A stretch of 38,063 nucleotides of DNA from a virus, in IMG/VR virus record IMGVR_UViG_3300034101_000738, positions 1 to 38,063 of that record; one strand, written 5' to 3'. Under the pieces are notes generated by a model. The model worked only from the letters and a program-made list of their open reading frames with translations, was not told the DNA's origin and did not search any database. Every line of letters starts with the position of its first letter. The first letter of the stretch is position 1. This document shows, piece after piece, positions 1 through 38,063 of this stretch. The position numbers and the translations under genes are program-made.

Positions 1-197
1 GTCGTTCCAAGCCATAGAGCCTGAACAGTCCACGACTATGACCGCGCCAAGAGCACGAGTCTTACGGGTGAAGATACGCCGCTCAGGGTCGGTGACCATA
101 CGCTCCACATAGCGTGGGTGCTTGCCCTCCGCTACACGGACGGTGCGCCTACCCATACGCCCACGATGCGTGACGTCACGCGGAGGCTTAGCCACAT
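1..197. repeat. Terminal overlap of a circular assembly, left copy
   Basis: Identical to 37867-38063 except at position 70 (g here, a at 37936). The repeat lies inside the coding sequence of the VWA protein, whose frame continues without a break from one end of the window into the other. It is therefore best read as assembly overlap of a circular or circularly permuted genome of 37,866 bp, not as a physical duplication. The single difference falls in the third base of a Phe codon (TTC versus TTT), so it is silent and may reflect strain variation. Confidence 0.95.
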
Positions 198-999
198 AGA
201 GTGGAAACCAGCCTTCGCTGAGACCCATATCGGGAACGCCAGTTGCTGGCTTATGCGTATATTCGTTGCTGCGCTTAGGCTGACCCTGTCGTGCTTTACT
301 ATTAGACTTACTGGACAACTCGTCAGAGTCTCGCTCTATGAGTCTGGCAAGGTCACGGTAACGCCTAAGCCCGTCACGTCGTTCCCAGTCACGCTTAGAG
401 TTCACACGCTCATAGCGACTGACGTGAGACCACGTAGATGGATTGTCGATGTCTACGCAATCACGGATTCTACCGCCACGGCTAGCGAACAGGGATAGGA
501 TATCCGTATCCGTGATGCCAGCCAAGACCGTGCTGAACGCTTCGGTATGAACAAGGCTGAATATCCGTGCTGCCAAGTCAGGTGAAAACGCGCCAGCATT
601 GACCATAGCCACAAGGTTAGAAACTTGTAGCGTGTCCGTAGTCGGGTCATCGGCATACACCTTGCGGAATACGCCATTGGCAACGACACGGATAGCCGCA
701 TCCAGCGAGGACTTACGCACCTTCCAACGCTTAGCGAGGGTCGTGGTCTTCGGCAGTCCGTAGCGTGAGAGCACGAGCGCATAGCGACGAAGCCTACGCC
801 CGATCTCACTCTCCGAACGCGAAGCCGCAACCTTATGCTTAGCGTCTGGCGTGGTACTGAACTCCACCGTGGTTTCGTCGTAGGACAGGCTTTCTGTCCT
901 GTGGTCGTAGGCGTTGTGCGTTCCGTGCCTTTCGCCTAGGGCTTCGGGAAGGACAGACTTGCGTCTGCCCTTCCCGACCCCTTGTGATGGGGTTCTCAT
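1..999 (-). CDS. VWA-domain (CobT-like) protein, N-terminal 333 of 458 residues; continues at 37866
   Basis: The reading frame opens with ATG at 999, five bases after the ATPase stop codon, and runs off the window start. It continues from 37866 to the stop at 37489, giving 458 residues. The first 270 residues are basic and helical-looking, with no family I recognise. The C-terminal part is a von Willebrand factor A domain with the MIDAS motif DCSGS at about residues 324-328 (position 30 and below). A MoxR-type ATPase followed by a VWA protein is a known pairing (RavA/ViaA, CobS/CobT, MoxR/VWA), in which the ATPase remodels a target that the VWA protein recruits through a bound metal. The target here is unknown. 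Calls that start near 195 or 830 miss the N-terminus. Role in the phage is inferred only. Confidence 0.85.
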   Translation of the reverse strand, partial: MRTPSQGVGKGRRKSVLPEALGERHGTHNAYDHRTESLSYDETTVEFSTTPDAKHKVAASRSESEIGRRLRRYALVLSRYGLPKTTTLAKRWKVRKSSLDAAIRVVANGVFRKVYADDPTTDTLQVSNLVAMVNAGAFSPDLAARIFSLVHTEAFSTVLAGITDTDILSLFASRGGRIRDCVDIDNPSTWSHVSRYERVNSKRDWERRDGLRRYRDLARLIERDSDELSSKSNSKARQGQPKRSNEYTHKPATGVPDMGLSEGWFPLYVAKPPRDVTHRGRMGRRTVRVAEGKHPRYVERMVTDPERRIFTRKTRALGAVIVVDCSGSMAWND

Positions 1000-1004
1000 C
1001 ATTG

Positions 1005-1706
1005 TTAGAAGCCCATTCCGACACGGAGAGCGACAGCATCGCCAAGTTCCTCGGTAAGGGTAGGCAGGCAGACCTGTACGGACTTGTCCAGATCCTCGCT
1101 CGCTTCGTAGACTCTTGCGAACTCTACGAACGACCGAAGGCTGTACCTGTCGGAGTAGTTACCGTGAGTCACCTTAGAGGCGAGGTCACGGAGATACTCA
1201 GGCAGAGAAGCGATCGCCTCAGGGTGGCTCTCGTTGATCTGAACCCTGACGACAAGCCGGTCAAGGATGGCAGGTGCCAGATCCTCAGGCTCACCGTTCA
1301 TAGTCGCAACCACCGAGAAGCCAGCGTGAGGCTTGACGATTTCGCCTGTGTATTCGTTCTGCCACTCTGACGAGTCAGAGGTGTCGATCAGAGCCATAAG
1401 CCTGCTCTCCACATCTGCGTTTACCCTGTTGATCTCGTCAACAACAAGCCGTGCGCCTTCACGCCAAGCCCTGATGCCGACACCCTCACGGAAACGCCAG
1501 ATGCCGTCGTCGCCCTGACGCATACCACCGATCAGGTCAATGTCCGTCATCTCCTGCGTACAGATAAGGCGGTAAGCCTTACTGCCGTTCAGGTGATAGT
1601 GAAGACCGTAGTAGGTCTTACCAGTACCAGGAGGACCATAGAAAAGCACCCTTCCCAGTCCGTTAGACAAGGCAAAGTCAGCCTTGTCCCATCCGTTGAG
1701 TTCCAT
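1005..1706 (-). CDS. MoxR/CobS-type AAA+ ATPase
   Basis: A 233-residue AAA+ ATPase. Walker A is GPPGTGKT at residues 24-31, Walker B is RLVVDE at 86-91, and sensor 1 is ATMN at 134-137. The segment PAILDRLVVRV after sensor 1 resembles the DRF-type region of MoxR proteins. It is short for the family (MoxR proteins usually exceed 300 residues), with little after the lid. The start ATG at 1706 follows the leader CGAAAGGA with an eight-base gap. The downstream gene begins five bases after its stop and encodes a VWA protein, the usual MoxR partner. Phage CobS-like ATPases are known, but their role is not settled. It likely acts as an ATP-driven remodelling chaperone together with the VWA protein. 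Confidence 0.9.
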   Translation of the reverse strand: MELNGWDKADFALSNGLGRVLFYGPPGTGKTYYGLHYHLNGSKAYRLICTQEMTDIDLIGGMRQGDDGIWRFREGVGIRAWREGARLVVDEINRVNADVESRLMALIDTSDSSEWQNEYTGEIVKPHAGFSVVATMNGEPEDLAPAILDRLVVRVQINESHPEAIASLPEYLRDLASKVTHGNYSDRYSLRSFVEFARVYEASEDLDKSVQVCLPTLTEELGDAVALRVGMGF

Positions 1707-1765
1707 CTTGCTTATCCTTTCGGTTGTTGGTTTGGTTGTTGCTTGCTACCGACGAAGCCTTGCGG

Positions 1766-1933
1766 CTACGCCAGATCCTTACGGCAGAGGTGCTTGCCAG
1801 CAATGGCGTCAGCCTCAGCGAACCTACGGTCGGCATAGCCAGCCAGCAGGTAGAACGCATACAGCGTCAGCGTGACCATCGCCATAGCGATCCCAGCGGA
1901 GCCGTCTGCGTACGGGTAGTAGTTGCCCTTCAT
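1766..1933 (-). CDS. Small single-span membrane protein, 55 aa
   Basis: ATG at 1933 follows the leader CCGAAAGGA with a five-base gap, a better start than the upstream in-frame codon at 1972. The 55-residue product has a short polar N-terminus, a hydrophobic stretch of about 20 residues (roughly 11-30, rich in Ala, Met, Leu and Tyr) and a charged C-terminus with Arg, Lys and Glu. One transmembrane helix is likely. No family recognised. It sits between a hairpin (1966-2005) and the ATPase gene and shares their leader motif, so it probably belongs to the same accessory module. Confidence 0.7.
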   Translation of the reverse strand: MKGNYYPYADGSAGIAMAMVTLTLYAFYLLAGYADRRFAEADAIAGKHLCRKDLA

Positions 1934-1965
1934 CGTTGTCCTTTCGGTAGTGGTTTGCTTGCTTG

Positions 1966-2005
1966 CCCCCACCGCTAGCCGAGGGGGTACGGCTAACGGT
2001 GGGGG
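1966..2005 (-). terminator. Strong hairpin between accessory genes
   Basis: Nine-base arms (cccccaccg at 1966-1974 with cggtggggg at 1997-2005), one mismatch, then five more pairs (1976-1980 with 1991-1995) and a ten-base loop. There is no clear run of T after it on the minus strand, so it may be an attenuator or RNA-stability element, not a simple intrinsic terminator. It lies between the gene ending at 2028 and the start at 1933. Confidence 0.6.
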
Positions 2006-2027
2006 ACATCTTGGATTCGGGTAGGGG

Positions 2028-2351
2028 TCAGTCGGCGTGGCGGTAGCCGAAAGCCGCGATGTAGGCTGACTTCATCTCTTCGGCAGTCACGAAACCCTGA
2101 GCGTGTAGGTAGCCCTTGTAAGCGATTCCGTAAGCCTTATGGAAATCGGCAGTAACATCTCTGCGAGCCATACAGCCCCAGCACTTACAGGTATGGCGAT
2201 GAACCCAAGCCCATTCGCTGACCCTAGAACGCCACTTACCGATGAAGTTGCCAGAACGGAAACGCTTAGGGAGAAACCCCGTAACGCTCCACGCCAGCCT
2301 AAGCAAACGCCCACCAATGAGGTGGGGCTTGCGTATATGCTGAACCTTCAT
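2028..2351 (-). CDS. Basic Cys-containing phage protein of unknown function
   Basis: A 107-residue protein starting at ATG 2351, seven bases after AAAGGA in the shared leader CCCGAAAGGA. The longer in-frame opening up to 2480 is Pro/Arg-rich and has no ribosome site, so I left it out. The product is rich in Arg, Lys and Trp. It carries a short cysteine cluster, HTCKCWGC, near residues 53-60 that could bind a metal. The C-terminal half looks helical. No family recognised. It is the first gene of the accessory unit after the repeat-box region at 2519-2601. Confidence 0.65.
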   Translation of the reverse strand: MKVQHIRKPHLIGGRLLRLAWSVTGFLPKRFRSGNFIGKWRSRVSEWAWVHRHTCKCWGCMARRDVTADFHKAYGIAYKGYLHAQGFVTAEEMKSAYIAAFGYRHAD

Positions 2352-2518
2352 TACGCTGTCCTTTCGGGTAGCCAGCCCTGTTGGGCTGGGCGGCGGCGGT
2401 CGCCGTTGCCCCCCGATCGTGCCAGATCGCCGGCACCCCGCGCAAGTCACCCGACCCAGCGTAAGAGGGCTTGCCAGCACTATGCCTAACGCTATGGCTA
2501 GTCGCGCGCCCCGCCCTC

Positions 2519-2602
2519 GGGGGGGTTGACGGCGGTAGCGGTAACAGTTACCTTCGCGCGTGCGTGCTCGATCACCCCCGGGGGGGTTGACGGCGGTAGC
2601 GC
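2519..2602 (-). promoter_or_regulatory. Duplicated 15-base box with palindrome upstream of the accessory unit
   Basis: Two exact copies of ttgacggcggtagcg (2526-2540 and 2587-2601, 61 bases apart), each preceded by a run of seven g. Next to the left copy is the perfect 13-base dyad ggtaacagttacc (2540-2552). A c/g-rich alternating tract (cgcgcgtgcgtgc) lies between the copies. The core recurs twice at 36611-36656 upstream of the second accessory unit. Position before the first gene of a unit suggests promoter or operator sites. I cannot place a convincing -10 hexamer. The rest of the gap 2352-2602 holds no gene that I can support. Confidence 0.6.
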
Positions 2603-2815
2603 TTACTTGTTGTTCTTCACCCTGTATTCTGCGTACTCTTTGGCGCGTGTCACAGCCTGCTCGTCAAGGCTGGATGCAAGGCCAATGGCAATGTTGGTAA
2701 TCATCGGCGACACGTGGTCGCTGGCCTTGACGGCAAGCACCAGCATTTCGATGAGCACGTTCTCAATGGTTTCTTTGTCCTTGTCGGACAGGATGTTGAC
2801 GTCGTTGCTACGCAT
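2603..2815 (-). CDS. Small acidic/helical phage protein, 70 aa
   Basis: ATG at 2815 follows a good ribosome site (GGAGG, nine bases upstream). The 70-residue product is mostly helical by appearance: an acidic N-terminal third (DKDKETIENV), a hydrophobic middle and a Lys/Arg-rich tail. No signal peptide or clear membrane span. It overlaps the preceding gene by eight bases, so translation is probably coupled. It is the last gene of the middle region before the repeat-box region. Function unknown. Confidence 0.75.
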   Translation of the reverse strand: MRSNDVNILSDKDKETIENVLIEMLVLAVKASDHVSPMITNIAIGLASSLDEQAVTRAKEYAEYRVKNNK

Positions 2816-3188
2816 TGACCCATTCCTCCTTCATTGTTGAGGGTTCTGTGGTGCCACCGCTGCACTTGCAACGGGACACTTGCCTGTATGTGATTCCATT
2901 CTCTTCGATTGGCTGGACATACACCCAACCGGAGAGGCACTTTCCGCAGCCGTCTTCGGGTTGCCTACTCAACTGCCATTGGCGTAGCACCGCTTTGACG
3001 CGTGCCAGGTTGGGGAACTTGGCGTCGTTCTGCAGCACGTTGAGGGCCAGGTGGCCGTCATGTTCGCTGGCATCGAGCAACGCATCCTCTTTGCACCAGG
3101 CTGCTTTGACAGTGTTCCTTGCGATCGAATCTGTGGGGAAATATCCGCACAGCCTGTCGACAAACAACTCGATGTGGGTGGGTGTCAT
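2808..3188 (-). CDS. Putative zinc-binding phage protein, possible replication accessory
   Basis: A 126-residue protein. The N-terminal 70 residues are helical and end with a segment reading FPNLARVKAVLRQW, which loosely resembles helicase-loader or inhibitor domains of other phages. The C-terminal part has CGKC at about residues 80-83 and CKC near 107-109, a plausible zinc-binding fold. The start ATG at 3188 overlaps the stop of the 30-residue microprotein gene in the form ATGA. The link to replication is a weak inference from this layout and the lack of other replication genes. What is firm is that it is a real coding region with potential metal ligands. Confidence 0.7.
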   Translation of the reverse strand: MTPTHIELFVDRLCGYFPTDSIARNTVKAAWCKEDALLDASEHDGHLALNVLQNDAKFPNLARVKAVLRQWQLSRQPEDGCGKCLSGWVYVQPIEENGITYRQVSRCKCSGGTTEPSTMKEEWVNA

Positions 3189-3277
3189 GTCAAACCTCCG
3201 ATTGAAATGTACACGGCAAGGGAAAGGACTGCAAGCACTGTCGCATAGATCAGTGTTGCTACCAGTTCATTCTCCAT
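3185..3277 (-). CDS. Single-span membrane microprotein, 30 aa
   Basis: Found by translating the gap. ATG at 3277 lies inside the end of the WhiB gene (11-base overlap) and the TGA stop at 3185-3187 overlaps the ATG of the next gene. The 30-residue product has an acidic N-terminus (MENE) and then an almost uninterrupted hydrophobic helix of about 22 residues. It looks like a single transmembrane peptide translated by coupling to WhiB. Function unknown. Confidence rests on the stop/start overlaps at both ends and the hydrophobic pattern. Confidence 0.6.
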   Translation of the reverse strand: MENELVATLIYATVLAVLSLAVYISIGGLT

Positions 3278-3581
3278 CTGCGTCGTCTCCATATTCGAAC
3301 TCGTGCCACGACTTCAAACCAAGGTGTGCCATCCGTTCGGGTGCGGTCATTCCACCCCACACGCCATGAGCCACACCGTTGACGAGTGCCCACTCCAAGC
3401 ACCTGTCTTTTACAGGGCAAGTGGCACAGATTGCTTTCGCCTTGTTGTGGATGACTGTTGGACTTCCGCCACGCGGGCAAAAGAAAAGGTCTGTCAGACC
3501 CTTGCAATCAGCGTGCTCCTGCCAAGAGAAGTCCTTGTCAGGAATGTCGAGAAGTTTCTCTAACTCCAGTAGTGCTGCCAT
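3267..3581 (-). CDS. whiB: WhiB-family transcriptional regulator
   Basis: A 104-residue WhiB-like protein. The four cluster ligands are Cys26, Cys52, Cys55 and Cys61 (the C-x2-C-x5-C pattern), and the typical GVWGG turn is at residues 73-77, followed by a basic helix. An extra Cys35 sits after DLFF where other members often have Pro. I chose ATG 3581 because a strong ribosome site (AAGGAGGAAC) lies just upstream. The alternative at 3638 would overlap the lysozyme gene and has a poor site. WhiB proteins are known as [4Fe-4S] regulators of actinobacteria and their phages that bind the main sigma factor, so this gene is the best host indicator in the window. Confidence 0.93.
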   Translation of the reverse strand: MAALLELEKLLDIPDKDFSWQEHADCKGLTDLFFCPRGGSPTVIHNKAKAICATCPVKDRCLEWALVNGVAHGVWGGMTAPERMAHLGLKSWHEFEYGDDADGE

Positions 3582-3613
3582 TCTGTTCCGTTCCTCCTTC
3601 GGTGTTGGCTTAC

Positions 3614-4156
3614 TTACTTTTCGGACTGTATCCGCCATGGGTCCCACCCTGCTATGTCGTAGAGCAACTTTCCTGCCCGTAGGTTGGTGAGCGGATCGAA
3701 CAACTGTTCTTGCGTGCACACACCCATGGTCTTGCACACCTTACCTACGTACTGTGGGTGATCCTCTTTCCAGTGGACGCCGTTGATTTGCAGCAGTCCA
3801 CTGTCGGACGGGTGCGACCAGGTCACCATCTTGATGGTGTTGCAGTTCTTGTCCACCCGGGAACCACCCATACGTCTTGGGCAGCCGCCTGATTCGCGGA
3901 GAATGATCTGACCCAACTGTTCCCATGTGTCCTTGGGCCAGCCAGCACGGGCTGCCAGTTCGGGAAGCCATGAGATGTTGCCATGACTGAACATGATCCC
4001 GTCGTAGAACGACGAGGATTCTGGACCTGTTCTCGGCGGGTATGAAGGGACGGGTGTAGATACCCCCTTCCCTGGTGCCGAAACCGATTCCGTCACGAAT
4101 GCGGTTCCAATCAGGCCCATCAAAGATACGGCAGCAAGCCGTAGGGCTACAAGCAT
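3614..4156 (-). CDS. Secreted lytic transglycosylase (SLT/lysozyme-like)
   Basis: A 180-residue protein. Residues 1-25 form a signal peptide or membrane anchor, followed by a Pro/Ser-rich linker and a lysozyme-fold domain. The catalytic motif is RESGG with Glu88, followed by SDSGLLQIN and ending in LRAGKLLYDIAGWDPW, all typical of SLT or Rpf-like domains. ATG 4156 is chosen for its strong ribosome site (GGGAGG). The GTG at 4255 has none. It sits next to whiB, far from the lysis cassette at 9730-10623, so it may serve peptidoglycan remodelling or entry more than final lysis. It would cleave the glycan strands outside the membrane. Confidence 0.85.
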   Translation of the reverse strand: MLVALRLAAVSLMGLIGTAFVTESVSAPGKGVSTPVPSYPPRTGPESSSFYDGIMFSHGNISWLPELAARAGWPKDTWEQLGQIILRESGGCPRRMGGSRVDKNCNTIKMVTWSHPSDSGLLQINGVHWKEDHPQYVGKVCKTMGVCTQEQLFDPLTNLRAGKLLYDIAGWDPWRIQSEK

Positions 4157-4188
4157 TTGGTTACCTCCCAGTGTAGTCCAAGGTGTCG

Positions 4189-4220
4189 CCCCCCGGGCCA
4201 AGCAATAACTGCCCGGGGGG
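4189..4220 (-). terminator. Perfect 10-bp hairpin before the transglycosylase gene
   Basis: Arms ccccccgggc (4189-4198) and gcccgggggg (4211-4220) pair perfectly around a 12-base loop. It lies in the only gap of more than 100 bases in this part of the map, between the gene ending at 4269 and the start at 4156. No T-run follows on the minus strand. Likely an attenuator or partial terminator that lowers or separates expression of the lysozyme/WhiB group. Confidence 0.6.
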
Positions 4221-4268
4221 ACAACCGCCCCACCAAGAAAGGTAAAGGTGGGCACCTTGGTGCGGTCG

Positions 4269-4724
4269 TTACGTCTCGTTCTCTAAGAGAATGCTAGCGA
4301 GTTCTGCGAACTCTTCCAAGTCCATCAGAACTATTCCTCGATTTGTTCCGTCGGGCATGGCCACCATCACAAACGGACGAATGTCGCCAGACGCCCGAGC
4401 AGCGTCCGACTGTGCCTTGGCGTCGTCGAAGCGGGTGCGAATCGGACCAACCTGAGCGCCTGCCTTGATCTCGGTACGAAAAGCGCCACCCCAGTTCTCC
4501 TCGTGACGCGTAAGGTAACCACCCAACCCAAGTTTCTTACGGGCTCGACGAGCCTTAGCGTCCCCTTTCGCCCGGTTCCTTTTGCCACGAGCCGCAGGGT
4601 CACCGCAACCTCGAACGCGACGCTTACCGTCACGGCCTGGTTTTCCGAGGAGTCCAAATGCGGGGCAATGGTCCAGGTTGCATTTGTCCCTGTTTCCTTC
4701 ACAGTCACCTTTCCTTTCGTCCAT
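4269..4724 (-). CDS. Basic phage protein with possible PD-(D/E)XK (Holliday-junction-resolvase-like) core
   Basis: A 151-residue protein of a type common in actinophages. A Cys-containing N-terminus (residues 7-40) is followed by a very basic segment full of Lys and Arg, then GGYLTRHEENWGG and a segment ending RTEIKAG. The E-x-K pattern after an acidic region resembles the active site of PD-(D/E)XK nucleases such as archaeal-type Hjc, but I cannot confirm the fold by eye. ATG 4724 overlaps the upstream TAA (TAATG). Its place among recombination genes fits a DNA-processing enzyme. Treat the nuclease call as inference. Confidence 0.7.
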   Translation of the reverse strand: MDERKGDCEGNRDKCNLDHCPAFGLLGKPGRDGKRRVRGCGDPAARGKRNRAKGDAKARRARKKLGLGGYLTRHEENWGGAFRTEIKAGAQVGPIRTRFDDAKAQSDAARASGDIRPFVMVAMPDGTNRGIVLMDLEEFAELASILLENET

Positions 4725-5641
4725 TATTCAACCTGCCCGTCGAAGAGAGACTCTTGCCGGTATTCACAACTGGAGCAGAGCGGACCGCTTTTTAGATCTG
4801 CGTCCGTCAAATCCACGGCTGTGCCCCATCCCCACTTGCACAACTTGGGTGGGTGCAACCCGATGGCAGTTACCTCTTCTTCTAGTTTACGGATTTCATT
4901 GGCTACTTCCGGAAAGAACGCTTCGATTTCCTCGAACTCACCTTTGTGCGCAAACGCTCCACACAGGCATTCGCCGGACATGTGTATCAGATCGGATACC
5001 TCGTTGCGGGGCACATCACCAGCCCAATCCCGATAGGTGTTCAGGTCTGTTTTCGTCCAGTTCACCAGCGGGCTGACCCACACGACCGATCCGACACGGT
5101 TCAACTCCGGCACGTTTGTTCGCCGGGCAGACTCTGTACGTCGGCGACCGGCAAGAAACACGACGCGCTCCTGGTACGGATTGCTGATTATTCGACGCTG
5201 TGCTTGCCGCAAACAACGTTCTTTCAACCGCTGGTACATTTTCCAATGCATACCAGGACCGGGAAATCCGTCCTTCAATACGAGATCCCTGTAGGTGGAG
5301 CCTTTCGGTGGGAAAAACTCTAGTAGTGGAAGACCCCAGTTCTTGCAGGTGTCCCTAACAAACTGACGAGTCTGTTCGATTCCTATGGTTGTGTTTGCGT
5401 GCACCGCATAATCGGCGCGTTCTTTGAACATGTGCGCCATGCACGTGGAGTCATTGCCACCAGAGTAGAGGATGCAGATTCCTGCAACCTTTCGTTTTTC
5501 TCTGACCACCATTTCGTCAATGCCTTCGTCAAGTATTTGATGCGCTTCTTTCAGAAGTTCATGCATACGTTCGATGCGGAGACCCGCGTCAAGTTGCATG
5601 ACGCGAGCCTCCGGCATTGCGAGCCTGGATAGATCAACCAT
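4724..5641 (-). CDS. PAPS-reductase-family protein (DndC/CysH-like)
   Basis: A 305-residue protein with the PP-loop motif SGGNDST at residues 60-66, the ATP or PAPS-binding signature of the adenine nucleotide alpha-hydrolase fold. Cysteines near the C-terminus (GECLCG, then a lone Cys in LCKWGWG, then CSSCEYR) could bind a [4Fe-4S] cluster. The family is frequent in actinophages, and its role there is not established. Proposals include sulfur assimilation for the host and nucleic-acid modification. None of the other Dnd phosphorothioation genes is present, which argues against a complete modification pathway. ATG 5641 overlaps the upstream stop by eight bases. Confidence 0.88.
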   Translation of the reverse strand: MVDLSRLAMPEARVMQLDAGLRIERMHELLKEAHQILDEGIDEMVVREKRKVAGICILYSGGNDSTCMAHMFKERADYAVHANTTIGIEQTRQFVRDTCKNWGLPLLEFFPPKGSTYRDLVLKDGFPGPGMHWKMYQRLKERCLRQAQRRIISNPYQERVVFLAGRRRTESARRTNVPELNRVGSVVWVSPLVNWTKTDLNTYRDWAGDVPRNEVSDLIHMSGECLCGAFAHKGEFEEIEAFFPEVANEIRKLEEEVTAIGLHPPKLCKWGWGTAVDLTDADLKSGPLCSSCEYRQESLFDGQVE

Positions 5642-5957
5642 TTTTGCTCTCTTCGTTCCACTCCGCAGTCATGGTGGAGTTGGCCTTGATGTCAACCACC
5701 AGTTCAAGGCATCCGAGATATCCGGCTGCGTCGACAGCAGAGTCACGGTGGAACTTGCCTTGTGCCAGGTTGGTCCTAAGTCTTGCGAACTTTACGGACA
5801 CCATGAACAGGAGCGCCTGCTCCAACGTCAACTGGACGCCGGTCAACGCCTTGAAGATCTCGATGACCTTCGAGTAGTCGTCGTATGGATGGGAATATGT
5901 TGCCTGCCTTGGGCCGGTGATCAGTCGCTGCGCTTCTTGAAGGATGCTCTCTTTCAT
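5634..5957 (-). CDS. DUF6378-like phage protein
   Basis: A 107-residue protein. The segment that begins ILQEAQRLITGPR and continues through a Ser-His-Pro-Tyr turn, then LEQALLFMVSVKFARL, matches my memory of DUF6378, a helical domain widespread in phages and possibly distantly related to MazG-like helical proteins. ATG 5957 overlaps the stop of the membrane microprotein before it (TAATG). The longer opening to 6104 is only a shadow of the two small genes there. Function unknown. Confidence 0.78.
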   Translation of the reverse strand: MKESILQEAQRLITGPRQATYSHPYDDYSKVIEIFKALTGVQLTLEQALLFMVSVKFARLRTNLAQGKFHRDSAVDAAGYLGCLELVVDIKANSTMTAEWNEESKNG

Positions 5958-6058
5958 TAGAAGAGCGTCCCCAAGAAGAACATGGCGATCATGCCGAGCA
6001 CGATCCCACAGATGACGCCACCCAACCATGCGTGGATAAGCATGTCGTTCTCTGTCAT
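5957..6058 (-). CDS. Single-span membrane microprotein, 33 aa
   Basis: Found by translating the gap between 5957 and 6222. ATG 6058 overlaps the TGA of the ribbon-helix-helix gene (ATGA) and its own TAA overlaps the ATG of the DUF6378-like gene (TAATG). The 33-residue product has a polar N-terminus (MTENDM) and a long hydrophobic helix rich in Gly, Val, Ile, Met and Phe. One transmembrane span is likely. It resembles the 30- and 24-residue microproteins elsewhere in this genome in size and coupling, though not in sequence. Function unknown. Confidence 0.62.
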   Translation of the reverse strand: MTENDMLIHAWLGGVICGIVLGMIAMFFLGTLF

Positions 6059-6222
6059 GACGAGTAGTACCCGTTATCGGCAAGGCCATCTTCGATCCAC
6101 TCACGGATCACGATGGACCTGGTCTTCTTCCGATCCTTCGCATACTTGCCAAGGTTCTTCAGCAAGGATGTCGGGATGCGGACGGTGATGACCGTCATCG
6201 GGGGAAGTTTTGGTGTGGCCAT
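6055..6222 (-). CDS. Ribbon-helix-helix DNA-binding protein, 55 aa
   Basis: Found by hand. ATG 6222 overlaps the TAA of the gene before it. The 55 residues start with a short beta-strand-like segment VITVRIP, followed by two helices: TSLLKNLGKYAKD, then RSIVIREWIEDGLAD after a basic turn KDRKKTR. This is the layout of Arc/CopG-type repressors, which bind operators as dimers through the strand. It is probably an autoregulator or a regulator of phage genes. The palindrome at 7860-7877, 1.6 kb upstream in the same operon, is one possible site. Confidence 0.75.
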   Translation of the reverse strand: MATPKLPPMTVITVRIPTSLLKNLGKYAKDRKKTRSIVIREWIEDGLADNGYYSS

Positions 6223-6893
6223 TACGACTTCAGCGCCGTAATAACTGCGGACGCTTCTCCCTTGTTCATCTCGTCGAACTTGCCGATCTCACGGCCGATG
6301 ATGCCGATGACCGCATTCAACTGTGCTTCCTTGGTGACTGCACCATCCTGCATGAGCAAGGCACGGATCATGCCGAACTGCTTGGGTGAGGCTGGCTCGT
6401 TCGGGTTCTTGATCTCGACGCTGCCAGTGGACTGGCGACGAGGAGCGGACTGAACAGTTCCGTTGAACTGGTCGGCGAGAACCTCTGCAAGTTCCTGCGG
6501 GGTCGGTTCGCTGTCGTCGTACTGCTGTGCCTGCGGTGCACTGATACGGGCGGGCGGGTTGGCGTTCTGCCTTTGCACCTTCTGCATCTCCTGCGCCGAC
6601 GGACGCCCACCATGCTCCACTCCAAGTGGACTGTTCGCGATCATCCGGCCAATGGCCGACGTCTCACAGTTCTCGACGAACGAAGTCTTGTTCACCGGGC
6701 TGGAACCCAGCACCTCCTCGGCGTAGCCGGTGGCGATGAGCCTGCCATCCACGATTCCTTCAGCCTTGAACACGACGGTCTTGGCGTCGTAATGAATCAT
6801 GGATGTGTTGATCTGAGCCTCCGGATAGGCGGCCCACCATCTGACGAGCCGCTCTTCAACGGTCTCGTAGTTCTCAGGATTGAAGAATCCCAT
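6222..6893 (-). CDS. Putative single-strand annealing protein (Rad52/Erf-like)
   Basis: A 223-residue protein of a type frequent in actinophages. The N-terminal half contains a strand-rich region and the conserved stretch ENCETSAIGRMIANSPLG (around residues 74-91), which recalls the T-A-I-G-R-A-L helix of Erf and Rad52-like annealing proteins. A disordered Gln/Pro-rich linker (residues 100-160) leads to a small helical C-terminal domain. It starts with AGGAGG ahead of ATG 6893 and follows the YqaJ exonuclease by two bases. This exonuclease plus annealing-protein layout is the standard two-component phage recombination pair, so the family call leans on context as well. Confidence 0.75.
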   Translation of the reverse strand: MGFFNPENYETVEERLVRWWAAYPEAQINTSMIHYDAKTVVFKAEGIVDGRLIATGYAEEVLGSSPVNKTSFVENCETSAIGRMIANSPLGVEHGGRPSAQEMQKVQRQNANPPARISAPQAQQYDDSEPTPQELAEVLADQFNGTVQSAPRRQSTGSVEIKNPNEPASPKQFGMIRALLMQDGAVTKEAQLNAVIGIIGREIGKFDEMNKGEASAVITALKS

Positions 6894-6895
6894 TG

Positions 6896-7843
6896 CTACT
6901 TCCTCCTCTTCGTCTTCATGACGCGGTAAGTGGTTATCTTCCTGAACTTGCTGACCAGTGCAGGGTGTGCTTCACCCAACGCCTTCGTGTCCAGGCTGTC
7001 CCTGGTCATCTTCTTCCATGACACGATCTCTTCGCCGTCGAATGTACCGACTTCGTGCTCTTTCAACAACTCGCCGAGTTTGGCTTGGATCTCGTCTTGC
7101 ATCTTCTCGAACTCTGCAATGTTGTTTTTGACGGCGACCAACTTGTCCACGAGCAGCATCCCATCCACACCGATGTGAACGCGGGTTGGCTGCGACTCCG
7201 GGTACACGTTCTGAATGAAGTCGTAGGAAGCACGGACACTGTCCGGGGTGATCCCAATGTTGATGGCACGCAGGAACTCGCGGCACGCCTCGATGTGGAT
7301 CCGCTTCTCGTCGCTGGTCACGACCTGCACGTACTGCTTCAGTTCCAACGTCCCGTCGAACACGATCCACGTGATGCTGTCAACGTCAGCGCAGATCGCC
7401 TGTTGCACGCCCTGCCAGTACCAGTGCCTGGGAAGTTCGTCGTTGAACGTCTTGCGGGTCGTCTTGACTTCGTACACGTTTCCGTACTTGTCCATGCCGT
7501 CGAGCGTGGCGATCAACTTGCAGTCTCCGTCGTCGTAGCAGAACATCTCTGCGGGAACGTGGATCTCGTCGTCCGGATGCGGGTCGGCACCAACCGCCCA
7601 CTCCAACAGCACGGGCTCTAGCCTGTTGCCACGCTCCATCGCCTTGTTCGGAGGTTGCGGTTTCGGTGCGTAGTCAGCCAGCAGTTCCGTGGCTAGGTCG
7701 GCCGACGTAGTGTATTGGTGCTCGTTGTGCACCGCTGCCGCTGCGGATGCGGAGATCCTCCGGCACCCATCCTTCTTGTCCTTCCACCGGACTTCGAGCC
7801 ACTCCTGTGACCCGTGCTCCGGCTTGACGATCCTGTAGTGCAT
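6896..7843 (-). CDS. YqaJ/lambda-exonuclease-type recombinase nuclease
   Basis: A 315-residue protein. It opens with GSQEWLEVR (residues 11-19) and has ISAS after it, as in the YqaJ viral recombinase family. The PD-(D/E)XK active site is visible: MERGNRLEP with Glu76, ATLDG with Asp115, and YEVKTT with Glu125 and Lys127. The C-terminal 100 residues are helical. It degrades duplex DNA to leave single strands for annealing. ATG 7843 has a strong ribosome site (AAGGAGG). The downstream gene is the likely annealing partner. Confidence 0.9.
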   Translation of the reverse strand: MHYRIVKPEHGSQEWLEVRWKDKKDGCRRISASAAAAVHNEHQYTTSADLATELLADYAPKPQPPNKAMERGNRLEPVLLEWAVGADPHPDDEIHVPAEMFCYDDGDCKLIATLDGMDKYGNVYEVKTTRKTFNDELPRHWYWQGVQQAICADVDSITWIVFDGTLELKQYVQVVTSDEKRIHIEACREFLRAINIGITPDSVRASYDFIQNVYPESQPTRVHIGVDGMLLVDKLVAVKNNIAEFEKMQDEIQAKLGELLKEHEVGTFDGEEIVSWKKMTRDSLDTKALGEAHPALVSKFRKITTYRVMKTKRRK

Positions 7844-7859
7844 CGCTACCTCCTTGGTT

Positions 7860-7877
7860 GTGATACGAATGTATCAC
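7860..7877. promoter_or_regulatory. Perfect palindrome, possible operator
   Basis: gtgatac and gtatcac flank four bases (gaat), an exact 7-bp inverted repeat. It sits between two genes and overlaps the stop codon of the upstream one (tca, 7874-7876), just before the ribosome site of the exonuclease gene. The size suits a dimeric repressor such as the ribbon-helix-helix protein encoded at 6055-6222, or it may form a small RNA stem. Neither is shown. Confidence 0.45.
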
Positions 7878-8170
7878 GCGTCTGGTGGCGTGGCAACCTT
7901 TGCTGAAGAAAAATCCGGCTGGTCCAGAAGAACGATCCTTTCCACCATCCCAACCGGAATGTGGACCGGCATCCCCACCGTGTCGGTAGCCGGGAGTTCG
8001 TCAGGGAAGTACGAGTTGACGACAGTTACGTACCCTTCCAAGCAACCTTCCCACAGCCATCCGACTGTGGCCACCATCGCCGGGGAGGGGTGGTAATCGG
8101 ACGTATCCGTCCACCCATTCTCCCCGTCGAAGGCGTCTTTCCAATGAACTACTACCAGCGGCCAAGGCAT
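7874..8170 (-). CDS. Conserved small phage protein of unknown function, 98 aa
   Basis: A 98-residue protein beginning MPWPLVVVHW at ATG 8170. A GTG four codons upstream is an alternative start, and neither has a clear ribosome site. The layout is a short strand with W and D residues, a central segment ATVGWLWEG, then a C-terminal IPVGMVERIVLLD. Small phage proteins of this type, with a V-x-W-x-D-A opening and a TVGW centre, are familiar but unassigned. It lies between the phosphoesterase and the exonuclease in the DNA-handling operon. Confidence 0.7.
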   Translation of the reverse strand: MPWPLVVVHWKDAFDGENGWTDTSDYHPSPAMVATVGWLWEGCLEGYVTVVNSYFPDELPATDTVGMPVHIPVGMVERIVLLDQPDFSSAKVATPPDA

Positions 8171-8184
8171 AGGCCGCGACACTA

Positions 8185-9192
8185 CTAGTCCAGCCAGATC
8201 GTGTACTCGGCTGTGACCCGACCCTTCTCGGGGTCCACATAGTGGAGCCGTTGCGAGGGCTTGCCGACCGCCGCCACGAACACACGGGCATATTCGTTGT
8301 GTGACTCGGGAGAGCCAGACACGAAGACGCGACCGCCATTCGCCATGGTCAGTGTCATCGGTGTGTGGAAGTGACCCATGTACACGTCCTGGAAGTCGTC
8401 GACCACACCGGTTGCCCAGGCGTTGCACTTGCGCAGGATGCCGAAGGCCGGGACGTTGCCTCCATACGAGTTGATCTCGTCACCGTGGACAAGCATCGCC
8501 TTGTAGTTCCCGATCGTGAAGATCTGGTGCCAGTCACCCGACTGCTGCCATGTGACGTTCTTCATCTCGAACAGACGCTCGGATGCAATCCGGTACGCCA
8601 CCCTGTCGATGTTGTCCCCACCGGGCATGTCACCCTTGCGACCAAGACGTCCGTGGTTGCCGAACTCACATACCACGTGCACCTTGTCAAAGTAGGTGGC
8701 GAGTCTTGCGACCGCCTCCTGAATGACCGAGACAACGGCAAACAACTGTTCAAACAGATGCGCCTCCACCTCGTATGCCTGACCCGGGAAGATGCCGATG
8801 CCCTCCACCATGTCGCCGCCCAACAGGACGACGCACTCCTTCACAGGATGGTGTGCACGTTGGATGTCGGTCAGTGTGATGACCTTGTCGATCATCTTTC
8901 TGATCCGCTCGTTCAGCGTTTCCATCCCATAGGAGACCGTCTTCTTGCCAGCCTGCCAGTCGGTTAGGTGCACAAGGGCAACCTCGGATTTGGCTTTGCG
9001 CGTGTCCTTAGCCGGAGGCTTCAAGTTGATGCGCGGTGCCGTCAACTGTGCGTCACGCGCAGCCCTGTACACCGCTTCGACCAGATCCTCGATCTTGCGC
9101 TTAGCCTTCGCCTCAGCAGTCTGGGCCCGCTTTAGCGCAGACCTGTACTCCTCGATGGCGGTCTCTGTGTTGATGGCGTCAGAAAAGTTCAT
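8185..9192 (-). CDS. Mre11/SbcD-like metallophosphoesterase
   Basis: A 335-residue calcineurin-type phosphoesterase. From ATG 9192 the metal-binding motifs are HLTDW (Asp78), GGDMVEG (Asp127), GNHGR (178-182), HGDE (His236) and GHFH (His274, His276), all present and in order. The N-terminal 60 residues form a charged, probably coiled-coil helix. ATG 9192 has AGGAG just upstream and overlaps the previous gene by 14 bases. The longer opening at 9213 is less likely. The usual role is a manganese-dependent nuclease or phosphodiesterase. No SbcC/Rad50 partner is seen here. It likely processes DNA ends with the downstream exonuclease and annealing protein. Confidence 0.88.
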   Translation of the reverse strand: MNFSDAINTETAIEEYRSALKRAQTAEAKAKRKIEDLVEAVYRAARDAQLTAPRINLKPPAKDTRKAKSEVALVHLTDWQAGKKTVSYGMETLNERIRKMIDKVITLTDIQRAHHPVKECVVLLGGDMVEGIGIFPGQAYEVEAHLFEQLFAVVSVIQEAVARLATYFDKVHVVCEFGNHGRLGRKGDMPGGDNIDRVAYRIASERLFEMKNVTWQQSGDWHQIFTIGNYKAMLVHGDEINSYGGNVPAFGILRKCNAWATGVVDDFQDVYMGHFHTPMTLTMANGGRVFVSGSPESHNEYARVFVAAVGKPSQRLHYVDPEKGRVTAEYTIWLD

Positions 9193-9454
9193 TGTTCTCC
9201 TGATACTTCTCACGCATACGGTGAATGGTCATAACCGACAGGTCAATGTCGAAGTGCTTCAGTGCACGCATGATTGACGCCGTTGACACGGCCTTGTCGC
9301 CCATTGCCCGCTCAAAAGCGGTGAAGGACGAAGGGTCCATCGCCGACTTGATCTTGTCCACCGCACCTTTACGGTGCGACCCGGCGAGCGCCATCGTGAA
9401 CGCACTAGGCGTTACCTCCGATGGTGCTTCCGGCTTGTACTGCTTTGTTGCCAT
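9179..9454 (-). CDS. Small phage protein, possible DNA-binding (helix-turn-helix), 91 aa
   Basis: A 91-residue protein starting at ATG 9454 after a strong ribosome site (AAGGAGGAAC). The N-terminal third is Pro/Ser/Lys-rich. The C-terminal part reads STASIMRALKHFDIDLSVMTIHRMREKY, as two helices with a turn, which would fit a helix-turn-helix of the type that senses age or number of repeats. It is first in the middle operon and directly upstream of the phosphoesterase. A perfect 7-bp hairpin (9465-9481) lies just before its ribosome site. Regulator role is inference only. Confidence 0.7.
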   Translation of the reverse strand: MATKQYKPEAPSEVTPSAFTMALAGSHRKGAVDKIKSAMDPSSFTAFERAMGDKAVSTASIMRALKHFDIDLSVMTIHRMREKYQENNELF

Positions 9455-9464
9455 TGTTCCTCCT

Positions 9465-9481
9465 TCGCGGACTTTCCGCGA
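9465..9481 (-). promoter_or_regulatory. Leader hairpin abutting the ribosome site
   Basis: Arms tcgcgga (9465-9471) and tccgcga (9475-9481) pair perfectly with a three-base loop. On the minus strand the stem ends where the ribosome site of the gene starting at 9454 begins. It may stabilise the 5' end of the middle transcript or tune initiation. Confidence 0.4.
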
Positions 9482-9729
9482 TATGAAGGTTACACATCGG
9501 ATCCGGTGGTTGCAACCATCGGACAACGGGGATATCTTGGTCGACACAACCGGCTAGCACTCACGAGGTCGTACCCCTGTCGCACGGGGCGGGACATGAA
9601 CACCTGGGAACAGGGGTAGATCGTGCTGTCATGGCACGAGGCGGGCAGCGGCAACGCGCTTACGAAATCAGGGTGTTCGGGTGAGGCAACCGGACGGGCG
9701 GGCATTCAGGGTTCTGCCCGTGAACAACT
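9482..9729 (-). promoter_or_regulatory. Gap between lysis and DNA-handling genes; candidate promoter and inverted repeats
   Basis: The 275-base gap 9455-9729 has no gene I can support. It holds a perfect 12-base palindrome, tggttgcaacca (9507-9518), a short hairpin (tcgtgc 9621-9626 with gcacga 9634-9639) and a longer inverted repeat (tacccctg 9572-9579 with caggggta 9611-9618). On the minus strand TTGCAA and TAACCT lie 17 bases apart just after the palindrome, a weak -35/-10 pair for the middle operon. The two repeats nearer 9730 would suit a terminator for the lysis genes. All of this is visual, without activity data. Confidence 0.35.
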
Positions 9730-9957
9730 TCAGTGCTTGTGTGTACGCACCTCGTTACGCAGGGAGTCGACCTCCCCGGAGATCCTGTCCAACTTTGTCT
9801 CGTTGCGCTGGAGCCCCTTGTAGACGAGGGTCAGCATGGCACTCACATACTGGTGGTCTTGCTTGTTTTCTTTCTTGACCTTGCTCAACAAGGTGACGAT
9901 GACTCCACCTACGGCTGTGACCAGCGAGGCAAGGAGGACTGCCCACGCCTGAGACAC
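9730..9957 (-). CDS. Small membrane protein of the lysis cassette (holin or spanin-like)
   Basis: A 75-residue protein starting with GTG 9957, immediately after the endolysin stop. The first 25 residues are a hydrophobic helix (AVLLASLVTAVGGVIVTLL) followed by a Lys-rich loop and an amphipathic coiled-coil-like helix with heptad spacing, ending EVRTHKH. One membrane helix with a charged, helical tail is typical of type II or III holins and of small lysis-cassette proteins. Its place directly after the endolysin supports a lysis role. It could also be an antiholin. Confidence 0.72.
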   Translation of the reverse strand: MSQAWAVLLASLVTAVGGVIVTLLSKVKKENKQDHQYVSAMLTLVYKGLQRNETKLDRISGEVDSLRNEVRTHKH

Positions 9958-9958
9958 A

Positions 9959-10432
9959 TCAGTGTCCGTTCTCCATGAAGACCAAGTTCACCTGGAGCGG
10001 CTTCTTCTTGCCGTCTACCTCAATGTGAATCCAGTCTCCGACGCCGCCCATCTCGACGGTGGGTTTGTCGTACATCTGCCATGCGTTGCGGTCGCAGCGC
10101 CAGCCCCGACCATAAGGCTTGTATCCGTAGTCGATAATCATCTCCACCCCGAGGTCGTCTGCGTTTGCCACGAGGAAGTCCATGGCCCGGACAGCCTGAC
10201 GACGCCCGCCGAAGCGGACGCCCTTCGTTTTCATAAAGCGGTACGACAGGTCGGCCGCCGTGCCCTTGGCGTGGACGGACGTCTCCTTCTTGCCACGCTT
10301 GTTACGGATACCCCATGTGCCGTTGTCCCACAGTGCGGGGAACATCATGCACAGGTTGTCCACAAGTGCGCGAAGGTGAGGTGTCTCCTTGCGAGCAACC
10401 GGCCTAGAGTCCCCCGTATAGGGGCGAGTCAC
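9959..10432 (-). CDS. Endolysin, M15-type peptidase
   Basis: A 157-residue protein with the zinc-peptidase signature SVHAKGTAAD (residues 52-61, matching S-x-H-x2-G-x-A-x-D with His54 and Asp61). A second motif, WIHIEVD, supplies His136 and the likely catalytic Glu138. These mark peptidase M15 enzymes (VanY or L-Ala-D-Glu type), which cut peptidoglycan stem peptides. It starts with GTG 10432 overlapping the upstream TGA (GTGA). The longer opening to 10519 is a shadow of the gene before. It has no signal peptide, so release would depend on the flanking membrane proteins. Confidence 0.87.
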   Translation of the reverse strand: MTRPYTGDSRPVARKETPHLRALVDNLCMMFPALWDNGTWGIRNKRGKKETSVHAKGTAADLSYRFMKTKGVRFGGRRQAVRAMDFLVANADDLGVEMIIDYGYKPYGRGWRCDRNAWQMYDKPTVEMGGVGDWIHIEVDGKKKPLQVNLVFMENGH

Positions 10433-10623
10433 TTGGACTTCTTGAACTTGCCGAACCTCAGGTCGTTCGGGTCGAGCCACGTGTAGACGAGGGGCAGGAC
10501 GCTGATAACGGCAGACCACAGCAAGGCAACCACGTCACGCTCTCCCGCCGCGTACAGGGACAGGACAGAGGCCACGAAGACCTTGCACCACGACTTCAGC
10601 ATTTCCTTCTGGTCACTCGTCAT
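10429..10623 (-). CDS. Holin-like membrane protein
   Basis: A 64-residue protein with a charged N-terminus, a hydrophobic helix of around 16 residues (CKVFVASVLSLYAAG), a short charged turn and a second helix (VVALLWSAVISVLPLVYTWL), ending in a Lys-rich tail FGKFKKSK. Two membrane spans and a basic tail fit a class II holin. The stop overlaps the GTG of the endolysin. ATG 10623 and ATG 10635 are both possible starts, and neither has a clear ribosome site. Confidence 0.78.
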   Translation of the reverse strand: MTSDQKEMLKSWCKVFVASVLSLYAAGERDVVALLWSAVISVLPLVYTWLDPNDLRFGKFKKSK

Positions 10624-10644
10624 GGTCCGGCACATTAGCAGGGC

Positions 10645-11442
10645 CTAGAAGGTGATTGTCCCGGACCCTGCCGTGAACGAATAGATCTTGAACCCGCCGC
10701 TGACAGTCAACGAAGATGTCAGTCCCACATCTATTGTGGAGATGTCCGGGAAACTGTCGGCATAGCGCAAAATGACAATGCCTGATCCGCCAGCGCCGCC
10801 AGCAGCACTGCCAGTAACGCCGCCACCACCACCGCCGCCACCACGGTTGGTGGTCCCAGCGGTTCCTGCCCCGCTAACCGTTCCACCGGTACCGCCGCCA
10901 CCAGTTCCACCGACACCGCTGATTGAACCGCCACCACCACCGCCATAGGTGACCGACGACCCAGAAATAGACGAAGCATTGCCTGTGTTGCCGTTTGTAG
11001 TTGGCGACCCAAGGGACGAACTGTTTCCACCTGCACCACCATTAGACGTGCCAGTTCCGCCAGCGCCACCAAACCGAGCCGAACCTCCTGGGCCACTGGA
11101 GGCGCTGCCAGTCTGCCCACCAGTTGCGGTGAACCCAAAAGCAGACGACGAGTTGCCATTGTTGTTTGCAGTCACGGATGCGGCAACAGTCACAGTTGTG
11201 CTCGATGGGGACGAAACGGTAACGCTGTAAAAGCCACCGCCACCGCCACCCGCTCCGTAGTAGACGCCATCTAAACCGGACCGTCCAGCCCCGCCGCCAC
11301 CAATAATGAGCACCTCAACCGAGTCAGGGGTGGTGATACCAGCCCACAGGCTGTCCACCTGACCGGTTCCGGACCTGCGAGTCCGAGGAGCCAGCGTCGT
11401 GCCAACGCTTGCGCGTGGCCTGTTGACGTTGAACCTTGGCAC
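10645..11442 (-). CDS. Glycine-rich tail protein
   Basis: A 265-residue protein starting with GTG 11442, six bases after the upstream stop codon begins. After about 40 residues comes VEVLIIGGGGAG, the signature of a glycine-rich repeat domain found in phage tail and fibre proteins, followed by about 150 residues with many runs of Gly, Ser and Thr. The C-terminal 40 residues form a compact strand-rich end. This layout suggests a polyglycine-II type sandwich at the distal tail, probably host-contacting. Long antisense openings exist over it because of the GGC/GGT composition and are not genes. Confidence 0.78.
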   Translation of the reverse strand: MPRFNVNRPRASVGTTLAPRTRRSGTGQVDSLWAGITTPDSVEVLIIGGGGAGRSGLDGVYYGAGGGGGGFYSVTVSSPSSTTVTVAASVTANNNGNSSSAFGFTATGGQTGSASSGPGGSARFGGAGGTGTSNGGAGGNSSSLGSPTTNGNTGNASSISGSSVTYGGGGGGSISGVGGTGGGGTGGTVSGAGTAGTTNRGGGGGGGGVTGSAAGGAGGSGIVILRYADSFPDISTIDVGLTSSLTVSGGFKIYSFTAGSGTITF

Positions 11443-11444
11443 GG

Positions 11445-11807
11445 CTACGCCGTAATGCGGTTCACGTACCCATGGATCGTGACGACGTTCGTCGTAGCAG
11501 CAAACGCCCTCACGACCAGCGGTGTCGCATTGCCCTTGATGATCAAACCGGGCACGATCAAATACAGGCCGTTCTCCGCCTTGACCGTGAACTCGATCAG
11601 GTCGTCGGGCGCGCTGGTCCCGCCCCACTCGATCGTCAACTTGCGGTCGGTCGTGTCCGTGTTCTGCGCATACAACCAGATCTCATCGAGCGTCGTGGCA
11701 GTCGACGAACCAGTGTGGATCGTCGTGCCAGGGGTGGCGGTGGCAGCGACCTTGATGGCCCTGCCGTCCGTTGAGCCGGAAAGGGTCTGCTTGCTAAACG
11801 TTGCCAT
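11445..11807 (-). CDS. Virion structural protein, tail-associated
   Basis: A 120-residue, strand-rich protein without Cys, starting at ATG 11807 after AAGGAG. Segments such as TTIHTGSSTATTLDEIWLYAQN and IEWGGTSAPDD alternate strand and turn, as in small beta-sandwich virion or fibre-attachment proteins. It sits between the repeat-bearing tail-fibre candidate and the glycine-rich protein. I do not recognise a named family. Structural role rests on position and composition. Confidence 0.68.
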   Translation of the reverse strand: MATFSKQTLSGSTDGRAIKVAATATPGTTIHTGSSTATTLDEIWLYAQNTDTTDRKLTIEWGGTSAPDDLIEFTVKAENGLYLIVPGLIIKGNATPLVVRAFAATTNVVTIHGYVNRITA

Positions 11808-11816
11808 GGTTTCTCC

Positions 11817-12464
11817 TTACGAAAAGATCTGGCCAGCCAGGATCGCCTGGTCGTCTTCCTGTGTGATAGCCGCCCACTTCACACCCTCGCTGACGGCAGA
11901 GTCGGCAATCAGGAACAAACCGTTAGTACCGACAGCAAGACGGGCAACGGTGTCGCTCGCCGTACCGACCAGCAGGTCGCCCTTTGCGTCGACGATTGAT
12001 TTGGCGATCTTCGTCGTGTCGTCATAGACAGCCCACTTGATGCCATTAGTCGCCGTCGAATCCGCAGTAAGAACATGGGCATTGGTTCCCACGGCGAGAC
12101 GGTTGATATCCGTCCCATTCGTCGTAAGCAGATCGCCCTTCGTCGTCATCTTCGACGCGATCTCGTTCGCCTCGTCGGCGTCGTCCGCCGTAAACACCGG
12201 ATAGATCGTCGACCCCGACGGATGTGTCTGCGCAGAAGTGTCGTCCTGTGCCCGGGTCAGCGTCAGGCTCGTACCAGAAATCGTCGCTAGACACTTCTCC
12301 TCCGCCGAAGTACCGGGGGACAGAACCACATAGAACGGGGTAGCACCTGCCGGCCAGCCAGTGTTGGCCGCAATATTGACCGAGACGTCGGCCGGGGCAA
12401 GGTTGATCGTCGTCGTAGTTGACGCTGCCGCACCCTTGTACTGTCGCCGAATAGGCAAAGCCAT
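11817..12464 (-). CDS. Tail-fibre-like protein with two internal repeats
   Basis: A 215-residue protein. The N-terminal 95 residues are Thr/Ala/Ser-rich with strand patterns. Then come two similar units of about 40 residues: one beginning TKGDLLTTNGTDINRLAVG, the other AKGDLLVGTASDTVARLAVG, each ending with a WA segment after a stretch with AD. This K-G-D-L-L and R-L-x-V-G-x-x repeat is typical of phage tail fibres and of trimeric stalk regions. Probably the distal receptor-binding part together with the two genes downstream. Confidence 0.78.
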   Translation of the reverse strand: MALPIRRQYKGAAASTTTTINLAPADVSVNIAANTGWPAGATPFYVVLSPGTSAEEKCLATISGTSLTLTRAQDDTSAQTHPSGSTIYPVFTADDADEANEIASKMTTKGDLLTTNGTDINRLAVGTNAHVLTADSTATNGIKWAVYDDTTKIAKSIVDAKGDLLVGTASDTVARLAVGTNGLFLIADSAVSEGVKWAAITQEDDQAILAGQIFS

Positions 12465-12469
12465 GCCGT

Positions 12470-14350
12470 TTACCTTACACTACGCATAAGAACAAGGCAG
12501 GTGCCTTCCCAATCCCACGGATTATGAAGACCGGTCGCATGGCGAGGAGACCAGCGGACGTCCTCGACGATCACCGAATACGACTTGGTCCCTTCCTGAT
12601 AGGTGATAACCCGCGGATTCAAAACCAAATCTTCGAGCCTTGTTCGTTCATCCTCAACGTCAATCCAATAGTCCTTGCCGTTCGACGGGGTAAGCACATG
12701 ATGCAGGAGCAGCGGCACCGAAAAGATCTGCGACCTAAGCGGAGCCGCATACGCCCGGGCCATCCACCTTGTAAGCGTCGGTCCTTGGGCCGCATTAGTG
12801 GCCGACCTTGTCATAGTGATCCGGGCTTCAACCTCAAACACCTTTATCTCGGCTCCGTCAAACGTCGCCTCCAACGAGAGCGGCGAGGTCATAGTGCCAA
12901 TAATGTTGAAGTCGTTGTCCTCTGCCTCGTCGCCCGTGTTATATGCCCCAGAAACCCGGACGGTTCCGCGTAAGGGTTCGGTTCGTAGGTCCCACTTGGG
13001 CACAAACTTGGCGTCCGGGACACCCCAGCGGTAAGCACCGGAATCCAAAAACGCTGTAGATACCAGGTTGGTTGAGTGCTGCTTGTATGCCCCGAGACCA
13101 GACACCGTGAATATTGGAGTTCCCTGGTACTCGTGAATGTCAAGAATAGTTCCCTGACCAGTTGCCATTAGGTCAGACGAATAGGCAGGCTGATTGGTGG
13201 CAACCTGGTCGGAGATGCTGATGCGCCCGATGCCGGTCGACGTCGAATCAAAGTTCGTCCACCCGAAGTAGACGTATGGTCCGATGCCAGCAAACGAGTT
13301 GGTCGTCGTACCCGTGTAAATTAGCGGACCTACAACAAGGTTGCCGTCGACATCCGATGAGCAGAACCGCCATCCAGTTGTAAGGCCAATCAGGGTAAAG
13401 CCCAGATACCCCTCAATGCTGGTAACGATCTCGCCTTGCGGCAACTCGGCAGCGACAGTCGGAATGTCCAACGCCGTGCCATCCGCCCTGATCTGCGTCT
13501 TATAGATCAGTGACCTGTTCCCGCTGTACCCCGCCGCATAGATGTGGTTCTGCCCAGCGGCAAACCCAATCCATTCCCAGTTGCTGTTCGGGTGCGTATA
13601 CAGGGCCGTCGGATTGTTTGCACTAGATCCGGCGGTCGTCGTGATGTTCCAAATCTTTCGCTGATCTGCGCCCTGCCCGGCGACCATAAGACGACCCTTG
13701 ACGTACCGCATGACACCAGCCTCAATGCCAGTGATGTACGCAGACGACGTGGTGATCCCAGCATTCGTCTGGTCAATGTCGCCATTGGCGTATGAATAAA
13801 AGACGTTGTACCCATCCGAAGCAATCGAGTACAAGGCAGATGCCTGTGTTCCCGTTACGGTGGTAAACGTCACGAAGTCCGTGGTGAACTTCAAGGACTG
13901 GCCATCAGTTCCGTACAGGCGTCCATCGGCTGTTGCCATGTACAGGTTTGTGTTGGCAGACGAATAAGCCAACTCTGTGTCCGGCAGCAACGTCAACTGC
14001 CCACGGTTCCAGACGTTGATTCCCTTTGACCTGTGGAACCGGTACGGCTCAGCATCCGCAGTGTCCGAAAAGGTCTGACCCGCACCGTAATGCCAAGACG
14101 ACTGACTACGCCGCCACAAACCCTGCGGGTTGATTGCCGACTCGCCAGGTTCCGCAGACTGGTCAACCGAGTCGCGCACACGAGCATCAAACTGCCTGCC
14201 ATAGTCGCCAGACTTAGAATCAATCATGTACGGACGACCGTTGATAGCCACCGGAAACACATGCGGAACGAGTTCCGTTGCTCCAGTACCCGTATAGAAC
14301 GAGGCGAATCCGTCCAGTTTGGACGTAAAGTCGATAAGCGTTGCGGCCAT
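12470..14350 (-). CDS. Large tail/tail-tip structural protein, 626 aa
   Basis: A 626-residue protein. ATG 14350 directly follows the upstream TAG. The middle is made of many strand-turn units rich in Tyr, Gly, Thr and Asn (for example LYGTDGQ, NIYAAG-like segments), consistent with a beta-propeller or repeated beta-blade fold as in tail tubes, nozzles or tip proteins of short-tailed phages. No catalytic motif seen. It follows the neck/head-completion gene and precedes the fibre genes, the usual place of a tubular tail or nozzle protein. Family not recognised. Confidence 0.72.
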   Translation of the reverse strand: MAATLIDFTSKLDGFASFYTGTGATELVPHVFPVAINGRPYMIDSKSGDYGRQFDARVRDSVDQSAEPGESAINPQGLWRRSQSSWHYGAGQTFSDTADAEPYRFHRSKGINVWNRGQLTLLPDTELAYSSANTNLYMATADGRLYGTDGQSLKFTTDFVTFTTVTGTQASALYSIASDGYNVFYSYANGDIDQTNAGITTSSAYITGIEAGVMRYVKGRLMVAGQGADQRKIWNITTTAGSSANNPTALYTHPNSNWEWIGFAAGQNHIYAAGYSGNRSLIYKTQIRADGTALDIPTVAAELPQGEIVTSIEGYLGFTLIGLTTGWRFCSSDVDGNLVVGPLIYTGTTTNSFAGIGPYVYFGWTNFDSTSTGIGRISISDQVATNQPAYSSDLMATGQGTILDIHEYQGTPIFTVSGLGAYKQHSTNLVSTAFLDSGAYRWGVPDAKFVPKWDLRTEPLRGTVRVSGAYNTGDEAEDNDFNIIGTMTSPLSLEATFDGAEIKVFEVEARITMTRSATNAAQGPTLTRWMARAYAAPLRSQIFSVPLLLHHVLTPSNGKDYWIDVEDERTRLEDLVLNPRVITYQEGTKSYSVIVEDVRWSPRHATGLHNPWDWEGTCLVLMRSVR

Positions 14351-15235
14351 CTAAACCCGCAATGTAAGTGGGTACTGCCTCGTCAACTTCGCCTTCTCAG
14401 CGAGGATCCTGTCTCGGCGCATACGAAGAATGTTGCCAATCGAACCAAGGATTGCGCCAGGCTGAACTTCCTCCGCCCTACGCGTATCGCCCTGTGCTTC
14501 GACAAAGTTGCGGCGGATCTCCCTCGGACCCATTACACGAGCCATGACACCCATCTCCAAAATGTCTTCCATTGTTTCCGGAATCTTGCAGACCGACTGG
14601 ATGTCCGACGTCAACGAAGCGGCACGAACAAACGGCTTCTTATAGCGGACCCGAAGCGATCCGGCAATCGTGTCCTCGTCAAACACAAGGGCATACCCCG
14701 ACGCAAAGTCGGACGTCGGCAAATCCCGTTGAAGACGGACACCACGAAGAACCGGATAGTCGTCCGCCAGATAACGGACCCGCACATCTACAAGGTCAAT
14801 AATGTCCGACGCACCAGTCAGGTTCACCTGCCTGTCATTGCCGTTGTACGACACATCTGTCGTAATCACCTGGTACAAGCCGTTGGCTGGAGACGCCAAA
14901 TCGTCAATGTCCTGGTTCAACGCTTCAAACAGTGACTGCCTTGGAAACCTCGGGTTCTGTGTAACTACCGCACCTGACGAGTGCGACGCCGCAGTTGTCC
15001 CCATGTACCCGCGTTCCACAACGAGCGTCTTGGTACCCGACGTGGCTTCCCACACGTACATGAGTTCCTGGTCCACCTCGACGACCGTGCCAACGCGCAG
15101 ACCTCCTAGTTCATAGGTAACCTGCAACGACGTCACAGAGTCGTTGATGGAGGCGGCCAACTTGTTCCGCTCCTCCACCGTGCCGGAAAGCAGTTGGCGC
15201 GAAACCCTATCGAGGAGTGCGCCAGCAGTACTCAT
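14351..15235 (-). CDS. Head-tail connector / neck-like structural protein
   Basis: A 294-residue protein. The first 60 residues include an N-terminal helix (MSTAGALLDRVSRQLL) and a strand-rich domain with a repeated GxxVEVDQELM-like segment. The middle reads FEALNQDIDDLASP, and the C-terminus is a long basic helix (LRMRRDRILAEKAKLTRQ). This resembles connector or adaptor proteins that bind under the portal of podoviruses. It sits just before the tail-tube gene. The upstream TAG directly abuts its ATG. Role inferred from position and composition, not from a motif. Confidence 0.65.
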   Translation of the reverse strand: MSTAGALLDRVSRQLLSGTVEERNKLAASINDSVTSLQVTYELGGLRVGTVVEVDQELMYVWEATSGTKTLVVERGYMGTTAASHSSGAVVTQNPRFPRQSLFEALNQDIDDLASPANGLYQVITTDVSYNGNDRQVNLTGASDIIDLVDVRVRYLADDYPVLRGVRLQRDLPTSDFASGYALVFDEDTIAGSLRVRYKKPFVRAASLTSDIQSVCKIPETMEDILEMGVMARVMGPREIRRNFVEAQGDTRRAEEVQPGAILGSIGNILRMRRDRILAEKAKLTRQYPLTLRV

Positions 15236-15349
15236 CTACTTCTTAGTCTTGCCCTTCTTCATCATCTTCTTCCGGGCACCCGCAGGCTGAGCCGTAGCAG
15301 GCAACTTTGCATCGTTGAACTTTGTCGGCTTGTAGCCCTGCTTCTTCAC
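15236..15349 (-). CDS. Lysine-rich microprotein, 37 aa
   Basis: Read by hand. GTG 15349 overlaps the TGA of the gene before it (GTGA), and its TAG is followed at once by the ATG of the connector gene. The 37-residue product is very basic, especially the last ten residues (KKMMKKGKTK and a final Lys), with a short neutral middle containing Pro and Ala. It is one of four consecutive highly basic small proteins and may bind DNA or the capsid interior. No family recognised. Confidence 0.6.
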   Translation of the reverse strand: MKKQGYKPTKFNDAKLPATAQPAGARKKMMKKGKTKK

Positions 15350-15477
15350 TTCTTGCCCTTCTTCATGGGCATCGACTTGCCCTTCTTCATAGGCTTGCCA
15401 GACTTCTTGGCCTCAGCCTTCGCCATAGCCATCCCCTTCTGCGTGTAGGGAAATTCCTTCTTACCAACCTTGGGCAT
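15346..15477 (-). CDS. Lysine-rich microprotein, 43 aa
   Basis: Read by hand. ATG 15477 has AAGGAG upstream. The 43 residues begin MPKVGKKEFPYT and contain about 16 Lys, with Met-Lys-Lys-Gly units near the end (two KKGK and one GKSM). Short Lys-rich proteins starting MPKVGKK are familiar from uncultured and marine phages and probably travel in the virion. Its last codon overlaps the next gene. Likely nucleic-acid-binding, without direct evidence. Confidence 0.65.
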   Translation of the reverse strand: MPKVGKKEFPYTQKGMAMAKAEAKKSGKPMKKGKSMPMKKGKK

Positions 15478-15502
15478 GTTGACTCCTTACGTCAGTCGGA
15501 GA

Positions 15503-15775
15503 TTACCACTTCACCTTGTCAGCCCAGTACGCCGCCGACATCTTCCCCTTCTTGATGTTCTTCGCATGACGGGCCTTGAACGACTCCCGACGCTTCCGAT
15601 AGGAGTCGGACTCCCCCGCCTTCTTCGGCGACCCCGACACCCCCTGCTGGCCAAACCGAATCAACTTGACCGTGCCGCCTTCCTTGGCCAGCACAGCATG
15701 GGACTTCTTCGCACCAGGCGTCCGCTTCGGCTTGTTGTACCCGGCGAACTTCTCACCCCTGTACTCGATAGTCAC
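15503..15775 (-). CDS. Basic conserved phage protein, 90 aa
   Basis: A 90-residue protein starting with GTG 15775, overlapping the upstream TGA (GTGA). The longer ORF to 15976 is a shadow. It includes TVKLIRFGQQGVSG, then SYRKRRESFKARHAKNIKKGKM and an ending AAYWADKVKW. Proteins with the R-F-G, then R-x-S-F-x-A-R-H, then Y-W-A pattern occur in many phages and in some bacterial and algal genomes, without known function. Very high Lys/Arg content. Probably packaged or DNA-associated, together with its neighbours. Confidence 0.72.
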   Translation of the reverse strand: MTIEYRGEKFAGYNKPKRTPGAKKSHAVLAKEGGTVKLIRFGQQGVSGSPKKAGESDSYRKRRESFKARHAKNIKKGKMSAAYWADKVKW

Positions 15776-16170
15776 TTCGACTTCCTCGCCTTCTGACCCG
15801 CCTTCTTGGCGGCCGGTGTGTTCGCCACGAACTGCTTCCCAGCCCGCGACCCCTCCTGCTTCTTCTTGTTTGTCGCCGCCTTCTCCGCAGGACTCAACGA
15901 CTTCCAAGCCTTCTCCGGCAAATACCTCGTCGTGCCACCCGAACGATCCGCAGGCTTCTTGTCCGACGTCTGCCACTTCTCACCCGTCCACTTCGACAGG
16001 CTCCGCTGCGACTTCGTCTTCTCCCCCTTGTACCCGCCGCCAGCCTTCTCATACTCGGACGCCAGCAACTGCGCCTTGCGAGCAGACCACTGCCCCGGCT
16101 TGCCGCCCTTCGACCCGGCCATGATCCGGTTCTTAATCCGTTCCCGCAACGCAGGCTTCGTATATGCCAT
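15772..16170 (-). CDS. DUF5872-like basic phage protein, 132 aa
   Basis: A 132-residue protein. The segment GGKPGQWSARKAQLLASEYE near residues 22-41, followed by GGGYKGEKT, is what I remember of DUF5872, a family found in phages, bacteria and algae. The C-terminal 50 residues are rich in Ala, Lys and Arg. ATG 16170 overlaps the upstream TGA (TGATG). Strongly basic overall. Function unknown. First of a run of four basic small genes between the glycosyltransferases and the connector. Confidence 0.76.
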   Translation of the reverse strand: MAYTKPALRERIKNRIMAGSKGGKPGQWSARKAQLLASEYEKAGGGYKGEKTKSQRSLSKWTGEKWQTSDKKPADRSGGTTRYLPEKAWKSLSPAEKAATNKKKQEGSRAGKQFVANTPAAKKAGQKARKSK

Positions 16171-17258
16171 CAGGACTCCAAGTAGCCGGACTCGATGAGT
16201 ATGTCGTGAGTGTTCTCAGTCACATCGTACTCAACGCCCGGGAAGAACTCCTGCTTCTTCGTGTTCACCTCGACGACGCAGTGCTGCCGAACCCGCGCCT
16301 TGAACATGACGGCCGGAGCCACCACCTCCTTCGTCACCAGTTTCTTTCCCTCCGGCAGGGCGGACACCAGTTTCTCTGCGGCGTTCTTCCACGAGAACCG
16401 TTCCCTGACGACCTCCGCATTGTTCAACGCAAACGCCCGGGCCTGGTCACGGTTCTGATACACCCACAACATCTGGTTCGCCATGTCGTCAATGTCCGCT
16501 TCGTCCCACAGGCCGACCTCCGCCTGCACCTTCCGGGTCTCGAACACCCCGACCGCATGGTCCGCGAACTGCTCCTGACCTGACGTGTCCGTCATCAGAA
16601 CGGGGACGCCCAGCATCATGTTCTGCAACGGAATCAGACCGAACCCCTCGCCGCGCGACGGCGCGATGAAGCAGTCCGACTGGTTGTAGAAGTCCCGTTC
16701 CTGATCCATGTCCATCCAGTAGCGGATGAGACGTACGCCGGGAACGTCGACGGCCTTCGGCGTGTCCGCCGCATGTGGAGCCGCCTTTACTAGCAGTTGG
16801 GCGTCGTTCAACCCAAGACGTCTAAACGCCTCGATGGCCAGATCCAGTCCCTTCCGCTTCCACAGCGACCCGCCGCAGGTGAACGTGAACAGGTCGTTTT
16901 CGTACCGGTCGTACGGCTGCCACCATTCCGGATCCGCACCCAACGGGACATGGACCACGTTCGGATGGTGCTCCCCGAACACGGCGATGTTGTGCTCGCA
17001 GGGCACGATGATCTGGTCGTACTGGGACATCCAACGGACGAACCGGGGAGGCAGCGTGTCCGTTTCCCACATGGTGAACGCAGCCCTGTGCGCCCCCTTC
17101 AACCAGCCCTTCGACGCAAACGGGACCGACATGAGCACGTCGACCGACGCCTTCTCCGAAATCTGGACTCCGTCCGGAACTGCCGACAGGAACCCGTTCA
17201 GCATCGCCCCATAGCCAAACCGGCTGTCCGTGAACCCGTTCCAGTTCTGGAAGTTCAC
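16170..17258 (-). CDS. GT4-type glycosyltransferase
   Basis: A 362-residue GT-B fold glycosyltransferase. The C-terminal nucleotide-sugar domain has the strand TFTCGGSLWKRKGLD (residues 125-139) and the donor motif EGFGLIPLQ (204-212). In most GT4 enzymes the last position of this E-x7-E motif is Glu. Here it is Gln212, which may weaken or change donor binding. The start is GTG 17258, overlapping the upstream TGA. It may modify virion or host glycans. The pair of glycosyltransferase genes sits inside the structural operon, between capsid and tail genes. Confidence 0.87.
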   Translation of the reverse strand: MNFQNWNGFTDSRFGYGAMLNGFLSAVPDGVQISEKASVDVLMSVPFASKGWLKGAHRAAFTMWETDTLPPRFVRWMSQYDQIIVPCEHNIAVFGEHHPNVVHVPLGADPEWWQPYDRYENDLFTFTCGGSLWKRKGLDLAIEAFRRLGLNDAQLLVKAAPHAADTPKAVDVPGVRLIRYWMDMDQERDFYNQSDCFIAPSRGEGFGLIPLQNMMLGVPVLMTDTSGQEQFADHAVGVFETRKVQAEVGLWDEADIDDMANQMLWVYQNRDQARAFALNNAEVVRERFSWKNAAEKLVSALPEGKKLVTKEVVAPAVMFKARVRQHCVVEVNTKKQEFFPGVEYDVTENTHDILIESGYLES

Positions 17259-17926
17259 TTGCCCTCCGGCGGCCAGCAGTTGCCCGGCTTCATGCCCCGG
17301 GTCATGATCATCTGCTTGGCCATCCGGATCCGTGCCATCGCCACCTCATAGTTCCTGACACGCGAATGCTGGTCGGCATGGAGCGTGTAGTTCTGCCTGA
17401 CCCGCTCAGTGAACCTGACCTGGATCCCGGCGTCACGCCACTCCAAAGCCTGAACCCAGTCAGGCCACTCGATCGGCCTGTACGGAAAGGCGAGGAACAC
17501 GTCCCGCTTGATGATCTGATACCCGGACAACGGATACCAGTCCTCGTTCAGGATGTTCATCCACTTCTCCTGGCGCGGCTTCATCAGCGTGCCGTTGCTA
17601 TCCAACGCCCACGACGCCTCCACATCTCCAGACATGTCAATGTCCTGAAGCGCGTCAGGTGGAAGCGTGTCATCCAACGCAAGACCACACAACCATTCAG
17701 TTTCGACTGCCCTAGCGGCACCGTTGAATGCTTCCCAATGGTATGGCTGCTCGGCACGTACCTGCTTGAAATGGGAAGGCAACGGCAGTTCCCGATCCGT
17801 GGCAACCACGATTTGCGCAGGGGCAGGATCCAATGCAAGAATGGATGCGAGCCACCGGTCACCCCAACGCTCGAAGTACTCGGCCCCCCACGACGCCCCG
17901 ATAAGCGTCAGGTTGTCAACGATCAC
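17255..17926 (-). CDS. Glycosyltransferase-like protein (GT-A-like)
   Basis: A 223-residue protein starting with GTG 17926, overlapping the upstream TGA (GTGA). Early segments read LIGASWGAEYFERWG and DPAPAQIVVATD, and a central part LCGLALDDTLPP contains LDD, close to the D-x-D region of GT-A glycosyltransferases. The end is helical and basic. The adjacent gene is a GT4 enzyme and the two share a stop/start overlap, so they are expressed together. The family call is moderate, as the metal-binding motif is not classical. Confidence 0.68.
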   Translation of the reverse strand: MIVDNLTLIGASWGAEYFERWGDRWLASILALDPAPAQIVVATDRELPLPSHFKQVRAEQPYHWEAFNGAARAVETEWLCGLALDDTLPPDALQDIDMSGDVEASWALDSNGTLMKPRQEKWMNILNEDWYPLSGYQIIKRDVFLAFPYRPIEWPDWVQALEWRDAGIQVRFTERVRQNYTLHADQHSRVRNYEVAMARIRMAKQMIMTRGMKPGNCWPPEGK

Positions 17927-18204
17927 TTGGGAATACCCAAGCCGGTTTCCACCTGCCACTTGTAATCGGCACGGCTCTCCACCTTCGCGGAACCATCGAT
18001 GGCCTTCGGCTGCAAACCCTCCGACCTCAGACGCTTATACGCGTCGAGATCCTTCTCTAAGACCCTGTCCTTCTGGTTGATCGTCGCAGCCCTCGACCCA
18101 CCACGACGACTCGGGGTTGCGGAGGCTGCAATCGACAGGCCGGAAACCTTGCACCCGAAACAGCCCTCTACATCCAGGTTGGGATGAACCCTCCGATGAA
18201 TCAT
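17923..18204 (-). CDS. Conserved actinophage protein of unknown function, 93 aa
   Basis: A 93-residue protein beginning MIHRRVHPNLDVEGCFGCK at ATG 18204 (overlapping the TAA before it). The CFGCK pair at residues 15-19 could bind metal. A basic middle and EKDLDAYKRLRSEGLQP follow. Proteins with the same opening are common in actinophages between capsid and tail genes. No function known. Likely virion-associated or a capsid-completion factor by position. Confidence 0.75.
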   Translation of the reverse strand: MIHRRVHPNLDVEGCFGCKVSGLSIAASATPSRRGGSRAATINQKDRVLEKDLDAYKRLRSEGLQPKAIDGSAKVESRADYKWQVETGLGIPK

Positions 18205-18470
18205 TAGGAAATGTACGCCCCGTATCCAGCAGCAGTGAGAGACGCAACCTCATCAGCATCAACCGGATTTGCGTGACCACCAAGATAGATCTTGCGGATC
18301 TGCCCCTCATCCCGCTGGTCTACTTCCGAGTAGGTGCCGTCAGTGAGCAGGTACACATTCCTGCCACGAGGCTCCGGGTCAAAGAAACGCCACAAACGGC
18401 GTGCCACTCCAAAAACGAACGCATCCCCATACCTTACGAAATCGTCGGTAGGAGGAGTAAACGTAGCCAT
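18204..18470 (-). CDS. Conserved phage protein of unknown function, 88 aa
   Basis: An 88-residue protein from ATG 18470. It has an aromatic-rich N-terminal half (FVRYGDAFVFGVARRLWRFF) and a strand-rich middle (NVYLLTDGTYSEVD), and ends in DADEVASLTAAGYGAYIS. A hairpin just upstream (18480-18518) separates it from the capsid gene. It is the first gene after the terminator, so expression probably comes from read-through. No family recognised. Similar small proteins follow the capsid gene in other actinophages. Confidence 0.72.
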   Translation of the reverse strand: MATFTPPTDDFVRYGDAFVFGVARRLWRFFDPEPRGRNVYLLTDGTYSEVDQRDEGQIRKIYLGGHANPVDADEVASLTAAGYGAYIS

Positions 18471-18479
18471 CTCAGCAAG

Positions 18480-18518
18480 TGGGGGGCCGACGGGTGGAGG
18501 TAGACCGCCGACCCCCCA
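18480..18518 (-). terminator. 14-bp hairpin after the capsid gene
   Basis: Arms 18480-18493 and 18505-18518 pair over 14 bases in minus-strand RNA, with two G-U pairs and an 11-base loop. It starts 20 bases past the capsid stop. No long T-run follows. It probably lowers transcription into the genes after the capsid, while a promoter before the scaffold raises it. That would give the capsid gene its own dose. Confidence 0.7.
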
Positions 18519-18538
18519 TGCTTACTGTATCAGGAGTA

Positions 18539-19513
18539 CTAGACCCCGATGCTAGAAGCCGACTCGATACGGCTGAGCGACTCCTCACGGAAGCGCCCAT
18601 AACCGCCAAGCCAGTACCAACCCGTCGGGTTGAACCGACGGAGGACGTCCACAACGGGACCCTGGATCACGCGGGGGAACGGACCATTGCCGTCCACCAT
18701 CGAGTATGCCTTCGCCAGCGACTGGCGGCCCGTAATGTGCGTGCAGTACACGTCCACCGTGGCCGACGAACCCGTCGACGAACCCGAGCCATCCGACGCA
18801 TTGGCGAACACCTTGGCTCGCGGCGTCTCAATGAACCGGACCGCCTCAAACGTGCCGATCTCACCGTTGTAGATGTTCTCGGTGTCCACCTGCACGTGCG
18901 GCGCGTTCCACGACGCATTGCCGGTCTCACGGCGCAGGTCATAGGACACGTCCGGGTGAATGAACCCAAGGTAGTAGCCGTTGAACGTCACGACGCTCTT
19001 GGCACGCAGCGACGCCGTCACCCGACGAATGTTGTTCGCCGTGAGGATGTCATCCGAACCCACCGTCGCACGGCTCGTCGGCAGCGAAGCGCCACCCGAA
19101 CCGTAGAAGATGTTCTGCGTACCAGCCGCAAGAACCTCACGGACAACCTGGTCGATCGAGTCGCCAGCGTTGTAACCGATGATGTTCGCAGCAGCCATGT
19201 CCACGTCGAGGAACGACGTACCGCGCAACTTGGCGGTCGTGTTGATCGCGTTGCCGTACTCGGCCAGGGTCACGGTGACCTGCGAGTCGCTCATCGCAAC
19301 CGGCGTCACATCCGTGTCCTCGGTAAGAGGGGTCGTCGCCGCCGTCACGTCCGCGTACTTGGTGAAGATCACCGAAGAACCGGGCATCGACTGGTTGGTC
19401 GGCATAACGTCCGCAACCTGATCAAACAGCATTTCTGAACGGAGTGCGAAGTACGCAATCTGTTCATACGCTGCCTGGTCGACAGACAGCGAACTGGTCT
19501 GGGTAAGTGCCAT
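18539..19513 (-). CDS. Major capsid protein (N4-gp56-like)
   Basis: A 324-residue protein that matches the N4-gp56 family major capsid pattern: a helical N-terminus (YEQIAYFALRSEMLFDQ), then VADVMPTNQSMPGSSVIF at about 34-51, a Thr/Val-rich strand region, EYGNAINTTAKLRG at 85-98, and a helical spine (VREVLAAGTQNIFYG). The HK97-type fold is expected. It follows the scaffold gene with a 9-bp hairpin between them (19533-19555). ATG 19513 has GGGAAAGG about 14 bases upstream, a little far. Confidence 0.88.
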   Translation of the reverse strand: MALTQTSSLSVDQAAYEQIAYFALRSEMLFDQVADVMPTNQSMPGSSVIFTKYADVTAATTPLTEDTDVTPVAMSDSQVTVTLAEYGNAINTTAKLRGTSFLDVDMAAANIIGYNAGDSIDQVVREVLAAGTQNIFYGSGGASLPTSRATVGSDDILTANNIRRVTASLRAKSVVTFNGYYLGFIHPDVSYDLRRETGNASWNAPHVQVDTENIYNGEIGTFEAVRFIETPRAKVFANASDGSGSSTGSSATVDVYCTHITGRQSLAKAYSMVDGNGPFPRVIQGPVVDVLRRFNPTGWYWLGGYGRFREESLSRIESASSIGV

Positions 19514-19532
19514 TGTTAGTGATTCTGCCTTT

Positions 19533-19555
19533 CCCAGCGGGCAGAACCCGCCGGG
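19533..19555 (-). promoter_or_regulatory. Structured leader between scaffold and capsid genes
   Basis: Arms cccagcggg (19533-19541) and cccgccggg (19547-19555) form nine pairs in minus-strand RNA, one of them G-U, with a five-base loop. It begins right after the scaffold stop codon (19556-19558) and ends 19 bases before the capsid ATG. Possible role: RNA processing, stabilising the capsid mRNA end, or tuning capsid translation. Confidence 0.5.
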
Positions 19556-20011
19556 CTAGTTGTCCTGTTGTTCCCTAGCCTGGGCCAGCAGATGCATCAC
19601 CTCGTGATGAGACTTCGCCTTCTTGATCCGATCCACATAGTCAACCGGAGGTTCGCTCGTCTCCCCAGCAGTAGATGCCGCACCAATCCTCGACCAAGCC
19701 CTCTGTTCCTGGGCGGTCTCCTGGTGCCTTCCCTGCGACTGAATGAGATTCGCTTCCTCGGCTGCCTTCCGAATCGCGTCAACTTCAAGTTCGCCGTCAT
19801 AACCCTTGATGAAATACTTTGCCATCGGGTTCTCGGGATTGACCCCGGCCTTCAGGAAAGCAAGTTCACGTTGAGCCTGTGACGCCTGAGCAAGGAGTTC
19901 ATCCTTACGCTTGTTGTCGGCTTCCAGTTCGCGCATACGAGCACGCACCGGATTCTTCGGTTGTGGCTGGTCTTCGACGGCTTCGTCTTCAAACTCGAAG
20001 TTGTCTGACAT
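19556..20011 (-). CDS. Capsid scaffolding protein
   Basis: A 151-residue, charged, mostly helical protein: acidic N-terminus (DNFEFEDEAVEDQ), coiled-coil middle (RARMRELEADNKRKDELLAQASQAQ), Gln/Ala-rich C-terminus. It sits directly before the major capsid gene, the classical place of scaffold. ATG 20011 has an excellent ribosome site (AAGGAG). No protease is visible near it, so it may act as a removable assembly factor without cleavage. Identity from position and composition. Confidence 0.8.
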   Translation of the reverse strand: MSDNFEFEDEAVEDQPQPKNPVRARMRELEADNKRKDELLAQASQAQRELAFLKAGVNPENPMAKYFIKGYDGELEVDAIRKAAEEANLIQSQGRHQETAQEQRAWSRIGAASTAGETSEPPVDYVDRIKKAKSHHEVMHLLAQAREQQDN

Positions 20012-20139
20012 GACCCACTCCTTCTGCCCACATCCAGGGTGGAGGGTCCCGGATGGCTGCTGAATCTCACCCTTGTTACGCGCAGAAGTCGGGGACTCTC
20101 CTGCGGTGTCCCGGTTGGAACGACCGGACTATAGCAGAT
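20012..20139 (-). promoter_or_regulatory. Scaffold/capsid promoter region
   Basis: In this 128-base gap the minus strand carries TGCTATAGT (20128-20136 on the plus strand), an extended -10 element (TG-N-TATAGT) just after the stop of the upstream gene. I see no -35 hexamer at a proper distance, which extended -10 promoters can do without. Short inverted repeats (ggac/gtcc, ccggt/accgg) lie between it and the ribosome site. A start near 20120 would give the scaffold and capsid a separate transcript ending at 18480-18518. Confidence 0.5.
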
Positions 20140-21297
20140 CTACTGTGCTTGACCGACACCAAGGCGCAACGCACCAGACGTTTCACCCTGCGTAGCAGCA
20201 AACCGGCCGCCACCCTGAAACTCGCCGACACGTGAACGACGACGCCGATCCAAAGCCTGCTGAGCCTGAACGTCGGCACCAAACTGCTGACGGACCAACT
20301 GATCCTGAGTGAGAGCCTCCTCACCGGAGAACTGCTGACGCAACTCTCCCAGGTTCCCGATCTCCTGGAACCCTTGCTGCGCCTCGGCAGCCGTCACCCC
20401 ACGGCGCGACAGTTCCTCAGCCAGATTTCCGGTCAGGCTGATGCCAGCCTGCTCCTGCGCCCGTGCCGCGATCTGCGCCGAACGTGCCTGACGCTGATAA
20501 TCCGACGCCACCATGTACGGCTTTGCCCGCTCCGGGTCAATGAAGTAGGCAGCCAACTGGCTCTCAGTAACCCCATACAGGCGGTACATCTGGTTCTTGA
20601 CCTCCTGATCGGCGTTTGCCACCACCCGGTACCCCTCCTGCAAACGGTCGTTCAACTCGGCAGCCGACACGTCACCTTCGATGAACCGGGTGAAATCCTC
20701 GACGCTGTCGTAGAACCCGTCCGGCATCCCGTTGCTGCGCAGCACCTGCCTGTATGCGTCCTCCATTTGAAGGTAGGTGGACGGATCCAGTTCCGGCAAA
20801 CCCTTTGAAACGCGTGCCGCATTTCCGGCAAACCGCCTCTTGTACGCCTCCTGCTCCTTGATTGTAAACACAATCGCATCAGGGTTGCTGACATCCACAT
20901 ACTGCTCTGTGTACTGCTTCCACAAATAGTCGGACAAGGAGTCAAGGTTGTACTGGGCCAGTACCCGCTTGATCGTGTCCCTAGCGTCACGTTGCTGACG
21001 GGCAACCATCTCGGCCTGCTGCTCACGGAACCGACGCAGTTCTTCTTCAACCTGCCTGATACGTGCGTCTTCCGGAGAAACCGGCCGGTTAGGACTGTCA
21101 CCGTCCATCTCGCTCCCTGGCCTAGCAGGATTGCCAGGCGCATAGGAGGGGCCACCACCCATATACATGCCAGTGGCCGGATCAAACGTCCCGGATACCG
21201 GACCCTGAGTAGCGGCAGGAACAACGATTTCCGGGAGACCCGGCATCCCGGACAGGTCAATGCTGGAAAGATCCCAACCAACTCCGAGGTCGCTCAT
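20140..21297 (-). CDS. Internal virion protein candidate, 385 aa
   Basis: A 385-residue protein with a Gly/Pro-rich head (residues 10-75), then a long helical body with Arg/Glu/Gln-rich coiled coils (EEELRRFREQQAEMVARQQ) and an ending that contains GGGRFAATQGE and then SGALRLGVGQ. It follows the 322-residue protein by an ATGA overlap and comes before the scaffold, in the row of internal or ejection proteins that continues to 28053. The composition fits podovirus internal virion proteins. No enzyme motif seen. Identity inferred from place. Confidence 0.66.
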   Translation of the reverse strand: MSDLGVGWDLSSIDLSGMPGLPEIVVPAATQGPVSGTFDPATGMYMGGGPSYAPGNPARPGSEMDGDSPNRPVSPEDARIRQVEEELRRFREQQAEMVARQQRDARDTIKRVLAQYNLDSLSDYLWKQYTEQYVDVSNPDAIVFTIKEQEAYKRRFAGNAARVSKGLPELDPSTYLQMEDAYRQVLRSNGMPDGFYDSVEDFTRFIEGDVSAAELNDRLQEGYRVVANADQEVKNQMYRLYGVTESQLAAYFIDPERAKPYMVASDYQRQARSAQIAARAQEQAGISLTGNLAEELSRRGVTAAEAQQGFQEIGNLGELRQQFSGEEALTQDQLVRQQFGADVQAQQALDRRRRSRVGEFQGGGRFAATQGETSGALRLGVGQAQ

Positions 21298-22262
21298 CGG
21301 ATACCTCCGAACATGCGGGCAATCGACAAGCCAAGGTTCGTCGCATCCTGGTTTGCCTGCGTCGTGTACTGGTAACCGAACCGCTGATCAGTCCGAACCA
21401 TACGATCCCAATCCGCAAGTGACATCTGCTTTCCAGTCTGATCAGGGTTGAGTGCCATCGAAAACAACGAATCATCCAACGAAATGTCGGCTTCGGAACG
21501 CTCCAACGTCCTGGCAGCACGCTGCCTGTACGGGCTGAAGATCTGATCCAACGTCAAACCAGCGTCGATCTGCGGGGACAGATGCCAGTACGCAGCCTTT
21601 GCCAACTGTGCACCCTGAGAACGGATCGTGTCCGCCGTAATAACCGTACCCGTAGGCGCATACACCTGACCTGTTACCGCCGAAAAGATCTGCTCATCCA
21701 GATCCGCAGGACGGTACCCATATGCCTTGGCAATCTTCCGGATGTCGTCTGCTTCTACCGTCTGCAGCACGTCGTCCCGGCCACGGGCACGGGTCCCGAC
21801 TTTCGACGCCACATACTGGTTGCGGGCAACACCATTCAGGTTGGACCTGGCAATGTCCCTGGACAGCATGTCCAGTTCTTTGACCGTCAAAAAGTAGTCG
21901 CCGAACTCCGAAGCCAGACCAATACGCGCATTTTTGACGCGCTCCTCCTGCTCCCCAGCCGTCAAAGAGTCAAACTCCTTGCGAGCATTTGACGTCTGCT
22001 CGAAGTAAGGGGTTGCCCTAACCCGACCGAGAACCATGTCAAGACCCGACTGAAGAGTCAAGTCATACTGTTCAGGGTTCCTGGCAATGTCAAGAATGAT
22101 TTCAACCAGTTCGTTTCCAAACAGTGCCCGTGCATCCGCCTCACCCTGACCGCCGTCAATGATCTTCGCGTACTGCGGAAACTTGGAAACAAACAGCGCC
22201 CGCCAATCCTCCTGCTTGGTTGCAGGCTTGATGCCAGTCGGCTTCTTCTTCTTTGCTGCCAT
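21294..22262 (-). CDS. Internal virion protein candidate, 322 aa
   Basis: A 322-residue protein. A Lys-rich start (MAAKKKKPTG) leads to a helical body with Ala, Arg and Glu and long segments such as DVLQTVEADDIRKIAKAYG. It ends FGGIR with stop TGA overlapping the next ATG. No membrane span or catalytic motif stands out. Part of the row of virion or ejection proteins. The stop/start overlaps on both sides (TAATG and ATGA) show that it is expressed in step with its neighbours. Confidence 0.66.
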   Translation of the reverse strand: MAAKKKKPTGIKPATKQEDWRALFVSKFPQYAKIIDGGQGEADARALFGNELVEIILDIARNPEQYDLTLQSGLDMVLGRVRATPYFEQTSNARKEFDSLTAGEQEERVKNARIGLASEFGDYFLTVKELDMLSRDIARSNLNGVARNQYVASKVGTRARGRDDVLQTVEADDIRKIAKAYGYRPADLDEQIFSAVTGQVYAPTGTVITADTIRSQGAQLAKAAYWHLSPQIDAGLTLDQIFSPYRQRAARTLERSEADISLDDSLFSMALNPDQTGKQMSLADWDRMVRTDQRFGYQYTTQANQDATNLGLSIARMFGGIR

Positions 22263-23062
22263 TAGCGGCCACCCAACAAGTTCATGATTGCGTTGATTGC
22301 CGACCCAACCTTCTGGGCTGTAGCCTCACCAGGCGATGCCTGACTGGCAGCCGACTGTGCGGCACTGGCCAAAGTCGCAGCATCCACCCGACCACCAGCA
22401 GCACGTTGACGTTCCTGATTCTGCACCCATGTAATTGCAGACTGCATCTCCTGCTGAGTTGCCGGACGGCCAAGAATCTTGTACGTTGCATCCAAGTACT
22501 GGCGGGCAATGTCCTCCGGAGCCGTAACCGACACCGTCCTGCCACCCGTACCCAACATCTTGGGCTTCGGGTTTCGCATCACATCGGACATGTACGCCTT
22601 CCACGTCTTGCCGTTGTAGCGAGCCATAGACATGAAGTTCATCATCGCCGCTTCGTCCGCGTTCGTCATTCCGATGCCAGCCATCGCCTGACTACTTGGC
22701 TTGTTTGACCCGTAATAGTTGTAGTCGTGCAAGAACGTCAAGAAGGACTGAATGCCAGCAGGGTTGCGAGACAAGTCAACAAACGTGTAGCCCGGTGTAT
22801 CCCCGTCATATTCGGTCTGGGGTGTGAGATTGTTGTTTTCGTCAACAAGCAATGGTCCGTTGTACCTGACACTGCCATTAGGCAGTACAACAAACGCAGA
22901 CGGATCCGCCCCACCCTGAGTGGCCAGCGAATAGTTATCTGGCGTGTTATTGATCAGCCGGGTAGGTCGCGGATACGGATCCGCATACACAATTTCTGTG
23001 CCGCCAGATGCCGCCGTATCAACGGTCAGATCTGGATTCTTCTTATCGTCTTCGTCAGCCAT
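22262..23062 (-). CDS. Internal virion protein candidate, 266 aa
   Basis: A 266-residue protein with an acidic, disordered N-terminus (MADEDDKKNPD), a Gly/Asn/Tyr-rich central domain and a C-terminal half rich in Ala and Gln (ATLASAAQSAASQASPGEATA). The composition suits an internal or tail-attachment virion protein that unfolds during ejection. Overlaps at both ends (TGATG before, TAATG after) tie it to the 1,663-residue gene and the 322-residue gene. No named family recognised. Confidence 0.66.
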   Translation of the reverse strand: MADEDDKKNPDLTVDTAASGGTEIVYADPYPRPTRLINNTPDNYSLATQGGADPSAFVVLPNGSVRYNGPLLVDENNNLTPQTEYDGDTPGYTFVDLSRNPAGIQSFLTFLHDYNYYGSNKPSSQAMAGIGMTNADEAAMMNFMSMARYNGKTWKAYMSDVMRNPKPKMLGTGGRTVSVTAPEDIARQYLDATYKILGRPATQQEMQSAITWVQNQERQRAAGGRVDAATLASAAQSAASQASPGEATAQKVGSAINAIMNLLGGR

Positions 23063-26000
23063 CAGTCATCCACTTCCTGAACGAGAAGTCTATTCCAAAT
23101 ACGTTTGAACGCTTCGTTTTTCTTAGCCAGCGACTCCCCATAGACGAAAAGCGATTCCCGATACTGCTGACGCTTCTTGCCAGCCAGGTTGACAGTCGCT
23201 CCAGTTCGCGACTTGATTTCCTCTCGGGCATTCAGATACGCTTTCAAATCTGCAGTCAACTGGTTGTCCGCAAACCGTGGTGAACCAACCATTTCCCTGA
23301 GCGTCTCGATCTGATTCTCCAACTTGTTGGTCGTGAACTCGACATACTTGGGAAACCCCGGGAACCGTTCATGCAGACTTGCCCTGTAGTTCCTAAGAAT
23401 CTCGCTCTGGTAATCGCTCCTATACGGCCCGAATACACGGCGGGCATCCGCATACAAAGCAGAACCAATCCGCTTCTGGGCGCTTTCAACCACCTCGTCA
23501 AGTGTCAACCTGGTACGCCAACCCTTGTTGATCTGCGAGTTGTACACGTCGAAATCCATGTCCGAATCCCCGGTCGGACCAAAGTAGGCGGCAACGCTCT
23601 TGTACTTGCCTTCCATCAGATCCGCGTTGTCCAACTGCCACAGGCCGAACTCCTTGGTGGTCTGGAGGCCGCCCTCCATCGCCTTCGCCTTGGAACCCAC
23701 ATACAGGTGCATGTCCTCGCCCAGGGTCGCAACGAACCTCTGGACCGCCGTGTCGTAGTCATCCTGCTGCAGTTCCTGGAAGAACTTCAACGCCTCGCCG
23801 ACGATCACGTCGCCGCGCTCCGTCGGGACGGTGAACTCCTCACGGCCAGCGGTCGGTCCGAGGAACTGGCTAAAGGCGCGCATTGCCACGATGATCCGCG
23901 CATCGGCACGGGCATCTTCTTTCAACTTGGCCAGACCCTCATCCGTGCTGATGTCGTAGTTGCCACTCGCCATGCGTGCACGGGCAGCCTCAATATACGT
24001 GTTAGCAAAAGTCGTGCCTGTCTTGTTCGGGTCGGCATTCCGCGCCTCCGCCAACTTTTTTATATAACCCGGCGTCGGGTTGATCGTCTCCACAATCCCC
24101 GGCTCCCCATAGGGCAGCAACACCGTCTTGATTGCGTGCCAATCCGAGTTGTCTGGCAACACCGAACCGGCAACGAACTGAGCCATTGGACCAAGCGCCG
24201 GAAACACGTTCAATCCCTGCGACAACTGCTTCACCGGGGCATTGATGTTCACTGTTGGCACGCTTCCATCACCACCGGCAAGACGCAACGCCAGATTCAT
24301 AATCTGTCCGGACGCCGGGAACTGAAACATCAGTTGACCGCTACGAGGATCGTTGTAGAAGAACCCCCGTCCATCCTGATCTGGGTCAGCCTCTGACATT
24401 CCGGTGTACACGCGCTGCGCACTGCGGGCCATTCGGATCGAGTCAGAACCAAACTGGGTCATGTAAGTGCCTAGAACTTCACGCCACGCATTAGCGAACG
24501 GTGCGACGACACGCATAATGTCGACAAGGTTGTTCCGCTCTGCACCGTTGTAAAGAAGTTCCTTAGCCCTCGCCAAGGCATACATGCGGGCATAGTCATC
24601 AATGTCCGTCATGTTGGCCCCACCCTTGATGCCAGCACCACCCTTTGCTGCAGCCTCAATCTTTGCGGCAGTCTCGGCGTCACCCAAATACTCGGCGACC
24701 GACTTCTTCCCGTCCTTCTCCGTCTTCTTCAGCAAAGACGTCCAAAGACGCTGCGCTGATTCTGGATCCACACGATCAATGGTTTGGCCAACGGCTTCGT
24801 AATAGAACTGCCTATACGTTGGGCTTCGCTCAAACACCTTGACGTACTTCTTGTCGTAGAAAGTTCCGAAAAACAAGTCAGTAACCTTGTCCAGGTCTTC
24901 TTGCGCCGACTTGAACCAGTTGGCGTCCATCTTGTTTCCGTACTGCACTTCACGGGTGACGTACTCGGGAACACCCTGCTTGGTAGCCTTGTCCCACAAA
25001 GGCATTTGACGGATGCGTCTGGTCGCATTTCTGCTGCCCATCATGCCTTTGAACGCGTCTTCGTCAAACACGTGGACCACGTCCGCAGTGCGTGCATCAA
25101 AGTCAATATCGAGAATGATTCCCCTGCCCTTGCCGTCCGGCATCTTTACGATCCCGCCGATTTTGGCGCTATCCGTCATGCGCGGAAGTTGTAGATCTTC
25201 AAGGCGCTCAGTTGTGCGCAGCATTGTGCCCTGATCGGTGTTCTTCGCAACCCTGCCAAACGCAGACATGAAATACAACTCGGGCAGGTTGCCGGCGATC
25301 GTGTTCACGTTACCGCTGATGTAGGTGTCGAACAGCATGGTAAGCCACTTGTCCAACTCGTCCGGTGAGAACTCGTCAATGTCGATGGGTGCGAGACGAA
25401 CACGGGTTCCCTTAGAGTCGATGAACGGGTAGCCCATCCGTGCCTGGCTGCGCAACTCCTTCATGATGTCCTGCTCGGTAGCCCGTGCCTTGAACCTGCC
25501 CAGCATTTGCATCCGGGTTTCCCCAGTAATGACTCCCTCAGCAACCAGTCGCTGCAGCGGATCTTTGTTGATCTGCCGCAGCATCTGAATCATCCCATTT
25601 GTATGCACGTCCATTCCATCGCCACGGCTAACCGTCGTGTACTGACCGCTTCTAATCAACTGTTTGTGATAGTCGCTGACGTCCAGCAAGTTCCGCGATG
25701 CCGCACCGGTTAGAAACTCCAGATGATCTTCCCGCAGCACATTCAATGCGTCTTGCTCACGGATCATTCCTCCGCCGGTCAAGTCCGCGCCAAGGATTGA
25801 CTTAGAACGCTTTTTGCCACTAACCATCAGGATGTAGTCGAACGGGTGAAAGATGCCGGTTTCCGCACCGAAATGCATACGGATGTGTGCGTCAATGCTG
25901 TTCCGAACAACGTAGCCACCGGTTGCAAGGGTGAACGCTTTCCAGATTTTGTTCTGCACAACCTCAGCAATCTGGTACAAGGTTCGCTGTTCGCCGGTCA

Positions 26001-28053
26001 ACACAAACTCGTTACGGCTAGCGGTCTTCAGATTTCTGGCCCGCATCTCCAAATCGGAAATCTCGTCCAGATCCTTGGGCGTCAAATCGGCGGCAGTCTT
26101 TCCTTCTTTGATCCGCTCAATCTCTTCCAGAAGACCTTTGTACTCAAACTGGTTTTCTTTCGGAACGTATTCAACTTCCATCCGCTTGACCTTTGACGTG
26201 CCAAGTGGATTCAACATGAATCCTTTCTTGATGCCAGCCTTTTCGGCCACGTCACGAAACAACGGGTTGCGGGTCAACCTTCGCAGTTCACGCGGATCGG
26301 GAAGAACGATTGCCCTGTCCAGCAACTCGACCATCTGCAATGGACGGTCAAATGTGATGTAGCCAGTAGACCCATCAAGCGTCTTGTACTTTTCCAAGGC
26401 GTCCTGCCAAAACTCTGGAGGAAACGAATCCTTGAACTGGTCATACATGGTCTTGAAAAACCCGTAGTCCGTGTCCTTGCCCGAACGGTTCACAAGCCAT
26501 GCACGCAGTGCGGCCATCCGTTCATAGCCGCCATCAACGAGAGGACTAATGACTTCGTCAATCGCACCGTTCTTGCGCAGAATCTCTTTCAGCAAACCCT
26601 TATATGCGGTGTGAATGTTCTTCACCGCGTCCGACGACTGGTCCGCCATCGCCTTGATAATCGACGGAGCAATATTGTCAACCTCTTCCGTTGTTGCTCC
26701 GGCAGCGCGCAGCGAGTTGATCATGTTCCGCGCACCTTGCGCCCGTTCCGCAGACGTGCCAATAAACGCCACTTCCTTGCCGGGAACCTTCCTCATTGCA
26801 CGGGAGTTACGGATGAACGGCACAGTCCTCTGAATCAGGTTCCGGCTTGTTGCGTATCCCGCATATTGGGGAATATTGCCGGGAAGGGCTTCCCCGCCAA
26901 TCGTCCAGCCCTTGGTCAACGCAGCCTTTACCTCGTCACGGGTCTTTGCCGCTGCAAGTTCCATTGTGAACTCTGGCGTCGCATCCCACTTGAAATAGTC
27001 CTCGGCAATCCTCAGCGGATTCTCTTCCTTCACAAGCATGTCCACAAGTCGAGACGCGCCACGATTGTTTTCAAGAAGCCGATTGAACTTCTGCAAATCC
27101 AACGAAGCGTTGGCAATGCCTTCGCTAATCCCACCTTCCGCAAACATAAGTGCCCTATATGCGGATGCATCGGTTTCGGTCAGAAGAATCGCAGGCTTTG
27201 CCGCAGCGCTAGTGGCCCTCAGACCTTTTGATACCAACTTTGTTGGATCCGGGGCGGTGATGTTGACGAATGCGTCAACAAAACCAGACACACGTCTGAA
27301 TCCTTCACTGTTCTCTTTGAAAAACACGGATGCCGCCCCACGTCCAACCGTGTAGGCGCTGCCATAAATTTCGCCACGAAACGCACGAGCCCTGCGGGCC
27401 TGCTCCTCAACAAGTTCCTGGTTCATCAGGAACCCGCTGCCAGCATCCTCCGGATTTTGAAGCAGAGTTGCCAGAGAATACGAGTCGAGGAACCCCTTCA
27501 AAGAACGATTAGTGGGAGCCTTATCGAACTCGTCCGTAGCCGTGATCAGTGCACCGACATTGTTGATTGTTTCCGGGACGGCATCTAGCGTTGCAACTCC
27601 GTAACGGACAACCGGCTTGATCGGGTCAACGACGTGTTCATACATGAAGTCGCCCAACTGCTGGGCAAACTTTTGCAACCCGGGGATAACACCGAGCGTG
27701 TTCCGAAGAACCACACCCATTGCGTCTTTGGTTTTTGCCCCTGCAGTTACCGCATACTTCAGGATGCGTTGAACCTCGGGAAGCATCTGGTTGTTGTCAT
27801 CATCAAATGACTTCCTGGTTGACGCCTCGCCCAAAACGTCAACTGCCTGATTGCTGGCATATGCTTTTGCAAGCGCAAACTGCTGTTCCGGCGGCATCGA
27901 CGGCCAACGGGTGTTGATGTAATCCATCCGTTCTGCAATGTATGCAGAATCTGCCATCGGCTCCGAAGATGTGCGGCGCTGTCCAATCAGTTCAAGATTG
28001 GCTTGATTTGACTGGGTCAGCGGATCCATGCTCCGATTGATGAACATGGCCAT
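23062..28053 (-). CDS. Giant internal virion / DNA-ejection protein, 1,663 aa
   Basis: A 1,663-residue protein, the largest in the genome. ATG 28053 is chosen for GGAGGC seven bases upstream and the stop/start arrangement. An in-frame codon at 28113 lies inside the previous gene. The body is helical with Ala, Arg and Asp, and has several amphipathic or mildly hydrophobic stretches (near VAPFANAWREVLGTYM) but no classical enzyme signature that I can see. Placed after the portal and before the other internal proteins, it matches the giant gp16-like ejection proteins of podoviruses, which form the channel through the envelope. Sub-domains should be tested for a muralytic or ADP-ribosylating activity. 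Confidence 0.75.
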   Translation of the reverse strand: MAMFINRSMDPLTQSNQANLELIGQRRTSSEPMADSAYIAERMDYINTRWPSMPPEQQFALAKAYASNQAVDVLGEASTRKSFDDDNNQMLPEVQRILKYAVTAGAKTKDAMGVVLRNTLGVIPGLQKFAQQLGDFMYEHVVDPIKPVVRYGVATLDAVPETINNVGALITATDEFDKAPTNRSLKGFLDSYSLATLLQNPEDAGSGFLMNQELVEEQARRARAFRGEIYGSAYTVGRGAASVFFKENSEGFRRVSGFVDAFVNITAPDPTKLVSKGLRATSAAAKPAILLTETDASAYRALMFAEGGISEGIANASLDLQKFNRLLENNRGASRLVDMLVKEENPLRIAEDYFKWDATPEFTMELAAAKTRDEVKAALTKGWTIGGEALPGNIPQYAGYATSRNLIQRTVPFIRNSRAMRKVPGKEVAFIGTSAERAQGARNMINSLRAAGATTEEVDNIAPSIIKAMADQSSDAVKNIHTAYKGLLKEILRKNGAIDEVISPLVDGGYERMAALRAWLVNRSGKDTDYGFFKTMYDQFKDSFPPEFWQDALEKYKTLDGSTGYITFDRPLQMVELLDRAIVLPDPRELRRLTRNPLFRDVAEKAGIKKGFMLNPLGTSKVKRMEVEYVPKENQFEYKGLLEEIERIKEGKTAADLTPKDLDEISDLEMRARNLKTASRNEFVLTGEQRTLYQIAEVVQNKIWKAFTLATGGYVVRNSIDAHIRMHFGAETGIFHPFDYILMVSGKKRSKSILGADLTGGGMIREQDALNVLREDHLEFLTGAASRNLLDVSDYHKQLIRSGQYTTVSRGDGMDVHTNGMIQMLRQINKDPLQRLVAEGVITGETRMQMLGRFKARATEQDIMKELRSQARMGYPFIDSKGTRVRLAPIDIDEFSPDELDKWLTMLFDTYISGNVNTIAGNLPELYFMSAFGRVAKNTDQGTMLRTTERLEDLQLPRMTDSAKIGGIVKMPDGKGRGIILDIDFDARTADVVHVFDEDAFKGMMGSRNATRRIRQMPLWDKATKQGVPEYVTREVQYGNKMDANWFKSAQEDLDKVTDLFFGTFYDKKYVKVFERSPTYRQFYYEAVGQTIDRVDPESAQRLWTSLLKKTEKDGKKSVAEYLGDAETAAKIEAAAKGGAGIKGGANMTDIDDYARMYALARAKELLYNGAERNNLVDIMRVVAPFANAWREVLGTYMTQFGSDSIRMARSAQRVYTGMSEADPDQDGRGFFYNDPRSGQLMFQFPASGQIMNLALRLAGGDGSVPTVNINAPVKQLSQGLNVFPALGPMAQFVAGSVLPDNSDWHAIKTVLLPYGEPGIVETINPTPGYIKKLAEARNADPNKTGTTFANTYIEAARARMASGNYDISTDEGLAKLKEDARADARIIVAMRAFSQFLGPTAGREEFTVPTERGDVIVGEALKFFQELQQDDYDTAVQRFVATLGEDMHLYVGSKAKAMEGGLQTTKEFGLWQLDNADLMEGKYKSVAAYFGPTGDSDMDFDVYNSQINKGWRTRLTLDEVVESAQKRIGSALYADARRVFGPYRSDYQSEILRNYRASLHERFPGFPKYVEFTTNKLENQIETLREMVGSPRFADNQLTADLKAYLNAREEIKSRTGATVNLAGKKRQQYRESLFVYGESLAKKNEAFKRIWNRLLVQEVDD

Positions 28054-28054
28054 G

Positions 28055-28450
28055 TCAGCCTCCGTACTTGTCGAGCAGATCCAAAATCCCGGTAGACGGA
28101 TACATCTGGGCAATCATCCGCAGTTCATTGATGGCTTCTTGTCGCGGATCCATTGGCATGATCCCAGCCTGAAATGCGTTCAAACCGGGCCCAAAGTTTG
28201 CCCCCTGCGTAATCGGCTCTTCCATCCGTTCCGTAGCACGGATCAGCGGCGGAAGACTTCCAGGACGCACAGTCGGCCTTTTCGTATTTACCTGTCCCAC
28301 CGACTCTGTCGGAGCCTGACCCATTGGCATAGCACGCTGACGCTGCTTCAACAGTTCCGTCTCCCCGTAATAAGACGAAGGACCTGCCGTTACGCCCATC
28401 GGCCTACCCGCCTGACCAGCCTGCTTTTGCAAAGGAGTCTTCTCAGCCAC
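28055..28450 (-). CDS. Proline-rich virion protein, 131 aa
   Basis: A 131-residue protein starting with GTG 28450, which overlaps the last eight bases of the portal gene. The longer call to 28459 adds three residues. It is rich in Pro, Gly, Met and Gln with short motifs (PTVRPGSLPP, MPMDPRQE), and a helical end AINELRMIAQMYPSTGILDLLDKYGG with few charges. It looks like a disordered portal or connector-associated protein. Its TGA is one base from the next start codon. No family recognised. Confidence 0.68.
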   Translation of the reverse strand: MAEKTPLQKQAGQAGRPMGVTAGPSSYYGETELLKQRQRAMPMGQAPTESVGQVNTKRPTVRPGSLPPLIRATERMEEPITQGANFGPGLNAFQAGIMPMDPRQEAINELRMIAQMYPSTGILDLLDKYGG

Positions 28451-30206
28451 CCAAACCACCCAACTGCGCTAGCAATCCATCCAGGCTGCTGTCCATCGGC
28501 GGAGCAGCCCCCATCTCGGCACCCATTCCAGGCATAGCCAAACCCGGCATAGTCTCAGGCGAACCAGGAGGAGCCATTGCAGCCTGACGGTCACGTGCAC
28601 GCTGATCGGTTCGCTGCACTGCCTCAAACAACGGAATGTCGTTCTCCACAACCAACTTCGTCAGATACGCCAGATCATCCGGCTGATACGGGCCGTTCGG
28701 ATCCACAGCCTGCTGCTGCACAGACGACAGCAACGCCGCCTCCACACCCTCGGCAATGATCCTGTCGTGCTCATAATCAGGGTCCGAAATCAAAGGATCC
28801 GCCTCACGGGCAGACTCCTTACTGATCAGACCGGCACCCAGACGCTGGCCGAGACTTACCACCAGGCTGTTGACATCCGACCCGGCAGCAGAGTAAGTTA
28901 CGTAATGGAAGTCGTTTTCCCACAGTTGATTCGGGACATAAACCGACTTGCCACCAGCAGACCGTCCAGGCAGATAAAACGACTTTTGGAAGTTTCCGAA
29001 GTACGCCTTGTCGATCGAAATCGCAATGTAATCCTCTTGGGTCAACGACTGCTCAAAGCAAGCCTGCGCTTCCTGCACCCGATAGTCAATCGTTGCCGAT
29101 AGCACTGCGTCACCACGACGGCCAGTACGGATTGATGTAGCCGACTCGCCACCGAACTCTGCAGGGATTGCTCCTTCGAGACGCTCTTGCCGTTCCAAAC
29201 GGTCTAACGCCGTGTCCGTCTTATAGCCAGGGTTGACCTGCAACTGTTGAAGTTGCCCACCCTTCACCACGCCAAGCATTCCTGCCTTGCCGTTAGCAAC
29301 CTGCAAGATCTCCGGATTCTCGCCAGGACGGGCAACCAGATACTCGTCTGGAAAGATGCCGCGCTCAATCGCAATCTCGTTCAACGCCTGCAAACGGGCA
29401 CGCGTGTAGTACATGCCAAGCACACCGTCGAACTGGCCACGCGGCTTGTCCAAAGAAATACGGTTGGCAACAACAGCAAGCGGCATACCCGTCCTGTTGG
29501 GGACGGCTTCAAGCAGCAGCGACTCGATACCTGCACGCTCAGCAGGCGAATAGTCCGGGCTGTCCTCCGCGCCAATAACTACAAGTTGAATCGACTCTGG
29601 AGACACATACTCCAGCAGCGTGTACCTAGAGTCCTGGTCGACCTGCCCCATGCGCAGCATTCCGGAAACAATGTCTCCGTAGTTGCGCAGCAAATACGAC
29701 GCGGTCGTCTTGTACGAGAAGATGCAGTCGTACGGCAGTGGATCATCCGGATCCTCAGTAGGTGCCGGATATGTGTCAAGCGGATTACGAACAACCCACT
29801 GCGGCATCATCGTCCGATAGTCAGGCTTGATAACGACAGCAGACTGCGAATAAGCCAGCAGGTGACGAGCACGGCGACGCATCTTCATGCCCAGACGGTT
29901 GTTATCCCACATGGCCAGCAGAGCCTTCTTCCGCTGACGCGCGTGCTGCTTACTGCGTTCCGAACCTTCCTTCGTAGGAGGAAAGTACGGGGATGGCATG
30001 GTGGAAGCAACACGCATCGACATCTGCTCCAACCCCTGCACCAGCAGGTTCGCCACCGACGTCTTGGCGTTCTTATCTAGTTCGTTCAACGGGACGATGA
30101 CGTCGCCGTTTGCCAGTTCGCGGACGCGACGCATCTGCTCCTTCATCGGGCCAGATGACTTCTTCCGCTGATTGTAAAGAGAAACGATTTCCTCTGCAGA
30201 AATCAT
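28443..30206 (-). CDS. Portal protein
   Basis: A 587-residue portal. Signs are the N-terminal region with MRRVRELANGDV and LLVQGLEQMSMRVAS, a central clip/stem region with Asn-Pro-Leu-Asp-Thr-Tyr and a helix LEYVSPESIQLV, and a disordered Met/Pro/Gly-rich C-terminus (from about 545). It follows the giant Ala/Pro-rich gene and precedes the ejection proteins, as in other short-tailed phages. ATG 30206 directly follows the stop of the upstream gene. The length is within the family's usual range of roughly 450-700. Confidence 0.85.
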   Translation of the reverse strand: MISAEEIVSLYNQRKKSSGPMKEQMRRVRELANGDVIVPLNELDKNAKTSVANLLVQGLEQMSMRVASTMPSPYFPPTKEGSERSKQHARQRKKALLAMWDNNRLGMKMRRRARHLLAYSQSAVVIKPDYRTMMPQWVVRNPLDTYPAPTEDPDDPLPYDCIFSYKTTASYLLRNYGDIVSGMLRMGQVDQDSRYTLLEYVSPESIQLVVIGAEDSPDYSPAERAGIESLLLEAVPNRTGMPLAVVANRISLDKPRGQFDGVLGMYYTRARLQALNEIAIERGIFPDEYLVARPGENPEILQVANGKAGMLGVVKGGQLQQLQVNPGYKTDTALDRLERQERLEGAIPAEFGGESATSIRTGRRGDAVLSATIDYRVQEAQACFEQSLTQEDYIAISIDKAYFGNFQKSFYLPGRSAGGKSVYVPNQLWENDFHYVTYSAAGSDVNSLVVSLGQRLGAGLISKESAREADPLISDPDYEHDRIIAEGVEAALLSSVQQQAVDPNGPYQPDDLAYLTKLVVENDIPLFEAVQRTDQRARDRQAAMAPPGSPETMPGLAMPGMGAEMGAAPPMDSSLDGLLAQLGGLGG

Positions 30207-32846
30207 CTAGTCGATCCTGGCTTTCCTAGAGTTTTCGTCAGTAATACGCTCATTGAATCTACTGATGTTGCCCTGCAGTTTCTTCTGCTGAGCCTTCAGT
30301 TCCTTCAACCGTGCCTTGTCCGCATCGTCCAATGACTTGCCGACACCCTTCCGGGTCGTCTCACGGTTCTGAAGATTCTCGATCTCGGACTCCACGCGGT
30401 TCAATTCCTTCTGCGTGGCACGAGCATCAAGGGTATCGGCAACCGTGTCCGGGGCAGCCTTCGGCTCGCGCTTCGGTGCCGGACCCTTCTTTGCAGCAGG
30501 CTTACGACGTGCAGGAGCGGGGGTGTCGATCACTTCATAGCCACCGACCGACATGTCGTCAAACTCGATGTCGTCCATCTTCTGGCTGGCCCTACCAGTG
30601 CCGCGAGAACCGGTCTCTGCAGCACGCGTCGGGGTCTGTGGGGTTGGAGGCACGGGAGCACGCCCACCCCCCTGAGTCACAGTCCCCTTGATCTGATCGA
30701 TAAACGGCTGGTGACGCGCCATAAACGCTTCCCTCTGCGCCGTGGTAGCAGCCATATACTTGGCGACGAAGTTCGGGTCGCGCATGATCTGCTTGAACTT
30801 GTCCGGGTTCGTGAAGTTGATCTCGTCGATCGTCTGCGCAGTGCCACGGCCGCTACCGGTGTTTGCCGGTGCCGGAGTGTCCTTCGGAAGACGACGCTGA
30901 CGCGGAGGCTTAGTAACCCCAGCCGCTTTTGCAGCCTCTTCCTGATCTATCTGGAACTTGGTTTTGGCAGGCGTAATCTTCTTTGGCTTTTTCTTGCCAC
31001 CAGCAAGAATCTCGTCCGCCTGCTTTGATGCCTCAGCCTGAGCCTCGCTGCCACGCGCTAAAGCAGGTCCACGCTTGGCGGCGTAGTCGTCAAGTTCCCG
31101 GATGGCGTCTTCGGCAGTGTTGATCCTGGCCTGCACTTCCGGATTGGCAAAGTGCTCCTCAAGTTTTCCGAGAGCCTCATCAATGTTCTTTTGCGAAGGA
31201 CCCTTTGCCGGTTCTGCTGGAGGCTTCTTCTTGCGGCCAGTCTGAGGGGCGGGCTGTCCGGTTTGCTGTGCCTGAAGAGCAGCATTGTTCCGCTTGAACG
31301 TGTCCATGACAGAACCACCAGTGTCCTGAACCCATGCCGGTCCGGTCTGCGCTGAAGCGGCCTGCGCACTGTTAGCCATAGCGCGAGCATCCGCAGGAGC
31401 ATTTTTCTTCGTCTTCCTCGTGCCACCACCAGCATTACGGCCAGTTCCACGGCCGGTCTGCTGTGTGGCTGCAGGCGCAGCCGGAGCAGCCGGTGCGGCT
31501 GGTGTCTCATTTGCACGACCAGTACCGGTATTGCGTGCAGACCGGTTACGCTGCACAGCGTTCGACGCCCTTTGCTCCGGCGTCTGCGCAGCCGGGGCAG
31601 CCGGAGCGGCTGGAGGAGTTTGCGCAGCAGGGGGCTTCTTCCCACCCTTTGCTTTTGTGCCACCAGCAGCCTTACGCCCAGTACCCTTTGTCGCCGCCTT
31701 CACCTGATTGACGACAGCCTCATTTGCTTCCTGAACGACAGTCTGCGCAGCCTTCTTTGTACCCTTCTTCGCGGCAGCCTTGCCAGCAGTCGTAACCGCC
31801 GTCGTAGCCGCCGGGGCAGCCGCAGCAGCCGTCGCCCCACCAAACTGTGCAAGTTTCGGAGCAAGATCCGACATGCCAATACTAGAAGCAATCGGTGCAG
31901 CCTTACGTGCAACCGGCTTCAACACTGCGCCACCGGCACGGGCCACACCCTTTGCACCTGGAATCTTTGACGCAAGTTTGATCGCCTTGCCTGGTGCTGC
32001 TCCACCGAACAGTTCAACGGCGTTCAAAGCGGTTTCGCCAAAGCCAGCCTCACGTAGGTTCGGCTTTTCACCAAAGAACTTCTCGACCGGCTTGAAACCG
32101 CCAGGCAACTGGCTTCGGTTGAGAGCCCTGTTCACGAACGAAGCCTGGTAACTCTCCGCTGTCCTCAAATCGCTCAGGATCTTCTTTTGGATTCCGCGCT
32201 GAACCTGAGCGACACCTGGGATTTCGCTCGTCGACACGCCAAACAACTCACGCTTATTGCCCTGCTTCATTAGTTCGTCGATCGAGTTGAGGAACGCCTC
32301 AGGGTTACGGGCGCGGTTCAAAATGTCTTGCTTGCTGAAACCCATGTCGATAAGACCATCAGTCTTGTAACCCAACCTACGAAGACCTCTGGCGATCAGC
32401 GAGTTGTCCTGCTTTGGCTTCGGAGCAGTTGAAGCACTCGACGTAGTCGGCTTCTTGTTGTAGATGCTTGTCGACGGTCCGCCAGGCATCTGACTTGGAC
32501 GTGGAGCAGTGATCGGCATACCACCAGGACGATCGGTGTTACCACCGAACGGTGGCTTGGTCTGCGTGCTCGGTACGGTGGCGGACGGCTGGGCTGCACG
32601 TCCACGTGCCGCAGCAATATCAGCCTCCGTGTAAAACCCTGCGCGGGACACCTGACCGGTGTCGAACTTGCGGCGCAAAGCCGCACGGTCTACTTCCTTA
32701 CCTGCAGCCTGCAGTTCCTTGGCACGGGTCTGCACATAGAAACGCTTGCGGGCTTCCGCCTTCGATAACTGGGGGTTCGCCTGTACAAAAGCAACCCGCT
32801 CCTCAATCCGTTTCTGTTCCTCCGGTGTGCGTGTCCGCTTCGCCAT
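30207..32846 (-). CDS. Giant Ala/Pro/Lys-rich virion-associated protein, 879 aa
   Basis: An 879-residue protein. ATG 32846 is favoured over GTG 32849 because AAAGGA lies seven bases upstream. Residues 35-75 share the segment KRFYVQTRAKELQ...GKEVD with the 221-residue protein encoded at 34851-35516, and MGFSKQDILNRARNPEAF recurs there as well. The region from about 330 to 660 is low complexity, rich in Ala, Pro, Lys, Thr and Gly, with several GTGR-like motifs. The C-terminus has an Arg/Glu coiled coil. Possibly a DNA-binding internal protein or an assembly factor. It lies between the terminase and the portal. Function unknown. Confidence 0.8.
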   Translation of the reverse strand: MAKRTRTPEEQKRIEERVAFVQANPQLSKAEARKRFYVQTRAKELQAAGKEVDRAALRRKFDTGQVSRAGFYTEADIAAARGRAAQPSATVPSTQTKPPFGGNTDRPGGMPITAPRPSQMPGGPSTSIYNKKPTTSSASTAPKPKQDNSLIARGLRRLGYKTDGLIDMGFSKQDILNRARNPEAFLNSIDELMKQGNKRELFGVSTSEIPGVAQVQRGIQKKILSDLRTAESYQASFVNRALNRSQLPGGFKPVEKFFGEKPNLREAGFGETALNAVELFGGAAPGKAIKLASKIPGAKGVARAGGAVLKPVARKAAPIASSIGMSDLAPKLAQFGGATAAAAAPAATTAVTTAGKAAAKKGTKKAAQTVVQEANEAVVNQVKAATKGTGRKAAGGTKAKGGKKPPAAQTPPAAPAAPAAQTPEQRASNAVQRNRSARNTGTGRANETPAAPAAPAAPAATQQTGRGTGRNAGGGTRKTKKNAPADARAMANSAQAASAQTGPAWVQDTGGSVMDTFKRNNAALQAQQTGQPAPQTGRKKKPPAEPAKGPSQKNIDEALGKLEEHFANPEVQARINTAEDAIRELDDYAAKRGPALARGSEAQAEASKQADEILAGGKKKPKKITPAKTKFQIDQEEAAKAAGVTKPPRQRRLPKDTPAPANTGSGRGTAQTIDEINFTNPDKFKQIMRDPNFVAKYMAATTAQREAFMARHQPFIDQIKGTVTQGGGRAPVPPTPQTPTRAAETGSRGTGRASQKMDDIEFDDMSVGGYEVIDTPAPARRKPAAKKGPAPKREPKAAPDTVADTLDARATQKELNRVESEIENLQNRETTRKGVGKSLDDADKARLKELKAQQKKLQGNISRFNERITDENSRKARID

Positions 32847-32882
32847 CACCGATCCTTTGTGCCGTGCACTGAAAATATCACA

Positions 32883-34847
32883 TCAGGCACTTATCCAGGT
32901 TGGTCTCCACTGTCTTTTCGGCATTGAGAACGGACGCATCTGCGGCATATGCAGTTCAGCAAACCAGTGGGCCATCACCAGGTCGGTTCCATTCTTCTTG
33001 TTCCGGGTCCACGTGGTCATCTCGTCGAGGAACGCCATCGTCTTCCAGTTGTCCCTCAACTCGGGCAGCCGAACCTGACCGGTGCGCCACAACGGCGGCA
33101 ACAGAGCCTCGATACCGAGGTTCTCATCCAACTTGTTCCGACCAGTCGTGTGGGGTGTGACGTTCGTCCCCCACTTGGCCTGCCATTTGCGGACAAAGTC
33201 GTGGGCAAGGAGGAACCTTTGGGCGGCGTTCACCTCGACGATCCAGTTCGTGATCGGATAGCCCAGTTCCCAGGAGCGTTCCTGCCATTGCTCCATGAAA
33301 CCCCAATATGAGCGGGTGCCGGTGTCGTAGCCGAGAAGTTCCTCGGCGGTCAACTTGACCCGTTCAATGTCGACCAGATATCGGAGGTTTGTTTCAGGCT
33401 GGTACAGCCACCATTGCAACGCCCAAAACATTGTTGGCGACGGGTCAACCGTCGCAATCGAGATTACGGGTTGCGCGAGGCTCGACGGAACATAGCCAGG
33501 ACGACGATGCTGGTCAATGCAACCAGGGTAGAGAACACCGTCAGGGCCCATGCCGCCAGTGGCCCAGACTCTTTCAATAAGGTAATGGCCTTCCGCCATG
33601 TTCTCTTGCTGGTAGACGATTTGGAACTTGGACGGCGAGTTGTACCGGATGTAGGAAAGGTCTTTCCACGATAGACGGAACGGCTCCAGTAGGGGCCCGT
33701 CTGGCCAGGCTGCTGCATCCAGTCTTTTGGATTTTGGGCCATCGTCCAACTCCTCGTAATATGCCTTGTACACCAGATGGTGGTATTTGCTTTGCTTGAC
33801 CGGTTCAACCGTGTCTTCTGTTGAGGTTACGTCCTCACCGTCGTAGTCGTCAACCTGTTCATAGGTGACCTTTGACAGGCAATGGGCATACAGGTCTTGT
33901 GGTCCGAGGCGCTGCCCGATGACAGATAGCAGGCCGCCCGGGTCGACGCGGGCTTCAGCCATCGAGTCCCACCGTTCAATCAACTTGTCGCGGGCCACCG
34001 ATTCTTTCGCGTTTTCCGGGGAGGCGACGTCGTCGAAGAGGCATAGGTCGGCGCGATGGCCGATGAACTCGGACTCGATGCCATAGGCGGACACGGTTGG
34101 TTCCTTGTTGTCCAATCCGCCAATGTTGTTCTGTTCGACGATGAACTCTTCGGCACGCCACAACGCTCCGACGAAGTTCGGTTTGAACCTTCCGTAGTCG
34201 ACGGACAGGCAGGCTTCCGCGTTGATGGCCAGTCCACGGGCAATCATCTCAGGATCCGGGTGCAGGGGAACGGTCCGTTCGAGGGTGTCGCGGATACGGC
34301 GCGAATACATCTTGGCGAGGGTCTGGCTGATAGAGCCGATCATCACGCGGATCTGCCGGTTCCTGACGATGCACCAGACAGCGACGTCGTGGAACAGGGT
34401 GGACTTCCCTGCACCTGGCGGACAGTTCAGAACGAGGAACTGCTTTTCAGGATGCTCCAAGTAGGAGACGATTTTGTATGCGGCGTCAACCTGCCATGGG
34501 GATGGGACACGTCCAAGGTAGACGCGGCGGAAGTAGTCGAAGTCTTGAAGACCGCGCTTGGCGCGGTCTGAAAGACGGCCAGTTGGTATTACGGGGGGTA
34601 GGTCTGGCATGATGGCAATGTCGCGTGCCACCTTTGCTGTGGAACCACCCCCAGCCTTCTTGCCGGTGAGGAGGCGTGCCTGTTCAATCTCGGCGTTGGT
34701 CTGGTCTGCTTTGCCGCGCCATTTGATTGCAGTGTTGTAGGAAACCCCTGCCATCCGTGCAGCCTCTTTTAGAGAGGTGCCAGATTGAAGAGCCTGCCAG
34801 AAGAGGGCCCGATCTTCTGCGGAGATCGTCCTCCTACCCTGAGACAT
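32883..34847 (-). CDS. Terminase large subunit with N-terminal helix-turn-helix
   Basis: A 654-residue packaging motor. Residues 7-60 hold a helix-turn-helix (GTSLKEAARMAGVSYNTAIKW), the DNA-binding part usually found in the small terminase. The ATPase has Walker A CPPGAGKST (142-150) and Walker B LCLFDD (268-273). The nuclease has VDPSPT with Asp468, and later acidic residues near EVNAAQRF and TDLVMAHW. No separate small terminase gene is obvious nearby, so the fusion may replace it. ATG 34847 follows the upstream stop after three bases. Confidence 0.9.
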   Translation of the reverse strand: MSQGRRTISAEDRALFWQALQSGTSLKEAARMAGVSYNTAIKWRGKADQTNAEIEQARLLTGKKAGGGSTAKVARDIAIMPDLPPVIPTGRLSDRAKRGLQDFDYFRRVYLGRVPSPWQVDAAYKIVSYLEHPEKQFLVLNCPPGAGKSTLFHDVAVWCIVRNRQIRVMIGSISQTLAKMYSRRIRDTLERTVPLHPDPEMIARGLAINAEACLSVDYGRFKPNFVGALWRAEEFIVEQNNIGGLDNKEPTVSAYGIESEFIGHRADLCLFDDVASPENAKESVARDKLIERWDSMAEARVDPGGLLSVIGQRLGPQDLYAHCLSKVTYEQVDDYDGEDVTSTEDTVEPVKQSKYHHLVYKAYYEELDDGPKSKRLDAAAWPDGPLLEPFRLSWKDLSYIRYNSPSKFQIVYQQENMAEGHYLIERVWATGGMGPDGVLYPGCIDQHRRPGYVPSSLAQPVISIATVDPSPTMFWALQWWLYQPETNLRYLVDIERVKLTAEELLGYDTGTRSYWGFMEQWQERSWELGYPITNWIVEVNAAQRFLLAHDFVRKWQAKWGTNVTPHTTGRNKLDENLGIEALLPPLWRTGQVRLPELRDNWKTMAFLDEMTTWTRNKKNGTDLVMAHWFAELHMPQMRPFSMPKRQWRPTWISA

Positions 34848-34850
34848 TGG

Positions 34851-35516
34851 TTACTTGCGGAACCCCGCAGGTGTCGAATACTTCATGACGTCCTTAGCGG
34901 AGAACCCCATCTTCTCCAGGTACTTGCGACGCTTGTCAGCGGTGTTAGCCACCTGCTGGTTCCCACCCTTGAATGGGAACGTCTTATCCAGGTATGCGCC
35001 AATGCTGACGTTCGACGACGCCGGACCACCAGGCATCTGCGTCGGCTTCAACGCCCGACCCGGCATCCCGCCAGGACCCTCAGGTCCCTTACGCTTCGGA
35101 CCCATAGGACCAGCCTTCGGCTTCGTATACGACTTTGTCTCAGGACCGGTCCGCGACGACATCGGCTTCAACTGAGGCTTCGTATAGGAAGCAGACTCAG
35201 GACCCATACGGTCAGGCTTCTTATACGTTGACGACGTCTCCGGACCAGTCCGCTTAGGACCCTGCACCGTTGGCTTCTTAGGAGCCGCCTTTCCCGGAGC
35301 GCCGAACTCGGCACGCTTCACCTTCCCCGAATCCCAGTTCGACCGAAGTTGAGCACGCACCTCTGGCGTCACCGGCTTCCCCGCCTTCTGCAACTCGGCA
35401 ACCCGGGTCTGCACATAAAACCGCTTCAACGCGACGTCACGAGCCACCCCCTTAGCCGTCTGCTCCTTCACGAACTTCTTACGGGCCGCCTCCAAGCCAC
35501 CCTGCATCTGTGCCAT
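34851..35516 (-). CDS. Disordered protein related to the 879-aa protein; possible packaging partner
   Basis: A 221-residue protein. Residues 29-70 contain KRFYVQTRVAELQKAGKPVT, nearly the same as the N-terminus of the 879-residue protein. The C-terminus MGFSAKDVMKYSTPAGF matches MGFSKQDILNRARNPEAF there. Between them lies a Pro/Gly/Lys-rich linker with three copies of a GPE-x-x-SYTKP-like unit. It is like a short version of the larger protein with its middle removed. Located directly before the terminase, where small terminases usually sit. ATG 35516 has only a weak ribosome site. Function unknown. Confidence 0.75.
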   Translation of the reverse strand: MAQMQGGLEAARKKFVKEQTAKGVARDVALKRFYVQTRVAELQKAGKPVTPEVRAQLRSNWDSGKVKRAEFGAPGKAAPKKPTVQGPKRTGPETSSTYKKPDRMGPESASYTKPQLKPMSSRTGPETKSYTKPKAGPMGPKRKGPEGPGGMPGRALKPTQMPGGPASSNVSIGAYLDKTFPFKGGNQQVANTADKRRKYLEKMGFSAKDVMKYSTPAGFRK

Positions 35517-35525
35517 GCCCCGAAT

Positions 35526-35553
35526 GTAGCAAAAAGCACATGTGCACTGCTAC
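35526..35553. promoter_or_regulatory. Dyad before the late operon
   Basis: Outer arms gtagca and tgctac enclose the perfect 10-base palindrome gcacatgtgc (35536-35545). It ends ten bases before the first codon of the late operon. It may be an operator for late-gene control, for example for WhiB or the ribbon-helix-helix protein, or a structured mRNA leader. No clear -35/-10 pair is visible. TTGGCA and TACATT flank it at poor spacing. Confidence 0.4.
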
Positions 35554-35986
35554 GATGCCAACCACAACGGAAGGATGACCGTCGAGACGACGGACATCGG
35601 CAGCGCTAGACCCCACACACAGTCAGTGGCAATCCGTGGGAACGCGCAACGTGACCGGAAACGGGGTTCCTTCCCCATTGCCAAAAAGAGCCGACCCTGG
35701 GCAGGTCGATACTCACGGGGAAAACAACCAGAACAACGGGTGTCGGCTAAAACACTTGGCTACGGCCACCCTCTGCAACAGGCAGTAAAGCGTGGGGGGA
35801 GCGCCCAAACAGGTCTAGCCGCCGTCATCCACAGACACACACACAAATGTGTGTACAAACTGTGGACAAACCCAAGCCCAAACCACAAATCCCTCTGAGC
35901 CAGTCAAATCCAGAGCCAAAACACCGGGACCACCGGAAAACCATACGTATCCAAGACCAATAGGTGGTGGGTGGGGGCTAAGGCTT
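35554..35986. other. Gene-free region with DnaA-box-like pair; candidate replication origin
   Basis: No gene supported here. tgtggacaa (35861-35869) is the exact complement of TTGTCCACA, the DnaA box of GC-rich actinobacteria. tcatccaca (35825-35833) is a near-match in the opposite orientation. Between them is an inverted repeat acacac-aaat-gtgtgt (35839-35854), and the boxes themselves pair as tccacag/ctgtgga. The flank at 35870-35960 is strongly biased to A and C on the plus strand. A phage with no polymerase or helicase genes would need host DnaA-style initiation. Candidate only. Confidence 0.45.
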
Positions 35987-36026
35987 GGGGGCAGACCCCC
36001 ATCCCTGAGGATGAGAGTCTGCCCCC
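35987..36026. terminator. Perfect 10-bp hairpin after the second accessory unit
   Basis: Arms gggggcagac (35987-35996) and gtctgccccc (36017-36026) pair perfectly around a 20-base loop that itself can pair. It lies 24 bases beyond the stop of the gene at 36050. The symmetric stem could end transcription from either side. It separates the accessory module from the origin-like region and late genes. Confidence 0.75.
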
Positions 36027-36049
36027 GATGCTTTGGGCTGTCCGTTCGC

Positions 36050-36454
36050 CTAGTCAGCCAGTCCGTAGACCAGGACGAGCGCTCTTGCCAGGAGGCGGCC
36101 GGCGTCCTTCTCGTCGGTGGGGAGGCTGACCTTGTAGGCGTGGTGCGTTTCGGTGACGTTGGTGTACGAACCGTCACGCTCCCGAACCTTCACGGTCTCC
36201 TTGCGCACCTTGTCGGCGACGGGTCGATCATCGGTGATCGTCCCGACCGTGAACGAGAGCCGGTCTCCACGCTGAGGGAGAAGTACCACGAGATCGCCGA
36301 CGCTGACCGTCTCGTTTTCGTGGATACACGCTCCCCACTCCGTAGTGACCGTGGTGCCTTTGTCGTTCTTGCCAGTGGCAAGACCTCTCCACTCGGCACG
36401 GTGTCCGTTGGTGCTGTTGTCTCCGCTCTTGGCGGTCGACTTGGTGGTGGCTAT
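36050..36454 (-). CDS. Unknown protein, 134 aa, with candidate AUA start
   Basis: The frame is open up to a TTG at 36559, but no ribosome site is found there. At 36454, six bases after the AAAGGA of the leader shared with three other genes (CGAAAGGA), the codon ATA occupies the place of the expected start. From there the protein is 134 residues: a Thr/Ser/Lys-rich opening (ATTKSTAKSGDN), then strand-rich segments (WGACIHENETVSVGDLVVLLPQ, in parts) and a C-terminal part with helices. The segment VSVGDLVVLL recalls small beta-barrel folds. No family recognised. The ATA could also be a sequencing or strain variant of ATG. Confidence 0.6.
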   Translation of the reverse strand: MATTKSTAKSGDNSTNGHRAEWRGLATGKNDKGTTVTTEWGACIHENETVSVGDLVVLLPQRGDRLSFTVGTITDDRPVADKVRKETVKVRERDGSYTNVTETHHAYKVSLPTDEKDAGRLLARALVLVYGLAD

Positions 36455-36566
36455 GGCTTGTCCTTTCGTTTGGGCTTCGGCGGTCGCCGTCGCTGAGAAC
36501 CAACCTAGTCGGCGGTGGCAACCCTGCGCAAGTCGGCGCGAAATCCGGCGGTGGCTCAAAGAGGAA

Positions 36567-36656
36567 GCGCACGCGTACGCGTACGCATACGCATAGCGTC
36601 GGAGCGTCTATGACGACGGTAGCGGTACGGCTTGTCCGTCTATGACGGCGGTAGCG
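36567..36656 (-). promoter_or_regulatory. Two repeat boxes and alternating tract upstream of the second accessory unit
   Basis: Copies of tgacgrcggtagcg at 36611-36624 and 36643-36656 (32 bases apart), each inside a longer match (gtctatgac...ggtac). Nearer the gene is a 29-base stretch (36567-36595) of strictly alternating purine and pyrimidine, with repeated tacgc units. The same box pair occurs at 2519-2601 before the other accessory unit, so these are shared promoter or operator elements. The gap 36455-36712 otherwise holds only the terminator at 36675-36704. Confidence 0.6.
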
Positions 36657-36674
36657 GTACCTTAGAACGGGGAA

Positions 36675-36704
36675 GGGGGCTCCCACCCTAAGGTGGAAGC
36701 CCCC
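36675..36704 (-). terminator. Terminator of the ATPase/VWA unit
   Basis: gggggct (36675-36681) pairs with agccccc (36698-36704). After one mismatch five more pairs follow (ccacc 36683-36687, ggtgg 36692-36696) with a four-base loop. It lies ten bases beyond the stop of the 24-residue membrane microprotein, which ends the unit beginning at 2351. Its design (G-rich base, mismatch, inner stem) resembles the hairpin at 1966-2005. Confidence 0.75.
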
Positions 36705-36712
36705 TCTTAGCC

Positions 36713-36787
36713 CTAGTGTCGCTCTAAGCGAGCGAGTATTATTAGCACTAGTAACCAGACCCCGATAGCACTCAGGGTCTCGCGCAT
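36713..36787 (-). CDS. Single-span membrane microprotein, 24 aa
   Basis: Read by hand. ATG 36787 overlaps the TAA of the acidic protein gene (TAATG). The 24-residue product has MRETLSAIG, then a hydrophobic run VWLLVLIILA, and an ending RLERH, so one short membrane helix flanked by Arg residues. It is the last gene before the terminator of the accessory unit. A coding role is supported by the stop/start overlap and the hydrophobic pattern, as for the 30- and 33-residue microproteins. Confidence 0.55.
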   Translation of the reverse strand: MRETLSAIGVWLLVLIILARLERH

Positions 36788-37485
36788 TAGTTGTCGTCGT
36801 CCTCCTGATCGTTACGCATTACGTGGTCACGGATATTGGAGTTTGCTTCCATTGCCATAAGGCTGAACGTCCGTGGGAAGGTGGCACGCAACTGCTTAGG
36901 GGTAACGAACCCCGTAATACTGTTGCGGGCTGCCCTGCTCTCAGCGTCAGTCAGGTCGTTTGGTATGACGATACGGTGGTTGTCCTCCCATTCGCACCAA
37001 AAGGTTTGGAAGTCTCCGTCCCTTTCGTTACGGCAGAACAGTACGCCACCTGATGCGATGTATACGCTGAAAGTGCCGTAGTCCTGTTGTGTGCGTACTA
37101 CCCACATAACCGGATCCATAGCATCTTCCATAGCAATAGTGGCGTTCAGGTCTACGAGAGCCGGAATGAACTTGTCGTAGTCATCCGTACCCATAGCCCG
37201 CTGTACCGCTAAGCGTGCGATGTCGCTTTGATCTTCCAAGTCCCGAAGGTTGGAAGGGTCAAGGGTAATCGCGTCAGGATCAGCCTCCATATCTTTTGGA
37301 GCGATCGTCGCTACGAACAGTTCGTTGTCACGCTTACCGTTCTCAGCCTCATCGTCAGACCAAGCACTTTCGCAGGTCCTAGCCATAACGATTATGGCTT
37401 CCTCTTGGTCTGTGGCTAGGGCTGATTTAGCCCCATCCATAATGCGACGAACCTCAGCGAAGAGGTCGTCATTGTTGTCGTCCAT
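36787..37485 (-). CDS. Acidic protein of unknown function, 232 aa, partner of the ATPase/VWA genes
   Basis: A 232-residue protein, strongly acidic at both ends (MDDNNDDLF start, DQEDDDN end). It has a central domain with DPVMWVVRTQQDYGTFSVYI and GVLFCRNERDGD that alternates strand and helix, and a segment CEWEDNHRIVIPND. No membrane span, no motif recognised. ATG 37485 has a good ribosome site (AAGGAAAGG) and lies three bases after the VWA gene stop, so it is expressed with the ATPase and VWA protein and may be their substrate, adaptor or inhibitor. This is an inference from gene order only. Confidence 0.72.
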   Translation of the reverse strand: MDDNNDDLFAEVRRIMDGAKSALATDQEEAIIVMARTCESAWSDDEAENGKRDNELFVATIAPKDMEADPDAITLDPSNLRDLEDQSDIARLAVQRAMGTDDYDKFIPALVDLNATIAMEDAMDPVMWVVRTQQDYGTFSVYIASGGVLFCRNERDGDFQTFWCEWEDNHRIVIPNDLTDAESRAARNSITGFVTPKQLRATFPRTFSLMAMEANSNIRDHVMRNDQEDDDN

Positions 37486-37488
37486 TAC

Positions 37489-38063
37489 CTATGCCTTTCC
37501 TTGTAGGTGAGCCAAGATCCGCTTGGCTTGACGGGTGTTCTCTACTACGTGAATGCCATAGCGTCGTACTAGGGCATCTGTTTCTTTACGAAGGGCTGGC
37601 GAGTAGGCGTCAGCCTTACCCGTAACCCTTTGATCCGACACCCATACGACTGGGTGTGCGGAACCTTGCCGAAGGACACGCACCGCATAGGCAAGTGCTG
37701 GTCCATCGCAACCATTACCGCCAGGGAAATCAGGCAAATGCCTTACTCTGGCGTTGTTCTTAGCGACGATCCACGCGTTAGGGTGATCTGCGTCTACCGT
37801 ATAGCCACTGGAATAGCACAGTACCGTTGCGCCAGCCGTAAGGTCGATCACCTCGGCAAGGTCAGCGTCGTTCCAAGCCATAGAGCCTGAACAGTCCACG
37901 ACTATGACCGCGCCAAGAGCACGAGTCTTACGGGTAAAGATACGCCGCTCAGGGTCGGTGACCATACGCTCCACATAGCGTGGGTGCTTGCCCTCCGCTA
38001 CACGGACGGTGCGCCTACCCATACGCCCACGATGCGTGACGTCACGCGGAGGCTTAGCCACAT
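37489..38063 (-). CDS. VWA-domain (CobT-like) protein, C-terminal part; same gene as 1-999
   Basis: C-terminal part of the 458-residue protein, including the bases repeated at the window start. The GTG at 38061 is an internal Val codon (residue 269), not a start. The domain includes IVVDCSGSM with the MIDAS pattern D-x-S-x-S, later GGNGCDGPAL near residues 381-390, and WVSDQRVTG, which fit the VWA fold. It ends at the TAG at 37489, and the acidic protein gene starts three bases on. Count it as one gene with the feature at 1-999. Confidence 0.85.
   Translation of the reverse strand, partial: VAKPPRDVTHRGRMGRRTVRVAEGKHPRYVERMVTDPERRIFTRKTRALGAVIVVDCSGSMAWNDADLAEVIDLTAGATVLCYSSGYTVDADHPNAWIVAKNNARVRHLPDFPGGNGCDGPALAYAVRVLRQGSAHPVVWVSDQRVTGKADAYSPALRKETDALVRRYGIHVVENTRQAKRILAHLQGKA
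37867..38063. repeat. Terminal overlap of a circular assembly, right copy
   Basis: Copy of bases 1-197 with one silent difference (37936 a versus 70 g). Remove one copy to obtain the unit of 37,866 bp. Confidence 0.95.

Follow-up and report, generated by a model that had tools for sequence, protein, structure and literature searches.

A MoxR-VWA gene pair with a constant acidic companion in a lineage of small phages

The window analysed here, the whole 38,063-nt IMG/VR virus record IMGVR_UViG_3300034101_000738, is a phage genome in which terminase, portal and capsid genes were found. A direct repeat lies at its two ends (1..197 and 37867..38063, no strand assigned). Because the contig ends share these 197 b, with one mismatch, we took the map as circular, with a length of 37,866 b. 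On the minus strand, the genes run in the order MoxR, VWA, an acidic protein that we call ACID and a membrane micropeptide, followed later by a basic 221-aa gene, the terminase gene, a basic 880-aa gene and the portal gene. The window also carries a WhiB gene (Pfam, 1.2e-19), a marker that has been used to point to actinobacterial hosts for freshwater actinophages (PMC6802176); an actinobacterial host is therefore indicated, and the group probably consists of small phages of freshwater actinobacteria. The cultivated Planktophila phage F5 was considered as a carrier of the module, and all module genes were absent from it. Elsewhere in the window we noted a PAPS-reductase-like gene (4724-5641), with no relative in 25 compared genomes, and a glycosyltransferase gene (16170-17258) that matches Pfam GT4-conflict.

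The first gene of the block (1005..1706, minus strand) encodes a MoxR/CobS-type AAA+ ATPase of 233 aa, identified by Pfam, PHROG, motif and PDB profile matches. Its score against Pfam AAA_5 was 60.4 bits (2.4e-16; cut-off 22), which places it among the MoxR AAA+ proteins, and it matched PHROG 16448 at 1.8e-56; the nearest solved structures by PDB profile were Midasin, NorQ and CbbQ. The bpMoxR model gave 13 bits on the window proteins, below its cut-off of 27. An earlier note on this DNA had described complete Walker A, Walker B and sensor 1 motifs, and all three were present: Walker A GPPGTGKT at 1637-1614, Walker B LVVDEIN at about 1451-1428 and the sensor-1 residue Asn137, within VVATMN, at 1298-1296. 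The three motifs were essentially invariant across 16 relatives.

The VWA gene starts with an ATG at 1002, 2 b past the MoxR stop; the five-base spacing noted earlier applies if the second ATG is used. Since the 197-b repeat joins the ends, the gene leaves the window at its start and resumes at 37866-37489. Rebuilt across the repeat, the complete protein has 459 aa, so that the gene as first described is present but its coordinates covered only the first 334 residues. Residues 1-334 (1..1002, minus strand) hold the N-terminal helical domain, a degenerate metallopeptidase-like region, and the start of the VWA domain with the MIDAS motif DCSGS (30-16). Residues 335-459 (37489..37866, minus strand) hold MIDAS residues Asn385 (37716-37714) and Asp412 (37635-37633). 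The MIDAS had been called full; DxSxS and the final Asp do not vary, but Asn stands at the Thr position, and judged from its residues the site is a variant form with an incomplete DxSxS-T-D set. The protein matched PHROG 33218 (1.9e-121), and no Pfam VWA or CobT family matched it by sequence. We modelled the VWA protein of the relative L005 as a contiguous stand-in for the split window gene (pLDDT 91.5). The top PDB match of this model was the NorQ-bound NorD VWA domain (probability 0.99, with an E-value of only 0.011), in agreement with a VWA fold.

ACID, the acidic 232-residue protein reported after VWA, is present at 36787..37485 (minus strand), with a net charge of -27 and a pI of 4.2. It had no match in Pfam or PHROG. 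Single-sequence searches gave no relatives for either VWA or ACID, and relatives of ACID were identified by gene position and profiles. The AlphaFold2 model of ACID (pLDDT 90.6, pTM 0.83) begins with a long helix at the N terminus, continues into a core rich in strands and closes with two helices at the C terminus. Compared with the PDB, this model gave no significant fold match, a result on which a sliding-clamp fold and a YbjN/CesT-like fold were both rejected, and the predicted fold is apparently new. Two unnamed viral proteins in BFVD matched the model (E about 7e-9) and probably belong to ACID's own family. Profile comparison linked ACID to UP1, an acidic protein usually encoded about 1 kb upstream of MoxR (hhalign 98.6%, E 1.4e-15), and UP1 to UP2 (97.8%). 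The ACID and UP2 profiles failed to match each other, giving no support for direct homology between them. UP2 is found in larger phages as well: of 15 large contigs with UP2, 11 carry VWA elsewhere on the contig; a link of UP2 to PPA1309 rested on a single weak match (5e-4) and was dropped, the PPA1309 family being absent from three genomes tested. The window has ACID only, without UP1 or UP2. By these profile relationships, ACID is a member of an undescribed paralogous family, the new third family of the pair.

The ATG of the 24-residue membrane peptide that had been placed last in the set overlaps the ACID stop (36713..36787, minus strand; single-span, MRETLSAIGVWLLVLIILARLERH). A single- or double-span membrane mini-ORF followed ACID in 31 of 39 distinct loci. 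The corresponding frequencies in controls were 6.8% for random windows, 12% for the ends of other genes and 2/38 downstream of VWA, and this enrichment supports counting the micropeptide as part of the set. In one sub-branch (L007, L020, L031), MoxR and VWA are separated by an inserted ORF of 63 aa that encodes a hydrophobic span, another membrane peptide within the block.

Co-occurrence and gene order were then checked in relatives, as had been proposed. Searches with MoxR gave 35 loci and profile searches added many more; identical VWA proteins were removed, leaving 47 distinct proteins of the window type (clade A) and 38 of clade B. In clade A, MoxR preceded VWA in 44/44 loci with room and ACID followed in 38/38 with room, with usual spacers of -4 to +5 b within the block. 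Relatives that keep the ATPase but routinely lack VWA and ACID were therefore not seen in the window branch, and the loci without VWA in the MoxR survey were contigs ending shortly past MoxR. In clade B, MoxR lay beside VWA in 36 of 37 loci, whereas ACID occurred in none of the 34 with room. The results confirmed the MoxR/VWA pair and make ACID its constant companion and natural candidate for a third component in clade A, although not of every viral pair. Identity to the window was 73-82% for terminase, 56-71% for MoxR, 35-44% for VWA and 17-27% for ACID. For most pairs with enough changes, dN/dS was about 0.03-0.32; in a few near-identical pairs it was higher or undefined. The block is thus more than a chance arrangement, since order and family are kept across dozens of contigs under such dN/dS values. 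In L315, VWA lies in two ORFs while ACID, UP1 and MoxR are intact, which reflects a sequencing error or decay.

The two clades align over 430 columns (probability 100, E 6e-74), with clade-B IRAHEMxHAKVSP opposite clade-A LRRYxLxLSRYxLP and the EExRVN region altered too. HExxH was found in 0/47 clade-A versus 30/38 clade-B VWA proteins, and intermediate lineages have already lost it and have no ACID either. By this alignment, the VWA protein of the window branch has lost the metallopeptidase HExxH kept by its distant relatives. Chromosomal clade-B MoxR-VWA pairs with HExxH also occur in Acidimicrobiia/Actinomycetes MAGs (L117, L118, L119, L122). At the right end of the clade-B phage loci L083 and L099, ORFs beginning MTTIVGIQGDGFAV resemble proteasome-type hydrolases (by eye only).

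The module lies in line with, and just upstream of, the terminase large subunit gene (32883..34847, minus strand; PHROG 38, 1.6e-64), which we used as a lineage marker. Among 80 terminase relatives, 50 contigs had room, and MoxR-VWA was present in 22 and absent from 28. All 21 contigs with at least 73% terminase identity carried the pair, and below this value only L345 of 29 did. The module is therefore fixed in one terminase lineage and absent from its sister, and the description of it as accessory does not hold for the lineage of the window. In a comparison of 15 module-plus with 11 module-minus genomes, the two groups had most of their remaining genes in common, portal and capsid among them.

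Besides the module genes, the main family tracking the ACID branch was that of a large basic protein whose gene separates terminase from portal. In the window this is a basic low-complexity protein of 880 aa (30207..32849, minus strand; net +62) and the candidate client of the module. Its N-terminal ARKRFYVQTR motif recurs in the basic 221-aa protein (net +30) encoded upstream of terminase (34851..35516, minus strand), a possible second client. The 880-aa family was found in 10/15 module-plus and 0/11 module-minus genomes. Three of the five module-plus genomes lacking it have no ACID; in G025 a divergent protein of 453 aa and similar style takes its place, and G028 has a broken reading frame. 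Across about 80 contigs, the terminase-portal gap measured 1.2-4.8 kb in every ACID-bearing phage and 14-824 b in phages shown to be ACID-free. The gap proteins are basic and of low complexity (359-1583 aa), share a conserved N-terminal ARKRFYVQTR domain and match no database family; the L285 insert is not basic (net -2), and small FYVQTR-like proteins occur without ACID (L327, L345). On the terminase tree, ACID and the large insert each show a single change, and both changes fall on one branch; the link is thus unreplicated, and independent co-variation of the two was rejected. Their shared single origin is no more than suggestive of the 880-aa protein as client.

The block falls among the viral MoxR-vWA ('cobST') pairs already described, as a distinct form with a new third family. 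Pairs in cyanophages, archaeal tailed viruses and group 2.2 jumbo phages have the same adjacent genes, but the window branch lacks HExxH and adds ACID, UP1 and the membrane micropeptide. The jumbo-phage type, proposed to act in virion assembly (PMC7824862), has an N-terminal HExxH on its VWA protein, and clade B resembles these pairs in architecture (PMC7824862). Acidianus two-tailed virus encodes a p618/p892 pair whose ATPase is stimulated by p387 (PMC4124505). It likewise combines a virus-encoded MoxR, a VWA protein and a third protein, with a role in virion tail development, although it belongs to a different virus class and the third components are likened by role. Bacterial MoxR-vWA ternary conflict systems (VMAP, iSTAND, FtsH, beta-propeller) also pair MoxR and VWA with a dedicated third protein; unlike these, the window has no VMAP match and no effector domains fused to VWA. 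NorQ/NorD, which matures nitric oxide reductase, shares by architecture the MoxR ring and a VWA protein with an N-terminal domain, but the window set lacks the reductase target and has Asn for Thr in the MIDAS.

We consider the chance about even that the block encodes a single ATP-driven remodelling machine of the MoxR/VWA kind, with ACID as adaptor and a phage protein as substrate; ring assembly, contacts, adaptor role, client and timing are what we infer for it. MoxR would form a hexameric ring, and VWA would plug into this ring and bind its partner via the MIDAS metal and the N-terminal domain, a former metallopeptidase domain whose catalytic motif is gone. In NorQD structures, a VWA finger lies in the MoxR pore and the VWA domain rotates relative to the N-terminal domain (PMC13036017). 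In NorQD, acidic residues in the target are believed to be ligands of the MIDAS, whose own residues are needed for the target yet dispensable for ATPase binding (PMC9976466). Such binding suits ACID as the acidic MIDAS ligand by analogy: ACID (UP1/UP2 in relatives) would serve as a dedicated adaptor, presenting acidic residues to the metal of the MIDAS and keeping hold of the substrate, and the micropeptide may anchor the whole set at the membrane. The Asn in place of Thr counts against this machine, because a Thr-to-Val change in the NorD MIDAS abolished activity (PMC9976466). The substrate would most likely come from the phage itself and act in packaging or virion assembly, and the strongest candidate is the large basic gap protein; the charge contrast between ACID (-27) and the 880-aa protein (+62) fits such a relation without proving it.

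Other roles were weighed against the same evidence. The motor could remodel a host complex or disarm a defence, with ACID as the fast-evolving host-facing part. Host-facing proteins often diverge fast, and ACID diverges much faster than MoxR and terminase; bacterial conflict loci also hold MoxR-vWA ternary systems (PMC7159879). We nevertheless regard this role as unlikely: positive selection was not seen in most pairs, the module is fixed within its lineage rather than patchy, and the action against host defence suggested earlier found no PADLOC match for MoxR, VWA, ACID or the window proteins at large and no other positive evidence. It is rather unlikely, too, that MoxR-VWA is functional while ACID, UP1/UP2 and the micropeptide are mere neighbours kept by synteny. 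These phages are broadly syntenic and clade B lacks ACID, but ACID stays beside VWA though small ORFs have been inserted elsewhere in the block, its paralogues flank the pair as well, and UP2 accompanies MoxR-VWA into other, larger phages.

The motor might instead load or remodel a replication or recombination protein. A homologous pair in cyanophage S-SM2 lies amid gp46, gp45, gp44 and gp62, and chromosomal Acidimicrobiia copies lie near nrdR (L117, L119, L122); since the cyanophage homologues stand among replication genes, another role fits there. The gene neighbourhood differs in the window branch, and the module-free sister phages share the RecE/YqaJ-like, RecT-like and exonuclease genes, making this role quite improbable for the window. 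Very improbable is a CobS/CobT-like helper that uses host CobN for cobalamin supply, a role proposed for viral cobST (PMC8651126) and echoed by a PHROG 249 'porphyrin biosynthesis' match (2.4e-16). The Cob-chelatase model reached 22.7 bits, below its cut-off of 779, VWA matched neither CobT nor a VWA Pfam family, no cobalamin-related gene was recognised among the scanned window proteins, and that pathway has no place for ACID or the micropeptide. Positive evidence for a cobalamin role was not seen.

Packaging or virion remodelling is the best-supported reading of function. We put forward a fuller version of it only tentatively and hold it to be clearly less likely than not: MoxR-VWA and new-fold acidic adaptors would act as a packaging or virion chaperone for a very large, disordered, basic KRFYVQTR-tagged protein, keeping it off DNA or loading it into the capsid while held at the membrane by the micropeptide, and the adaptor family and its client would have arisen together after the peptidase motif was lost.

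MoxR-VWA pairs occur widely among tailed viruses, and two incompatible functions have been proposed for them, cobalamin supply and virion assembly; in the literature on viral MoxR-VWA that we consulted for both, we found no test in a tailed phage. ACID adds a protein family without a match among solved structures. The phages described here combine a constant third family with a micropeptide, a candidate client, small genomes and close sisters free of the module, and so make the function of viral MoxR-VWA directly testable.
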